This document shows positions 1 to 64,000 of a stretch of 64,000 nt of DNA, piece after piece. The notes under the pieces are model-generated. The model had not been told where the DNA came from and searched no databases. It saw only the letters and a list, made by a program, of their open reading frames with translations. Numbering within the stretch: position 1 is the first letter of the stretch; every line of letters begins with the position of its first letter. Source of the stretch: Rhodobacterales bacterium HTCC2255 (lineage in GTDB: Bacteria > Pseudomonadota > Alphaproteobacteria > Rhodobacterales > Rhodobacteraceae); the NCBI GenBank assembly GCA_000153745.1, contig DS022282.1:1200066-1264065 (forward strand), given 5' to 3'. The position numbers and the translations under genes are program-made.

Positions 1-552
1 TGGTAGAAATGCTATTGTTGAAATAATAATTCCTGCAAATATTAAAAATACAACTGACCAATTAAAATATCTTAAAAGAAATTCAGCCGTAGGAGGGCCT
101 ATAATCTGCCCCACTGAGCCAACAGCTGTCGCTATCCCAAGTGCCATTGATCTATTCGCATCAGATGTTGCGCGTCCAACAATAGCTAAGATTACTCCAA
201 AACCAGTGCCAGCAACACCAAAGCCAACGAAAAATGAATAAAATTGGTGTGCCCCAGGAGTAATTGCATAACTAGAAAAAATTAAACCTATAGCGTAACA
301 AAATATACCAATGAGTATTGCTTTACGATCACCAATTTTTTCTGCAATTGCACCAAAAATTGGCTGTCCAATCCCCCATGCTAAATTTTGTATAGCAATG
401 GCCATTGAGAACTCAGTCCGAGCCCATGCAAACTGATCTGCAATTGGAATTTGGAAAACGCCATAGGAAGCACGAATACCAAAACCAATCATTAATATTA
501 TAGACGAGGCTAAAAGAACTGGGGTTATTAACTTTGTATCTTGGTTTTGCAT
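1..552 (-). CDS. MFS transporter, N-terminal part (cut by window edge)
   Basis: The first 184 codons of a membrane transporter, running off the left edge with no stop. It starts MQNQDTKLITPVLL and continues with hydrophobic helices separated by short polar loops. Between helices 2 and 3 is GAIAEKIGDRKAI, which resembles the conserved major-facilitator loop (GxxxDRxGRR). A later helix contains GFGVAGTGFGVILA and then a basic loop, as in OFA or monocarboxylate-type MFS proteins. These proteins move small solutes across the inner membrane by secondary transport; the substrate cannot be told. It is divergent from zapE, with only about 70 bases between the starts. Confidence 0.8.
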   Translation of the reverse strand, partial: MQNQDTKLITPVLLASSIILMIGFGIRASYGVFQIPIADQFAWARTEFSMAIAIQNLAWGIGQPIFGAIAEKIGDRKAILIGIFCYAIGLIFSSYAITPGAHQFYSFFVGFGVAGTGFGVILAIVGRATSDANRSMALGIATAVGSVGQIIGPPTAEFLLRYFNWSVVFLIFAGIIISTIAFLP

Positions 553-625
553 ATTGACACCTCTTTGGTTGTGCATCTTTGATAGAATTGTTATCTCAGG
601 TCAAAGGTTTTTTGGGGCTGTTAAT

Positions 626-1717
626 TTGAAACTAATAGATGTCTACAATGAGCGCATCTTATCTGGCGATTTAGCACCAGATTCTAACCAGCTGAAAACA
701 CTACACGCACTACAAGATTTAACAACTCAAATTGAAATATTTAAACCAAAATCTTTTTGGGCAATTTTTGATTTATTCAGTAAAGATCAAAATAAACCAA
801 AAGGTATTTACATATATGGTGGGGTTGGTCGTGGAAAGTCTATGTTAATGGACCTTTTCTTTGAAGCATCGACTATTGAGAAAAAACAAAGAGTTCATTT
901 TCATGAATTTATGCAAAAGGTTCATGAAGATCTCCATGAAGCTAGAAAAGAAAACATAAGCGAGGCCATTCGGCCAGTCGCACAAAAAATCATATCGCAA
1001 GTTAAGCTTTTATGTTTTGACGAAATGCAAATAACCGACATAACGGATGCAATGATTGTAGGGCGTTTGTTTGAACTTTTTTTGGATGCCGGTATTATTA
1101 TTGTCTCAACATCAAATCGCCATCCTGATGACCTTTACAAAAATGGATTAAACAGGGCTCTCTTTTTACCTTTCATAAAAATGATTAAACAAAAGTTAGA
1201 TATTTTAAACCTAGATAGTAATACAGATCACCGACAAAACACTTCAAATAACAATATGTGTTATTTTCATCCATTAAATGAAGCGACTTTTGATAAAATC
1301 GAACATTTATGGAGAGTTATTTCAAAAAATAATTCTTCACCACTTGTGCTTAAAAATAAAAAACGGGAAATATACATTCCGTTCCATACTGGAGGTATCG
1401 CAAGAGCTGACTTTTGTGATTTATGCAAAAAAGCTTTAGGGCCAGGTGATTATTCATTAATTGCTAAAAAATTTAAAATTTTGATGATAACCAATGTTCC
1501 AAAACTTGGTAAAGATAACAATAATGAAGCTAAAAGATTTGTTACATTAGTAGATACTCTTTATGAAAATAAGACAAAATTAATAATCAGTTCCGATAGT
1601 GAGCCAGAAGAATTGTATCAAGATGGCGCAGGCTCATTTGAATTTATAAGAACAGCAAGTAGATTGAAAGAAATGCAGTCCGAGAGTTGGGGTGTCAAAC
1701 TTCCAAATATGGAATAG
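626..1717 (+). CDS. zapE: Cell division protein ZapE (AFG1-like P-loop ATPase)
   Basis: AFG1/ZapE-family ATPase. The protein has a Walker A motif GGVGRGKSMLMD, a Walker B region LLCFDEMQITD, and the family phrase VHFHEFM between them. In E. coli, ZapE binds FtsZ and acts at late division; the mitochondrial relative is an AAA chaperone. The frame is open back to a TTG at 554, but family members begin about where KLIDVYNERI starts, so I prefer the TTG at 626 (about 363 aa, the usual family size). The 554 start would place the N-terminus almost on the divergent MFS gene. In many alphaproteobacteria this gene sits near mdh/suc genes, which are not seen here. Confidence 0.88.
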   Translation: MKLIDVYNERILSGDLAPDSNQLKTLHALQDLTTQIEIFKPKSFWAIFDLFSKDQNKPKGIYIYGGVGRGKSMLMDLFFEASTIEKKQRVHFHEFMQKVHEDLHEARKENISEAIRPVAQKIISQVKLLCFDEMQITDITDAMIVGRLFELFLDAGIIIVSTSNRHPDDLYKNGLNRALFLPFIKMIKQKLDILNLDSNTDHRQNTSNNNMCYFHPLNEATFDKIEHLWRVISKNNSSPLVLKNKKREIYIPFHTGGIARADFCDLCKKALGPGDYSLIAKKFKILMITNVPKLGKDNNNEAKRFVTLVDTLYENKTKLIISSDSEPEELYQDGAGSFEFIRTASRLKEMQSESWGVKLPNME

Positions 1718-1732
1718 TTAATTTCTAATATT

Positions 1733-2965
1733 TTATTTATATTTCTGCATTTTTAATAACAAATCCTTGTTAGACATTCCATCTGGAATTAAACCTACTG
1801 AAATTTGAAATTTTCTTATTGCAGCAATAGAGTTTGGGCCAATAATTCCATCGGCCTCACCTACTTCATATCCTAGCTTATTAAGCAAATTTTGCAATTC
1901 TACTTTTTCTTTAAACTTTAACGCTCCTGGCCCTCGCGGCCATTCTTTAGAAAAAGATTTTCCTCCCAATATACGATCCGAAAGGTGGCCCACGGCCATA
2001 GCGTAAGAATTTGCATTGTTATAACGTTTAATTACAAAAAAGTTTTTAAAAACAATAAATGCTGGTCCTTTTGCCCCTGCAGGTAAAAAAACTGAGCCTT
2101 CCCCATAATTTGGAATTATCCCTCCAGAAATTGTTTTTAATCCTAATTCTGTCCAACGAGCGGTTGTGGCTTTTACCTCTAAATCAGCGTTCCTATAGTT
2201 AAAATTTTCTGGTAATTTCACTTCAATTCCCCAAGGTTGGTTGTTAGTCCACCCAAATTCAGCAAGATAATTTGCAGTAGACGCCAAAGCATCAGATGGA
2301 TCTAAAGGATCCCATACATCTCGCTTACCATCTCCAGTAAAATCCTGCGCATAAGCTTGATAACTTGTTGGAATAAACTGAGTATGGCCCATCGCCCCAG
2401 CCCACGATCCCATCATTTTATCTGGAGTTATATCACCACGCTGAATTATTTTTAAAGCTTCTAATAATTGTTGCTTACCAAATTTCTCACGCCTACCATC
2501 AAATGCTAATGTTGCCAGGGCTTCAATAATATTTATGTCACCCATGCGCTTACCATAGGAGCTTTCCAGCCCCCAAATTGCCAAAACAACTTCAGCATCA
2601 ACTCGGTATTTGAATTCAATTTCTCTTAAAGTATTTAAGTAATTACTAAGGTTCTCTTTACCATTAGTAATTCTCTTAGGTGAAGTAGCCGTATCTAGAT
2701 AATCCCAAATTTCTCGTGAGAACTCTGCTTGTTTGTTATCCGCTTTTATTACTCTACTGTTTAATTTTACATTCTCGAAAGCAGTATCAAAAGTTGAAGT
2801 AGTTATTCCATTTGAAATTGCATCTTCTTTAAAATTTCTAATCCATTGTTTAAAAGAATTTTCTTTTTGAACTCCAATTGTTTGAATGCTTTTTGTGTCT
2901 TCCGCAACTAAAGGCATTGAAAATACAATTAAGCAACTGGCTAGTGCAAATATTGTTTTGAACAT
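1733..2965 (-). CDS. Lytic murein transglycosylase (MltB/SLT_2 type)
   Basis: Periplasmic enzyme that cleaves peptidoglycan glycan strands, forming 1,6-anhydro ends. An N-terminal signal peptide of about 21 residues (ending MPLVAE) is followed by an SLT_2/MltB catalytic domain. The catalytic Glu lies in [10 protein letters not shown], and the family motif [17 protein letters not shown] follows it. The last 60 residues form a peptidoglycan-binding domain 1 ([20 protein letters not shown]). The 410-residue length and the domain order match the common alphaproteobacterial lytic transglycosylases. Transcribed convergently with zapE, 15 bases apart. Confidence 0.92.
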
Positions 2966-3046
2966 TTTTTCTCCTGCTCGAGAATATTTTTTATTTATAC
3001 ACTAATGTACAAAAAAAATTAAAACAACAAAGGGGTTCAAAAATAA

Positions 3047-5278
3047 TTATTTGCGTTTACTCTTTCGCTTTTTATCATTTGATCGTGCAATACGACGGCC
3101 TTTATGACTAATTTGTCTGCTAGAACTTTTAGGCATAGCTTTGCCCTCTAATTCCAACATTTCCAATGATATTCCTCCAGTAATAGCTGTAGCTTCAACA
3201 AGGGAGACCTTACAAGCCATTCCAATTGAAATAATACGCCCACTATCTTCCCCTCTTAATGTACGTTCACGATCATCATATCTCCAATACTCTCGCCCCA
3301 ATTTGGACAATGGGATAATACCATCTGCTCCCGACGTATCAAGTTTTACAAATAATCCAAATTTAGCGATTCCAGATATTCGACCAGTAAATTCTGCACC
3401 TATTCTATCTGATAAAAATGCAGCAAGATACCTATCTGATGTATCTCTTTCAGCCAACATCGATCTTCTCTCCGTACTTGAGATCCATTCTCCTGTTTCT
3501 TTTAAAAGCTCTCTATCAGAATCATTTAAGCCATCATCTCCAAATTTATGTGCAGATATTAAAGCTCGGTGTACAACTAAATCAGCATAACGCCTTATAG
3601 GACTCGTAAAATGAGCATAACGCCTTAAATTTAAACCAAAGTGCCCAAGGCTCAATGGAGAGTAATATGCCTGTGACATGGATCTCAAAACGGTCATATT
3701 AATTATCTCAGAATCTTCTGAATGTTCAGCTGCTTCCAATAACTTATTTAAATGATGCGTTTTAAGAACTTGACCTTTTGCTAGTTGCAGGCCCGAGTCT
3801 TCCACCACTTCCCTGAGAGCATTGAGTTTTTCAAGCGTTGGCTCTTCATGAACTCTATAGAGTAAACTTTCTTGATTAGCTTCTAAAGTTTCAGCTGCAC
3901 ATACATTTGCCATAACCATAAATTCTTCAACTAATTTATGAGCGTCAAACCGATTTTTAAAATCAACTGATAAAACCTCGCCCTCATCAGAGAGAATAAT
4001 TTTTCTCTCCGGTAAATCCAAATTCAAAGGCTGACGTTTTTCACGAGCTTTATTGGCACTCTTGTAAGCTAAGAATAAATCATTAAGTGATTTTGCAAGA
4101 GGTTTAGTTGCATCGTCATAATTCCCATTAAAAGCTTCTTGAGCCTGCTCATAAGATAGTGATGCAGGTGAACGCATTATACCCCGATGAAATTGGTGAT
4201 CTAGTTTAATTCCTTTTGCATTGAGCACTATGCAAACACACATACACGCCCTATCAACACCTTCATGTAATGAACACAGATTACCCGACAAAGCATCCGG
4301 CAACATGGGAACTACTCTATCAGGAAAGTAAGACGAATTACCCCTTTTACGGGCCTCAATATCTAGACACGACCCTGGCCGTACATAATGAGCAACGTCA
4401 GCTATCGCCACCCAAACAATATGGCCTCCAACATTATCTGGATTTTCATCAGGTTTTGCGCAAATAGCATCATCATGGTCACGCGCATCTGAAGGATCAA
4501 TTGTAAACAATGGTAAATTACGTAAATCTGTTCGTTCACCTAATTCAACAGGTATCGCTTGTTCTGCTTCTAAGATTACATCATCAGGAAAATTGTCAGG
4601 AATTTCATGCTGATGAATAGCAATCAATGAAATAGATCGAGGCGCCATCGGATCGCCAAGAACTTCAATTACTCTTGCGGATGCCAATCCTAAACGTTTT
4701 CTTGGGCCAACCTGCTCTGCTTCAACTAATTCTCCGTCTTTTGCATTTTTGGAATCTTGGCTAGCAATTTTATATTCCCAAGAGTTTTTTTTATCGATTG
4801 GTACTAGCCTACCACCTTCCGAACCTAATCGATAAATACCAATGACTAAATCTGGACCAGAGCCAATTCGCCTAATTAGTCGTGCTTCTAATTGGTGGTC
4901 TTGATTCTCAGTTGGAGTAATTCTGCAAAGTATTCTATCCCCTATAGTTAAAGCAGCATCACTACTTTTGGGGATAAACAAAATTCTAGGACGATCATTT
5001 TCTGAATTCCATTCAGCAGGCTCTGCCCATAGCTCACCATTATTATCCAATTCAGAAACTCTCAGAACAGAAACGGGAGGCAGTTCACTAGAGCTTCTAA
5101 ATGCAATTCTTGAACCAGAAATTAAACCATCTGATCGCAGCTCTCGAAGCATCCGTTTTAATTCCATTCGAGCATTTCCAGTAATATTAAAAGCTTTAGA
5201 AATGTCACGCTTTGACGCTTTTTCTGGATGCTCTTGCACCCATTTTAAAATGTCTTCTTTTGAGGGAGTTTTATTCAT
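3047..5278 (-). CDS. rnr: Ribonuclease R
   Basis: Processive 3'-5' exoribonuclease that degrades structured RNA. Order of domains: an N-terminal winged-helix-like region (residues 1-60), cold-shock/OB domains, the RNB catalytic domain with the metal-binding aspartates in FTIDPSDARDHDDAI, then a C-terminal S1 domain (FTGRISGIAKFGLFVKL). A strongly basic tail (KGRRIARSNDKKRKSKRK) is typical of RNase R. The 743 aa length is normal. It is minus strand, like most genes left of dnaA. Several long antisense frames over it are shadows. Confidence 0.95.
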   Translation of the reverse strand: MNKTPSKEDILKWVQEHPEKASKRDISKAFNITGNARMELKRMLRELRSDGLISGSRIAFRSSSELPPVSVLRVSELDNNGELWAEPAEWNSENDRPRILFIPKSSDAALTIGDRILCRITPTENQDHQLEARLIRRIGSGPDLVIGIYRLGSEGGRLVPIDKKNSWEYKIASQDSKNAKDGELVEAEQVGPRKRLGLASARVIEVLGDPMAPRSISLIAIHQHEIPDNFPDDVILEAEQAIPVELGERTDLRNLPLFTIDPSDARDHDDAICAKPDENPDNVGGHIVWVAIADVAHYVRPGSCLDIEARKRGNSSYFPDRVVPMLPDALSGNLCSLHEGVDRACMCVCIVLNAKGIKLDHQFHRGIMRSPASLSYEQAQEAFNGNYDDATKPLAKSLNDLFLAYKSANKAREKRQPLNLDLPERKIILSDEGEVLSVDFKNRFDAHKLVEEFMVMANVCAAETLEANQESLLYRVHEEPTLEKLNALREVVEDSGLQLAKGQVLKTHHLNKLLEAAEHSEDSEIINMTVLRSMSQAYYSPLSLGHFGLNLRRYAHFTSPIRRYADLVVHRALISAHKFGDDGLNDSDRELLKETGEWISSTERRSMLAERDTSDRYLAAFLSDRIGAEFTGRISGIAKFGLFVKLDTSGADGIIPLSKLGREYWRYDDRERTLRGEDSGRIISIGMACKVSLVEATAITGGISLEMLELEGKAMPKSSSRQISHKGRRIARSNDKKRKSKRK

Positions 5279-5309
5279 TTAAATTATCTAACATATTCAT
5301 TGATTAAGG

Positions 5310-5924
5310 TCATTCGCTATTATTCTTTGCTGATTTTCTTAAAAAATTTAGGTCCTCTTTAGTATCGACATCCCTAAGTTGAACGATCTTTTTAATTTTG
5401 AGCCCTTCTAAACTATTTAAGGTATCATTTAGAGCAAATGGTGTAGACCACCGGACATTTTTTAGAATTGTGCCTGATATAGATTTTGATCCACACTTCA
5501 TACCTATTAGCCAATACCCACCATCATATGCTGGCCCGATCACGACATCGTTATTATCTAGAGCATCAAATGCATCTTTTATATATTGAACTTTAATATT
5601 TGGAATGTCAGCACCAATAATCACTACAGGTCCTTTTTGAGCATTTCTAAAAATATTGCCCATTCTTTCTCCTAGATCACCGCTTCCTTGAGGCCACCGC
5701 AGTAATCCATTTGGCCAAATTCGGCTAGCCATTCCCTCTTTGTCAGGCGATACAGCTAAAATAGTTGCCCATGTAGTTTCAGCAGATAAATTTTTTATTA
5801 GATTTAAGGCATTATCTCTAAACCACCAAGCTGCCTCTTTCATACCAATGTCTTTACCAAGTCGAGTTTTTACCTCACCTGGATTTGGTTCTTTCAACAT
5901 TATAAAAAGTTGGGACTTAATCAC
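5310..5924 (-). CDS. DUF2064 / TIGR04282-type nucleotidyl-transferase-fold protein
   Basis: A 204-residue protein of the TIGR04282/DUF2064 family, which has a GT-A-like nucleotide-sugar fold. Typical features are the N-terminal [13 protein letters not shown], the metal-binding-like segment VIIGADIP, and [13 protein letters not shown]. Some relatives are named arsenosugar biosynthesis glycosyltransferases from their neighbourhood, but no arsenic genes are present here, so I do not assign that role. Its start overlaps the dapE stop by four bases (ATGA), so the two are probably translated from one message. Confidence 0.8.
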
Positions 5925-7054
5925 GCAAAATAATTTTTGATTATATTAAAGTAAATAGCTTTTAGTTTATATACCTGGTCAATTGATACTCTCTCATCTA
6001 TTTGGTGCATCGTTTTTCCAACCAAACCAAATTCCACAACAGGACAATGATCTTTGATAAATCTAGCATCTGATGTACCACCAGATGTAGACGCTTCGGG
6101 GTAAATCCCCGTTTCTAAATGTACAGAATTGGAAATTAAATCAGAAAAATCACCAAGAGCAGTAATAAAACTTTCACCTGAAACTTGTATTTCTGTATTA
6201 ATCTCAACATCGTTTTCAGATGCAATTCTTTTTGTTACTTTATCGAGCCAAATAGACAATTTTTTAGACGTGTGTAAATCATTGAACCTAATATTAACTG
6301 TGGCTTTAGTCTCAGCTGGAATCACATTATTTGCAAGATTACCCGTATCAATTGTTGTAACTGCTAATGTCGAGGGATCAAAATGTTTAGACCCCTGGTC
6401 TAATTCAAACGACGTTAAATCACAAATCAATTTTGCCATTATCGGTAAAGGATTATTAGCACGATGCGGATAAGCTGAATGACCTTGAACACCACGTATT
6501 GTGAAATAGGCTGTCATTGAACCCCTACGCCCAATTTTCATCATTTCACCTATATTTTCAGGACAAGTTGGCTCTCCAACAATACAATGATTAATAATCT
6601 CATTATTTTCATTCATCCAGTCCAGCAAAGCAACGGTTCCATCTACTGCTTGACCTTCTTCATCGCCAGTGATGGCCAATACAATCGATCCATCCGGGGG
6701 ACTATTCTGAACAAAATCAATTGCAGCAGCAGCAAATGCAGCCACACCAGATTTCATATCTGTAGATCCACGGCCATATAAAAAACCATCTTTAATTTCC
6801 GCACCAAATGGGTCAACGGTCCAATCATTTATTGAGCCAACAGGAACAACATCAGTATGCCCATTGAAACCAAGTGTTCGCCCCGACCCCCACCGGGCAA
6901 ATAAATTAGAAACTAGTCCACGGTCTACTCTATTACACTCAAAACCTGCCTTTGATAATAAAGCTTCCAATAGAACCAATGCACCAGCTTCTTTTGGAGT
7001 TATGGATTTACAGCGAATTAAATCAGCTGTTAAATTTACTGGATCAATATTCAT
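5921..7054 (-). CDS. dapE: Succinyl-diaminopimelate desuccinylase
   Basis: M20 metallopeptidase-family enzyme of the lysine/diaminopimelate pathway. It hydrolyses N-succinyl-LL-diaminopimelate to LL-DAP and succinate, supplying lysine and peptidoglycan cross-links. Zinc-ligand motifs are visible: [12 protein letters not shown] (His and Asp), [10 protein letters not shown] (bridging Asp), [12 protein letters not shown] (catalytic Glu pair), VGEPT, and the C-terminal [10 protein letters not shown] (His). The 377 aa length is standard. It sits upstream of, and overlaps, the DUF2064 gene. Confidence 0.95.
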
Positions 7055-7149
7055 GAGACACCTTTTATTAATCTTAAATTATCCCTTCAGATATAAATCG
7101 GCAAGTCACATAATATAAAAATAAAAACTATTTTGAAATTTAATATAAA

Positions 7150-7803
7150 TTAAAATGGTAGTGGGGCTTTAAAGGTAATCTTTTTTCCATTTTTAGGATG
7201 AATAATCATTAAATCTTTGGCATGCAATTGTAATTCATTTGCTAAATTAATTTCAGCAACATTACCATAAAAACGGTCTCCTAAAATTGTATGCCCTAAA
7301 GACATCATGTGTACTCTTAATTGATGAGTACGGCCTGTCTCTGGCATAAGCGCTACTCTAGTTACATCTCCCTCTCTATCTAATACTTGCCAATGGGTTA
7401 GTGCAGATTTTCCCTCTTTAGCATCTATCTTTTGCAATGGCCGATTAGGCCAATCTACTATGAGTGGTAAATCAATAAACCCATTATCTTCTTTAATATT
7501 TCCAAAAACTCTAGCTTCATATAATTTTTTAACTATACGCTTTTCAAACTGCAAATTTAATGATCTTTGAGTGCTTTTGCTAAACGCAAAAATTATAACT
7601 CCACTCGTATCCATATCTAGCCTATGAACCAAAAATGAATTTGGATATTCAATTTTTACTCTTAATTCCAATGAATCATGATGTTTCAATTCTTTTCCTG
7701 GAACTGTAAGTAAGCCAGACGGTTTATTTACAACCAAAACATCTTCATCGATATATAATATATCTAATGGAGTTTTTGGTGGTTCATATACAAAAGGTTT
7801 CAT
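7150..7803 (-). CDS. RluA-family pseudouridine synthase
   Basis: Isomerises uridine to pseudouridine in RNA. The catalytic Asp lies in the signature VHRLDMDTSGVIIFA, and a C-terminal GRTHQLRVHMMSLGHTILGDRFYG completes the fold. At 217 aa, with no N-terminal S4 domain, it resembles RluA (23S rRNA position 746 / tRNA position 32) more than the larger RluC/RluD enzymes, so RluA-like specificity is an inference. Monocistronic in appearance, with 67 bases before the downstream FAD enzyme. Confidence 0.9.
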   Translation of the reverse strand: MKPFVYEPPKTPLDILYIDEDVLVVNKPSGLLTVPGKELKHHDSLELRVKIEYPNSFLVHRLDMDTSGVIIFAFSKSTQRSLNLQFEKRIVKKLYEARVFGNIKEDNGFIDLPLIVDWPNRPLQKIDAKEGKSALTHWQVLDREGDVTRVALMPETGRTHQLRVHMMSLGHTILGDRFYGNVAEINLANELQLHAKDLMIIHPKNGKKITFKAPLPF

Positions 7804-7870
7804 AAAGTAGAATTAAGTCACAAAAGTATTAATGTCACTAATACTTTTCTAGCAACTGCATGTATCTATC

Positions 7871-10315
7871 TTATACTTTTACACGCTCAGATTTTGGATC
7901 ATATACGGGCTTTATGCTCACATTTGCAGCTATTTTTACACCTGCTACATCAATTTCATAAGTTGAAGATAATATATCTGAAACTGCTTCATTTTTACAT
8001 GGGACATATCCTAAACCGATTGCTGCACCTATCGTATGACCATAATTTCCAGATGTAAGATGCCCAACTAGCACTCCATCGCGTAAAATTGGCTCGTTAT
8101 GGTAAAGCAATGGCTCACTGTCGTTAAGCACAAATTGGAGCAGCCGCCTATCTAAACCATTTTCTTTTTTTCGCAAAACTGCATCACGTCCAATAAAATC
8201 TGGTTTGTCAGTTTTCACTGCAAAACCCAAACCAGCCTCTAAAACATGATCTTCACACGTAATATCATGTCCAAAATGTCGAAACCCTTTTTCTATTCTC
8301 AAGCTATCCATCATATGCATACCACATAACTTCATCCCAACATCTTGTCCCGCCTCAAAAATTGTATCAAAAATGTGCCCAGCTTGATCAGAACTAGCGT
8401 ATATTTCCCAGCCGAGTTCGCCAACGTAAGTCACTCGATGCACCCGAGCTAAACCCATGCCGATTTCAATTTCTTGAGCAGTCCCAAAAGGATTCACTTC
8501 ATTATCAAAACGATTTGGACTAACCATTTGAAGAAGTTTTCTACTATTTGGACCCATTACAGCCAATACGCCTTCACCAGCTGTGACATCAGTAATTACT
8601 ACATTAAAATTACCAACATTACGGCTTAACCAAATTTGATCAGCCAATCTTGTTGCCGCTGGTGTTACAACTAAATATGCAGTTTCACTAAGTCTTGTAA
8701 TAGTAACATCAGCTTCAATACCACCGGTGTTATTTAAAAATTGCGAATATACTATTTTTCCAATTTCAACATCATATTGTCCCGCTGCAACAAAATTTAA
8801 AAACCCAGTTGCATCACGCCCCTCTATTCTAATTTTTCCAAATGAAGACATATCATACAAACCAACATTTTCCCGTACAGAACGGTGTTCATTAGCTGAA
8901 TTTTCAAACCAATTTTGTCGCTTCCATGAATATTCATATGAAGCTGTTTGTCCTTTTTCAGAAAACCAGTTTGCTCTTTCCCATCCTGCTAATTCTCCCA
9001 TGACTGCACCATGATTTAACAACTGGTAATGAAAAGGTGTTCTACGAATATTTCGAGCCGTCTTTTTTTGTAAAAATGGAAAATGGTCAGCGTATAATAG
9101 TCCTAGAGTTTCTTTGGATCTTTCAAACAAATATTTTTTATTACCTTGGAACGGCTGCATTCTTGATATATCTACATCTCCCAAATCAAACGGCTTTTCT
9201 CCACTATCCATCCATTCAGCTAATGCCATTCCAGCACCACCAGCTGATTGTATTCCAATTGAATTAAAGCCAGCAGCCACCCAAAAATTATCTAATTCTG
9301 GCGCCAATCCTAAATGATATGCATCATCAGGTGTAAAACTCTCAGGACCATTAAAAAATGTTTGAATACCTGCTTCAGCAAGCATAGGCATGCGCTCACA
9401 TGCAGCTTCTAATATTGGCTCAAAATGATCAAAGTCTTCTGGCAATTGGTCAAATTCAAAATCAGTCGGAATGCCATTCATACCCCAAGGCTTTGATACT
9501 GGCTCAAATGCACCCAATAAGAATTTACCCGCATCTTCTTTATAATATGCGCATTCATCAGGCACCCTTAAAACAGGTAGTTGTTTTAATCCTTTTATAG
9601 GCTCTGTTACTATATAAAAATGTTCACAAGCATGTAATGGAACATTTACTCCTGCCATACGTCCAACTTCATGACCCCACATTCCGCCACAATTTACCAC
9701 CATATCAGCTTCAATGTATCCAGACTCATTCTCCGCCTTCCAGTGGACTCCGGAAACTCTCCGCTCCTTTCTGGTAATTTCTGTAACTAAAGTATTTTCA
9801 AAAATTTCAACACCATTATTACGAGCACCTTTTGCTAAAGCTTGAGCAATATTTCCTGGATCACCTTGACCATCTTTAGGCAACCAAACACCTGCTGTAA
9901 CACCATCAATGTTTAAATGTTCATATTTATTTTTGACTTCTTCTGGAGAAATTTCTTCAACATCTACACCAAAAGCTCGCGCCATGGCAGCTTGCCTAAA
10001 TATTTCTTCTTTTCTTTCTTCTGTCAAAGCTACAGTTATAGATCCACAACGTTTAAAACCTGTGGAAACTCCAGTTTCTTTTTCTAAATTTCCATATAAT
10101 TCCTGCGAATATTTGGCTAATTTTGTCATGTTTGCAGATGCACGTAATTGTGCAATTAATCCAGCAGCATGCCATGTAGTGCCAGACGTCAGTTGTTTGC
10201 GCTCTAAAAGAATAATTTCTTTCCAGCCTTTTTTAGCCAAATGATAAGCTACTGAACAGCCGATTACTCCACCACCAATTATTATTACTCGTGCAGTTTT
10301 GGGGATATTTGTCAT
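7871..10315 (-). CDS. FAD/GcvT-type dehydrogenase, sarcosine or dimethylglycine dehydrogenase-like
   Basis: An 814-residue two-part flavoenzyme. The N-terminal D-amino-acid-oxidase fold has the dinucleotide motif VIIGGGVIGCSVAYHLAK, then SGTTWHAAG, whose His carries covalent FAD in characterised relatives. The C-terminal half is a GcvT/aminomethyltransferase-like folate domain (LGWEIYASSDQAG, MDSLRIEKGFRHFGHD). Such enzymes oxidise an N-methyl group of sarcosine or dimethylglycine and pass the one-carbon unit to tetrahydrofolate. A good AAAGGA ribosome site precedes the ATG. Last gene of the minus-strand methylated-amine block. Sarcosine is my preferred substrate because the other paralogue looks more like a dimethylglycine dehydrogenase, but motifs cannot settle this. 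Confidence 0.85.
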   Translation of the reverse strand: MTNIPKTARVIIIGGGVIGCSVAYHLAKKGWKEIILLERKQLTSGTTWHAAGLIAQLRASANMTKLAKYSQELYGNLEKETGVSTGFKRCGSITVALTEERKEEIFRQAAMARAFGVDVEEISPEEVKNKYEHLNIDGVTAGVWLPKDGQGDPGNIAQALAKGARNNGVEIFENTLVTEITRKERRVSGVHWKAENESGYIEADMVVNCGGMWGHEVGRMAGVNVPLHACEHFYIVTEPIKGLKQLPVLRVPDECAYYKEDAGKFLLGAFEPVSKPWGMNGIPTDFEFDQLPEDFDHFEPILEAACERMPMLAEAGIQTFFNGPESFTPDDAYHLGLAPELDNFWVAAGFNSIGIQSAGGAGMALAEWMDSGEKPFDLGDVDISRMQPFQGNKKYLFERSKETLGLLYADHFPFLQKKTARNIRRTPFHYQLLNHGAVMGELAGWERANWFSEKGQTASYEYSWKRQNWFENSANEHRSVRENVGLYDMSSFGKIRIEGRDATGFLNFVAAGQYDVEIGKIVYSQFLNNTGGIEADVTITRLSETAYLVVTPAATRLADQIWLSRNVGNFNVVITDVTAGEGVLAVMGPNSRKLLQMVSPNRFDNEVNPFGTAQEIEIGMGLARVHRVTYVGELGWEIYASSDQAGHIFDTIFEAGQDVGMKLCGMHMMDSLRIEKGFRHFGHDITCEDHVLEAGLGFAVKTDKPDFIGRDAVLRKKENGLDRRLLQFVLNDSEPLLYHNEPILRDGVLVGHLTSGNYGHTIGAAIGLGYVPCKNEAVSDILSSTYEIDVAGVKIAANVSIKPVYDPKSERVKV

Positions 10316-10329
10316 TTATTTTCCTTTAA

Positions 10330-11286
10330 TTAAACCAAACGCTCTTTTCGAGTTTCTCGTGGTGTTTTTCCATAATAAGCTTTATAAATTTTTCCAAAAT
10401 TACTTCCAAATCCACATGCTGCAGCAATTTCTAAAATACTCATATCAGTATTTACTAAAAAATTTTGCGCTCGGATTAATCTTAATTCACGATAGAACCG
10501 GCCTGGACTCCGTCCCAAATGTCTTAAAAATTGTCTTTCCAGAGAACGTGTAGTTTGGCCTAATACTTTTGCCAGTTCTGTAGTTTTTAATGGCTCTTCA
10601 ATATTAGATTGCATCATTTTGATTGCTTGGTCGATATGACTATCTTTACCGGCACTTAAAGCATCCATTGCACCTGGTTGTCTTGTTTCAAAAGATCTAA
10701 CCTTATCTAGTAACAATATGCTCGAAATTGTTAATAATTTTGCTTTTGATAAATATCCAGCTACTATTTGCAACATGATATCATATGTTGAAACGAGTCC
10801 TGCACATGTAACAATTTTATCAGTAGATACTGCAAGGGATGGAGCAATATCATAAAGTCCACTTCGCTCTTCTAATAGTAAACGGTTTTCCCAATGCGTG
10901 GTATGTCCAAATCCATCATCAGAATTAGCCGATATATATATTGCAGCTGCCTCCGCCAATAGCACTACTTTTGCATTCGTATACCGATATTTATGAACGG
11001 CTTTTTCTATTTCACGTGAAGTAAAATTTAAATCAGAATTTCCTAAAAATACTGCAATATCTGCATCTGGACTATTAGATAGTGCTGATGCATTTAACCA
11101 TGTATCAGCACTAGATTTTACGACCCCAGCTTCAGGGCTTACATATCTAAAAGTAAACATTTTTTTATCGACTACTCGATTTGCTAGTCGCAAAACGTCT
11201 ACTACCCCAGACAATTCCGTCATTACAAAACCATCAGATAAAATTATATCTACCTTCATATTATTTTGCTTTAAATCAATACTCAT
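10330..11286 (-). CDS. GlxA-family transcription regulator (DJ-1/PfpI + AraC HTH)
   Basis: A 318-residue regulator with an amidotransferase-like DJ-1/PfpI domain (residues about 10-190) and a C-terminal AraC helix-turn-helix pair (residues about 215-315: LAKVLGQTTRSLERQFLRHLGRSP, then ILEIAAACGFGS). This architecture is shared by GbdR and related regulators of glycine betaine and dimethylglycine catabolism in Pseudomonas, which fits its place between a homocysteine methyltransferase and a sarcosine-type dehydrogenase. It likely activates this block; the effector is not known. Confidence 0.85.
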   Translation of the reverse strand: MSIDLKQNNMKVDIILSDGFVMTELSGVVDVLRLANRVVDKKMFTFRYVSPEAGVVKSSADTWLNASALSNSPDADIAVFLGNSDLNFTSREIEKAVHKYRYTNAKVVLLAEAAAIYISANSDDGFGHTTHWENRLLLEERSGLYDIAPSLAVSTDKIVTCAGLVSTYDIMLQIVAGYLSKAKLLTISSILLLDKVRSFETRQPGAMDALSAGKDSHIDQAIKMMQSNIEEPLKTTELAKVLGQTTRSLERQFLRHLGRSPGRFYRELRLIRAQNFLVNTDMSILEIAAACGFGSNFGKIYKAYYGKTPRETRKERLV

Positions 11287-11324
11287 TGCCTGATCCTATA
11301 AGGTGTTTTATTTAAATATAATCT

Positions 11325-12194
11325 TTATCCAAATCTTCTCTTCAATTCAGCAATATGTGCAGGACCAACTTCACAACATCCACCAATAAATGTAGCACCT
11401 GATTTTATCCAATCATCAGCAATATTCGCGTATGCTTCTGGATTTAAATCAGTCCTAGCTTTTAACAAATCAACAGTTGCTCCAATTTTATTAAAGTTTT
11501 TTGCTATTTCAACAAACCCATTTGCATAACCACCAGTTGGAATATTTGCTTCGCTTAATAACGGCAACGCAATTGATACTGCTTCAGGTGCAGAACAATT
11601 AATCATAACTGCAGCAGGTTTGTATTCGTTTAATAAAGGTAAAATATCTTTTAAATCCTCACCAGATCGCAATTTTGTACCATCTCTATCATCGACTGAT
11701 AAAGCTAGCCAAATAGGTTTATTAAATCCTGACGCACCCATAAGCGCACCTTTAGCTTGATCAACAGAAGACATAGTTTCAGCAATAAACACATCTACAT
11801 GATTAGCTTGAATTTTGCATATTTGAGAATAAATCTCAGCTGCCATGTCTGCTGGGGGGGATAATTCTGGTTGATAAGAAAATCCTTGTGGTCCTAATGA
11901 TCCAGCGACTATTCCTTTTCCATTTAAATCACGTGCCTCTGTTGCTAATTGGCAAGCTAAGTTTTGTAATTTCTCAAGTTGATCAGCTAAACCATGCTTT
12001 TCCAATCGATCCGGTAAAATAGAATACGTATTCGTAGTTGCGACATCTGCACCAACCATAAAATATTCATTATGAACTGCAGTTACCATTTCAGGATTAT
12101 CTAACAGCGCCTGAACAGACCATAGTGATGTTGCTTTGCCAGCACGGGCAACTAATTCTTGCCCCATACCACCATCAAGGAAAGTTATAGTCAT
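11325..12194 (-). CDS. Homocysteine S-methyltransferase family protein (betaine-homocysteine type candidate)
   Basis: About 289 aa, PF02574 family: transfers a methyl group to homocysteine to make methionine. Zinc-binding cysteines are recognisable in AAVMINCSAPEA and in the C-terminal GGCCEVGP; the N-terminus has FLDGGMGQELV. The donor could be betaine, S-methylmethionine or another methyl compound. Its neighbours are dimethylglycine/sarcosine dehydrogenases, so betaine is the economical guess because its product, dimethylglycine, would feed them. I use the second Met (12194) because it makes an ATGA overlap with the upstream dehydrogenase stop; a start at 12200 is also open. Confidence 0.83.
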   Translation of the reverse strand: MTITFLDGGMGQELVARAGKATSLWSVQALLDNPEMVTAVHNEYFMVGADVATTNTYSILPDRLEKHGLADQLEKLQNLACQLATEARDLNGKGIVAGSLGPQGFSYQPELSPPADMAAEIYSQICKIQANHVDVFIAETMSSVDQAKGALMGASGFNKPIWLALSVDDRDGTKLRSGEDLKDILPLLNEYKPAAVMINCSAPEAVSIALPLLSEANIPTGGYANGFVEIAKNFNKIGATVDLLKARTDLNPEAYANIADDWIKSGATFIGGCCEVGPAHIAELKRRFG

Positions 12195-14644
12195 GCACAT
12201 ATTCTCTCATTTTTTGGATCCCATAGTGCTTCATCATTTTGGACGATAGCTTTGCATCGTTTTCCAAATATTTCTACTTCAAGTTTTGAACCAGGAACTG
12301 CAAGATCTGAGCGTACCATACCGAGTGCTATTGATGCATTAATACGATAGCCCCAATCTCCAGATGTTGTTTCACCGACAACTTTATCTCCGTGCCAAAT
12401 GCTTGACATATATGGAGCATCTGCAAAGTCTGTATCAACTATTAAGGTTACAAACCTCTTTTTAGATCCCTGTTGCTTTTCTGCTAATAATGCCGCTTTA
12501 CCAGGAAAATTCTGAGGTTTATCAAATTTTATGAAACGCTCAATTCCACCTTCCAATAAAGTATAATCTGTTGATAAATCACCTTTCCAAGTTCTATAAC
12601 CTTTTTCAATTCTCATAGAGTTTAGAGCATACATTCCAAATGGTTTAGCACCAGCTTCTATTACTGCTGAGAATACTTTTGGAGAGTCATCAAAATTTGT
12701 GTGAATTTCCCAACCTAATTCTCCCGCAAACGAAATTCTGAATAGTTTTGCACTTATACCACATACAGTTGCATTTTGATGTGTAAGCCATCCTTTTGTA
12801 AGGTCAGCATCCTGTGTAATGCCTTCTAAAATTTTACGTGAGCTTGGCCCAGTTAATAATAGAGTTGAATATTTTTTTGTTACGTCAATTAATTTTAATT
12901 TACCATTTAATGGCAATACTTTTTTCAAAAATTCAAAATCGTGCCATTGCGCAACTGCAGCTGTCATTAACAAAAATTCATCTTCATCAAATCTTATAAT
13001 TGTTACTTCAGTAACAATACGCCCTCTGCTATCAGCAAAGTAGCCAAGATTCATTCTGCCTATCTTAGGTAATGCACCTGAAATTTGGCTCCTTAACCAT
13101 TCAGCTGCCCCATCTCCAATTAAATTATATCGAGAAAAACCAGGCATATCTAAAACACCTGCAGCGTCTCTGCATGCTTCCACTTCATCTTTTATACGTG
13201 CTGCCCAAGGCCCATTTCTTCCCCAAGATTTAGATGCTTCTTCAGATATATCATCACCATCTTTTGCAAACCAATTTGCTCGCTCCCATCCATTATACGC
13301 ACCCATTTGAGCACCAAAATTAATTAATGCATCATGATTGGGGGAAAGTTTTTTATTTCTACCCGCAGGCCATTCGTGACGAGGGAAATGCATTGCATAT
13401 TCATGACCATAGGTTTCCATAGCTTTTGCAAGACAGTACTCATGATCTGCAAAATCAGTATACCTTCTGGGATCCAAGGCCCACATGTCTAATTCTGTTT
13501 CACCATGCATAATCCATTCGGATAATATCTTGCCTGCTCCCCCACCTTGGGCAATTCCAAAAGTAAAAGAATGTGCTTCAAATGCATTGGGGACACCAGG
13601 CATTGGACCAACCATGGGTATCCCATCAGGTGCATAGGGAATTGGCCCATTAATATTTCGACCAACACCCGCAGTTCCCAACAAAGGTAATCGCTCCATT
13701 GCATCCTCAATATACCACTCTAATCGATCCAAATCATCTGGGTATAATTGAAAGGAAAAATCATCTGGCATCGGATCTTCTGGTGTAATCCAATGCGCTT
13801 TACAATTACGCTCATAAGGGCCAAGATTTAATCCATTTTTTTCTTGTCTTAAATAATAGGAGGAATCAACATCTCGTAGTAGTGGTACTTTACGATTATG
13901 CTCCTTGCTCCAAGCTTCTAGCTCTGCAATTGGTTCAGTTAAAAAATACTGGTGAGACATTACAACCATAGGCACAGTTCGCCCACCAAAAGGCTTGAAC
14001 ATTTCACCTACACGTTGAGCATAATAACCAGCACAATTAACTACAAATTCACATTTAATTTTACCTTTTTCAGTTTTGACAATCCATTCGTCACCATCGC
14101 GTTCAATCCCAGTTACTGGACAAAATCTTTCAATGCGACCACCCTCTTTTCGCGCTCCTTTTGCTAAGGCCTGCGTTAATTGGGCGGGATCTATATCTCC
14201 ATCTAATGGGTCCCAAAGACCTCCATGAAGATCGTGCGTTTCGATAAACGGATGAATTTCTTTAAGCTCTTCTGGAGTACATATATCCATTTTCAGGCCT
14301 TGGTAGCGTCCCATACCTGCAACTCGTTCAAATTCTTGCATTCGTTCCTTTGAATGACCTAACCTGATAGAGCCAGTAACGTGATAATTCATTGGGTACC
14401 CAACATCTTCACCAAGGGTTCTGTACATTTCTGCAGAATATCTCTGCATATTCATAACCGCCCAAGAACCAGCAAAATTGGGAACATTACCAGCTGCATG
14501 CCATGTTGATCCTGCAGTTAGTTCGTTTTTTTCCAATAAAACGCAATCTTTCCACCCAGCTTTTGCAAGATGATAAAGTACTGAAGTACCAACAACACCT
14601 CCACCAATAATAACCACTCGAGCAGTTGTTGGAAATTCTGACAT
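12191..14644 (-). CDS. FAD/GcvT-type dehydrogenase, dimethylglycine dehydrogenase-like
   Basis: Second large flavoenzyme of the block, about 817 aa. Dinucleotide motif VVIIGGGVVGTSVLYHLAKAG, a probable covalent FAD His in AGSTWHAAGNVP, a central FAO_M-like linker, and a C-terminal GcvT domain (LGWEIHTNF, NSMRIEKGYRTWKGD). It probably oxidises dimethylglycine (or a similar N-methyl amine), handing formaldehyde to tetrahydrofolate. The frame opens at 14665, but the Met at 14644 has an AAAAGGA site about seven bases upstream, so I prefer it. Same layout as the 7.9-10.3 kb enzyme but clearly diverged from it, so this is an old duplication. Confidence 0.87.
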   Translation of the reverse strand: MSEFPTTARVVIIGGGVVGTSVLYHLAKAGWKDCVLLEKNELTAGSTWHAAGNVPNFAGSWAVMNMQRYSAEMYRTLGEDVGYPMNYHVTGSIRLGHSKERMQEFERVAGMGRYQGLKMDICTPEELKEIHPFIETHDLHGGLWDPLDGDIDPAQLTQALAKGARKEGGRIERFCPVTGIERDGDEWIVKTEKGKIKCEFVVNCAGYYAQRVGEMFKPFGGRTVPMVVMSHQYFLTEPIAELEAWSKEHNRKVPLLRDVDSSYYLRQEKNGLNLGPYERNCKAHWITPEDPMPDDFSFQLYPDDLDRLEWYIEDAMERLPLLGTAGVGRNINGPIPYAPDGIPMVGPMPGVPNAFEAHSFTFGIAQGGGAGKILSEWIMHGETELDMWALDPRRYTDFADHEYCLAKAMETYGHEYAMHFPRHEWPAGRNKKLSPNHDALINFGAQMGAYNGWERANWFAKDGDDISEEASKSWGRNGPWAARIKDEVEACRDAAGVLDMPGFSRYNLIGDGAAEWLRSQISGALPKIGRMNLGYFADSRGRIVTEVTIIRFDEDEFLLMTAAVAQWHDFEFLKKVLPLNGKLKLIDVTKKYSTLLLTGPSSRKILEGITQDADLTKGWLTHQNATVCGISAKLFRISFAGELGWEIHTNFDDSPKVFSAVIEAGAKPFGMYALNSMRIEKGYRTWKGDLSTDYTLLEGGIERFIKFDKPQNFPGKAALLAEKQQGSKKRFVTLIVDTDFADAPYMSSIWHGDKVVGETTSGDWGYRINASIALGMVRSDLAVPGSKLEVEIFGKRCKAIVQNDEALWDPKNERICA

Positions 14645-14702
14645 TTTATTATCCTTTTTATTCATTTTATGTTCTCACATAATTTATATTTAATTAATTA
14701 TC

Positions 14703-15275
14703 CTAATAGATCGGTGGCGCAATAACCCAAATTACTACTGCATTCTCATCATTAGGATTAGCCCATTTAAATTGCTCACCACGTATTCTGAAACTATCAC
14801 CTGGTTCTAATTCAAACATTTCATTTTCTATCCATAGATTTAAGTTACCAGACACAACGTAACCTACTTCTTGGGTAGGACGCACAACGAAATTCTCTAA
14901 TTTAGCATTTGGGCTAAAAACAGACCGCAAAACTTCAAAATCATCTGTTAAGTCTGGTGAAAGTAGTTCTTCTACTAGACCAATTTCTCCACCACCAATT
15001 TTTCTTCTTGCGGATTTTCGAACAATTTTACCAACCTCATTAGCTTTTGCTTCAGTGCTACCAAAAAATAACGATAATGGAACTTGAAACTCTTTTGCTA
15101 GTTGACGCAATTCATTTATTGTTGGAGATGAAATATCACGTTCTACTTGGCTTAACCATCCCACAGACCTTCCCATCTTTTCCGATAGTTCTGTTAAAGT
15201 AATTCCACGTGATTTTCGCAATGCACGTAAATCAACTCCAAGTGTTCCCGTTGTTTTAATAAAATCTACAGACAA
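14703..15275 (-). CDS. XRE-type regulator with C-terminal cupin domain
   Basis: A 190-residue regulator: N-terminal helix-turn-helix (residues about 13-67, LRKSRGITLTELSEKMGRSVGWLSQVERD), then a small cupin (residues about 115-185, VVRPTQEVGYVVSGNLNL...EPGDSFRI). HTH-cupin proteins usually sense a small ligand through the cupin and control the adjacent catabolic genes. It is the gene immediately before the dimethylglycine-dehydrogenase-like gene, so it probably controls that block. A palindrome lies just upstream at 15343-15359. Confidence 0.88.
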   Translation of the reverse strand: MSVDFIKTTGTLGVDLRALRKSRGITLTELSEKMGRSVGWLSQVERDISSPTINELRQLAKEFQVPLSLFFGSTEAKANEVGKIVRKSARRKIGGGEIGLVEELLSPDLTDDFEVLRSVFSPNAKLENFVVRPTQEVGYVVSGNLNLWIENEMFELEPGDSFRIRGEQFKWANPNDENAVVIWVIAPPIY

Positions 15276-15342
15276 GATTCCTATTCCTAAATGAAAATTT
15301 AACTATTTATTTCATATAAAAATGATTCTATCAATTCTTTTC

Positions 15343-15359
15343 ACGACATCAATTGTCGT
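15343..15359. promoter_or_regulatory. Inverted repeat upstream of the XRE-cupin gene, candidate operator
   Basis: ACGACA, five bases (TCAAT), TGTCGT: a perfect 6-bp inverted repeat 68 bases upstream of the XRE-cupin start and within the 104-base gap after the Lin0512 genes. The position suits an autoregulatory operator. It is followed on the plus strand by a short T-run and so could look like a terminator, but no plus-strand gene precedes it. Low confidence because the repeat is short and I see only one copy. Confidence 0.3.
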
Positions 15360-15379
15360 TTTTAGAAAAGTGACAGCAA

Positions 15380-15736
15380 TTAGCTTAACTTCCATTCAGA
15401 TGGTTTTATTGGATAGTATGCTTCAACCGCTGCTGTTGCGATTACATGTGAAGTATTATTCATCGGGTCAGCTATGTTTTGCCCCCCCCTGACTACAGTT
15501 ACAACAGCTACTCCTCTAGGTAATGTAGCTGCAACTGCCTCGCAGTCTACTTTTTCAGGCTCGTTAACACCCACAGTTACTTTTACCTGCATTTTATTTG
15601 AATCAAGATTTAATGATTTGAAAATACTTAAGGTTGAATGCCTAAATGCATCTTCAACTGCACGCTTTGCTGCTTTGGTATAATCCATACCATACAAGTC
15701 ATTTCCCATTCCCATTTCTATGATTAATCTATGCAT
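15380..15736 (-). CDS. Lin0512-family protein, copy 2
   Basis: About 118 aa, of unknown function. It reads MHRLIIEMGMGNDLYG then DYTKAAKRAVEDAF, and ends with GVAVVTVVRGGQNI and an alanine-rich stretch. It is paralogous to the gene immediately upstream: shared E-(M/F)-GMG, DYTKAA, and G-x-V/F-x-V-x-x-GG(x)DI/NI positions. This matches the conserved hypothetical Lin0512 family as I remember it. An upstream start at 15781 is open but would overlap the neighbour by about 50 bases; the Met at 15736 overlaps it by eight bases and aligns with the paralogue's start. Confidence 0.75.
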   Translation of the reverse strand: MHRLIIEMGMGNDLYGMDYTKAAKRAVEDAFRHSTLSIFKSLNLDSNKMQVKVTVGVNEPEKVDCEAVAATLPRGVAVVTVVRGGQNIADPMNNTSHVIATAAVEAYYPIKPSEWKLS

Positions 15737-16079
15737 TTGATGCCTCCATATCATAAGAAACAATAACTGCAGCATTAGCAATTACAGTAGTGCCACCCTC
15801 AACTTTTCTTATATCAAGCCCTCCAAAAACAGCTTTAAAAGAGCCCTTTCCATAAGGTAAAATATTTTTCAATTCTTCCAAGTCAACATTTTCTGGTCGC
15901 TGAACTGCGATTTCAACATCAATAATCATATCAGACTTATCAAAACCAAATGCATCACTCATACTTAATGAGTTATGCCACAATGCATCCTTAAGGGCAC
16001 TAATTGCAGCTTTTGTATAATCTTTTCTTCGTAAAGACGTACCCATACCAAATTCAACAGCTACTCTAGTTTTTGCCAT
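15729..16079 (-). CDS. Lin0512-family protein, copy 1
   Basis: A 116-residue protein starting MAKTRVAVEFGMGTSLRRKDYTKAA when read in two pieces, with no signal peptide or membrane segment. It ends in a beta-rich region (AVFGGLDIRKVEGGTTVIANA). Its paralogue follows with an eight-base overlap, so the two are probably co-translated and may form a heteromer; that is inference. The family has no assigned function that I know of. The location upstream of the XRE-cupin regulator and dehydrogenases ties it to methylated-amine use or its control. Confidence 0.75.
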   Translation of the reverse strand: MAKTRVAVEFGMGTSLRRKDYTKAAISALKDALWHNSLSMSDAFGFDKSDMIIDVEIAVQRPENVDLEELKNILPYGKGSFKAVFGGLDIRKVEGGTTVIANAAVIVSYDMEASNA

Positions 16080-16097
16080 TATTAGGTTCCTTAAAGT

Positions 16098-16853
16098 TCA
16101 TGCAGTTTTTCTAGTAAATATCCAATTATCTTTATCAGATAATTCTGGCTGGAAGTTGTATCCATCTGTATTGAAGTTTTTTAAATCTTCTGGCTTTTGT
16201 ACATTATTTTTTATCATGAAACGCGCCATCGCACCTCGAGCTTTTTTTGCAAAGAAACCGATCATTTTAAGCTCTCCACTACGATCTTCTTTAAAACTTG
16301 GCGTAATAATTCTGCTTTTCATATTTTTACCAACAGCTTTAAAATATTCATTTGACGCTAAATTAATTACTGCACCATCAGAAACTAAATCTAATTCATT
16401 GCCAATACGATCACCCCAATAAGCATATAAAGTATTGCCCGAATTAGTAGCAATTTTCCGTCCCATTTCTAATCTATAGGGTTGAATTCGATCTAATGGT
16501 CGCAATACACCATATAATCCTGATAATATCCGCAGATGGTCTTGAGCATAGCTTAACTCTTGCGATGTAAGGCTGCCAGCGTCCAAGCCTGTGTATGTGT
16601 CACCAGAAAATGCAAGTGCGGCTTGTTTTGTCTCATAATCTTCTGGTTTATTAGAAAATGATTGAAATCTTTTTTGATTCAAAATTGCAAGATCTTCTGA
16701 AATTTTCATAAGATTTTTTAATTCTGTGACAGATAATTTTCTAGCAATTTCAGCCAAATAATTAGCATCATTTTGGAATTTAGGTGTACTATCTTTTACA
16801 TCTAAAACTTTCTCAAAATTTAATTTTTTTGCCGGTGAAATAACAGAAAGCAT
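16098..16853 (-). CDS. yaaA: Peroxide stress protein YaaA
   Basis: 251 aa, YaaA/DUF328 family. It begins MLSVISPAKKLNFE and contains the family patterns ALAFSGDTYTGLDA, LRILSGLYGVLRPLD, RLEMGRK and INLASNEYFKAV. In E. coli, YaaA lowers free intracellular iron under hydrogen peroxide stress. Full family length. It lies 18 bases upstream of the Lin0512 pair on the same strand, so it may share their transcript; flavin dehydrogenases downstream can generate peroxide, which makes the neighbourhood sensible but proves nothing. Confidence 0.92.
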   Translation of the reverse strand: MLSVISPAKKLNFEKVLDVKDSTPKFQNDANYLAEIARKLSVTELKNLMKISEDLAILNQKRFQSFSNKPEDYETKQAALAFSGDTYTGLDAGSLTSQELSYAQDHLRILSGLYGVLRPLDRIQPYRLEMGRKIATNSGNTLYAYWGDRIGNELDLVSDGAVINLASNEYFKAVGKNMKSRIITPSFKEDRSGELKMIGFFAKKARGAMARFMIKNNVQKPEDLKNFNTDGYNFQPELSDKDNWIFTRKTA

Positions 16854-16910
16854 TTTATTTTTTCCTTTACTACTGAACTAAACATAGCAGTCTTCAACAA
16901 GTAGCCAAGT

Positions 16911-18938
16911 TTAATCTAATAATATTTTTAAAAAAGCCACGCCAAATCTCTCAGTCTTTTGTTTACCTAATAATCTTTCCACAGCTTCCATTGCACGTGG
17001 CTTTGAGGATGCAAGCTTTGCTAATATACTTGCAGAACACACCAAAGGTTTATCATGGCCATGTGGGCCATGCATTAATTCTAATTGGATAGCCTGCAGT
17101 TTATCAAATATTTTACCAGCGTCTTTGCCTGCCAATCGGCGCCTTGAAGGATGTTGCTCTAAAAACTCATCGTTTATTACTTCCAAGAATGCCTTCCCAT
17201 ATCTCTCTAATTTTACAGATCCTACACCTGATAAATTTGAAAATTCATCCAAGTTTGATGGTCTTGTTTTTGCCATCTCCATCAATACTGCATCTGCAAA
17301 AACAACATACGCAGGCGCATTAAGGGCTTCTGCAAGAGATCTTCTTTTTGAGCGCAAAGCTGAAAATAATGTTTCATCTTCTTCTGCAACCAGAGATTTA
17401 ACTTTTGCCTTACGGGTTTCTTTAATTATTGTGTCTTTGCGCAACTCAATTGTTTGTTCGTTTCGCAAAATAGGGCGCGCCATCTCAGTCATTCTAAAAG
17501 CACCGAAACGTTCAATATCTGGTCTAACCAAATCATAACCCATCATTTGTCGAAAAACCCCTTGCCATTCAGACTTTGAGTAATCCTGTCCAATACCAAA
17601 TGTTGGTAATTTATCATGCCCATTTTGTTTTATCTTATCTGTCGACTTTCCACGTAAAATATCAATTAAATAGCCAGCTCCAAACCTCTCTTCAGTTCTT
17701 AAAATAGCTGAAAGAGCCATCCTTACATGTTTAGTGCCATCAAACAATAATGGCGGTGTATCGCATAAATCACAATTATTACATGTTTGGATATCATCGC
17801 CAAAATATCTCAACAGCACTCTACGTCGACATCGCCGCGCTTCAGCTAGTCCCAGCAAGGAGTTTAATCTACCATGGTCTGCTTTTTTACGATCATTTGA
17901 TGCTAACCCTTCGTCAATTTGAGATCGGCGTAATCTAATATCATCCGCACCATAAAGCGTCATTGTTTCTGCCGCCTCACCGTCGCGCCCCGCGCGCCCT
18001 ATTTCTTGATAATAACTTTCAATAGACTTTGGTAAATCTGCATGAATGACGTATCGAATATCTGGTTTATCAATTCCCATTCCAAACGCAATGGTTGCTA
18101 CAACTATTAATCCATCTTCAAGTTGGAATCGTCGTTCTGATATTCGACGATCTTCAGCATCCATTCCAGCATGATAATGTATCGCTTCATGTCCAGCCGT
18201 TCTCAATGCTTGTGCTATCGTTTCGCACTTTGCTCTTGATCCACAATAAATAATGCCAGATTGTCCCTTTCGCCTTTCAACGAAATTTATAACTTGTTGC
18301 CTAGGTGAATTTTTAACTGAAAAAGATAAGTGAATATTAGGGCGGTCAAATCCTTGAAGAAAAACTTCTGGTTTCTTTAATTCAAACAAACGATCCTTGA
18401 TTTCAGTTTGTGTTTCGGGATCAGCAGTTGCCGTAAAAGCTGCTAATGGAACATTTAATAGTTTTCTTAATTCTCCAATTCGCAAATAATCTGGTCTAAA
18501 ATCATGACCCCATTGCGATACACAATGAGCTTCATCAACTGCTATAAAGCTAATCGGAAGATTAGATAGCATTCTTTGTGTTCCTAAATTTGCTAACCTT
18601 TCTGGTGCAATATATAACAACTTTAGTTTACCGTTTTCTAAAGCATTAAAAACTTCTTCAGTTTCATCGTCTGTATTTCCACTTGTTAATGCACCTGCAT
18701 TTACACCGAGTGCTTTTAATGCTGAAACTTGGTCCCTCATTAATGCAATTAATGGAGAAACAACCAGAACTGTCCCATTTAATTTTATGCCAGGCAGTTG
18801 AAAACATAACGACTTACCACCCCCTGTCGGCATGATAGCCAACACATCTTTACCTGCTATTATTGCATTTACGATTTCAGATTGCCCATCACGATATTGA
18901 TCATGTCCAAAGACTGATTTTAATAGATCTTTTGGCAT
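16911..18938 (-). CDS. recQ: ATP-dependent DNA helicase RecQ
   Basis: 675 aa SF2 3'-5' helicase. It shows Walker A MPTGGGKSLCFQLP, DEAH box FIAVDEAHCVSQWGHDFRPDY, helicase motif VI YYQEIGRAGRDG, an RQC zinc site (CRRRVLLRYFGDD...CNNCDLC), and a C-terminal HRDC domain (residues about 520-585, EFSNLSGVGSVKLERYG). The last 80 residues contain a second helix-rich segment (ILAKLASSKPRAMEAVERLLG) that looks like a further HRDC-like unit. Acts in recombination and replication-fork repair. Confidence 0.95.
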   Translation of the reverse strand: MPKDLLKSVFGHDQYRDGQSEIVNAIIAGKDVLAIMPTGGGKSLCFQLPGIKLNGTVLVVSPLIALMRDQVSALKALGVNAGALTSGNTDDETEEVFNALENGKLKLLYIAPERLANLGTQRMLSNLPISFIAVDEAHCVSQWGHDFRPDYLRIGELRKLLNVPLAAFTATADPETQTEIKDRLFELKKPEVFLQGFDRPNIHLSFSVKNSPRQQVINFVERRKGQSGIIYCGSRAKCETIAQALRTAGHEAIHYHAGMDAEDRRISERRFQLEDGLIVVATIAFGMGIDKPDIRYVIHADLPKSIESYYQEIGRAGRDGEAAETMTLYGADDIRLRRSQIDEGLASNDRKKADHGRLNSLLGLAEARRCRRRVLLRYFGDDIQTCNNCDLCDTPPLLFDGTKHVRMALSAILRTEERFGAGYLIDILRGKSTDKIKQNGHDKLPTFGIGQDYSKSEWQGVFRQMMGYDLVRPDIERFGAFRMTEMARPILRNEQTIELRKDTIIKETRKAKVKSLVAEEDETLFSALRSKRRSLAEALNAPAYVVFADAVLMEMAKTRPSNLDEFSNLSGVGSVKLERYGKAFLEVINDEFLEQHPSRRRLAGKDAGKIFDKLQAIQLELMHGPHGHDKPLVCSASILAKLASSKPRAMEAVERLLGKQKTERFGVAFLKILLD

Positions 18939-19023
18939 CTGGATCCTGTTCGTGAATTACAAAAATAATAAATCACACAAAGAGATTCTGGGAACAAGTG
19001 TATTTTATCATTTAATGTTAAAA

Positions 19024-19596
19024 TTAACTATTCTGGCTTTTTTCCATAATATGAATCCATGTGTCACCATACTTTCGGCAATCTAAAATTGAAAAGCCAA
19101 TTGGAGCAATTTTTTGTGAGTTTTCCTCCCAAACACAAATTGCATCGTCAGAAAGCCAATCACTTTTTAAAAATGCTAACAATGCTTTTTCACCAAGGTT
19201 TTTTCCATATGGAGGATCTAAAAAAATTAAATCATATTTTATTTCATTTTTTTGAATGTGTTTAGTTGCATCACATTTAATCAACTTTGCATATTTTTCT
19301 ACATTTAAAATATCGATATTTTCACGGATTAAGGAACACGATTTTGCTCCATCTTCAATGAACAAGACACAAGAAGCCCCACGTGATAAAGCTTCAAGAC
19401 CTAAAGCACCAGTACCTGCAAACAAATCTAATACAATAGCGTCTTGAACTAAGTTACCATATCCACCATTTATTAATAAATTAAAGATACTTTCACGAAC
19501 TCTATCTGCGGTCGGCCGCAACTGTGCTAAAATATCACCCTTGCCCACATTCGCCAATACAGTCCCACGATATTTGCCACCAATTATTCTCATCAC
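19024..19596 (-). CDS. rsmD: 16S rRNA (guanine966-N2)-methyltransferase RsmD
   Basis: 190 aa methyltransferase. It shows the SAM-binding motif VLDLFAGTGALGLEALSRGA, the catalytic DLIFLDPPYGK, and the N-terminal RIIGGKYRG...RPTADRVRESIFN segment diagnostic of RsmD. It modifies G966 of 16S rRNA during 30S assembly. Its start overlaps the stop of the upstream flavoprotein gene by four bases (ATGA). Confidence 0.94.
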   Translation of the reverse strand: MMRIIGGKYRGTVLANVGKGDILAQLRPTADRVRESIFNLLINGGYGNLVQDAIVLDLFAGTGALGLEALSRGASCVLFIEDGAKSCSLIRENIDILNVEKYAKLIKCDATKHIQKNEIKYDLIFLDPPYGKNLGEKALLAFLKSDWLSDDAICVWEENSQKIAPIGFSILDCRKYGDTWIHIMEKSQNS

Positions 19597-20792
19597 AAAA
19601 GAGATTTCAAATCGGCAGAAGTGTCTTTAACTAAATCTTTTCCTGGACTACGCCCAGCTTCGATAAGTCGCTTTCCTATCATGTATGCTCTTGGATCATT
19701 CATAGCATCAACCGCAAGCAGTTCGGTATCTTTATAATACCAAAAAGAAATACTAGAGTTTGCGCCCCTGGTTACGACATCATTAAATCCGCTATTAAGA
19801 CCAGCGATTTGTAACTTTACATCAAATTGATCTGACCAAAACCATGGCTTTGCTTTGTATTCTAAATTTCCACCCATAATATTTAAAGCAAGTAATTCTG
19901 CTTGATCAATTGCATTTGGAACGCTCTCCAATCGAATTCTAGTATCTCTATATGGAAACGATGCACAATCTCCCGCTGCCCAAATAGCGCTTATTGATGT
20001 TCTTCCAGTTGCGTCTGTTTTGATACCATTATCTAATTTACACCCTGCCATTTTAGCCAAGTTTATTGATGGCGATATTCCAATACCAGCAATCACAAAA
20101 TCAACTTCTAAATTTGATCCATCTGTTAATTCAACTACTTCTACGCAATCATTACCTTTCAGTCTTTTCACACCAACATTTTCACGAATAACTACGCCAT
20201 TATTTGTATGTAAATTTCGAAAATAATCAGAAGTTTCAGAACTGGCTACACGCTGAAGAATGCGCTCCCCCATTTCAACCAAAGTAACCCTCAAACCAAG
20301 CTTAGAGGCGACTGCAGCAGCTTCCAAACCAATATAGCCACCACCTATTATAAGAACATGTTTATTTATTATAAATTCTGAAACTATACTATCAACATCT
20401 GATAAGTTTCTGACAACGTATACACCTGCTAGATTACCACCAATTTGAGGAGGTAAGTAGTTTGGCGTTGATCCTGTAGTAAAAATCAATTCGTCATAAT
20501 TAATAATTTCTTTTCCAACGGTGATTGTCTTTTGCACTGAGTCAACCGCCGTTACCTCTACACCTAATTTTAAATTAATTTCATGATCATTATAGAAACT
20601 TAGTGGACGTAAATATAATCTTTCAACATCCATTTCACCTAATAGGTATTTTTTTGAAAGTGGTGGGCGCTGATATGGCGGTACAGGTTCATTTCCAATT
20701 AATGTTATTGAACCATCAAATTGTAAATTTCTCAATTTTGAAACAACAGAAAAGCCTGCTTGGCCTGCTCCTACTACTACTATATGCTTCAT
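19593..20792 (-). CDS. FAD-dependent ferredoxin reductase-like oxidoreductase
   Basis: About 399 aa pyridine-nucleotide-disulfide-oxidoreductase-fold flavoprotein. It has an N-terminal FAD motif VVVGAGQAGFSVVSKLR, a mid-protein NAD motif LIIGGGYIGLEAAAVASKLG, the second FAD contact WAAGDCASFP, and a reductase C-terminal domain. It resembles putidaredoxin/rubredoxin/ferredoxin reductases, which pass electrons from NAD(P)H to a small iron-sulfur protein for an oxygenase or P450; no such partner is in the window. The frame opens at 20816, but the Met at 20792 (MKHIVVVGAG) gives the normal N-terminus. Confidence 0.86.
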   Translation of the reverse strand: MKHIVVVGAGQAGFSVVSKLRNLQFDGSITLIGNEPVPPYQRPPLSKKYLLGEMDVERLYLRPLSFYNDHEINLKLGVEVTAVDSVQKTITVGKEIINYDELIFTTGSTPNYLPPQIGGNLAGVYVVRNLSDVDSIVSEFIINKHVLIIGGGYIGLEAAAVASKLGLRVTLVEMGERILQRVASSETSDYFRNLHTNNGVVIRENVGVKRLKGNDCVEVVELTDGSNLEVDFVIAGIGISPSINLAKMAGCKLDNGIKTDATGRTSISAIWAAGDCASFPYRDTRIRLESVPNAIDQAELLALNIMGGNLEYKAKPWFWSDQFDVKLQIAGLNSGFNDVVTRGANSSISFWYYKDTELLAVDAMNDPRAYMIGKRLIEAGRSPGKDLVKDTSADLKSLL

Positions 20793-20948
20793 ATGAATAA
20801 TTCCAATCAAATACATAACAAAATTTATTTAGCACTATACATTTAACTATTAGTCAAAAATAAATTGGCCGTATATATAATTAGTAAATTTACTACCAAA
20901 AAAAAAATTTAAGTATACATATACTCTCACACAAACAAAGGACTGAAT

Positions 20949-21437
20949 ATGAAAATTTCTGTTGGAGATACTCTACCTAATGCAACATTTCAAAGCATGG
21001 GAGATGATGGTCCTGTCGCGCACGATATAAAAGATTTAACTGCAGGTAAGAAAATAGTCATCTTTGGTCTCCCAGGTGCTTATACAAATACATGTTCAAC
21101 CGCTCACATGCCAAGCTTTGTAAGAAATGCTGAAACAATCCGAGCAAATGGCGTGGATGCAATTTATTGCTTGGCAGTAAATGATGTGCATGTAATGAAA
21201 TCTTGGGCCAAAGACATGGGAGCAGATGTTGCCCAAATTGGAATGTTATCCGATAGTGACGGCTCTTATACAAAAGAAATTGGGTTTGATTTTACTTTAC
21301 CAGCTGTTGGATTTATTGGAAGATCTCAAAGATATTCTATGATCATAGAAAATGGTGTGATTACTTCATTAAATGAAGAGATTGAAAGAACAACCTGCGA
21401 TATCTCAGGTGGAGAGACTATACTTGATCAATTGTAA
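20949..21437 (+). CDS. Peroxiredoxin (Prx5-type)
   Basis: 162 aa thiol peroxidase that reduces peroxides. The peroxidatic Cys49 sits in FGLPGAYTNTCSTAHMPSF, the Prx5 form of the PxxxTxxC motif. Further family features are GVDAIYCLAVNDVHVMKSWAK and the C-terminal ISGGETIL. No resolving domain (such as a glutaredoxin fusion) is attached. It is divergent from the flavoprotein reductase with a 156-base AT-rich gap that holds its promoter. AAGGA lies just upstream of the ATG. Confidence 0.93.
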   Translation: MKISVGDTLPNATFQSMGDDGPVAHDIKDLTAGKKIVIFGLPGAYTNTCSTAHMPSFVRNAETIRANGVDAIYCLAVNDVHVMKSWAKDMGADVAQIGMLSDSDGSYTKEIGFDFTLPAVGFIGRSQRYSMIIENGVITSLNEEIERTTCDISGGETILDQL

Positions 21438-21444
21438 TTATTTA

Positions 21445-21468
21445 AAATAATTTACTAATTATTTTTTT
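21445..21468 (+). terminator. AT-rich hairpin with T-run after the peroxiredoxin gene
   Basis: AAATAATT, loop TACT, AATTATTT, followed by four more T residues, placed eight bases after the peroxiredoxin stop. The stem is eight pairs but entirely A-T, so it is weak; it overlaps the 3' end of convergent phhB. A plausible shared terminator, not a sure one. Confidence 0.35.
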
Positions 21469-21754
21469 GGATATCCATCTTTTTAGCAAGAGCCAAATCT
21501 AATTTAGTCAAACCATTAGCACTGTGTGTAGTAAGAGTTACCTCCACAGTGTTATATACATTAACCCATTCAGGATGGTGGTCTATTTTTTCAGCGATTA
21601 TTGCAATTGAAGACATCCAACCAAACGCGCGGATAAAAGATTTAAATTTAAATTTTTTATATATAGCATCTCTGTTTTCAACCATTTCCCAACCACTTTT
21701 AAGTAACACTGACAATTCATCATTACGCTCTGTTTGTGTTAGAATAGCCGGCAT
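21455..21754 (-). CDS. phhB: 4a-hydroxytetrahydrobiopterin dehydratase
   Basis: 99 aa pterin-4a-carbinolamine dehydratase. The signature is AEKIDHHPEWVNVYNTVEVTLTTH, whose histidines bind pterin. It regenerates the pterin cofactor after phenylalanine hydroxylase, although no phhA is in the window; in many alphaproteobacteria the protein is kept without phhA and may serve molybdopterin or folate metabolism. The start abuts the stop of the GNAT gene upstream. Confidence 0.92.
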   Translation of the reverse strand: MPAILTQTERNDELSVLLKSGWEMVENRDAIYKKFKFKSFIRAFGWMSSIAIIAEKIDHHPEWVNVYNTVEVTLTTHSANGLTKLDLALAKKMDIQKNN

Positions 21755-22933
21755 TTAGTCCTCCAATATTTTACGAAATGGTCCATAGTCGGTTAATATT
21801 TCTATGTCCTCACCTACAGCTTTTCTCTCTGCAATTAAATATTCTGCAACAGCATTTTCAAAACTTTTATTTTCAAACCAGTGAAGCGAATACGTTGGTG
21901 TAGGCAAATACCCTCGTGCTAATTTATGTTCACCTTGGGCACCAGCTTCAACTCTAGAAAGGTTATTTTCAATAGCAAAATCAATAGCAAGGTAATAACA
22001 GACTTCAAAATGTAAACATGGGTAACTCTCAATACATCCCCAATAACGCCCAAAAAGTGTATCTCGGCCAATAAAATTTAATGCTCCAGCTATCCATTGC
22101 CCATCTTTTTGACATAAGAAAAGCACTATATCGTCACGTAAATTTTTATGTGCGTAATCAAAGAACTCTCTGGTTAAATAAGGAGTTCCCCATTTTCTAT
22201 TACCTGTATCAATATAAAAATTCCAAAATGCTTCCCAGTGTTCATGTTTAATTTCTTCACCAGTAAATTGGTGAAATGTTCCACCAAAGTTTGCAGCAAT
22301 TCTTCGTTCTTTTTTTATATTTTTTCTTTTACGTGAAGATAAATTCATTAAAAATTCATCAAAATTTTTATAACTTTGATTTTCCCAATGAAACTGTTGT
22401 CCAATTCTTTGCAATAAACCTAGTTCTTCACCTGCTTTAAACTCTTCAGCTGAACAAAAAGTTATATGAGCAGATGACCATTTTTGCTGGCTAACTATAA
22501 TTTGTAACCCCTCTAGAAGAGCAGATTGAGCAATATCATGAAACTCAGGAAGAGTAAGGAATCTGCGCCCTGTCACAGGAGTAAAAGGTATAGATACCTG
22601 TAATTTTGGATAATATTTCCCACCAGAATTTTCATATGCATGAGCCCAATTATGATCAAAGATATACTCTCCTTGTGAGTGACCTTTTGCAAAACTGGGC
22701 ATCACACCAATTATCTTTTTATTATATTTAGCTACAATATACTGAGGCACCCAGCCAGTACCTGCCCCAATTGATTTACTATCTTCAAGTCCTTTTAGGA
22801 ATCTATAAGTTACAAATGGATCAACAGGCCTACTCCCTGCATCGCTACTTGAAGCACATGCATCCCAATCAAATTCACCAATGTCAGATATTTTTCCAAC
22901 AACTGTTAGTTCAACCCGATCTTCATCAATCAT
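21755..22933 (-). CDS. GNAT-fold acyltransferase, DUF482/FemAB-like
   Basis: 392 aa protein of the 'peptidogalycan biosynthesis' / DUF482 family, with an acyl-CoA N-acyltransferase (GNAT-like) fold. Readable features are SSRKRKNIKKERRIA, FFDYAHKNLRDDIVLFL, and the C-terminal EAGAQGEHKLARGYLPT, the most conserved stretch of the family. The substrate is not established. The usual alphaproteobacterial order ridA - gdpD - this gene is kept here with tiny or no gaps, so the three are one operon. Confidence 0.85.
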   Translation of the reverse strand: MIDEDRVELTVVGKISDIGEFDWDACASSSDAGSRPVDPFVTYRFLKGLEDSKSIGAGTGWVPQYIVAKYNKKIIGVMPSFAKGHSQGEYIFDHNWAHAYENSGGKYYPKLQVSIPFTPVTGRRFLTLPEFHDIAQSALLEGLQIIVSQQKWSSAHITFCSAEEFKAGEELGLLQRIGQQFHWENQSYKNFDEFLMNLSSRKRKNIKKERRIAANFGGTFHQFTGEEIKHEHWEAFWNFYIDTGNRKWGTPYLTREFFDYAHKNLRDDIVLFLCQKDGQWIAGALNFIGRDTLFGRYWGCIESYPCLHFEVCYYLAIDFAIENNLSRVEAGAQGEHKLARGYLPTPTYSLHWFENKSFENAVAEYLIAERKAVGEDIEILTDYGPFRKILED

Positions 22934-23694
22934 TATAGGCCATCAGGTAAATAGTTTTCAAAGGTTACAGAATCTGCAACTTTTCGGGCTTCAATGTCCT
23001 GACTTTGAGAGCGCACTGTCCAGCAAAATATTGTTGCTCCAGCTGTTTTTAAATCGCTAACCACATCAGAGTTTAAGTCCAAATGGTCATGAGATATGAA
23101 GGTTGCACCAGACATAGAATAATCAGATATCTTTGTTAATTCATCACAGCGCGATTTAGAGACATTAGGCCATTCATTTTCTTTAAAAATTTCAGTTATT
23201 AATCCACGAGGTATATTCGGCGAAAGCTTTGCACATTTCTTGATCATAAATGGGTTAAAAGACATAATAGCAACTGCGCCATGATACTTATCTAAAACTT
23301 TACATACCGCATTCTCAAATACAGATGGATTATTGCCAAGAGCGCCATCTTGATCTTTCAGTTCTATTAGAACAGGTACTCTACCATCAACATATGACAT
23401 AAAAGTATCAAATCGTGGGATGCCTTTTTTTCCACCTTTTAATATAATTTTTTCTAACTCAGCAGCACTCCTATCAGAAATTAAACCCACCTCATCTGTC
23501 ACTCGATCTAATTTATAATCATGGAAAACAACAGGTATTCCGTCGTGAGATAACTGAAGGTCAATTTCAATTGCAAATCCTTGAGATATTGCAGCTTCCA
23601 GCCCCTCCCATGAATTCTCGGGTATACCTAATTTAACATTGTGCAATGTTCTGTGAGCAATTGGCCCATTAATAAAAGGAGCTAACAAATTCAT
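22933..23694 (-). CDS. Glycerophosphodiester phosphodiesterase
   Basis: 253 aa GDPD-family enzyme hydrolysing glycerophosphodiesters to glycerol-3-phosphate and an alcohol. Catalytic-site motifs are AHRTLHN, IPENSWEGLEAAISQGFAIEIDLQLSHDGIPVVFHD and LIELKDQ. There is no signal peptide, so it is cytoplasmic. The ATGA overlap with ridA upstream and one-base overlap with the GNAT gene downstream indicate a tightly coupled operon. Confidence 0.92.
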   Translation of the reverse strand: MNLLAPFINGPIAHRTLHNVKLGIPENSWEGLEAAISQGFAIEIDLQLSHDGIPVVFHDYKLDRVTDEVGLISDRSAAELEKIILKGGKKGIPRFDTFMSYVDGRVPVLIELKDQDGALGNNPSVFENAVCKVLDKYHGAVAIMSFNPFMIKKCAKLSPNIPRGLITEIFKENEWPNVSKSRCDELTKISDYSMSGATFISHDHLDLNSDVVSDLKTAGATIFCWTVRSQSQDIEARKVADSVTFENYLPDGL

Positions 23695-24155
23695 TTAATC
23701 TGGAAAATACCCTCAACTTCAACAGCTACTCCTAAAGGTAAACTTGATGAACCAACTGCTGCACGTGCATGCTTTCCTGCCTCGCCAAATACTTCTACCA
23801 TTAAATCAGATGCACCATTAATAACTTTAGGGTGATCTTCAAAATCAGATGTGCAATTAACAAACCCACCAAGTTTTACGACTTGAACTAACCGATCTAA
23901 ATCTCCACCACATGCTGACTTAAGTTGAGCAATCAAATTAATACCACATGTTTTAGCCGCGATTTGTCCTTCTTCCACTGAAAAATTTTCACCTAATTTT
24001 CCATTAATTCTACCATTTGCATCTCCTGAAATTTGTCCAGAAATATAGACCATATCTCCAACAACAACATATGGAACATAATTAGCAGCAGGTGCTGGAG
24101 CATCTGGAAGTGATATACCAAGATTTAATAATTTATTTTCGTAATTTTTTGACAC
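23691..24155 (-). CDS. RidA/YjgF-family protein
   Basis: 154 aa member of the RidA/YER057c/UK114 superfamily, longer-type subgroup. It has a typical N-terminus (LGISLPDAPAPAANYVPYV), YISGQISGD, and C-terminal HARAAVGSSSLPLGVAVEVEGIF. Classical RidA enzymes deaminate reactive enamines/imines made by PLP enzymes using an arginine; the Arg in HARAAVG is present. First gene of the ridA-gdpD-GNAT-phhB run, divergent from mlaA across a 227-base AT-rich gap. Confidence 0.9.
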   Translation of the reverse strand: MSKNYENKLLNLGISLPDAPAPAANYVPYVVVGDMVYISGQISGDANGRINGKLGENFSVEEGQIAAKTCGINLIAQLKSACGGDLDRLVQVVKLGGFVNCTSDFEDHPKVINGASDLMVEVFGEAGKHARAAVGSSSLPLGVAVEVEGIFQIK

Positions 24156-24382
24156 ATTAATTCCTTTAAGTTTGATCTGAAACTTTAATATTTTTTTCTA
24201 GATACACAATATTAACTATAATAAAAAAAATTATTTGTAAAAATATCAATTACAGCATCATAAAAGTATCAATATGATGTAATTATAACATAATTGAGTT
24301 TAATTTACCTTATTTAGTTTGCATTCTAGACTTCAATTATGAGATATATTAATAAATAATTATACTAATTTAGGTTAAAAGT

Positions 24383-25126
24383 ATGCAATTTAAATCTGAG
24401 AATCTAATAAAAGCCATTTTATTAATTTCATTCGGCTTTATCTTTACTGCATGCACACAATCAGACCCAAATGGGTTTTATGATCCTTTAGAAAAAATAA
24501 ATCGTAAAACACATTCGTTCAATAAATCTTTAGATAAAATTCTTCTGCGCCCCGCAAGTAAAGTTTATGGTGTAGTAGTAAGTGATTTTGCAGATATTTT
24601 AATTAATAATTTCACCAATAATCTTTCAGAACCATCGAATGCAGCCAACCATTTGCTACAAGGAAAACTGAAAAAATCTTCAAACTCAACTGCACGGTTT
24701 TTAGTTAATACTACAATTGGAATTGGTGGTATCACTGATCCTGCATCAAGATTAGGAATTTCTTCAAGTGAAAGTGATTTTGGCAAAACTCTACATGCTT
24801 GGGGGTTTAATGAAGGTGCTTATGTCGAATTACCATTCTATGCAGCTTCAACGGTACGTGACACAACAGGCATTGTTGTTGATTTTGTGATGGATCCAAT
24901 TAATTCAATTATTCCGTCAAAATACAAACCACATACACAAGGTGCTAAGCTTATTGAATTAGCTGGAGATCGAAATGAATATGGCGAGATCATAGATAAT
25001 ATGTTGTATAAAAACGAAGACAGCTATGCCTCACAAAGATTATACTACCTTCAGCGCCGGCGCTTTGATCTAAATAATAATACAATTTCAGATGATGACT
25101 TAGGCAACCCTTATGAAGATGAATAA
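24383..25126 (+). CDS. mlaA: Outer-membrane lipid-asymmetry lipoprotein MlaA (VacJ)
   Basis: 247 aa. Signal peptide with lipobox FIFTAC (Cys at about residue 24). The MlaA body starts DPLEKINRKTHSFNKSLDK and includes NNFTNNLSEPSNAANHLLQGK, NTTIGIGGITDPASRLG and FGKTLHAWGFNEGAYVELPFY. It forms the outer-membrane donut that removes mislocalised phospholipids and passes them to MlaC. The inner-membrane MlaFED transporter is not in this window. The stop overlaps the mlaC start by 14 bases. Confidence 0.94.
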   Translation: MQFKSENLIKAILLISFGFIFTACTQSDPNGFYDPLEKINRKTHSFNKSLDKILLRPASKVYGVVVSDFADILINNFTNNLSEPSNAANHLLQGKLKKSSNSTARFLVNTTIGIGGITDPASRLGISSSESDFGKTLHAWGFNEGAYVELPFYAASTVRDTTGIVVDFVMDPINSIIPSKYKPHTQGAKLIELAGDRNEYGEIIDNMLYKNEDSYASQRLYYLQRRRFDLNNNTISDDDLGNPYEDE

Positions 25127-25718
25127 GAATATTACACGTCGGTATGCATTAGTAGCTTTGGTTGCTACTATTAGTTTTTTTCCATCTTCAATATTAGCAT
25201 TTAGTAAATCAGACGCAGAAGGGTTGATAAAAAATCTTACTGTTGATGTTTTAAAAGCGGTTAATGAACAAATATCTGAAGAAATGATGTTTTCTAAATT
25301 CGAAATGATTTTTTCAAAATATGCTGACGTTCCATTAATCGCTAGAAAAGCACTTGGCCCAAAATGGCGTGAAGCATCTAAAACACAAAGGACTGCATAC
25401 GTCTCAGCATTTAGCGGCTATATGGCCAGATATTATGGCAAACGATTCGAAGATTTTTTAGGTTCAAAAATTATTGTTTTAAATTCACGAAAAACTTCGG
25501 GTGGATTTTTAGTTAATAGTGACATTGTTTTATCTGATGGATCTAGCTATCAAGCTCAATGGCATGTTATTGACGCTCGAGGTAAATTCTTAATGTACAA
25601 CTTATTCCTTGAAGGCGTGAGTGTATTATCTGATGTTAGAGTTCAGATTGGCTCCATGCTTGATAAAAGAGGTGGCTCAATAGATAAGTTAACTGCATAT
25701 TTAAATACAGCAGCATAA
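25113..25718 (+). CDS. mlaC: Phospholipid-binding protein MlaC
   Basis: 201 aa periplasmic ABC-auxiliary protein (Ttg2-type). A twin-basic signal (NITRRYALVALVATISFF) ends near ILAFS. The body has YADVPLIARKALGPKWREASKTQRTAYVSAFSGYMARYYGKRFEDF and the C-terminal LEGVSVLSDVRVQIGSML; this is the classical MlaC hydrophobic-pocket fold. It ferries phospholipid between MlaA and MlaFED. Translationally coupled to mlaA. Confidence 0.92.
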   Translation: MKMNKNITRRYALVALVATISFFPSSILAFSKSDAEGLIKNLTVDVLKAVNEQISEEMMFSKFEMIFSKYADVPLIARKALGPKWREASKTQRTAYVSAFSGYMARYYGKRFEDFLGSKIIVLNSRKTSGGFLVNSDIVLSDGSSYQAQWHVIDARGKFLMYNLFLEGVSVLSDVRVQIGSMLDKRGGSIDKLTAYLNTAA

Positions 25719-25734
25719 TGTTTATTGAATTTAT

Positions 25735-27891
25735 TTAGTTAAACAAATTCTGCAACCGTAATATAAAATTACTACCTGAGCTTTCTTTAACTTTATTACC
25801 TAATCCTTTAAATATTCCATTAATAAATTTTGTTCTATTTTTTGAATTTAATTCACTAATAAGCTTAACCTCATTTTTAACTATAGGTTTTAATACATTA
25901 TTTTCATGAATGCGGAGCATAACTTCACGCCATATTTCTGCAGGCATCCCTCCACCAGTTACACCAGTTAATTTACGATTATCGTCATAACCCATCCATA
26001 CTCCTACAACGTAATCAGCTGTAAAGCCTATAAACCATGCATCTCTTGCACCTTGTGTTGTTCCAGTTTTTCCCGCTGCCGGTCTATCTCCTAGATTTGC
26101 TCTTAAGCCAGTGCCTGACTTAATTACCTGTTTCATCATGAAGGTTAATTGATTTGCTGCATTCTCATTAATAACACGTAATGAATTACTAGCGTCATGC
26201 TCCAATAAGCTTTCATTATCTCCCTGTATTGTAATGCTAGATAATCCAAATGGAATTGATGACATACCCTTGTTCAAAATTCCTGCATAAGCACCTGTCA
26301 TTTCTAATAAAGTACTCTCAGCTGTACCCAGTGCCATTGACGGAACTAATGGAATATTAGATTTGATGCCAAAGTCATTTGCAATAGCCTTAACACGAGA
26401 TTTTCCAATTTCTTCACTTATTTTTATTGCAACAGTGTTTGTTGATTTAGCTAAAGCCTCAGTGAGGTTTACTTCGCCATCAAATGTACGACTATAATTT
26501 TGAGGTTCATAAGTTCCATCAATAACTTCTATAGTAATAGGCTCATCGGTTACTATACTATTATATTGAAATCCATTTTCTAATGCTGCTGCATAAACCA
26601 TTGGTTTAAATGCTGACCCAGTTTGCCTCAACGCTTGTGTTGCCCGATTAAAAGATCCTGCTAGACCAGTTTTTCGTCCACCTACCATTGCACGAACTGC
26701 ACCATTAGGTGACATCACCACTATCCCAGCCTGGACGTCTGAACCTTGCTTTAAGTTTTGAAATACTGAGTCTAAAGCACCCTCTGCAGCCAATTGAGCA
26801 CCTTTATCAAATGTTGTTTTGATTATTACATCAGCATTTGCATCTTTGATTATAAACTCTGGTGCTGAACCAAGCACCCAATCCGCAAAATACCCACCAA
26901 CCATATCAGCTGCTGTTTGAGATAATTTTGCAGGGTTATTCTTAGCTCTAATTGCTTGTGCTTGGGTTAAGTAACCCTGATCCTTCATCAAACCTACAAT
27001 CAAATTTCCACGTGATTGAGCGCGATCTAAATTTCTAATTGGATTAGCTGCAGAAGGTGCCTTTAACAATCCTGCAAGCATGGCAGCTTGCGCTGGAGAC
27101 ACATCTCTTGCTGATTTACTAAAATATCTTTGACTAGCAGCTTCAAAACCATAGGCCCCAGATCCAAGAAATGCACGATTGAGGTAAATACTAAAAATTT
27201 CATCCTTAGTATACTTTAATTCCATCGCCATAGACATGGGCACTTCTTTTAGCTTTCTCTCAAAATTACCCTTTTTTTCAAAATATATTCGTTTTGCTAA
27301 TTGTTGGGTAATTGTTGAACCACCATTACCCTGCCAAGGCTTGCGCCCTTCTCGCAGGTTAATACGAATTGCCCCCAATATACCTCTAGGGCTAACTCCC
27401 CAATGAGTATAAAATCTCTTATCTTCAGTAGCAATAATTGCATTTTTTAAATACGGTGAAACCGTTGAAGATGAAACTTTTCCACCAAATTGATCTCCAC
27501 GCCATGCAAATACATTACCTTTTGCATCCAACATAGTAACGGAACCCCTTAGTCTATCATCCATCAATAGTTTAGCTTCAGGGAGTATACTGAAGTAATA
27601 TAAGACTGATGAACCCAAGATTAGAAATAAGACAACAGAGACCCTAAGAATAATCCAAAAAAGTAATTGAAATATAAAATTTAAAATATTTCTTATAATA
27701 TGTGAAATAAAATCTTTAATATTAGTTATTAAGGATTTCTTTTTATTAAACTTATATTTCTTATTTTTATTATCATTCGAAATAGACAGTTTTATCTTTT
27801 TGGCCTTGGCATGATTTCGGTTTGGAGCAACCAATATATTGCGATTTTTTGGCTTCTTAACCATATTTGATTCTGCCTTCTCGCAATTCAT
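25735..27891 (-). CDS. Class A penicillin-binding protein, PBP1A family
   Basis: 718 aa bifunctional peptidoglycan synthase. A basic cytoplasmic N-tail and one membrane span (residues about 72-105) precede a GT51 glycosyltransferase domain (ATEDKRFYTHWGVSPRG; GGSTITQQLAKRIYF) and a transpeptidase domain with SxxK (QTGSAFKPM), SxN (LAKSTNTVAI) and KTG (AAGKTGTTQGARDAWF). The basic, Lys/Asn-rich first 60 residues are longer than in many relatives. Divergent from glnK across a 221-base gap. Confidence 0.93.
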   Translation of the reverse strand: MNCEKAESNMVKKPKNRNILVAPNRNHAKAKKIKLSISNDNKNKKYKFNKKKSLITNIKDFISHIIRNILNFIFQLLFWIILRVSVVLFLILGSSVLYYFSILPEAKLLMDDRLRGSVTMLDAKGNVFAWRGDQFGGKVSSSTVSPYLKNAIIATEDKRFYTHWGVSPRGILGAIRINLREGRKPWQGNGGSTITQQLAKRIYFEKKGNFERKLKEVPMSMAMELKYTKDEIFSIYLNRAFLGSGAYGFEAASQRYFSKSARDVSPAQAAMLAGLLKAPSAANPIRNLDRAQSRGNLIVGLMKDQGYLTQAQAIRAKNNPAKLSQTAADMVGGYFADWVLGSAPEFIIKDANADVIIKTTFDKGAQLAAEGALDSVFQNLKQGSDVQAGIVVMSPNGAVRAMVGGRKTGLAGSFNRATQALRQTGSAFKPMVYAAALENGFQYNSIVTDEPITIEVIDGTYEPQNYSRTFDGEVNLTEALAKSTNTVAIKISEEIGKSRVKAIANDFGIKSNIPLVPSMALGTAESTLLEMTGAYAGILNKGMSSIPFGLSSITIQGDNESLLEHDASNSLRVINENAANQLTFMMKQVIKSGTGLRANLGDRPAAGKTGTTQGARDAWFIGFTADYVVGVWMGYDDNRKLTGVTGGGMPAEIWREVMLRIHENNVLKPIVKNEVKLISELNSKNRTKFINGIFKGLGNKVKESSGSNFILRLQNLFN

Positions 27892-27957
27892 GAACTGAAA
27901 GTAACTCTATTTAACTAATTTGTAGAGTATAGTTATTGTATTATTTATAATAAATAT

Positions 27958-28001
27958 GATTAAAATTTAATCAATTTACTATCTATGATTAAATCTTAAT
28001 C
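27958..28001. promoter_or_regulatory. Two matched palindromes upstream of glnK
   Basis: GATTAA-AAT-TTAATC at 27958-27972 and GATTAA-ATC-TTAATC at 27987-28001: two 15-base palindromes of identical arms, GATTAA N3 TTAATC, with centres 29 bases apart (nearly three helical turns). They lie 112-155 bases upstream of the glnK start and on the side of the PBP1A promoter. A dimeric regulator binding two sites on one face of the helix is the natural reading. They do not match the enteric NtrC consensus, so the regulator is not identified. Confidence 0.5.
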
Positions 28002-28112
28002 ATTATTATCAAAATTTAGTATTTTATTGCCTCTCTTTCATTGAGGTTTTTGTCATTTCTCTTTTTTTTAAGTCCATGTGCATACCCAATGTGTGCTCAA
28101 AGCGAGGAAAAT

Positions 28113-28451
28113 ATGAAATTAATTATTGCAACTATTAAACCGTTCAAACTTGAGGAAGTACGCATTGCACTTACGGAATCAGGCGTAACAGGAATGATGG
28201 TAACAGAAATAAAAGGTTATGGCACTCAATCGGGCCATACAGAAATATATCGTGGCGCAGAATATGCTGTGAACTTTGTTCCAAAGATCAGATTAGACAT
28301 TGTCGTATCAGATGCGGAAGCTGATGGAGTTGTCTCCACAATTGAAAACACAGCTAAAACTGGAAAAATCGGTGACGGAAAAATCTTTGTACTAGACGTA
28401 GATCAAGCTGTTCGAGTTCGAACAGGCGAAACAGGCGACGATGCTGTTTAA
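28113..28451 (+). CDS. glnK: Nitrogen regulatory protein P-II (GlnK)
   Basis: 112 aa PII signal protein. It senses 2-oxoglutarate and ATP/ADP and regulates AmtB and other nitrogen targets. It starts MKLIIATIKPFKLEEVR, carries the uridylylation Tyr51 in the T-loop (HTEIYRGAEY), the B-loop KTGKIGDGKIFV, and the C-loop VRVRTGE. The frame is open 24 codons upstream, but the ATG at 28113 behind GCGAGGAAA gives the universal PII N-terminus. Linked to amtB 22 bases downstream, the classical GlnK-AmtB pair. Confidence 0.95.
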   Translation: MKLIIATIKPFKLEEVRIALTESGVTGMMVTEIKGYGTQSGHTEIYRGAEYAVNFVPKIRLDIVVSDAEADGVVSTIENTAKTGKIGDGKIFVLDVDQAVRVRTGETGDDAV

Positions 28452-28473
28452 TAGACATCCAAAGGAAACTATA

Positions 28474-29793
28474 ATGAAACTTAAAACACTTATACCAGCA
28501 TTTGGTGCATATATGATTGCTTCAACTGTACAAGCACAAGAAACTGCAATTGCAGTTCCCACAGACTCAGTCTTTATTCTTAACTCTCTCTTATTTCTTA
28601 TAGGCGGTTTTTTAGTATTTTGGATGGCAGCCGGATTCTCTATGCTGGAAGCCGGCCTTGTTCGTTCTAAAAATGTAACAATGCAACTTACAAAAAACAT
28701 GGGATTATTTGGATTTGCCTGCTTTGCTTATTATCTTGTTGGTTATAATCTCATGTATCCTTTGGGGACTTGGGCAACAGAAGGCGTAATATCAGGCATA
28801 TGGGGACCGGCAGTACTTGAGGCTGTTGGCGTTGATGCTGCTGGAGCAGATGACTATTCATATGCATCAACTGGATCAGATTTCTTCTTTCAATTAATGT
28901 TCTGCGCAGCAACAGCATCAATCGTTTCTGGCGCGTTGGCCGAACGTATCAAATTATGGCCATTCCTAGTATTTACAGTAATTTTAACAGGTCTAATTTA
29001 TCCATTACAAGCTTCCTGGAAATGGGGCGGCGGCTTCTTAGATGCAATGGGATTTTTAGATTTTGCTGGTTCAACAGTCGTACACTCCGTAGGTGGTTGG
29101 GCTGCTTTAGCAGGCGCACTGATCCTTGGCCCACGTATTGGAAAATATACTAAAGAAGGTAAAACTGTACCCTTCATGGCTTCAAATCTTCCTTTAGCAA
29201 CACTAGGAACATTTATTCTATGGATGGGCTGGTTTGGATTTAATGGTGGATCACAATTAGCAATGGGATCTATTGGCGATGTAGCTGATATTTCAAGAAT
29301 ATTCGCAAATACAAATGCTGCAGCTGCAGCAGGATCGATCGCTGCATTAATACTCACACAATTACTCTATAAAAAACCAGATTTAACTATGGTGTTAAAC
29401 GGCGCTCTAGCTGGCCTAGTAGCAATCACAGCTGAACCTTTAACGCCTACACTTGGTTCAGCATCAATTATTGGTGCTATTGGTGGTATTATCGTTGTAT
29501 TCGGTGTGCCATTGTTAGACAAATTGAAAATTGATGATGTAGTAGGTGCTATTCCAGTTCACTTATTCGCAGGCATATGGGGTACAATTGCTGTTGTATT
29601 TACAAATAGTGATGCATCACTATCAACTCAGTTATATTCAATTATAGTCGTTGGTCTATTTACATTTATTGCATCAGCAATTCTTTGGTATATTCTGAAA
29701 TCTGTTTCAGGAATTCGTGTAAGCGAAGAAGATGAAATAACAGGATTGGATATATCTGAATTAGGTATGCCAGCTTATGATATTGTAAAGTAA
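28474..29793 (+). CDS. amtB: Ammonium transporter AmtB
   Basis: 439 aa ammonium channel. A cleaved signal (AYMIASTVQAQ) is followed by eleven membrane spans. The twin pore histidines lie in TVVHSVGGWAAL and PVHLFAGIWGT, and GFSMLEAGLVRSKN is the usual first-helix signature. It imports ammonium under nitrogen limitation and is plugged by GlnK. I choose the ATG at 28474 behind AAAGGAAACT rather than the open start at 28441, since the signal sequence begins there. A strong terminator follows at 29824. Confidence 0.95.
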   Translation: MKLKTLIPAFGAYMIASTVQAQETAIAVPTDSVFILNSLLFLIGGFLVFWMAAGFSMLEAGLVRSKNVTMQLTKNMGLFGFACFAYYLVGYNLMYPLGTWATEGVISGIWGPAVLEAVGVDAAGADDYSYASTGSDFFFQLMFCAATASIVSGALAERIKLWPFLVFTVILTGLIYPLQASWKWGGGFLDAMGFLDFAGSTVVHSVGGWAALAGALILGPRIGKYTKEGKTVPFMASNLPLATLGTFILWMGWFGFNGGSQLAMGSIGDVADISRIFANTNAAAAAGSIAALILTQLLYKKPDLTMVLNGALAGLVAITAEPLTPTLGSASIIGAIGGIIVVFGVPLLDKLKIDDVVGAIPVHLFAGIWGTIAVVFTNSDASLSTQLYSIIVVGLFTFIASAILWYILKSVSGIRVSEEDEITGLDISELGMPAYDIVK

Positions 29794-29823
29794 CCTCCCA
29801 CCTAGATATATATCTAGACTTTA

Positions 29824-29850
29824 AACTGGCCCAACTGGGCCAGTTTTTTA
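29824..29850 (+). terminator. Rho-independent terminator after amtB
   Basis: AACTGGCCC, loop AACT, GGGCCAGTT, then four more T residues before an A. A nine-pair stem with six GC pairs followed by a U-run, 31 bases after the amtB stop. This ends the glnK-amtB transcript. Confidence 0.9.
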
Positions 29851-29898
29851 TTGCTTTTATCTTAAATTTGTAATCACTGATTATATGGAGATTACAAA

Positions 29899-30636
29899 AT
29901 GAAAAATTTGAACTTTTTAAGTGAACGTAAGGATTTAGCTGCAGCCTTTCGCTGGACAGCAAGATTAAATATGCACGAAGCTGTGGCTAATCATTTTTCT
30001 TTAGCAATAAATGCTGATGGCTCAGAATTTCTAATAAATCCAAACCAAATGCATTTTTCAAAAATTAAAGCAAGTGACCTATTGGTAATAGATGCCAATG
30101 ATCCAGAAACACTAGAAGGACCAAATGCTCCTGATATCACTGCCTGGGGTCTACATAGTGCAATTCATCGTCACTGCCCACATGCAAGATGCGCAATGCA
30201 TGTACACCCTATGTTTTCAACAGTTTTAGCAAGTTTAGCTGACAGTCGCCTACTGCCTATCGATCAGAATACTGCAACATTCTTTAATCGTTATGTAATA
30301 GATAATAGTTATGGCGGGTTGGCTCTGGAAGAAGAAGGGGAACGTTGCGCCCAATTACTTCAAGATCCTAAAAAAACTGTAATGATTATGGGAAATCATG
30401 GAATCATGGTTATTGGGAAATCAGTAGCAGAAACATTTAACCGAATGTATTATTTTGAGCGAGCTGCTGAAACATATATACGGGCTTTGCAAACTGGCCA
30501 GAAACTCCGCATATTGTCCGATACAATTGCGGAGAAAACAGCTTCTGAGGTTGATCAATACCCAGAACAATCTGATAGGCACTTAGCTGAATTAAAAGAA
30601 ATCCTTGATTCTGAGCATTCTGATTATTCTTTCTAA
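29899..30636 (+). CDS. Class II aldolase/adducin-domain protein
   Basis: 245 aa zinc-dependent aldolase-fold protein. Metal ligands are visible: RCAMHVHPMFSTVLAS (HxH) and IMGNHGIMVIGKSVAETFNRMYYFERAAE (C-terminal His). It has the longer 'class II aldolase/adducin family' form seen in many alphaproteobacteria, for which the physiological substrate is not known; it could act on a fuculose/ribulose-phosphate-like substrate or as a decarboxylase. Read from its own start, with GGAG ten bases upstream. Confidence 0.87.
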   Translation: MKNLNFLSERKDLAAAFRWTARLNMHEAVANHFSLAINADGSEFLINPNQMHFSKIKASDLLVIDANDPETLEGPNAPDITAWGLHSAIHRHCPHARCAMHVHPMFSTVLASLADSRLLPIDQNTATFFNRYVIDNSYGGLALEEEGERCAQLLQDPKKTVMIMGNHGIMVIGKSVAETFNRMYYFERAAETYIRALQTGQKLRILSDTIAEKTASEVDQYPEQSDRHLAELKEILDSEHSDYSF

Positions 30637-30670
30637 AACTTAATCCACTCAAAGTCAGGGGCTTTTATTT

Positions 30671-31546
30671 ATGCAACAAAGCGAAAATATCCGAGGTGCA
30701 ATCTACATGTGCCTTTCTATGGTGGGCTTTGTTTTTAATGATGCAGTCATAAAATATGCCTCAACTGATATTGGCATATATCAATCTATTTTTGTTAGAG
30801 GTTGTTTTGCAGTCATTATCATTGGCGCAGCATGTTTTTATAGTGGAGCATTCAAAAGTATCCCAGGAAAATTAGACCACAAATTTATTTTTTGGAGAAC
30901 ACTTGCTGAAATATTCGCTACAGTTTCATTTCTTACTGCACTGTTCTATCTTCCCATTGCAAATATAACCGCAATACTTCAGGCCTTGCCGTTAACAGTT
31001 ACTCTTGCAGCCAGCTGGTTCTTAGGAGAAAAAATTGGATGGAGGCGGGGTATTGCTATTTTAATTGGCTTTTTTGGTGTCCTACTTATAATTCAACCAG
31101 GTACTGACGAATTCAATATTTATTCAATTCTTGGAGTAGTATGTGTAGTATTTGTAACTCTTCGCGATTTAGTTGTTCGTAAATTTAGCACTAATATATC
31201 GACATTATATGTAGCCTTTATAACTGCGGCTGCGATTGCTTTAGTTGGAGGGTTTTTAACTTTTGTCTATGAAGGTTGGACACCCATGAAACTTAACGAA
31301 ATAATCCTATTATTCATTGCAAGCAGTTTAATATTTGTAGGATACTTTTTTGCAATATCAGCGATGAGGACTGGTCAAGTAAGTTTTGTATCCCCATTTA
31401 GATATACGATTATGATCTGGGCTATTATACTTGGATATTTTATTTGGGGAGATATTCCAAACAATTTAACATTAATTGGAATATCCATTGTTATAGGTAT
31501 GGGTATATTCACCTTTTGGCGTGAAGCACGGATACAGAAAAAATAA
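30671..31546 (+). CDS. DMT-superfamily (EamA) permease
   Basis: 291 aa inner-membrane protein with ten hydrophobic helices in two EamA repeats (residues about 8-140 and 155-285). Features are SMVGFVFNDAVIKYAS, LGEKIGWRRGIAILIGFFGVLLIIQPG and VSFVSPFRYTIMIWAIILGYFIWGDIP. EamA exporters move amino acids, nucleotide-sugars or other metabolites; the substrate is unknown. It follows the aldolase gene by 34 bases and may share its transcript. It is convergent with gyrB, 13 bases apart. Confidence 0.88.
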   Translation: MQQSENIRGAIYMCLSMVGFVFNDAVIKYASTDIGIYQSIFVRGCFAVIIIGAACFYSGAFKSIPGKLDHKFIFWRTLAEIFATVSFLTALFYLPIANITAILQALPLTVTLAASWFLGEKIGWRRGIAILIGFFGVLLIIQPGTDEFNIYSILGVVCVVFVTLRDLVVRKFSTNISTLYVAFITAAAIALVGGFLTFVYEGWTPMKLNEIILLFIASSLIFVGYFFAISAMRTGQVSFVSPFRYTIMIWAIILGYFIWGDIPNNLTLIGISIVIGMGIFTFWREARIQKK

Positions 31547-31559
31547 CTTCTAAATTTAC

Positions 31560-33977
<2,418 letters not shown>

Positions 33978-34055
33978 CTATATGAATCCTATAATTATAC
34001 ACTAAATATAGCTGATTTTACGATGAATGTCACGCATAAGGCACAATATTTTGCG

Positions 34056-34679
34056 TTATAATAAACTAATACACAAGCCAACAATAATTAATGCAACTCC
34101 AGAAAAAATATTCATTTTTACAATAACTGAAGAAGATGAAAAATAACTTCTCATTTTTCCAAATGCTCCAGCAAGCATCAAATTTCCAACCATAGGAACA
34201 AAAGCAGAAAGGCAGCAAATAATAAATATATCTACATAATTAATTTTATTAAAATCAAAAAAATTTGGCAAAAGTGTCATATAAAATAAACTTGCTTTTG
34301 GATTTGCCAAAACCGCAGAAAAGCCAGCTGCAAACCCTGCCCAAACTCCTGGCTTTGTTAAGCTAGACTCTACTCCAAAAAGATTTTTTGATTTCATCAC
34401 TAAGACTAACCCCATTAAAATTAGAATTATGGATGCTAAGTAACGAAAAATAATTAATATATCTGCATAAATCAAAATTAAATATGAGACACCCATCAGC
34501 GCCACCATGGGCCATAGCAAATCTCCTAACGCAACGCCCAAAACTAAGGGAACAGATGATTGAAATCCTCCTGAAATCGAACGAGCAAGCACTGCAACCC
34601 ATACAGGCCCAGGAGTAAGCCAAAGAATCGCAAGCGCTATAGAATAAAAAAATGATTGGGCTAATGTAATTGTTATCAT
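34056..34679 (-). CDS. LysE-family translocator
   Basis: 207 aa membrane protein with six hydrophobic helices. The LysE/RhtB signature appears near the N-terminus: ILWLTPGPVWVAVLARSISGG. Later it has GFAAGFSAVLANPKASLFYMTLLPNFF. The family exports amino acids such as lysine, homoserine or threonine; the substrate is not predictable. It sits inside the replication cluster between recF (4-base ATGA overlap) and gyrB, an unusual guest in a very conserved neighbourhood. Confidence 0.88.
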   Translation of the reverse strand: MITITLAQSFFYSIALAILWLTPGPVWVAVLARSISGGFQSSVPLVLGVALGDLLWPMVALMGVSYLILIYADILIIFRYLASIILILMGLVLVMKSKNLFGVESSLTKPGVWAGFAAGFSAVLANPKASLFYMTLLPNFFDFNKINYVDIFIICCLSAFVPMVGNLMLAGAFGKMRSYFSSSSVIVKMNIFSGVALIIVGLCISLL

Positions 34680-35770
34680 TTTAAAAAAGAACCACTTGAT
34701 GCTTCATTAACTTCTAAAAATTGCGCTCTATCACCAAATGCCTCAAACAATTCCTTACCCGTACCAGTCATCCAAGCTTGAGCCCCAAGGGATATTATTT
34801 CTTCATACAGTGCATTTTGACGCTCTATATCAAGATGTGCGGAAACCTCATCTAATAACAAAATTGGTGCAGATCCAAAATCCTGTGATAAAGCACGCCC
34901 ATTTGCTAGTATTAGGCTAACCAAAAGTGCTTTTTGCTCTCCAGTTGAGCATAACTTAGCAGCTGTTTCTTTGGCAGAATACATAGCGGTTAAATCATCT
35001 CTATGAGGCCCAATTAAAGTTCTACCAGCAAATAAATCTGCTCTTCTATTATTTGCAAAAGCATCTTTTAAGTCATCAACAATAATTGCTTCATTATTAG
35101 CACCAACTAAACCTAATTGTGCCGTTGGGAAACTCGTCTGCACATTAGTTTGAGCCTCCATAATTCTATCAATTGTATATAAACGATTTTGTTCGATTTT
35201 TCTTCCAGATTCGGCCATTTGACTTTCTACAGCTGAATACCACGCTGGATCATTGATACCCTCTTTGAGCATTTTGTTTCGCTCACGCATAGCTCTTTCA
35301 TAATCTAATGTGTATTGTGCATGAGAGGGTTCAAAACTCATTGAAAGACGATCAAGAAAACGTCTTCGTCCCTCTGCACCGTCAACCCAAAGACGGTCCA
35401 TTACTGGGACAAGCCAAACAATTCTTGCAATTCGGCCCAATGCTGTTTGCGTAGTTACTTTTCCATCAATTCTGACACTTCTAGATCCATCACCGCTATA
35501 GATTGTTTCAATTTCATGAATTTGCCCTAAAGATTGCAAGGTTGCAGAAATTTTCCAACCAATACCTTCAGGTTTACGCTCCATTTCATCAACACGCGAG
35601 CGACGGAGCCCCCTTCCAGGCGATAATAAAGATAGTGCTTCTAATATATTAGTTTTACCTGCTCCATTGGAGCCAAACAATGCTACGGGACAGCCAGAAG
35701 TTAAAATTTCTACATTCTTATAAGAACGAAAATGAGAGATTTTTAAATTTGTTACAGCAATGCGAGACAC
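34676..35770 (-). CDS. recF: DNA replication and repair protein RecF
   Basis: 364 aa SMC-like ATPase that loads RecA at gapped DNA with RecOR. Walker A ALFGSNGAGKTNILEALSLLSPGRGLR; ABC signature region STGEQKALLVSLILANG; Walker B PILLLDEVSAHLD. Three bases downstream of the dnaN stop, in the canonical dnaA-dnaN-recF order. Confidence 0.95.
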   Translation of the reverse strand: MSRIAVTNLKISHFRSYKNVEILTSGCPVALFGSNGAGKTNILEALSLLSPGRGLRRSRVDEMERKPEGIGWKISATLQSLGQIHEIETIYSGDGSRSVRIDGKVTTQTALGRIARIVWLVPVMDRLWVDGAEGRRRFLDRLSMSFEPSHAQYTLDYERAMRERNKMLKEGINDPAWYSAVESQMAESGRKIEQNRLYTIDRIMEAQTNVQTSFPTAQLGLVGANNEAIIVDDLKDAFANNRRADLFAGRTLIGPHRDDLTAMYSAKETAAKLCSTGEQKALLVSLILANGRALSQDFGSAPILLLDEVSAHLDIERQNALYEEIISLGAQAWMTGTGKELFEAFGDRAQFLEVNEASSGSFLK

Positions 35771-35773
35771 ATG

Positions 35774-36892
35774 CTAAACCCGCATAGGCATAACAACATA
35801 TACTGCGCTTTCATCATTGCCTTCACGCATCAAAGTTGGGTCACCTGACGAATTAAACATAAACACTGCATTCTCTCGATCTACTTGCCCCGCAATTTCC
35901 AATAAGTACTTAGCATTAAAGCCTATTTCTAAGCGTTCATCAGCATATGCTACAACTAATTCTTCTTCTGCTGCACCACTATCAGGTGCATTGACAGATA
36001 GAACCAACCTATCATCCTCTAAGGTAAGCTTTACAGCCCGTGACCGTTCTGACGAAACTGTTGATACTCTGTCAACAGCTTGCGCAAATTCAGCTGCATC
36101 AACTTCTAAGCGACGTGTATTACCTTGTGGAATAACTCTGGTATAATCTGGAAATGATCCATCAATTACTTTTGATGTTAGAATTATCTCTGGAGTTGAA
36201 AATCTAATTTTAGTTTCAGAAACCGAAACAGCTATCTTCATTTCATCATCATCTAAAAGTTTACGTAATTCGCCAACTGTTTTTCTAGGGACAATAACAC
36301 CTGGTAGTGTGTCTGCACCTTCTGGAAGCTGCGTATCAATGCGCGCTAAACGATGGCCATCTGTTGCAACACATCTTAATACCCTGCCATTTTCTCCATC
36401 TGAGGAGTGCATATATACACCATTCAAATAATATCGAGTTTCTTCAGTAGAAATAGCAAACTTTGATTTATCAAATAATCGCCTTAATGTTTCAGATTGG
36501 GCTGAAAAGTTACATGCATACTCAGAATTAGCCATTATTGGAAAATCTTCACGAGGAAGAGTGGCCAATGAGAAGCTTGATCTTCCAGCCACTACATCTA
36601 AACGATTTGCAGTTGCGTCATCTGTGAGTTCAACCATTGCACCATCTGGCAATTTACGAACAATCTCATGCAAAGTATGCGCACCAACTGTTGTTGCACC
36701 TGCTCGCTCAACCATTCCAACCACTTTATAAACAACCTCAATGTCGAGATCTGTTGCTCGAAATGAAATTTCTCCACCTTCAGCTTCAATCAAAACATTT
36801 GCCAAAATTGGAATTGTATTGCGCCGCTCAACTACAGATTGAGCCTGCGACATAGCCTTTAGAAGTGCACTACGTTCAATACTTACTTTCAT
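35774..36892 (-). CDS. dnaN: DNA polymerase III sliding clamp, beta subunit
   Basis: 372 aa processivity clamp with three clamp domains. Start MKVSIERSALLKAMSQAQSVVERRNTIPILANVLIEA read in parts; mid-region VATDGHRLA; C-terminal PTLMREGNDESAVYVVMPMRV. It forms a ring around DNA and tethers Pol III. Between dnaA and recF, with a 144-base gap from dnaA. Confidence 0.97.
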   Translation of the reverse strand: MKVSIERSALLKAMSQAQSVVERRNTIPILANVLIEAEGGEISFRATDLDIEVVYKVVGMVERAGATTVGAHTLHEIVRKLPDGAMVELTDDATANRLDVVAGRSSFSLATLPREDFPIMANSEYACNFSAQSETLRRLFDKSKFAISTEETRYYLNGVYMHSSDGENGRVLRCVATDGHRLARIDTQLPEGADTLPGVIVPRKTVGELRKLLDDDEMKIAVSVSETKIRFSTPEIILTSKVIDGSFPDYTRVIPQGNTRRLEVDAAEFAQAVDRVSTVSSERSRAVKLTLEDDRLVLSVNAPDSGAAEEELVVAYADERLEIGFNAKYLLEIAGQVDRENAVFMFNSSGDPTLMREGNDESAVYVVMPMRV

Positions 36893-37036
36893 AACTTAAA
36901 TCCCCCAATACGTCGGATAATCAAAATGACGCATTTAATCATATAATTCAACTTAAAAAGGATACTTCAATGTAATTGAGGCCGGGTCAAGAGATAGAAA
37001 GAACTAAAATCCTTTTACGAATATTACATTAACACT

Positions 37037-38392
37037 TTAGCCTTCTAACATTCGCCGTAATACTTCTATATCTTTTGCAATTTGATTATCAATTGATTGC
37101 AATTCTTCAATTTTCTTAACAGCGTGTATTACAGTTGTATGGTCACGTTTTCCAAAGCGGCGGCCAATTTCAGGTAAGGATTTTGATGTTAATTTTTTTG
37201 ATAAATACATTGCAACTTGACGAGGCCGAGCAATTGAACGTGTTCGGCGAGCTGAAAGCATATCTGTTAAATTAACACCATAATGATCAGTTACTTTTCG
37301 AATAATTTCATCGATTGTTACCTTTCGATCAGTTGCGCGTAAAATATCTGATAAACTTTCTTGAGCCATTTCTAGAGTTACTGGGCGCCCTACTAAAGAT
37401 CCAAACGCGTATAGACGAGTTAATGCACCCTCAAGTACTCGGACATTTGACGAAATACGTTGCGCCATAAATTCTAGCACACCAGGAGATACTTCTACTG
37501 TAGAATTATATCTTGCTTGTGACTCTTGTTTTGACTGCAAAATTCCAAGCCTTAATTCATAATCGGTTGGATGAACATCAACTACTAATCCCCACTGCAA
37601 ACGTGATTTTATTCTATCTTCCAATTGTTCCATATCAACAGGTGCACGATCACCAGAAATAATTACTTGTTTGTTCTGATCTATAAGCGCATTAAAAGTA
37701 TGAAAAAATTCTTCCTGTGTTGATGATTTACCCGCAATAAATTGAACATCATCAACCATTAAAACATCAACAGATCTGAACATCTCTTTAAAACTAATAG
37801 TGTCTTTAAACCTAAGTGCTTGAACAAACCGGTACATAAACTGTTCTGCGGATAAATATAAAACTCTTGCATTGGGATCACGTTTTTTAATTTCCCATGC
37901 GATTGCGTGCATAAGGTGAGTTTTCCCCAGCCCAACACCACCATGTAAAAATAATGGATTAAATGATACATCACCACCTTCAGAAACTCTTCTGGCCGCT
38001 GCATGAGCTAATTCATTGGGTTTCCCCACAACAAAATTATCAAAAGTATATCTGGGATCTAAAGAAGCCCCCGGTAGATCGGTAGAACCTGTTTTAGTAT
38101 TTTTTGATTCAGGTTTAATAGATGATTTTTTAGTTGGAGCTATCTTGGGCTCCATATTAACAGAAAATACTAATCGCTCAATATCCAGACCTTGCTTGGC
38201 AAATTCAAATTTAATTGAATCTCCATAATTACGATCAACCCAATCACCAATAAATTTTGTTGGCGTCACAAAATTCGCTTTTGATGCATTTATTGATGTC
38301 AATTCTAAGGGATTTATCCAGTTAGTGAAGGCAGCTTCACCGACTGTTTTCCTCAGAGCCAATTTAATTATTGGCCAAATTTCAATACCCAT
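37037..38392 (-). CDS. dnaA: Chromosomal replication initiator DnaA
   Basis: 451 aa AAA+ initiator. N-terminal domain I (WPIIKLALRKTVGEAAFTNWI in parts), a linker rich in Lys/Ser, AAA+ core with FLHGGVGLGKTHLMHAIAWE and LMVDDVQFIAGK, and the C-terminal DNA-binding signature FGKRDHTTVIHAVKKIEEL. It opens the chromosome origin at DnaA boxes. The rhodanese gene lies 24 bases upstream, so dnaA may be cotranscribed with it. Confidence 0.97.
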   Translation of the reverse strand: MGIEIWPIIKLALRKTVGEAAFTNWINPLELTSINASKANFVTPTKFIGDWVDRNYGDSIKFEFAKQGLDIERLVFSVNMEPKIAPTKKSSIKPESKNTKTGSTDLPGASLDPRYTFDNFVVGKPNELAHAAARRVSEGGDVSFNPLFLHGGVGLGKTHLMHAIAWEIKKRDPNARVLYLSAEQFMYRFVQALRFKDTISFKEMFRSVDVLMVDDVQFIAGKSSTQEEFFHTFNALIDQNKQVIISGDRAPVDMEQLEDRIKSRLQWGLVVDVHPTDYELRLGILQSKQESQARYNSTVEVSPGVLEFMAQRISSNVRVLEGALTRLYAFGSLVGRPVTLEMAQESLSDILRATDRKVTIDEIIRKVTDHYGVNLTDMLSARRTRSIARPRQVAMYLSKKLTSKSLPEIGRRFGKRDHTTVIHAVKKIEELQSIDNQIAKDIEVLRRMLEG

Positions 38393-38416
38393 TAACTTTA
38401 AATTCCATATCTAAAT

Positions 38417-38851
38417 CTAGGATTGGCGCCAAGCCAACCCACGAGCTCTCCAGCCATTCAAATTTCCCCTGTGACCATCAGCGTCAAGATCTCCCTCAAA
38501 ACCTTCAGTCACATTAATACAATTTACCGACCAGCCTTGAGCGGCAAAGATATCAACCATCAAAGCAGCCGCAGCAAGTGAACGAACACCTGAACGGCAA
38601 AGAAAATAAACATCTGAAGGCGCAGAACCGTCCAGCTTATCCATTAAAATTGATGCAAAATCTTCATTTTTTGTCATTGTTGGAAATTGGTTCCATTCAA
38701 TTAAAATAGCCTGCTTATTAACAGGAGATAAATCTGGAATACCAACAAATGACCATTCAGCATTAGTTCTGACGTCTATTAAAATAGAATCAGTCTTTTC
38801 TGCTAGGCCAGTCCAAGTATCAGAAGGGTTTACATCAATAATCGTTGTCAT
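38417..38851 (-). CDS. Rhodanese-like domain protein
   Basis: 144 aa single rhodanese fold. LIDVRTNAEWSFVGIP begins the domain and the active-site loop is VYFLCRSGVRSLAAA, with the persulfide-carrying Cys present. It probably handles sulfur transfer, for example in tRNA or cofactor thiolation. The open frame reaches 39010, but the Met at 38851 gives the family N-terminus (MTTIIDVNPSDTW). Alphaproteobacteria often carry a gene or two between rpsT and dnaA; a rhodanese in that slot is seen in some marine lineages, as far as I recall. Confidence 0.9.
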   Translation of the reverse strand: MTTIIDVNPSDTWTGLAEKTDSILIDVRTNAEWSFVGIPDLSPVNKQAILIEWNQFPTMTKNEDFASILMDKLDGSAPSDVYFLCRSGVRSLAAAALMVDIFAAQGWSVNCINVTEGFEGDLDADGHRGNLNGWRARGLAWRQS

Positions 38852-39161
38852 TTTGCATGCCCCCCTCAATTGGCTCTGAATCAGTAAGATCACTTTGGAC
38901 GAAGAAAAAATACATTTCAACAAAACTTCAATCTTGACACGAAAAGAATCGGAAGAATTTTGTATCAAGCTAACATATTGATAATATTGACTTTTAAACA
39001 AACGTATCACCTATTTCATAGAAATGGTGACATAAGATTTACTGTTTTTGTGATCCGAATCTTTAGCAGCGAGTCGGTATTTGTAGATATTAGTAAAAGC
39101 TTGAGACTCAAACAACGTGAACAAATTGTGAACTCGCCTAAGTCATTCAAAATGCAGACAT
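38852..39161. other. Long intergenic stretch upstream of rhodanese-dnaA
   Basis: About 310 bases without a convincing gene, between the rhodanese start and the rpsT terminator. It must hold the promoter for rhodanese-dnaA. It includes an AT-rich run near 38975-39000 and a direct repeat GTGAAC-AAATT-GTGAAC at about 39117-39133. I searched by eye for DnaA boxes (TTATNCACA and reverse) and found none that I trust, so I do not call it the origin. Confidence 0.4.
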
Positions 39162-39188
39162 AAAAAAACGAGGCTAAAAAGCCTCGTT
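39162..39188 (-). terminator. Rho-independent terminator after rpsT
   Basis: On the minus strand: AACGAGGCT, loop of four T, AGCCTCGTT, then a run of T (the A-run at 39162-39166). A nine-pair GC-rich stem 27 bases after the rpsT stop. Confidence 0.92.
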
Positions 39189-39214
39189 ATTAAATTCTCA
39201 TTTAAACGGATTGA

Positions 39215-39481
39215 TTAGGCTACTAAGCCTTTAATACGGCTGCTTAATCGTGACAATTTACGTGCCACTGTATTTTTGTGATAAACACCCTTTGTTACAC
39301 CACGCATTAACTCAGGCTGAACAGCTTTAAATGCTTCTTTAGCGACCGCTTGATCGCCAGATGCTATAGCTTCTTCAGTTTTGCGCAAGAATGTGCGAAT
39401 GCGCGAACGTCGTGCTTTGTTAACTTCAGTGCGTCGTTCTGCTTGACGAGCGCGTTTTTTTGCTTGAGGCGTATTGGCCAT
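39215..39481 (-). CDS. rpsT: 30S ribosomal protein S20
   Basis: 88 aa, very basic. [17 protein letters not shown] opens the protein and the helical body ([46 protein letters not shown]) matches S20. It binds 16S rRNA early in 30S assembly. Codon use and GC content look more conserved than the surroundings. Terminator immediately downstream. Confidence 0.97.
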
Positions 39482-39585
39482 GATAATTCCTTGATCTTGT
39501 CGATTTCGAAAGATGAAGTCGCCGTATAGGACTGATTCAATTAATAGTCAACTGGGCTAAGACACCTTTATTGAAAACTTTTGAA

Positions 39586-40455
39586 TTATTTCTGACATTT
39601 AGAACAATAAAAGCTCGACCGGCCTGATTGAATGATTCTTTTTATTAATTCAGAGCAATTTACAGAATTGCATTTTTTTCCTTCACGCCCGTAAACTGCA
39701 AAAGAGTGCTGAAAATAACCTAAATCACCATTCGCTTGCCGATGATCTCTTAGTGAAGAACCCCCTGCAGAAATAGCTTCTCGCAATACATCTCTTATAA
39801 ATGGAACGAGTACATCAATTTTTTTACGGCTAACTTTTCCAGATAATCGCTTCGGATTAATACCTGCACGCCACAATGATTCACAGACATATATATTTCC
39901 CAATCCAGAAACTATTCTTTGATCCAACAATGCTGACTTAATTGGAGCAGCTTTACCTTTTAACTTTGAGTACAAATATGGAGTATTAAATTCATTTCCT
40001 AATGGTTCAGGGCCTAATGATTTTATCAACTTATGATCAAATAAATTTTTTGTGTCAATTAAGTCCATTGCTCCAAATCTACGGGCGTCATTAAAGCTAA
40101 TACGTGCCCCACCTTGCATATCCAATATTACGTGATCATGCTTAGCCGGAATAGAAGGTTTATATTGAAAATTCCCTAATAAGTCCTCTGATTCATTTCC
40201 TGCATGTGAAATAGTCATCCGTCCAGACATACCCAAATGTATAAGTAACGTTTCACCACTATCTAAATCACATAAAATATATTTTGAACGTCGGTGAAGC
40301 CTTACAATTTTTGCTCCAATTAACCTCTGAGACATATTTTCTGGAAATGGCCACCGTAAATCTGGACGCCTAATATCAGCATATCTGATTTTTTGACCCA
40401 TCATTACGGGCTCTAAGCCACGCATCACTGTTTCTACTTCTGGTAATTCAGGCAT
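39586..40455 (-). CDS. mutM: Formamidopyrimidine-DNA glycosylase
   Basis: 289 aa base-excision enzyme removing 8-oxoguanine. The catalytic N-terminus [16 protein letters not shown] supplies Pro2 and Glu3; Lys in [11 protein letters not shown] is the beta-lysine; helix-two-turn-helix [21 protein letters not shown]; the C-terminal zinc finger is C-x4-C...C-x2-C (NSVNCSELI...FYCSKCQK). It ends right after the finger, as usual. Neighbour order ubiE ... mutM - rpsT - dnaA is the alphaproteobacterial one, but here interrupted by sugar genes. Confidence 0.96.
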
Positions 40456-40626
40456 TTACTTTCACCGTATTTATTTTGAAACTAAAGATATTATTTATAT
40501 TTTTGGATATTATGTATTACAGTTATTGAAAGAATCTATTAAATATCAATTACTTTCGTTAATAAGTCTTTAAATATACCAAAATGATACTTTGAGTATT
40601 TTAATTTTCATGAAGGCCTTTGAATA

Positions 40627-42045
40627 ATGCAACAGATTACACCAATAATTTTATGTGGGGGCTCTGGTTCTCGACTTTGGCCTCTTTCTCGCAAAAGCTA
40701 TCCAAAACAATTTGTACCACTAGTTGGCGATAAAACACTTTTTCAAAATTCTGCCACACGCCTCACTGGTAAGCAATTTAAAAATCCTGTAATTGTAACA
40801 AATTCTGATTATAGATTTATTGTAAATGAGCAATTACAAGAAATAGGCATAGAGCCTGGTGCTATCTTAATTGAACCAGAAGGGCGCAATACTGCCCCAG
40901 CTATTTTAGCTGCTGCATTATTTGAATATCAGATAAATCCAGATGCCATACTTGTTGTTGCTCCATCTGATCATATAATAAATGATGTGAATGCATTTCA
41001 ATTAGCAATTGATGAAGCTTATAAAGTTGCTCAAGACGGGCAGTTAGTAACTTTTGGCATAAAGCCAACTCATCCAGAGACAGGATTTGGTTATTTAGAG
41101 CTTTCAAAAATTTCGACAGCACAAGCAGTGCCGTTAAAAGCTTTCGTGGAAAAACCAGACCTAAGTAATGCTAAAAAAATGTTCCAATCAGAAAATTTTC
41201 TGTGGAACTCAGGTATTTTCCTATTTCAAGCGAGAGATATCATTGAAGCATTTAAAAAATATTCTCCATCTGATTTAGACGCCGTGAATTTATCACTTAA
41301 AAATAGCATAAATGATCTTGGGTTTTGCCGTTTAAATCTCACAGATTGGGTAAAGACTGAGAATATCTCTATTGATTACGCCATTATGGAAAAATCTGAC
41401 AACCTTTCAGTTGTACCTTTTAGCGCAGGTTGGTCAGATTTAGGTGGTTGGGATGCTGTATGGCGTGAAAATGTGTCAAACGCTGATGGTGTCAATACAT
41501 CTAATAATGTAACCGCGATCGGCTGTGAAAATTCATTAATTCGATCTGAAGACGAATCGATAGAAGTTGTAGGAATTGGCCTCAAGAATATTATAACAGT
41601 AGCCATGAAAGACGCAGTACTTGTTGCGGATATTTCAAAATCCCAAGATGTAAAAAAAGCAGTTGATATTCTCAAAGAGAAGAAAGCAAGCCAAGCCACT
41701 CAATTTCCAAAAGACCACCGACCTTGGGGATGGTTTGAGAGCTTAACGATAGATGAAAATTTTCAGGTTAAAAAGATACATGTTCATCCAGGAGCATCTC
41801 TTTCACTTCAAAGCCATAAATATCGTGCTGAACACTGGATAGTTGTTTCTGGTGTAGCAGAAGTAACAATAGATGAAGAAGTAAAACTCGTCAGCGAAAA
41901 TCAGTCTGTTTATATTCCTCTTGGTGCTATTCACCGAATGCGGAATCCTGGAGAAAAACCAATGGAATTAATCGAAGTTCAAACAGGTACATACTTTGGT
42001 GAAGACGACATTTTTAGGTATGATGATATATATTCAAGATCATAA
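40627..42045 (+). CDS. manC: Mannose-1-phosphate guanylyltransferase / mannose-6-phosphate isomerase
   Basis: 472 aa bifunctional type II enzyme making GDP-mannose. The nucleotidyltransferase domain starts PIILCGGSGSRLWPLSRKSYPKQF (read in parts) and has GFGYLE and AFVEKPD. The C-terminal cupin isomerase domain (residues about 355-465) has HRPWGWFESL and HVHPGASLSLQSHKYRAEHWIVVSG. It supplies the precursor for the gmd-colC-colD genes on the opposite strand. Confidence 0.94.
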   Translation: MQQITPIILCGGSGSRLWPLSRKSYPKQFVPLVGDKTLFQNSATRLTGKQFKNPVIVTNSDYRFIVNEQLQEIGIEPGAILIEPEGRNTAPAILAAALFEYQINPDAILVVAPSDHIINDVNAFQLAIDEAYKVAQDGQLVTFGIKPTHPETGFGYLELSKISTAQAVPLKAFVEKPDLSNAKKMFQSENFLWNSGIFLFQARDIIEAFKKYSPSDLDAVNLSLKNSINDLGFCRLNLTDWVKTENISIDYAIMEKSDNLSVVPFSAGWSDLGGWDAVWRENVSNADGVNTSNNVTAIGCENSLIRSEDESIEVVGIGLKNIITVAMKDAVLVADISKSQDVKKAVDILKEKKASQATQFPKDHRPWGWFESLTIDENFQVKKIHVHPGASLSLQSHKYRAEHWIVVSGVAEVTIDEEVKLVSENQSVYIPLGAIHRMRNPGEKPMELIEVQTGTYFGEDDIFRYDDIYSRS

Positions 42046-42087
42046 CCCACATTATTGTTCAATTTAGGACATTCAACTCTAAATAAA

Positions 42088-43260
42088 TTAAAATTGAATT
42101 TGTGCTAAAGCATCAATCGCCTCATCAATTTTATAGTGGTGATTTCCTATGAATAAACCGTTTTTATCAATATAATCAGCATTCTCTAGCTTACCATGCA
42201 CCCTATGAGGTATGTGTGCCATGACTGGGTTATTTGTAAAGTTTCCTGCGACAATCGGACGAACCTCAAAACCAATTAGATTTAATTCACTTATCAGCCT
42301 TTTACGTGATATATTTTTATTTGGCCTTAATACCAACGCAAATCCAAACCAACTACTTTCACCGATCTCTTCTTGTAAAAAGAAAATTGGATGATTTCTC
42401 AATTTTTTTTGTATTATTTTAGCATTATCTCTGCGACCTTCAATAAGAGTAGGTAATTTTTTAATTTGTTCCAACCCTAAAGCACCTGACATCTCAAGTG
42501 GCCTTAAGTTATAACCAGGTAAAACAAAGTTAAAACTTTCCTCAAAGGCATCATCACTTTTTATTCCTGTAACTTTATTTTCAATAGGCAGATTACGTGT
42601 CCAACCATGAGATCGCATAGACAGCATAATATGATAAAGCTCTTCATCATCAGTTACCACTATCCCACCTTCCATTGTAGAAATATGGTGTGAGAAAAAA
42701 CTTGAGAAAGTACCCATTATGCCAAAAGTGCCTGTATATTTATTTTGAAATTTTGCTCCCATACTCTCACAATTGTCTTCAAGCAATAAAATATTTCTTG
42801 TGCCTATAAGTTCTTTAATTTTTTCAAAATTGTTTGGATTACCAAGCAAGTTTACTATCATTATAGCCCTAGTTTGGTCAGTTATGGCATCTTCAAGCGC
42901 AGATAAATCATAGTTTAATGTATATAAATCTATATCGACAAATTTTTGCACTAGTCCATACTGAGATAATGGATAATAAGTTGTTGACCAACTTACTGCA
43001 GGAACAATAATTTCATCGCCTGGTCTCAGGTGAATCTTCTCATTTTTAGTATAAAACAAAGCACCTGTCATTAAAAGGTTTGCAGAAGAACCTGAATTTA
43101 CCATTACTGCGTATTTTGAACCAAAATATTTAGCAAATTGTTTTTCAAATTCTTTAACTTCAGAGCCCATGGAAAACATATTAGAAGTTATAACTCTCTG
43201 TAATGCATCATATTCATTCTGATCCCAAGATGTTGTTGCTAAAGGAAATTTGATTGTCAT
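42088..43260 (-). CDS. colD: GDP-4-keto-6-deoxy-D-mannose 3-dehydratase (ColD)
   Basis: 390 aa DegT/DnrJ-fold PLP enzyme. At residues 184-199 it reads TFSSFFSHHISTMEGG: the position that carries the PLP-binding lysine in ordinary sugar aminotransferases holds His-His (191-192). That replacement is the hallmark of ColD, which removes the C3 hydroxyl of GDP-4-keto-6-deoxymannose. From memory, the E. coli O55 enzyme also shares MFTMG, AVMVSSGS, VPAVSWSTTYYPL and DKNGLFVGNHQ, and each has a close counterpart here. Translationally adjacent to colC (end-to-start, one-base contact). Confidence 0.82.
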   Translation of the reverse strand: MTIKFPLATTSWDQNEYDALQRVITSNMFSMGSEVKEFEKQFAKYFGSKYAVMVNSGSSANLLMTGALFYTKNEKIHLRPGDEIIVPAVSWSTTYYPLSQYGLVQKFVDIDLYTLNYDLSALEDAITDQTRAIMIVNLLGNPNNFEKIKELIGTRNILLLEDNCESMGAKFQNKYTGTFGIMGTFSSFFSHHISTMEGGIVVTDDEELYHIMLSMRSHGWTRNLPIENKVTGIKSDDAFEESFNFVLPGYNLRPLEMSGALGLEQIKKLPTLIEGRRDNAKIIQKKLRNHPIFFLQEEIGESSWFGFALVLRPNKNISRKRLISELNLIGFEVRPIVAGNFTNNPVMAHIPHRVHGKLENADYIDKNGLFIGNHHYKIDEAIDALAQIQF

Positions 43261-44183
43261 TAAACTACATTCTCCAAATAATATTTATATGTTGATCTGA
43301 TGCCTTCTTTTAAAGTTGTTTTAGGTTGCCAGCCCCATTTTAATTGCAAAGAGATATCAGATAATTTTTGTGCCATTCCAGTGGGTTTTGAATAATCAAA
43401 AACAAACTCTCCTTGCCATCCTATAGCAAGCGCAACTGATTCATAATATTCTTTTATTGTATAATCAGTACCCACACCTAGGTTCATTAAATCTGGCATG
43501 TCCGAAATGCTTTCCAATGCAAAATAAATCGCGTCGGCCAAATCTTCTATATACATAAATTCACGCCGTGCGGAACCATCACCCCAAATTTCTACAGATT
43601 GCTCTCCAATGATTTTTGCTTGATGAACCTTGTGAATTATAGCTGGTAAAAGATGCGAATTCTTAGGATCAAATTTATCAAATCTGCCATAAAGATTACA
43701 TGGTATTAGTGTTTTATAATTATAGCTAGGATCTTCTTTTCGAATATATTGGCACAATCGGAGCGCAACAATCTTAGCAATTGCATATCCTTCATTAGTT
43801 GGTTCAAGCTTACCTTCTAAAATATACTTTTCTTTTAAGGGGTTTTGCGCTTCTCTTGGGTAAATACACGTAGAAGCAAGATTTATTAGCTTTTTTATCT
43901 TAGCTTCACGCGCTCCCATTATTACATTTCTGCCAATTACAATATTTGAATCTAAAAATGCAACAGGCTCCTCTATGTTTGCAGAAATACCTCCAACCCT
44001 TCCCGCACAATGAAGAACTATATCGGGCTTGCATTCATTAAAAAAGGATTTAACCGATGCATAATCCATCAAATTTAAATCATTGCTGGATGGAGCAATA
44101 ATGTTCCATTTATTTGAGGCGTAATGATTTTGTATATTACGCCCGACTAATCCTGAGCCACCTGTAAGAAGCAATGTTGGCAT
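43260..44183 (-). CDS. colC: GDP-L-colitose synthase-like epimerase/reductase (ColC; GDP-fucose synthase family)
   Basis: 307 aa short-chain dehydrogenase-type enzyme. NAD(P) motif LLTGGSGLVGRNI; catalytic STCIYP and YAIAK (YxxxK); substrate-side NLYGRFDKFDP and NSHLLPA as in GDP-fucose synthase. The start (LLTGGSGLVG, then APSSNDLNL) resembles ColC as I remember it rather than Fcl, and colD next door supplies the 3-deoxy substrate. A plain GDP-fucose synthase cannot be excluded without alignment. Confidence 0.75.
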   Translation of the reverse strand: MPTLLLTGGSGLVGRNIQNHYASNKWNIIAPSSNDLNLMDYASVKSFFNECKPDIVLHCAGRVGGISANIEEPVAFLDSNIVIGRNVIMGAREAKIKKLINLASTCIYPREAQNPLKEKYILEGKLEPTNEGYAIAKIVALRLCQYIRKEDPSYNYKTLIPCNLYGRFDKFDPKNSHLLPAIIHKVHQAKIIGEQSVEIWGDGSARREFMYIEDLADAIYFALESISDMPDLMNLGVGTDYTIKEYYESVALAIGWQGEFVFDYSKPTGMAQKLSDISLQLKWGWQPKTTLKEGIRSTYKYYLENVV

Positions 44184-44199
44184 GCCTTAATGAACCTTT

Positions 44200-45309
44200 C
44201 TAATGATCATAGCTTTCAAAACCATTTTTAAGAAGGAAGTGTAATTTTTTAGCTTCTGCTAAATCACATGCAACCATTTCAGAACACATTTCTTGGGCAG
44301 TTATTTCAGGAACCCACCCAAGTTTTTCCTTTGCTTTTGAAGGATCTCCTAACAATGTCTCAACTTCAGCAGGCCTAAAATACCTAGAATCTATTCTCAT
44401 AATAACATCTCCTACATTTATTGAAGGGGCTATTTCATTGTTGACCTTTGATACTGTTGCAATTTCATCAATGCCTTTTCCAGAAAATTCAATTTCTATT
44501 CCAAGATCACTGGCTACCCATGTTATGAAATTTCTTACTGAATGCTGAATACCAGTTGCAATAACAAAGTCATCAGGCTTTTCTTGTTGTAGCATCATCC
44601 ATTGCATACGAACATAATCTTTAGCATGCCCCCAATCTCTTAAAGCATCGATATTTCCCATATAAAGACATGTTTCTAGACCTAGTGCTATTCGAGTTAA
44701 TCCTCGTGTAATTTTTCGAGTAACAAAAGTTTCCCCTCTTCGGGGAGACTCATGATTAAATAAAATTCCATTACATGCATAGATCCCATAACTTTCACGG
44801 TAATTAACAGCAATCCAATATGCATACAATTTTGCTACAGCATATGGTGACCGTGGATGAAAAGGTGTATTCTCGGTTTGAGGTATTTCTTTAACCAATC
44901 CATATAATTCTGAAGTAGACGCTTGATAAAATCGAGTTTTATTTTCAAGTCCCAAAAACCTAATTGCTTCAAGAATTCTTAGTGAGCCCATAGCATCAAC
45001 GTCGGCTGTATATTCTGGAGCCTCAAATGATACAGCAACATGTGATTGAGCACCAAGATTATATACTTCATCAGGCTCAATATCACGTATAATTCGAGTG
45101 AGATTCGATGAATCTGTAAGATCACCATAATGTAGCTTAAGATGAATATTATCTAAATGTGGGTCTTCAAATATATGATCTATGCGTTGTGTATTTAGTG
45201 ATGAGGCACGCCGTTTGATGCCGTGTACCTCATATCCTTTTTTTAATAGAAACTCTGCCAAATATGAGCCATCTTGACCTGTAATCCCTGTGATAAGAGC
45301 TTTTTTCAT
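44200..45309 (-). CDS. gmd: GDP-mannose 4,6-dehydratase
   Basis: 369 aa extended SDR. N-terminus [24 protein letters not shown] with the NADP motif, then [19 protein letters not shown]; catalytic [11 protein letters not shown] and [44 protein letters not shown]. It converts GDP-mannose to GDP-4-keto-6-deoxymannose, the branch point for colitose, fucose and rhamnose. First gene of the minus-strand gmd-colC-colD run. Confidence 0.96.
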
Positions 45310-45515
45310 TTTTTTTCCTTCACCAATAGCAATATAAGGTCTATTTTATGAATACTTATATGATTGAATAGTAATTAAAAACATTAAAAATGTGACTAAT
45401 CCTGTAATTATCTGAAATTCATCATCAAAAACATATTAAAGGTAAATTTGCTAAGGTGCCGCATTTCCACTTTTGTTATTAATTCGTATAAAGATTTTAA
45501 ATTTAGGTAAGTAGT

Positions 45516-46265
45516 ATGACATCTCAGAACAAAAAAACTCATTTTGGCTTTAAAGAAGTGAACGAAAAAGACAAGGCTCAGATGGTGCGTGGAGTTTTTT
45601 CATCAGTTGCTTCAAAATATGACGTTATGAATGATGTAATGTCTTTTGGAATTCACCGTATTTGGAAAAATAGTATGATGGACTGGCTATCCCCTCAGCC
45701 AAATCAGAAACTACTTGATGTTGCGGGAGGTACAGGTGACATTTCATTTCGCTTTTTGAAGAGGGCACCCACTGCACATGCTACGGTCTTTGATATGACA
45801 CAAAGTATGTTGGATGAAGGACAGTTAAGGTCAGAAGCTGAAAAAATAGAAAATCACCTAGATTGGGTTTGTGGTGATGCTATGTGCCTTCCATTTAAAG
45901 ACAATTCATTCGATGTTTATACAATATCATTTGGCATCAGAAATGTAACACATCCTGAAAAAGCTTTAAGCGAAGCATTCAGAGTTCTACGGCCAGGTGG
46001 TCGTTTGATGGTATTAGAGTTTAGCCAAATTCCCAACCCATCAATGCAATGGGCATACGACAAATACTCTTTTAATATTATTCCTCCAATGGGGAAGATT
46101 ATTGCTAATGATTCTGAAAGTTATCAATATCTTGTTGAAAGTATAAGAAAATTTCCAAATCAAGAAAAATTTTTAGAAATGGTAAGTAATGCAGGGTTTA
46201 GTAACGCAAAATATCGTAATTTAACAATGGGTGTAGCGTGTTTGCACTCTGGGTGGAAAATTTAA
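45516..46265 (+). CDS. ubiE: Ubiquinone/menaquinone C-methyltransferase UbiE
   Basis: 249 aa SAM methyltransferase of quinone biosynthesis. UbiE signatures are [29 protein letters not shown], and [21 protein letters not shown]-like [13 protein letters not shown] ends it. It methylates the C2 of the demethoxy-quinone ring. The ubiB start follows the stop with no gap. Confidence 0.95.
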
Positions 46266-47798
46266 ATGCGTGGTCCACACAACATATGGCGGCTTATTCG
46301 AACTGGTACTACATTTGAACGTACTGGTGCGATGCAAATTATTTTGGATAAGCTTGATTTACCACCATTATTAAAGTTTACTATTCGTTTTATTGGTAAA
46401 CCCTTTAAACTTTTGGGCTTAAAAGGTGATACACAGTTTCCCCCGATAGTAAGAGCCCTAACAGCTCTGGGGCCTGCATATATTAAATTTGGTCAAATAT
46501 TATCTACTCGACCTGATTTAGTAGGCGCTGAGCTAGCAAAACAATTGAGCGTACTGCAAGAAAGCTTGCCTCCGTTTTCTAGGGATTTAGCATTGTTAGA
46601 GATAGAAAGAGATTTAGAAATTTCTACTAATGAAGTATTTGAAAATATCTCAGAACCAATAGCTGCTGCATCCATTGCGCAAGTCCACAAAGCAGTTCTT
46701 AAATCTACTGGTCAAACAGTCGCGATCAAAGTTTTACGGCCAGGTATAGAAAAAGCTTTTAGAAAAGACATCGATGCATTTTATCTAGCGGCAAATATAA
46801 TTGAACTCTTATCCCCTAAATCTCGTCGCTTGAGGCCACTTGAAGTCATCGAGCATTTTGATTCAGTTGTGCAAGGTGAATTAGATTTAAGACTAGAAGC
46901 TTCAGCAGCATCTGAATTTTCAGCAAATACAAAAGGTGATGCATTTCTATGTATTCCAAACATTCATTGGGAAACATCTGGCAGAAGAGTCATGACACTT
47001 GATTGGATTGATGGAATTCCATTAGCTGATTTAGAAGCTTTAAAGAATTCAAAAACTGATATGGAAGAGCTGTCCACTCGTATTTTATCAATGTTTTTAA
47101 GACACGCACTGCGAGATGGTTTTTTTCATGGTGACATGCATCAAGGAAATTTAAAGTTAAATTCTAAAGGCGAATTGGTTATATTTGATTTTGGCATAAT
47201 GGGTCGAATTGATGAATATACTCGTCGTGTTTATGCAGAAATATTAATGGGATTTATAAAAAAAGATTACAAACGTGTAGCAGAAGTTCACTTTGAGGCA
47301 GGTTACATATCCTCAGATCAAGATGTGGATTTATTTGCCCAAGCACTAAGATCGGTCGGAGAGCCAATTTTTGGTCAAAATGCAGAAAATATATCCATGG
47401 CTAAACTTCTCTCACATTTATTTGATGTAACTGAAAGATTTGGAATGGAAACACGCACTGAACTTATACTTTTACAACGTACAATGGTAGTTGTTGAAGG
47501 TGTTTCAAGATCACTAAACCCAACTTCATTAGATATCTGGGAAGCAGCAAGACCAGAAGTTGAAAGCTATATTAAAAATAATCTTGGGCCAAAAGCATTG
47601 GTAAGAGATTTTATAAAAACAGCACAAACATTATCACATTTTGGACCTAAATTGCCTAGCTTACTGGAACATCTCTTAACCAGTGATATCAAAAATAAAA
47701 CGAATCACAAAAAGAATAGTGTTAAAAGTAAACTTACTTGGGCCCTAATTGGAAGTGCTTCAACTACATTAATCATTATTATACTAAATCATTTTTAA
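46266..47798 (+). CDS. ubiB: Ubiquinone biosynthesis atypical kinase UbiB
   Basis: 510 aa ADCK/UbiB-family protein. KxGQ motif AYIKFGQILSTRPDLVG, alanine-rich nucleotide loop IAAASIAQVHKA, catalytic FFHGDMHQGNLKL and FDFGIMGRID. A C-terminal hydrophobic span (TWALIGSASTTLIIIIL) anchors it. It supports coenzyme Q synthesis at the membrane. Immediately downstream of ubiE; the 3' end overlaps the convergent kinase-like gene by 15 bases. Confidence 0.95.
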   Translation: MRGPHNIWRLIRTGTTFERTGAMQIILDKLDLPPLLKFTIRFIGKPFKLLGLKGDTQFPPIVRALTALGPAYIKFGQILSTRPDLVGAELAKQLSVLQESLPPFSRDLALLEIERDLEISTNEVFENISEPIAAASIAQVHKAVLKSTGQTVAIKVLRPGIEKAFRKDIDAFYLAANIIELLSPKSRRLRPLEVIEHFDSVVQGELDLRLEASAASEFSANTKGDAFLCIPNIHWETSGRRVMTLDWIDGIPLADLEALKNSKTDMEELSTRILSMFLRHALRDGFFHGDMHQGNLKLNSKGELVIFDFGIMGRIDEYTRRVYAEILMGFIKKDYKRVAEVHFEAGYISSDQDVDLFAQALRSVGEPIFGQNAENISMAKLLSHLFDVTERFGMETRTELILLQRTMVVVEGVSRSLNPTSLDIWEAARPEVESYIKNNLGPKALVRDFIKTAQTLSHFGPKLPSLLEHLLTSDIKNKTNHKKNSVKSKLTWALIGSASTTLIIIILNHF

Positions 47799-48641
47799 TA
47801 GATCTATTTCTGCTAATGCTGCTTTTTCATACTCTATGAACCCTTGCTCAGCTTTCCAAAAACAATACGCAGCCAGTCGCCAGTGATAAATGGGGCCAAT
47901 TATATTATACCGACTTCGCAATTTAGGTGTAAGGTTCGTTAGAAAATCTTCATGATCTTTTATAGAAAAGTTTCCTGAACCATAAATTTTATGCATTCCA
48001 GGAGAAAGAAACATCACAATATCTACAATTGGGTCACCGATAGCAGGGCATTGCCAATCAATAAGTCGCAACCCTTTTTCACCTAATATCAAGTTACCTG
48101 GCACAACATCAGTATGTAATAATACAGGCTCAATATCTGAAATTGATACATCTGGACATATATTGATTAATTTATTTTTATGATAATTGTTTAGCTTGTT
48201 TATTATTTCAAGCCCAGTTTGTTTAATGTCTGATGGCAAATTTGAAAGAATCCGCAATCCTTTTGGGTATCTGCGCTTGCGAATTCGAGTTAATAATTCT
48301 GATACAGTCTCTACATCATGAGACCATGTGTGCCCTTTAATATAATTATACAAAAGAACGTCACCAAAAGGCGTTTTTAAATACTTATGGGGCTTTGGCG
48401 CGATATCTGAACCATCAAGCCATAGAAGACATCTATACTCTGCTTCTGGAGTGTTATTAAAAAGTGGGTTAGTGTTTGTTTCTAAATACAGCTTACAAAT
48501 TAAATCCTTTTCACCTATGAGCCGCCATACTTTATTTGTTTGCCCCCCAGTTTGAGCATGCCATACGGTTTGATTTGATATTACCCCCTGCATACTCAGA
48601 TAATTTTGTAGTTGGTTCTTTATTTGATTGTTAAAATTCAT
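47784..48641 (-). CDS. APH/choline-kinase-like phosphotransferase
   Basis: 285 aa aminoglycoside-phosphotransferase-fold protein. Catalytic loop LLHTDVVPGNLIL (HxDxxxxN) and metal site LRLIDWQCPAIGDPIVDI are present; N-terminal QTGGQTNKVWRL is a glycine-rich loop. The substrate might be choline, ethanolamine, thiamine or a similar small alcohol. Just upstream of the tRNA-Arg and on the opposite strand. Confidence 0.86.
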   Translation of the reverse strand: MNFNNQIKNQLQNYLSMQGVISNQTVWHAQTGGQTNKVWRLIGEKDLICKLYLETNTNPLFNNTPEAEYRCLLWLDGSDIAPKPHKYLKTPFGDVLLYNYIKGHTWSHDVETVSELLTRIRKRRYPKGLRILSNLPSDIKQTGLEIINKLNNYHKNKLINICPDVSISDIEPVLLHTDVVPGNLILGEKGLRLIDWQCPAIGDPIVDIVMFLSPGMHKIYGSGNFSIKDHEDFLTNLTPKLRSRYNIIGPIYHWRLAAYCFWKAEQGFIEYEKAALAEIDLLKMI

Positions 48642-48723
48642 CTTAAAATTTTACGCCAGTATTTTGCACATAACAAGGTTTTCATCTTTTCAAGATATAT
48701 TAATTTCATTAGAGTAAAAATAC

Positions 48724-48800
48724 GGCTCTGTGGCTCAACTGGATAGAGCAGCCCCCTCCTAAGGGGCAGGTTGGTGGTTCGAATCCACCCAGGGTCACCA
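48724..48800 (+). tRNA. tRNA-Arg (anticodon CCT)
   Basis: 77 bases including an encoded CCA. Acceptor GGCTCTG pairs with CAGGGTC (two G-T pairs); D-arm GCTC...GAGC; anticodon stem GCCCC/GGGGC around CTCCTAA, giving anticodon CCT (Arg, AGG codon); T-arm GGTGG-TTCGAAT-CCACC. It is complete and should be functional. Its 3' 45 bases recur at 49756-49800. Confidence 0.96.
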
Positions 48801-48975
48801 AATTAATACAACAATTACAATAGGTACAGTTTTTGTAAAAATATACATCCCTTAAAAAACACCTAAAACACCGTTTACAAATAGTTTAGCGATAAGTTGA
48901 CTATATAAATATCTTATGGTTGTTTTATAGATAACTATCGCAGTAAAATTTATTTAGATATAACAGGAGCGTATA

Positions 48976-49605
48976 ATGGACATAAAAAATATTTTGTTAT
49001 TTCTTATATCAAGTATTTTACTTATTGCCTGTAAGGCTGAAATTGTAGAACTGGATATTAAAGCAAAAGATGTGTTTGCTGCTGTTGATGGTGAAGATGG
49101 GGTAATTGAATTTGAAGCTCAGTTCAGTAATTTTGGAGAACTGGATGAAGAAGCAAGAGCACAAGTTGAAGCGTTAGAGAATATCTTAACAAAGTTTATG
49201 GAAATAGATGGCTTTGAAATAGAAAATACAGATATGGGTTACGACATCATTTTAGAAGGTGAAATGCCGATATCAAACAAGAAATTAGACGCAACATACT
49301 ATATTCTTGTATCTTCATCTGAACTTTTTGATGGATACACCTTTTTAGAGCTCAAAACAGGCGATGACTTTAATAATCTTTCAAATCAAATGTCTGCAAT
49401 TAACTTTATGTTATCACCTGATGAATTTCATCCAACGAAAATAAAGCTAAAAGGTAAAGATGTACAAGTTTTGATACCTGCAACTGAAATTGATGGGAAA
49501 GCATATTTATTTTATGAAGGTGTTATTAATGGAAGAATATCTATGAAATTTGAAGGTGGCGTTTTTGATAAGACAGGTGCTGGATTATTTTTGAAAGAAA
49601 ATTAG
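48976..49605 (+). CDS. Hypothetical lipoprotein
   Basis: 209 aa; I do not recognise the family. Signal peptide with lipobox (SILLIAC, Cys at 19) and then an acidic, beta-rich body (GEDGVIEFEAQFSNFGELDEEAR in parts; ISMKFEGGVF near the end). The second half alternates beta strands with polar turns, suggesting a single periplasmic domain. A strong AGGAG lies eight bases upstream. It is the only gene between the two tRNA-derived repeats, so probably recent cargo. Confidence 0.8.
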   Translation: MDIKNILLFLISSILLIACKAEIVELDIKAKDVFAAVDGEDGVIEFEAQFSNFGELDEEARAQVEALENILTKFMEIDGFEIENTDMGYDIILEGEMPISNKKLDATYYILVSSSELFDGYTFLELKTGDDFNNLSNQMSAINFMLSPDEFHPTKIKLKGKDVQVLIPATEIDGKAYLFYEGVINGRISMKFEGGVFDKTGAGLFLKEN

Positions 49606-49755
49606 ATCGATAGTAACATAAACAAAGTATATTTTATTGTAAGTCGTTGATTTTGCTTGATAAATTCCACACATGAATATATACAAAACGTGTACAAATT
49701 TAAAAGTGCGTCTGTAACTTATTGATTTTAAAAAGAAATCAGATAAACCATTGTT
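49606..49755. other. Gap between lipoprotein and tRNA fragment
   Basis: AT-rich noncoding sequence with no gene. It contains GTGTACAAATTT near 49691, similar to GTTTACAAATAG near 48874 on the other side of the lipoprotein gene; these could be arm-type sites of a recombinase, but the match is short. Confidence 0.25.
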
Positions 49756-49800
49756 CTCCTAAGGGGCAGGTTGGTGGTTCGAATCCACCCATGGTCACCA
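49756..49800 (+). repeat. Duplicated 3' end of tRNA-Arg (att-like)
   Basis: Starts in the anticodon loop (CTCCTAA), keeps the variable loop, the whole T-arm and the CCA, and differs from the intact tRNA at one acceptor base. The 5' half is missing (ACCATTGTT precedes it), so it cannot fold as a tRNA. Confidence 0.85.
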
Positions 49801-49865
49801 TAAATTATCTATAGATAATAAATTAATATCATTATAAGATAAAATTTCTTATTAAAGGTGTGGTT

Positions 49866-51083
49866 ATGTGTAAATTGTCTTTTATATTTGTTTTTGTAAT
49901 ATCCTTGAATTCACAACCTTTGTTTTCCCAAAATGATAACCTTAATATGAGTGTTGGTACTGCTTTCAATTCAGGAAATGTCTTTGGAGTTTACAATAAT
50001 TTAAGAACCCAAAATAAAAACAATGTTAATTTCAATCTTGAATATTCAAAAAGAAATTTGTCATCACAATTGTCTCTAAATTATGATGATCATGATAAAC
50101 TTAACTTTGATAATTCATATGTTAATTATGAGAACGGAATAGCAAACTTTAGCATTGGAAGAGTTGACCGTATATGGTCCTTTTCAAAAAAATCATCTCT
50201 TGTCTTATCTTCAAATAGTAGGCCCTTAGGGGCCATTTCTATAAATTTAAAAAATAAGTTTAATACGCAATGGTTGCCCTCAACAGCAAATTGGTCAGTT
50301 GAACTTATTAATGGCTCTACTAAAAATTCACTAAATGGTAAGAATTCAATGCTATCTGGCGCAAGAGTTGTAATAAGGCCATCTAAAAAATTAAACTTTG
50401 AAATTCTACAAATAGGACAATGGGGTGATCAAAATGATAAGTTATACTCGTTTAATATTGATGCTTTATTATTCGGAAATACAAATGAGGGGCCCAAATC
50501 CAATCTTAATAAGATGGCCGGATTTGGTGTCTCATATTCAATACCTTTAAATAAAAATACCTATCGCTTTTATAGTCAAACGATAGGCGAGGACGAAGCT
50601 GGCAGTTTACCTTCATGTCTTGCGTGGATGGCAGGACTTGAGTTGACAGCCCCAAAAATGAAATTTCCAACAACTTTAACAATCGAAGCTGTTGATACAC
50701 GCGTGAAAAGAAGTACACATGGTAATTGTGGGCCAAATACTATGTATAATAATAGCGTTTATGATTATATCAACTATGAAACTGTGTTGGGTGTACCAAT
50801 AGATACTGAGGGTACTTCTTTAGAAGTATTTGGGCAATCTCAGATAAATAATAATTTAGATATTAATTATTCAACAAAGTTTCTTTCGATTAATGATCAA
50901 GATTATTCACAGCATCGCTTATCATCGAAACGTAGTTTGGGAACGATAACAACACTGGGAATTAATTGGGAAAAAGATGGTTTTGATTTAGGTGGAAGTA
51001 TTGGCTATCAAAATATAATATTAGATAAAGCTAATATATCAAACGGTACAATATTTAGCCTATATACGTCAGTAGAATTTTAA
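49866..51083 (+). CDS. Wzi-like capsule-assembly outer-membrane barrel
   Basis: About 405 aa. Signal peptide ending SLNSQPLFSQ, then alternating polar/hydrophobic strands, ending in a terminal Phe (SVEF), all typical of outer-membrane barrels. The stretch RVDRIWSFSKKSSLVLSSNSRPLGAISI, read in two parts, and YRFYSQTIGEDEAGSLPS resemble the Wzi family, whose members anchor or assemble capsule at the cell surface. Start taken at the ATG 49866 since an AAAGG lies seven bases upstream; a GTG at 49860 is open. Confidence 0.75.
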   Translation: MCKLSFIFVFVISLNSQPLFSQNDNLNMSVGTAFNSGNVFGVYNNLRTQNKNNVNFNLEYSKRNLSSQLSLNYDDHDKLNFDNSYVNYENGIANFSIGRVDRIWSFSKKSSLVLSSNSRPLGAISINLKNKFNTQWLPSTANWSVELINGSTKNSLNGKNSMLSGARVVIRPSKKLNFEILQIGQWGDQNDKLYSFNIDALLFGNTNEGPKSNLNKMAGFGVSYSIPLNKNTYRFYSQTIGEDEAGSLPSCLAWMAGLELTAPKMKFPTTLTIEAVDTRVKRSTHGNCGPNTMYNNSVYDYINYETVLGVPIDTEGTSLEVFGQSQINNNLDINYSTKFLSINDQDYSQHRLSSKRSLGTITTLGINWEKDGFDLGGSIGYQNIILDKANISNGTIFSLYTSVEF

Positions 51084-51134
51084 GTATTTCAAATATTTAG
51101 TAAGAATAGTGTGAATATAAAATATACTAACTCT

Positions 51135-51749
51135 TTACTTACCCATGCCTCTTACAATTGTAAGAATTGTATTACCAATAATCTTCAATTCAATAATATA
51201 ATTTACATTCTGTATATAATAATTATCAACAGACGCTTTTTTTGCAGTTGCTTCCAAACCTTCAGCATATCCCAATCTAATTTGTGATAAGCCAGTAATA
51301 CCAGGGCGAATAATATGTCGTTCTCGATATCCATTAACATTTTTCAAATATTCTAGAGCATGCATGTAATAGTCTGGCCTTGGCCCAATCAAACTCATAT
51401 CACCTTTTAAAACATTCAAAATTTGAGGCAATTCATCAATTCGGCTTTTGCGTAAAATTTTACCAATAGATGTAATTCTATCCGTTTCAATCGGATCATC
51501 ATATTTTCTAGTAATTTTCTTAACAGGAACCATAGTTCGGAACTTAACTGCAGAAAAAACACTGCAGTTTTTACCCATGCGTTCCTGAATAAAAAACAAA
51601 CTCCCTGAGTTAAAAAAATAATTAACAAATAGTAAAATTATTGAAATAATAAAAAATAACGGAATCAGTAACAAGCATACAAAAATATCAAATAAACGTT
51701 TGTTGATCCAAAACATTTTATTACCAAATGTGCGGTTAGAAATATTCAT
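51135..51749 (-). CDS. Bacterial sugar transferase (initiating phosphoglycosyltransferase)
   Basis: 204 aa PF02397 protein. One N-terminal membrane hairpin (residues about 15-42), then the catalytic domain: FIQERMGKNCSVFSAVKFRTM, SRIDELPQILNVLKGDMSLIGPRPDY, and RPGITGLSQIRLGY. It adds the first sugar-1-phosphate to undecaprenyl phosphate for surface glycan assembly. A second such enzyme lies at 57.8 kb, from the other half of the island. Confidence 0.93.
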   Translation of the reverse strand: MNISNRTFGNKMFWINKRLFDIFVCLLLIPLFFIISIILLFVNYFFNSGSLFFIQERMGKNCSVFSAVKFRTMVPVKKITRKYDDPIETDRITSIGKILRKSRIDELPQILNVLKGDMSLIGPRPDYYMHALEYLKNVNGYRERHIIRPGITGLSQIRLGYAEGLEATAKKASVDNYYIQNVNYIIELKIIGNTILTIVRGMGK

Positions 51750-51807
51750 AAGTAACCTTATTTATTTATTTGACTCATAGTATACTATATCAAAATGATA
51801 TAACAAG

Positions 51808-52755
51808 TTAATTATAATTTATATGTTTTTTCCAAAGCTTATCTAAGTTTTTTCTCCTAAAACTTTTCAAGCTTAGTCTCCCTAAACTAAAAACACTATT
51901 TTTTGAAGTTATTGTTACGTTTGTTCCAAAATTTTCCTTATTTAGAACATTTTCAAATTTCAAATTAAAAAACATATTCATATTAGAGTTATTTTTTATT
52001 TGATTCAAACCCACCTGAAATTTTATATCTTCATCCCCAAAAGTAGCATAAAGCTCAGATCCTACTTTTTTGCTCTGCTCTTGGATTCCTAAAGTAAGAT
52101 CAAATTGGTCTGCTATATCAAACCAAGTGTTACCAATGCCCACATTTAAGTGATCTGATTTAAATTCATGATTTACATTTCCATAAAACTCAGAGTTTTC
52201 ATTGTTAGAAAGTTTTACAAATTTTGCATTGAACACCATATATTCGTCCTTAGCCTGTTCAACACCAAAATTACCAAGGGCATTTTTTGATATAATAACA
52301 TCTTTATTTAAGTTTACTCCAAAAGAGATTTTGTCTTTGTTTTTTAAAAATAATCCTAGATTGATATTAGATAAAATACTTTGATTTAAAATCAGGTTTG
52401 AATTATTTTCTGATATAATGATATCTATATTTTTTGATTTATTTGACTGAAATTTAAGCCCACTGTCAATTTGTTCGCTTAAATAAAAAAGATCAGATGC
52501 ATCTGCATATTTTTTTGATAGATAATACGCATCCTTTCGAATTGAAAAACTATACCTACTTTTTCCTTTAATTTTCGGCGTTAAAAGTATACTTATTTTT
52601 TGTGGTTTTTGTTTAAAAAGCCGGTCAATATTTTTAACAATAGATTTGCTAGAATTACTTGGTATGTATTCAATTTCCTCTGCCTGAATAGTCATAGGCA
52701 TCAGCAATATAAATACTATGTATTTATAATACCTTATAAATGTCCTAATTAACAT
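51808..52755 (-). CDS. Hypothetical outer-membrane beta-barrel protein
   Basis: 315 aa; family not recognised. Signal peptide (FILLMPMTIQAEE), an N-terminal region with a Lys-rich linker, then regularly spaced amphipathic strands (NINLGLFLKNKDKISFGVNL, FDLTLGIQEQSKKVGSELYATFG), the pattern of a barrel. It overlaps the 3' end of the SLBB gene by 11 bases. It might be a YjbH-type secretion porin, but I cannot show this. Confidence 0.6.
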   Translation of the reverse strand: MLIRTFIRYYKYIVFILLMPMTIQAEEIEYIPSNSSKSIVKNIDRLFKQKPQKISILLTPKIKGKSRYSFSIRKDAYYLSKKYADASDLFYLSEQIDSGLKFQSNKSKNIDIIISENNSNLILNQSILSNINLGLFLKNKDKISFGVNLNKDVIISKNALGNFGVEQAKDEYMVFNAKFVKLSNNENSEFYGNVNHEFKSDHLNVGIGNTWFDIADQFDLTLGIQEQSKKVGSELYATFGDEDIKFQVGLNQIKNNSNMNMFFNLKFENVLNKENFGTNVTITSKNSVFSLGRLSLKSFRRKNLDKLWKKHINYN

Positions 52756-55700
52756 TATTTATGGCTAAAATTGATGTCGCAATATTACCAAGAACTCTTG
52801 AAATAATATCTGTTAACCCTAGTATAGACAATTTATCTATTTTGGGTGGTATAACAACAACAGAACCAACTGGAATAATTGTATTATTATCTACCAAGCG
52901 ACTTTCTCCGTTTGGCAATAATAGATAAGCTTTTCGAACGTCTGCCATTTTAGTCAAACCGCCCGCAGAAAATATATAATCTTTATAAGTCTTGTTTGGG
53001 CTATAACTTGCAACGGTCATTCTTTGAACAGCACCAATTATGGACACATGTGATGGCCTTTTAGGAAGCATCAATTTATCACCATCCTGTAAATAAAAAT
53101 TATCATTAATATCCATTATGTTTACGGTCATTCTGCCTGTAGTTGGCAAATTTCTTAATTGTTGAGAAAAACCCAACACAGCCTTTATTTGGTCACCTAC
53201 ACCTTCAAGGTCGCTTTGTGCCAATGTAAGAACAGATGCCTCTAATTGGGCAGCTAAGATATTATTAGATTCTCTCTCTTGAGATCGGATTGATTCTCTT
53301 TCTAGAACAGCGCCTAAAGGATAAGCTGTGTCGGCCAATCCTCCAGCCCGTTGTATTACTTCTTGTAGAGCCTCTTTCCTGGAAAAAGGATAATTGCCAG
53401 GAACCATGAATTCTCCTGTTAATTCAATAAACCCATTTATGGATTGGTTTATTGCTCTTGGTACAGTTACATAAAATTCACCTGAAAGAATTGTTTCATT
53501 CGTCGCCAAGCTATCTAGTTTAAAAATTTTAGGCTCTAATAAAACTAATGTATCGTTTTCTTTTATAGATTTTGTAAGTAAAATATTTGAAGCTGCTTTT
53601 GACTTTACTACGCCTGCTAGGTCAATTAAGTCTTTCAATCTCGCCTTATCGGCTATTGGGTAAGTTCCAGGGAACATTACTGCCCCATTAATAACTCGAA
53701 GTTTTGAAGTCATGTCTTTTAAAACATAATTTAGAGAACCATTCGGCTGACTTAATACATCAACTATATTTTTCTTTCTCACATTACTCGTAATCTCAGT
53801 ATTAATTTGCTCTAAACTTTCAGCTTCAATAGTGTTTGCTGCAAGCTCAGGGTTTCTATTTTCATTAATACTTTTAGCATAACCCTCATCTTTTAGGAGA
53901 TCTTGTTCATTACTAATATTTAAAAAATTATCTCTGATATATTGTTCAGAATACATATGAACTATGTTAGATTCATATGCGATTATATTTTCTGAATCAG
54001 AAAATAATGTAGCAGCATCATAAGTACGTAGAATCCATCCATTATCATTATTTTGATTAGTATCTAAACCAATATATAATTTATAGAAGTCACTTGAATT
54101 TGTGATTTTATTAAATATTTTTTGTTTTGAAAAAGCAAAGTTTGGAGATAAGAGTAAATTTAACTTTCTATCATAATAAACTTTTACCGCATCACTTTCC
54201 CTTACATCATTCATTAAAGCTGAAGATTCTGTAGTGTCATATGAATTTATTATTTTTTGGTAAATACCATGGCTGATCAAATTGATGGCGTCGTTTTGTT
54301 TAATTTTAAATTCATAGTTTATATTTTTTATTTTTACAGATGAATTTTTATCCGTATTTTGAACTATTACAAATTCGTTTTGTATCGTGGGCAATCTACC
54401 TTTTAATTTATCTAATATATCAGAAGAAGTCATACCTTTTGAGAAAGGCAAAATTGTAAATAATTCTCCGTCTAAACTAATTTTTATTATATTAGCTTTT
54501 CGAAGTAATTTTCTAGAATATTCTATATTCTGCATATAATTTAATTTATTATTATCTAATTCATGACGTAACTTTACTACTTCTAAATTGGCATTTTCTA
54601 AATTGGCATTTTCTAAATTGGCATTTGCATCTGACTGTTCTGTATCAATAATATCATTTACTTGCTCGAGAATTAATTCGTTGTAAAACTTATCCTCAAA
54701 AATAAATAATCTATCACCTTTAGCTAATTTTTGATGATAATGATTTGGATTATAATGTTTTTCCATTGCAAATCTAAGATCAAACGCCTCAACCCCATTT
54801 TTGTTCTCTAACAGAGCTAAATCATACACAGCTTTTGCACTTGGAATGTAAAAATTCTTTACAGATTCATAGAGTTCTATATCTTGACCAACGGGAATAT
54901 AAGCAACTCTCACACCATCAAGATAAAGTTCTGCTACATTCGATTCAACAAGCTTAGAAACCAATGGATCAAATGATTTATTGGGATCTGAAGTAACCAA
55001 TCCCAAATATTCCTCTTTTGTAAATAATCGTAAATCCGATCCAACAGGTAAGGTTATGCTGTCATCCTCTAAAGCTTCGTCTAGATTTATAGCCTGAACT
55101 TCTTTGCCAACAATTAATGCAAACGATGTGTAGATATCTAAACTCAATACTGCACCATCTTTTATTACTTCACCTATACTTAATGGTTTGTCGGTTTTTA
55201 TTTCAAAGTCTTTCAAAACAGCCCCATAGACTTTAGATATACTTAAATCACGCGTTTCAATAAAATCTACCTGGAGTGCTTCGCCTTCTTTAAGTGATTC
55301 ATTTTTTGCTGCCAAGCGTGTTGCTATTTGTCCACTCGAGTCAAAATAAGATACTTTTAATTCAGCCCCAGAGGACAAGAATGAAGTCCCAGAAATGCCT
55401 AATAAATCTTTTATTAATATTTCAGATTTACCATTTGGTAATTCATATATTCCTGGGTTGTTTACAAACCCTGATACTGCAATTGTTGGTCCCTTAAATG
55501 GAACAAAAATGCGTGCACCATTTTTTACTAGCGGGTCTAATTCAGATGATGAATTTTGTAAAAAATCATAAAAATCTACTGTTTGTGTTGCTTCACCAAT
55601 TTGACTTAACGAAATATTTCGCAGTGAACCACTATCAGAAATACCTCCTGAATATGCAATGACTCTACTCAATGGAGTATATGCAGGCACAGCAATAGTT

Positions 55701-56344
55701 CTTGGAGATTTTACATTACCTGATATCTGTACTGTTACTAATCTAGCATTATTTAATCTAACAAAAACTTCAGCTGATGCATCGTCCAATAGAATTTTGT
55801 CAAGGATTAATTTAGTAACTTGATTTAAATTTAAATTGTTAACATTCAAAGGATATACATTTTCAAGCGTGATAGTTCCATCATTCATAACTTGATAGCT
55901 TTCATTAGATGGACTTAATCCAGTTATTGTAATCTGAATTGTATCCCCAGGAGCCAATTGGTAGTTTTTGCCAATGGTATTGAAAAAAAGTAAACTATTA
56001 TCTTGTGGTTGGTTGAATTCATTTGACCCATAAATATTTAAATCTTCTCCAGTGAGAGCATAAAAATATCTCATAAACATGGATTTTTCATTAATATCTC
56101 TTTGGTTAATACCTTGAGATAAATCTATCTGAAGATTGTTATCTGTATTTGCTACTTTTTGACTTTCAGATATCAGATTTTGATCAAAAGTGGTTTTGTC
56201 TTGTTGTGAAATATTATTTATTAATGAAGGATTTTCGGTTAACAATTTTTGAAGATCTGCATTATTAGTTGATTGAGCAAAAATTGGCTGCCATGCAATT
56301 AATAAAATAAAAATAAATAAATTTCTCAAAAATAAAATATTCAT
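52745..56344 (-). CDS. Large SLBB-domain polysaccharide export protein
   Basis: 1199 aa, three times the length of Wza-type exporters. Signal peptide, then a Poly_export domain (residues about 118-200, YQLAPGDTIQITITGLSPSNESYQV in parts) and at least five SLBB-like units, e.g. ISGNVKSPRTIAVPAYTPLSRVI, VSGFVNNPGIYELPNGKSE, INGAVMFPGTYPIADKARLKDLI, LTGEFMVPGNYPFSRKEAL and IGAVQRMTVASYSPNKTYKDYI. It likely forms the periplasmic and outer-membrane path for capsule. A 15-bp tandem repeat is embedded (54581-54625). A four-base overlap links it to the Wzz gene. Confidence 0.88.
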   Translation of the reverse strand: MNILFLRNLFIFILLIAWQPIFAQSTNNADLQKLLTENPSLINNISQQDKTTFDQNLISESQKVANTDNNLQIDLSQGINQRDINEKSMFMRYFYALTGEDLNIYGSNEFNQPQDNSLLFFNTIGKNYQLAPGDTIQITITGLSPSNESYQVMNDGTITLENVYPLNVNNLNLNQVTKLILDKILLDDASAEVFVRLNNARLVTVQISGNVKSPRTIAVPAYTPLSRVIAYSGGISDSGSLRNISLSQIGEATQTVDFYDFLQNSSSELDPLVKNGARIFVPFKGPTIAVSGFVNNPGIYELPNGKSEILIKDLLGISGTSFLSSGAELKVSYFDSSGQIATRLAAKNESLKEGEALQVDFIETRDLSISKVYGAVLKDFEIKTDKPLSIGEVIKDGAVLSLDIYTSFALIVGKEVQAINLDEALEDDSITLPVGSDLRLFTKEEYLGLVTSDPNKSFDPLVSKLVESNVAELYLDGVRVAYIPVGQDIELYESVKNFYIPSAKAVYDLALLENKNGVEAFDLRFAMEKHYNPNHYHQKLAKGDRLFIFEDKFYNELILEQVNDIIDTEQSDANANLENANLENANLEVVKLRHELDNNKLNYMQNIEYSRKLLRKANIIKISLDGELFTILPFSKGMTSSDILDKLKGRLPTIQNEFVIVQNTDKNSSVKIKNINYEFKIKQNDAINLISHGIYQKIINSYDTTESSALMNDVRESDAVKVYYDRKLNLLLSPNFAFSKQKIFNKITNSSDFYKLYIGLDTNQNNDNGWILRTYDAATLFSDSENIIAYESNIVHMYSEQYIRDNFLNISNEQDLLKDEGYAKSINENRNPELAANTIEAESLEQINTEITSNVRKKNIVDVLSQPNGSLNYVLKDMTSKLRVINGAVMFPGTYPIADKARLKDLIDLAGVVKSKAASNILLTKSIKENDTLVLLEPKIFKLDSLATNETILSGEFYVTVPRAINQSINGFIELTGEFMVPGNYPFSRKEALQEVIQRAGGLADTAYPLGAVLERESIRSQERESNNILAAQLEASVLTLAQSDLEGVGDQIKAVLGFSQQLRNLPTTGRMTVNIMDINDNFYLQDGDKLMLPKRPSHVSIIGAVQRMTVASYSPNKTYKDYIFSAGGLTKMADVRKAYLLLPNGESRLVDNNTIIPVGSVVVIPPKIDKLSILGLTDIISRVLGNIATSILAINNVN
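54581..54625 (-). repeat. Three perfect 15-bp tandem repeats inside the SLBB gene
   Basis: The unit TTCTAAATTGGCATT occurs three times without a mismatch, encoding NANLE three times in the minus-strand frame. The unit length is a multiple of three, so copy-number change keeps the reading frame. It lies in a polar linker followed by a possible helix. Confidence 0.9.
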
Positions 56345-57273
56345 GAATTATCTTTCACTATTGCATGACGAATTAATACGATTGCTGCACCAACAAATAA
56401 TCCCAATAATAATGAAAGAGTCAAAATTAATTTAGGATTTGGTGCTGTTGGATATAAACTTATTGTTGGATTTATATATGGCTCTGCAATAAAATGTTTT
56501 CCCCGAGAAGCAAACATTAGCTTTTGCTCTTCTTTACTTATAAGTTCTGCTAAAACTTCCCTGTGCTCTCGAGAACGTGCTGTACGAAGCTTTTCTTTAT
56601 AAAAAGCTAACGGCTCTATCGAAAAATCGACATAACGCTGTCTCATAATTTTATCACTAGCTCTGGCTGCATCAATAATAAGTGACAATATTAAATCTGG
56701 TTTTGATGTTTCGCTTGTAAATTTCAAAAAACCAGTTTCTTTTTCTTCGTTTATTTGAACATTTTGAGTTATAAAAATAGCTAGTCGCCTTGGATTTGGA
56801 GGCACATAATTTGCTGCCTTATTTCCAGTTAAAAGTTCTTTAACATTACCTACTAAAGTTTGAGCCTTAGTTTTCTGACGTCTTGAATAATTATTAAGGG
56901 AGGCGTTCCATTCAGAACTGAATATATCTTTGATAATTTTTTTATTTTCAAAAATTATTTCTGCAACTTCGACCGATGTTATAAGTGATTTAAATATATT
57001 TAAATCATTATTCGAACTGGTTGGTAATTGAATGCCCGCAATTGATGCGAAACCACCCAACCCAGATAAACTTGGGCTAGTTTTTGTTTCACCAACAGGT
57101 TTTAGGTTATATTCAATAGTATATTTTCTTTCCGCAGATTGAAGATGAAAAGACGCAAAAAAAACAGACACAATAGAGACTAAAATTATAAAAATTTTAC
57201 CCCTCCAAAGGGCAGAAAATAAATCCTTTAAGTCAATTTCATCTCTATATAATGATTTATCGTGATTATCCAT
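56341..57273 (-). CDS. Wzz-like chain-length/export inner-membrane protein
   Basis: 310 aa with a membrane span near each end (residues about 30-47 and 284-303), and a periplasmic helical body between, as in Wzz. N-terminal YRDEIDLKDLFSALWRGKIFI is the usual cytoplasmic segment; a C-terminal span (LILTLSLLLGLFVGAAIVLI) follows a Pro-rich stretch. No tyrosine kinase domain is attached, and none is seen nearby. It controls polymer length and couples with the SLBB exporter downstream (four-base overlap). Confidence 0.85.
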   Translation of the reverse strand: MDNHDKSLYRDEIDLKDLFSALWRGKIFIILVSIVSVFFASFHLQSAERKYTIEYNLKPVGETKTSPSLSGLGGFASIAGIQLPTSSNNDLNIFKSLITSVEVAEIIFENKKIIKDIFSSEWNASLNNYSRRQKTKAQTLVGNVKELLTGNKAANYVPPNPRRLAIFITQNVQINEEKETGFLKFTSETSKPDLILSLIIDAARASDKIMRQRYVDFSIEPLAFYKEKLRTARSREHREVLAELISKEEQKLMFASRGKHFIAEPYINPTISLYPTAPNPKLILTLSLLLGLFVGAAIVLIRHAIVKDNS

Positions 57274-57386
57274 GATCAGTATTTGCGTTTAAAATAATAC
57301 ATTAATAATGTGTAGTTTAGATAAAGAGAAAATTCAACGTCATTATTGATTTAGTTTATATAGTTTATATGATTTTACTTACGTAA
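57274..57386. other. AT-rich spacer upstream of the Wzz gene
   Basis: Noncoding, very AT-rich, before the recombinase remnant. It includes the Wzz ribosome-binding region and probably the promoter for the export genes. Nothing else recognised. Confidence 0.3.
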
Positions 57387-57811
57387 AAGAAAAATAACTT
57401 GATTAACGATATTTCCACCAAATTTAATGCCGCTTTTGCTAAAAATACTATCAGGATCTATCGGTCAGACTTTATCTAATACCAAAACTAGTGTCTTGAA
57501 AATGATCTAGCGCCCACCCATACTACCGGAGACACCCTGTCAATGTATATGGACTATATTAGCGGCAATAAACAATGCACCACCATCCGTCGACAAATTA
57601 AATTACTGCAAAAGAAATTAAAAATTGGCGCCGCTTAACAACCGCTCAGCTGTCATTACGTTAAAGTGGCTGCAACATAAGATTTATTATAACAAGATAG
57701 GCCGCATTAAAGGATAATGCTCAGAAGGGATGGCAGACAGATTCAACTGTGATGACATATCTTAGCAATTGGATCATATTAAGTGGGGACAAGAAGAGGC
57801 AGAACAGTTAA
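57387..57811 (+). pseudogene. Decayed tyrosine recombinase (phage-type integrase)
   Basis: Broken but readable on the plus strand. Frame 1 from 57387 gives AAFAKNTIRIYRSDFI, a stop, YQN, a stop (TAG, likely from TGG for the usual Trp-Cys), CLENDLAP, then LSMYMDYISGNKQCTTIRRQIKLLQKKLKI to 57638: the SAM-like core-binding domain pattern (NTxRxYxxD, WC, ATIRRRL). A shift in frame gives NNRSAVITLKWLQHKIYYNKIGRIKG, the next helices of the same domain. A further shift gives KGWQTDSTVMTYLSNW, like the C-terminal segment with the nucleophilic Tyr. The catalytic core between is missing. Not searched; the reading is by eye. Confidence 0.62.
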
Positions 57812-58485
57812 TCTGTCCAATTAAGTGCCTGCCTCAAACTAGATGGTGGCTTAGGCAAACCCTTAAAAACCCTCCAAGCTATTTTTGTGCTTGGAAAAAG
57901 AACAGCCCAAGCTGTGACAAGAATCGACACGAAATAAATATATAGGCTCTTATTCGAGACAAACCACTCCTCAAGCGCTCCCTTATATGGAGCTATAACA
58001 TTCGCGTAGAAATCAACGGAAGCGGTTACACCATGCATAATCTCTTCCTCACCACGAAAGATAATCGAGCCCACCCCTGAGAGTCCTGGCCGAACTTGCT
58101 TAATTAGACTCTGAGTGTTCTCCGAATAAGCTCCAAACGTTTGAGAAGTTAGTGGCCTTGGGCCGATAACACTCATATCACCAAAAAAGATATTCAACAG
58201 CTGTGGCAGCTCATTAATTTTGGTTTTACGCAAAAATCTGCCTACTGGAAGCACTCTAGGGTCACCCTTCATGGTAACCGTACCTGTACCAATTTTTGGG
58301 CTATTTTTCAGCATAGTCGCGAACTTAAACAACTTAAAGTTTACACCTCCCTTCCCAATGCGATCCTGTAAAAAGAACACCTCACCCTCTCCTGTGAATC
58401 TTAGCGTTATAACCAAAGGAACCAACAAAGGAGAAAGTAATAATAACGCTATCCCAGAAAATAAGATGTCAAAAAAACGTTCCAT
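57808..58485 (-). CDS. Bacterial sugar transferase, second copy
   Basis: 225 aa PF02397 enzyme. N-terminal membrane segment (ILFSGIALLLLSPLLVPLVI), then FLQDRIGKGGVNFKLFKFATM, KTKINELPQLLNIFFGDMSVIGPRPL and RPGLSGVGSIIFRGEEE. It starts a different glycan or is an alternative to the 51.1-kb copy. More GC-rich than the genes to its left, which fits recent import. Its last codons overlap the remnant recombinase. Confidence 0.92.
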   Translation of the reverse strand: MERFFDILFSGIALLLLSPLLVPLVITLRFTGEGEVFFLQDRIGKGGVNFKLFKFATMLKNSPKIGTGTVTMKGDPRVLPVGRFLRKTKINELPQLLNIFFGDMSVIGPRPLTSQTFGAYSENTQSLIKQVRPGLSGVGSIIFRGEEEIMHGVTASVDFYANVIAPYKGALEEWFVSNKSLYIYFVSILVTAWAVLFPSTKIAWRVFKGLPKPPSSLRQALNWTD

Positions 58486-58487
58486 TC

Positions 58488-59675
58488 TTACATCTTCTGA
58501 TCTAGATATTTACCGGTCTCTTTATGAGCAAAATTAGGTAAGAGTCCAAAATACAATTTGACAATATCATCTTTGGTCCAAGTACCTTTATTCCTCAGAG
58601 CTTCAATGCCGCCCATAAAGTCGTCTAACTTAGTTTCATCAAAATTAGGCCGATTTTTAATAACCCCAACCGTCTCAAAACGCTCAATATCTAAATCTTC
58701 GTTATCAGTAAAAAACTCTTCGAAATCTTTTTCACCCGACGTATCACTCTTGAAGAAATAACATGGCCACTGCTTATTGGCTATAAGTTCTTCAGCCCTA
58801 TCACGAGCTTCGTCCTCAGATTCACATTCATAAGGTTCATAACCATGATCCCTCAGATAGCGAGTGGCTATTTCAGAGAATGTAATCAAGTGTAATTTCT
58901 CACTAAGTTTAGGAAATAAAATATCTCGATTTTCACCCAATAAACCAGATAACAGGCAAAGCTCGCCAGATTCCTTTGCCGTTACAAAGTAACGTCGAAC
59001 ATCATTTGGGGCTGAGAACGGCTGTTTTTTTGAAAACCGCTGGTTAAACCCATGGAGCAGAGAACCGTCCGAAAAAGCCACATTAGCAAAGCGTGCCATC
59101 GAAATACTTTGAGTCAGACTTTCACGCATTAAAAACATTTCCATAATCCGCTTGCTCGCACCCATCATATTAACTGGATTGGCAGCCTTATCCGTTGAAA
59201 CACAAAAATATTTTTTAGTAGCCATACTGTTGGCTAATCGTAAAGTCTTAATTGTGTTGAAGACATTAACCATTATCATGCGCATAAGCGTAAATGGATC
59301 AGACTCACTCCTCACATGCTTTAGGGCTGACAAATTAAATACGTAATCATAAGGGCCCTCTGTGGCCATAAGTGCTTCAAATTCAACAGAACCGCAGTCC
59401 AGCGCAAACGTTTTAAATTCACCATTTCCATAGCCTAAAGTACTTCGCAGATCTCGTACAAATTCAACCATATTATTTTCCGAAATATCCACCACATGGA
59501 GTGCGATCGGGTCTCGTTTAAAAATTTCTTTGCTGACAGCTTGACCAATAGTTCCGGCTCCGCCAATCACAAGAAAACGGCAAGAGTTAACAATACGATT
59601 TAGCTCCACGCTATAATTATTGACATCGCTCAAGAAAATCTCTGCGTCCCGTCCAATTAACGACAAATCATTCAT
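58488..59675 (-). CDS. UDP-GlcNAc 4,6-dehydratase-type polysaccharide protein (short CapD/FlaA1 family)
   Basis: 395 aa, PF02719-type. NAD motif FLVIGGAGTIGQAVSKEIF; SALKHVRSESDPF as in FlaA1/PglF; FCVSTDKAANPVNMMGASKRIMEM, where Met replaces the usual Tyr of the YxxxK motif, as in this family. It likely makes a 4-keto-6-deoxy UDP-sugar from UDP-GlcNAc. It sits directly upstream of the sugar transferase (two bases between). Confidence 0.85.
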   Translation of the reverse strand: MNDLSLIGRDAEIFLSDVNNYSVELNRIVNSCRFLVIGGAGTIGQAVSKEIFKRDPIALHVVDISENNMVEFVRDLRSTLGYGNGEFKTFALDCGSVEFEALMATEGPYDYVFNLSALKHVRSESDPFTLMRMIMVNVFNTIKTLRLANSMATKKYFCVSTDKAANPVNMMGASKRIMEMFLMRESLTQSISMARFANVAFSDGSLLHGFNQRFSKKQPFSAPNDVRRYFVTAKESGELCLLSGLLGENRDILFPKLSEKLHLITFSEIATRYLRDHGYEPYECESEDEARDRAEELIANKQWPCYFFKSDTSGEKDFEEFFTDNEDLDIERFETVGVIKNRPNFDETKLDDFMGGIEALRNKGTWTKDDIVKLYFGLLPNFAHKETGKYLDQKM

Positions 59676-59824
59676 AATATTCCAATTTTAAAATCCCATT
59701 TAACACAAAAAAAATTAAACCTTGCTATATTCAGATAAAGAAAGCTGGTTTAATATATATCAAAAAATTGCAAATTTGGGGCTACATGTCAACTTATACA
59801 GTCTATGAAAAATCGACCAATGCC

Positions 59825-60949
59825 CTAATCATCAAGGTATACTTCAATCGTCCGCTTAGCCACAATTTCTTTTGCGAATATGTTAATCGCCCTTTCGCGT
59901 GATTTCTTTCCAAATGAAACTCGAAGTTCTTTATCTAACAAAATTGACCTTATTTTTCCAGCTAAAGCTATTGAGTCTTTAGCTGGAACTAAAAAACCAT
60001 TTACTCCATCTACTACAATCTCCCGACAACCTGGCATATCTGTGGTCACTATCGGTTTGCCAACGCTCGCAGCCTCTATTAAAGACAATGGAACGCCTTC
60101 TCTGTAATACGTAGGAAGAACAACCAAATCACTTGCTCTAATAATTTCAACCATATCAGGACAGTATCCTAAAAATGTAATGAGGCCATCTATCTCCCAT
60201 TTTTTTAGTTGATCCAGATTAATATGACTTGGATTAGATTCGTCAGGCTCACCAACTAAAGTTAAAGTAAAATCAATATTCTCTGCCTCTAGAATCTTTT
60301 TCGCTTCAATTAGATATCCAATGCCTTTATCCCAAAGCATCCGACCAAAGAAGAGTACTATGGGCTTTCTGTTAACGGAGAGCTTATCGCTAGGTGAGAA
60401 AAAAGACGTGTCAACACCTGACCCTAAAATAAGATAGCTATTATTTATACAAGTAATCTTTTTTGAAATGAAATAATCTCGGTCGTCGGGATTTTGAAAT
60501 ATCACCTTTATACGCTTTGATGCTAGAGCAAAGCGGTACAAGCCAATCACCGCAACTTTAATCGCCATGCGCTTAAATGATTTATGCTGTATGAAAACAT
60601 ATCCCAATCCGTTCACCAAATTAACAATTTTTGGTACCCTGCTGAGTCTAGCCGCTATAGAGCCATAGATAACAGGTTTTATAGATATATTATGTACCAC
60701 GTCAGGCTTTTCGTAACGAAATATTTTATAAAGTCTATAAATAGAGAATAATTGACTAAATATATTTTTACCTTCTCGCTTATTCCCAGTATCAACATAC
60801 TTAAATCCATAGGCAGAGATCGCAGTATGCAGTTCACTTTTATTTGAGGCGACTACAACCTCAAATCCTGCTTCTTGGGCAGCCAATGCAAGATTCAACC
60901 GTTGATTTAAAAACATATGGTCTTCGACATTAACAAAGACAATTTTCAT
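59825..60949 (-). CDS. Glycosyltransferase family 4
   Basis: 374 aa GT-B transferase. N-terminus MKIVFVNVEDHMFLNQRLNLALAA; the C-terminal GT1 domain has VLFFGRMLWDKGIGYLIEAKKIL, GYCPDMVEIIRASDLVVLPTYYREGVPLSLIEAASVGKPIVTTDMPGCREIV in parts. It adds a sugar to the growing repeat unit; donor and acceptor are unknown. Confidence 0.9.
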   Translation of the reverse strand: MKIVFVNVEDHMFLNQRLNLALAAQEAGFEVVVASNKSELHTAISAYGFKYVDTGNKREGKNIFSQLFSIYRLYKIFRYEKPDVVHNISIKPVIYGSIAARLSRVPKIVNLVNGLGYVFIQHKSFKRMAIKVAVIGLYRFALASKRIKVIFQNPDDRDYFISKKITCINNSYLILGSGVDTSFFSPSDKLSVNRKPIVLFFGRMLWDKGIGYLIEAKKILEAENIDFTLTLVGEPDESNPSHINLDQLKKWEIDGLITFLGYCPDMVEIIRASDLVVLPTYYREGVPLSLIEAASVGKPIVTTDMPGCREIVVDGVNGFLVPAKDSIALAGKIRSILLDKELRVSFGKKSRERAINIFAKEIVAKRTIEVYLDD

Positions 60950-61073
60950 AGAAATACATTCATCTAAGGTACCTTATAGTTTTATCAGCTTATAATATTA
61001 ATGGAAAAATTTATGGCTGTTAATTGAGAATATGTCTCAAACATAACCGTATAAAAAACAATTCTATAACTGT

Positions 61074-62135
61074 TTAAAATGGACGTGGCCGTTTAATACG
61101 ATCATTTTTATATAATAAGAACACAAGCCCGACGAAATACAAGAAAAACCCTGACCTGTAACGTAATCCAGAACCAAAATTAAATAATCCAAATGGATAA
61201 TGAGCAATTAGAAGCAGCAATATGGCAATGATAAGACTAAAAGAATTTAACCTAATATAACCAATCTTAAAAACACTACGCCTAAAGGCAATAATTAACA
61301 TCGACAAAGTCACAGAAACAATAATTAAACTTTCAACCCAAATAATACTAGTCAAGATATTACCGTTTATTTCTGAAAGCATAGGACCCCAAAATGCGAT
61401 AATTGTGCCCTTAAACGCATAAGTAACAGCATCATTGTCTTTAACCCAAAAAGTATTTTCACGAGTCACATTACCATCACTAAAGTGCGCAGGAATAATA
61501 GATGCCATCTCATTTATCAGGGGAAGTGCTGCATAAAGAGCCCATGATGAAAACACGAATACGATCAAATATATGAATACAATGGTCGATTTATATCTGA
61601 GGCCACAACAATATAGGAATAAGAAAAACACGGACGGCACATAGTGCGCTTTAAAAATCACTAGGATGTAAAGTAAAAATAGGGCACTAAATTTAGGAAT
61701 TGGTTTTGACGGATCAAGCTTAGCATTCAATAATATTGAAAATAAAAGTCCCAATATTAATGTTGTAATAGCTTCTTTTGATGTTATTGATGTCCAAATT
61801 AAAAAAGAAGGTGAAAGGAGAAAGAGGAAAAACCAAACGCTCTCTTTCCCTGACAATTTTAGCGAGCGGTATACCGAATAAACTCCCCAAAGAGATAGAG
61901 CACAGAAAATAATATTATTTGCATATTTACCCACTACTAAATTTAGAACCGAGCTTAATGTGTCCATCAAACTAGTAGAGCTATAATACCAGCCTGCAAC
62001 CCAAGCACTAGGCGCATCCAAATATCTAATATTGTCAGCAACTGCTACGTACTGAGATAGAACCGTAACCACTAAAATACTTATGATTAGCTTTATAAAT
62101 AAATAGCTCTGAAAATAACTTACTCTCATTGCCAA
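61074..62135 (-). CDS. Multi-spanning membrane protein, candidate polysaccharide polymerase
   Basis: 353 aa with about nine to ten hydrophobic segments and a large loop after residue 210 (FSDGNVTRENTFWVKDNDAV), the layout of Wzy-type polymerases. The place between glycosyltransferase genes supports this; sequence motifs are not conclusive. The start may be the TTG at 62135 or the ATG at 62129. Confidence 0.65.
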   Translation of the reverse strand: MAMRVSYFQSYLFIKLIISILVVTVLSQYVAVADNIRYLDAPSAWVAGWYYSSTSLMDTLSSVLNLVVGKYANNIIFCALSLWGVYSVYRSLKLSGKESVWFFLFLLSPSFLIWTSITSKEAITTLILGLLFSILLNAKLDPSKPIPKFSALFLLYILVIFKAHYVPSVFFLFLYCCGLRYKSTIVFIYLIVFVFSSWALYAALPLINEMASIIPAHFSDGNVTRENTFWVKDNDAVTYAFKGTIIAFWGPMLSEINGNILTSIIWVESLIIVSVTLSMLIIAFRRSVFKIGYIRLNSFSLIIAILLLLIAHYPFGLFNFGSGLRYRSGFFLYFVGLVFLLYKNDRIKRPRPF

Positions 62136-62136
62136 T

Positions 62137-63297
62137 CTATTCCTTTAGCTCGTGGTATAAACCTAAATAACGAGTGCCAAAAAGTTTAAAATTTTCAATA
62201 TTTGACTCTTTTCGCTTTAAGCATACCGAACGGTAAAGAGTTTGGAAGGTAGGGTTCTCGATCAAGTTGGAGCAAAATTCGACAAGGTTCACAACATCAT
62301 TTGAAAAATAAAGCTGGTTGTCATCTTCATTTAGCTCTGATAATTCAATTTCCTGATCAGTTGACTCAATTCCAATCAAACAACAACCGGCATCCAGCGC
62401 CATCATTCCAGATACTCCTGACTCTCCCGCTACAGTAGCTACTAATGCAATATCATTTTCAGAATATATGTCTCGCGCATTATTAACGTATCCACATAGA
62501 GTCACGAAATCTTCTAGACTTTCTTTCACAACAATGTCTTTAACTAAATTAAAATCCTCACCATCACCACATAATGAAAAATTTATGTGGTACCCATAAC
62601 TCACTAGTCCACGTATCACATCTAACATTACGTCGATTTTTTTTTCAAAAAACCTAACACGCGACACTGTACATATATTAATTACGTCTTTTTCACTAAA
62701 GGATGTCCTTGGCACCTCTAATATTCCCGAAGCATAGCCAAACGGAATAAAGGAAATGGGGACTTTCGGCGCATACCTCCTTATCACCTTAATGTCTTCT
62801 TCAAAAATTTCCGTGACTAAATGATCACAATTTCTCCAAGACCAAATATTTATTAATTTCGATATTGGTTTTAGTAAATGAGTATTGGTATGAAAGGTTT
62901 CTAAAAAAATTGGTTTTTGTTTTGAAAAAAACCTCCAAAACCTCAGAAAAAAAAGACTGTATCCCGGAAGCGTTAGGTTTACGTGAACGATATCAATCTT
63001 CCCTTTCGTTATTTTACGCCATATAATTAACGAATAAAACGGCATTAGAAGGTAGGAAAAGTAATTTCTTATTCGGCGTAAAGAAGACAAATAGAGTATT
63101 TTTCTTTTGAAAATATACTCAATACTAACAGGCTTCTCATGCAGCCTATCAATATGTTCCGCAGCTTCATACACATCATGAAATGCTAAAACACCAACTC
63201 TAAAAGATTCTTTTTCTGATATTTCAATTGAAAGTTCAACGATAAGCTCTTCCGCACCGCCCTTCCCAAGATGCGGAATAAGGTACAATACATTCAT
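62137..63297 (-). CDS. Glycosyltransferase family 4, second copy
   Basis: About 386 aa GT-B transferase. N-terminal LYLIPHLGKGGAEELIVELS is the classical GT4 start; the C-terminal domain has NICTVSRVRFFEKKIDVML, FSLCGDGEDFNLVKDI, VTLCGYVNNARDIYSENDIALVATVAGESGVSGMMALDAGC in parts. The ATG at 63297 overlaps the upstream stop as ATGA, so I prefer it to the GTG at 63309. Confidence 0.88.
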   Translation of the reverse strand: MNVLYLIPHLGKGGAEELIVELSIEISEKESFRVGVLAFHDVYEAAEHIDRLHEKPVSIEYIFKRKILYLSSLRRIRNYFSYLLMPFYSLIIWRKITKGKIDIVHVNLTLPGYSLFFLRFWRFFSKQKPIFLETFHTNTHLLKPISKLINIWSWRNCDHLVTEIFEEDIKVIRRYAPKVPISFIPFGYASGILEVPRTSFSEKDVINICTVSRVRFFEKKIDVMLDVIRGLVSYGYHINFSLCGDGEDFNLVKDIVVKESLEDFVTLCGYVNNARDIYSENDIALVATVAGESGVSGMMALDAGCCLIGIESTDQEIELSELNEDDNQLYFSNDVVNLVEFCSNLIENPTFQTLYRSVCLKRKESNIENFKLFGTRYLGLYHELKE

Positions 63298-64000
63298 CTT
63301 AAAAGCCACTTAAAGGCTACTTTTTGTAAATTTAATACTCGATATATCTTGCCTAATAACTTACAAAACATAGGTGGGCTGTGAAATAAAATCATAAAAG
63401 GAATTCGATATGAAAAACCTATCGGAATGTTAGCCAAAAAGAACTCATAATCTTCTCGGTTTCGTTCATAGCCAGTCTTCTTACCAATATACAACTTGCG
63501 TAAAAGGTTAGGATATATGAATTTTTTTGCGTTAATATTAAATTGGCTACCTAGAACTGGTGTTAACGAAGTGACAATCTCAAGCATGCTCTTAATAATA
63601 TAAACAGATTGCCCGTTAGTATTAACCTCCGTACTAGTAGAGTTACCTGCATTTATTACTATAGGCCTACTAATTACATACACTGGCTTATTAATGCTAT
63701 ATTCCAGAAAAACCCCTAACTGTAACCAGTAAGAACCATAGTATTTCTTAGCTTTTACTGAAAGAAAATGCTCTCTAGAGTGAACTACGGCGGATAGAAA
63801 ATTCATATTTAGGCCTGCAATATTTGTTAGTTCGGCTGCTGAGTTAACTAACTGGTCACTTTCTAAATGAATTACTGAATCTTTTATCATCACTTTATTT
63901 TCTGGACATATTGAAAAATTGCATAACACACCAACCAAATCAGGATTTTTGCTTAAAACAGTTAAGACTTCTTGAACTGCTCCGTCTGCCAGAATGTCGT
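63294..64000 (-). CDS. Glycosyltransferase family 2-like protein, C-terminal part (cut by window edge)
   Basis: The frame runs to the right edge without a start: upstream of the TTG at 63938 it continues DILADGAVQEVLTVLSKNPDL, like the region after the DDD motif of family 2 transferases. The rest (NMNFLSAVVHSREHFLS, VYVISRPIVINAGNS) resembles abequosyl/dideoxyhexosyl-type transferases in outline only. Its 5' part is outside the window. Confidence 0.6.
   Translation of the reverse strand, partial: DILADGAVQEVLTVLSKNPDLVGVLCNFSICPENKVMIKDSVIHLESDQLVNSAAELTNIAGLNMNFLSAVVHSREHFLSVKAKKYYGSYWLQLGVFLEYSINKPVYVISRPIVINAGNSTSTEVNTNGQSVYIIKSMLEIVTSLTPVLGSQFNINAKKFIYPNLLRKLYIGKKTGYERNREDYEFFLANIPIGFSYRIPFMILFHSPPMFCKLLGKIYRVLNLQKVAFKWLLR

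Follow-up and report, generated by a model that had tools for sequence, protein, structure and literature searches.

An integrase-less 1000-bp unit with a single lipoprotein gene at tRNA-Arg(CCT): a probable integration footprint in Rhodobacterales bacterium HTCC2255

The window analysed here is the whole 64,000-nucleotide stretch from contig DS022282.1 of Rhodobacterales bacterium HTCC2255 (genome G000 below). In it, tRNA-Arg(CCT) is followed by a displaced copy of its own 3' half, with one orphan lipoprotein gene between the two copies. The geometry of this repeat, taken together with the same tRNA in relatives, identifies the unit, as far as sequence can tell, as an integration footprint. 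We consider it probable (about 0.8) that the unit is an integrase-less, att-flanked, CIME-like element that was placed by a tyrosine integrase and could be mobilised by a helper.

The unit, its cargo and its flanks

ARAGORN finds a single tRNA in the window, and in Rfam the tRNA alone exceeds its gathering score. The last 45 bases of this tRNA recur downstream in the same orientation, without a 5' half (Table 1). The first-pass annotation had described this repeat, with one mismatch, and a unit length of 1000 bases. Both descriptions held, and the start-to-start distance is exactly 1000 bp. The runner-up match to the 45-mer in the window, on either strand, has 20 mismatches, and chance is therefore ruled out for the repeat. 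The similarity covers everything from the opening base of the anticodon loop to the 3' CCA of the tRNA. The sole difference between the copies (48792 G versus 49792 T) disrupts the acceptor-stem pair C5-G69 in the displaced half (pairing by eye), as is expected of a displaced copy freed from selection. No third copy of the 3' half is present in the whole genome (2.30 Mb, 2 contigs). At E 0.001 the genome gave just one further match, to another tRNA-Arg-like place, with 76% identity. A promoter and terminator scan gave no excess over shuffles.

Table 1. Features of the unit and its immediate surroundings (window positions)
Feature	Position	Strand	Basis or remark
Conserved left flank: presumably ubiE-like, ubiB-like and phosphotransferase-like genes	45516..48641		names suggested by the sequences
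Intact tRNA-Arg(CCT), integration target	48724..48800	+	ARAGORN; 3' half (48756-48800) forms the upstream repeat copy, attL side
Anticodon loop CTCCTAA, likely crossover place	48756..48762	+	half-tRNA breakpoints in relatives
Unit interior, 955 bp	48801..49755		29% GC versus 36% for the window
Left arm-like site GTACAGTTTTTGTAAA	48824..48839	+	one mismatch to GTACA-N6-GTACA; 23 bp past the tRNA (+23)
Orphan 209-aa lipoprotein gene, only cargo found	48976..49605	+	lipobox LIAC by eye
Right arm-like site ATACAAAACGTGTACA	49681..49696	+	one mismatch to GTACA-N6-GTACA; starts 75 bp before the displaced core (-75)
Displaced 3' half of tRNA-Arg(CCT), attR side	49756..49800	+	44/45 identical, mismatch at tRNA base 69
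Wzi-family capsule assembly gene, outside the unit, right side	49860..51083	+	Pfam E 1.8e-39

The unit contains one open reading frame (ORF) of at least 50 aa, which confirms the annotated orphan lipoprotein gene as its only gene. The lipobox occupies residues 16 to 19 of the product. The protein was found in none of 40 relatives (24 of them congeners, a set without the eight congeners G041 to G048) and in none of 393 other family genomes. This excludes the case in which all relatives carry the same lipoprotein and tRNA fragment. Pfam matches were all below the cut-off (E 0.047 and 0.069), the best PHROGs match had E 0.12, and matches in phage records had E 0.3 or worse. NCBIfam, PADLOC, the sequences in the PDB, plasmids and viral contigs gave no match. 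An AlphaFold model made without relatives had a mean pLDDT of 33. Our guess, by analogy, is that the protein may sit at the surface and act in superinfection exclusion or conversion, as other lipoproteins do.

In 13 congeners the immediate left neighbour of tRNA-Arg(CCT) is a ubiB gene. Several of these have, further left, the order gyrB, recF, dnaN, dnaA, rpsT, mutM, ubiE, ubiB (among the best 8 matches per gene), where the gene names are those that we take the sequences to suggest. The stretches examined of other congeners, for example G004, G010, G012, G015 and G016, contain no ubiB. Right of the tRNA, the window proteins are unmatched in 27 relative regions except for a weak 29% match in G041, and the Wzi-family gene is present in 0 of 32 other genus genomes. 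The first-pass annotation had placed the unit at the edge of a polysaccharide island. The Wzi-family gene right of the fragment makes this setting real on that side. A second polysaccharide-type block occupies window positions 40627-45309, between mutM and ubiE. All four of its genes are matched only by G002 (68 to 84%) among the relative regions compared.

The same tRNA in the genus and family

Displaced tRNA-Arg(CCT) halves broken at or near the anticodon loop were found in 9 of 33 genus genomes, the window genome included. Eight of them have displaced 3' halves (G000, G003, G009, G010, G016, G018, G020 and G048) and two have broken 5' halves (G001 and G009). The match to the tRNA opens at bases 23 to 33 in the displaced 3' halves and closes at base 39 in the broken 5' halves. 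The stretch common to both is therefore the loop, bases 33 to 39. In G018, three bases of the loop are different. In G003, G009 (contig C27), G010 and G020, the displaced half and the intact tRNA are not joined on one stretch; G001 and G009 (contig C16) are the 5'-type cases.

The DNA between the repeats differs from genome to genome. G016 carries 14 kb with relaxase-like, methyltransferase, Vsr-like and McrBC-like genes (by eye), and a tyrosine integrase adjoins its displaced half (Pfam E 1.2e-9). In G018 the cargo is a 2.2-kb DarT/DarG pair (DarT, Pfam E 3.5e-21 and PADLOC 4.4e-30; DarG, macro domain E 1.2e-21 and PADLOC 5e-115). The 10 kb in G048 hold metabolic genes for the most part (by eye). 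In the family, the 3'-half pattern is present in 244 of 394 genomes, with at least two copies in 32 (our count). When the 31 other multi-copy genomes were searched again, 20 had two copies on one contig. We took 16 of these 20, and 14 of the stretches included both ends; with G000, G016, G018 and G048 they make up a set of 18 intervals. Measured start to start, these intervals are 1000, 1056 and 2156 bp and then 7490 to 17801 bp. Six further on-contig intervals all exceed 17 kb, so that 3 of 24 on-contig intervals are shorter than 2.5 kb and the others are at least 7.4 kb.

The 1056-bp interval, at tRNA-Arg(CCT) of G257 in another genus, is a second unit of about 1 kb. Its displaced half is identical to the intact one, and it encodes a 105-aa lipoprotein-like ORF (LPAM_1 E 0.07, below the cut-off) and a 69-aa ORF. 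It has candidate arm-like repeats GCACAAAATTGACACA (+124) and ACACAAAATTAGCACA (-78), each with one mismatch to a looser motif. The occurrence of lipoprotein-like genes in both minimal units is only suggestive, and no shared family of the window and G257 proteins was found.

The intact and displaced 3' halves are unlike in 7 of the 18 pairs and identical in 11. The number of changes is 8 in G018, 7 in G048, 3 in G182, 2 in G100 and one each in G000, G049 and G345. Beyond the loop, the G018 displaced half matches the intact G006 gene exactly and the intact G045 gene at all bases except one. Unlike halves, most pronounced in G018 and G048, are expected if an element carries its own 3' half in. 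The window halves differ by one base, so the window pair by itself is no proof of exchange. Overall, the common site, the other cargo and the unlike 3' halves in relatives support the annotated footprint of integration into a tRNA.

The first-pass annotation had proposed an alignment of relatives at this tRNA. Repeats of this kind were found in this way to enclose other cargo in relatives, but an exact empty site was not found among them. The nearest relative by ubiB, G002 (80% identical), has a contig that stops at base 47 of tRNA-Arg(CCT). A UbiB search of genome contigs gave 80 loci, 5 of them with tRNA-Arg(CCT) and with no second copy in their stretches; one of the five, L142, is the G048 contig, and this stretch stops before the known displaced half.

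Several other arrangements were seen at this tRNA. In G009 C16 (L040, 11001-11039 and 4-53) and G001 C28 (L047, 2884-2922), the 5' half on the ubiB side is cut at base 39 and is followed by foreign DNA that is alike in both genomes. In G009 C16 a 419-aa integrase comes next, and a fresh 5' half lies 11 kb on, at the contig end, as if this opposite-type element supplies a 5' half. The single-contig genome G003 (C1; L044, fragment 10150-10194) has a displaced 3' half with no 5'-half match within 3 mismatches. Similar gene blocks, with multicopper-oxidase and metal-resistance-like proteins, lie left of the displaced halves of G009 C27 (L041/L138) and G003 C1 (L044/L136), as judged by eye. The same 3'-half pattern occurs in 24 stretches from the viral collection, 16 of which have no 5' half. 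One contig, IMGVR_UViG_3300040801_002902 (53.5 kb; L222, L232 and L239), has three tRNA-Arg(CCT) 3' halves with two kinds of element end and is probably a tandem array.

Integrases, arm-like sites and the source of a helper

The 18 intervals were searched with seven integrase queries. An integrase of the G016 type (78 to 100% identity) is present at the right end of 10 intervals; in G156 its ORF has 252 aa only. In G165 and G260 the left end holds an integrase distantly related to that of G009 C16, and the G048 interval gave only a 28-residue match to an integrase C terminus. The five remaining intervals (G000, G018, G257, G124 and G345) gave no match with these queries. By eye, G345 has an integrase-like ORF and G124 has transposase-like ORFs. 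The annotated absence of an integrase from the window unit was borne out by the seven queries and by PF00589. As a check on an origin by deletion from an ICE or IME, we looked for an integrase remnant. None is detectable in the window unit (E 5), whereas G048 keeps one.

In all 10 G016-type intervals, a direct repeat GTACA-N6-GTACA begins 81 bp before the displaced core, where it sits in the last codons of the integrase gene. All 10 have a second such repeat 103 bp past the tRNA; one half-site in G325 reads GCACA. In other elements the repeats are of another kind or absent; beside the displaced halves of G003 and G020, none was found within two mismatches. G048 has kept both arms (-81 and +85), with its integrase reduced to a C-terminal piece (HMM E 6.6e-4), and is an integrase-loss intermediate. 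In G009 C27 the integrase that adjoins the fragment is split between two frames.

The window unit has an arm-like site near each end (Table 1). With at most one mismatch and within 130 bp of the ends, limits that were chosen post hoc when the window sites were known, none of 5000 dinucleotide shuffles had the motif at both ends (15 had it at the left and 17 at the right), and neither did any of 1218 other window stretches. The genome as a whole has 28 forward and 38 reverse sites, and the window pair, 857 bp apart, is the closest same-strand pair of these 66. As a control, the motif read backwards has 74 and 82 genome sites and is thus commoner than the motif itself. Fifteen of 20 intact tRNA sites in the genus have no site of at most two mismatches within 200 bp; the five with the motif are G000, G010, G016, G018 and G048. 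Against a mobile unit, the window sites are mismatched and lie at -75 and +23, compared with -81 and +85 to +105 in the motif-bearing congeners.

The genome has three PF00589 genes. Two are XerC- and XerD-like (by eye). The third, at G000:C1:2115200-2115628 (L068 10138-11229), is the only non-Xer tyrosine integrase of the genome and adjoins tRNA-Leu(GAG), where another element may therefore lie. We rejected it as a helper for the unit, since it is not similar to the G016 type. No matching integrase was thus found in the genome, and any helper would need to come from elsewhere. Suitable elements are present in the genus and family. The lack of a matching integrase in the genome and the arm-like sites at both ends support the annotated need for help from another element.

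Origin of the unit and its relation to known elements

We suggest the following course of events. A tyrosine integrase would have inserted the unit into tRNA-Arg(CCT), with crossover in the anticodon loop. The incoming DNA would have supplied a replacement 3' half, so that the tRNA stayed whole, and the old 3' half would have moved 1 kb downstream, where its decay has probably begun. The integrase may later have been lost, leaving one lipoprotein gene between two att sites with arm-like repeats. The product would be a CIME-like deletion derivative or passenger that could be cut again by an integrase brought in when another element enters this tRNA. The one-base difference in G000, the mismatches and shifted positions of the arm-like sites, the post hoc limits of the motif count, the lack of an integrase remnant and the lack of an exact empty site point against this explanation. 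So do the displaced halves of G003 and G020, which are without arms, and the genus cases that are of the 5' type or have no intact tRNA on the same stretch as the displaced half.

A competing account, to which we give somewhat less than even odds, is that a larger integrative element has lost nearly all of its DNA and is immobile now, with the lipoprotein gene left over. The displaced half is indeed mutated, the arm-like sites are imperfect and shifted, and the genome has no helper integrase. Integrase decay at this tRNA is also on record, as a clear loss in G048 and as the split frame in G009 C27. However, both arm-like sites persist in AT-rich DNA, and the unrelated unit of about 1 kb in G257 would be odd if minimal units were random leftovers only.

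It is improbable that the copy at 49756 is instead the inner junction of a larger array, one that includes the right polysaccharide genes and has lost its outer fragment. Such an array would fit a Wzi-family gene and neighbouring proteins with almost no match in the relatives compared, and probable arrays exist, as in the viral-collection contig with three 3'-half copies. But the genome holds no further tRNA-Arg(CCT) fragment, and polysaccharide genes also lie left of ubiE, not within any repeat. A local duplication of the 3' half, with no recombinase involved, is very improbable. The two halves are nearly identical, as it would predict, but chance would have to place both duplication ends where the integrase-bearing elements of relatives have theirs, at the anticodon loop and the end of the tRNA, and there are arm-like sites at both ends and intervening DNA that is private to the window genome in the searches made.

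The unit can be set beside several known systems, which we cite here from the available parts of the papers. CIMEs retain attL and attR and have no integration or transfer genes, and elements at the same site can stack in tandem (PMC5704250). The window unit likewise lies between the attL and attR of a single site (the tRNA and the displaced 3' half, with arm-like sites) and has no integration or transfer genes, its one ORF being the lipoprotein gene. It differs from CIMEs in its size of about 1 kb and its single gene. Islands enter the Islander collection only if they have an integrase and a length of 2 kb or more; its anticodon-centred class makes up 2083 of 3919 islands, and 159 of the 3919 are of the 5'-half-supplying kind (PMC4383910). 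Like these islands, the window unit has an anticodon-centred site, and its tRNA and 3' fragment are correctly ordered and oriented. However, with no integrase and 1000 bp, it fails on both counts.

Closer in scale are the additive flexible genomic islands at tRNA-Lys of pelagic Methylophilaceae, which range from 330 bp to 42 kb, contain 1 to 63 CDS, are preceded by direct repeats of the last 20 bases of the tRNA, and encode mostly unknown proteins (PMC10872708). The window unit shares with them a cargo, here one that varies between genomes of the genus and family, next to direct repeats of the 3' end of a tRNA. The tRNA and the repeat length are different, and no arm sites are described for these islands in the parts cited. 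Tycheposons, of 4 to 200 kb, also have cargo bordered by a tRNA (PMC10872708). Unlike the 1-kb window unit, they have a tyrosine recombinase. Mobile elements are also known to leave tRNA fragments (PMC9897764). Small units beside tRNA 3' repeats are thus already in print (PMC10872708), and we count the window unit among this known kind. No description of the window unit itself was found by title or abstract opening in one open-access literature collection.

Tentatively, and with doubt, we raise the possibility that mini-islands of one or two genes at tRNA-Arg(CCT) form a class in the Rhodobacteraceae. Its members would be the window unit (1.0 kb), G257 (1.06 kb) and G018 (2.2 kb). They would consist, apart from cargo, of att sites and arms only, would ride on the integrases of larger elements, and would deliver surface lipoproteins, or defence genes of the DarTG type, as a tRNA counterpart of gene cassettes. 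Because island finders modelled on Islander look for an integrase and a length of at least 2 kb, they miss one-gene units such as the window unit.

Complete elements, the integrase-loss intermediate in G048 and the minimal units share one tRNA, which makes them a concrete test system. The 11-bp-spaced arm repeats allow us to ask which integrase could move an integrase-less unit. If the small units do move, they would offer streamlined marine bacteria a cheap route for the exchange of single surface or defence genes.
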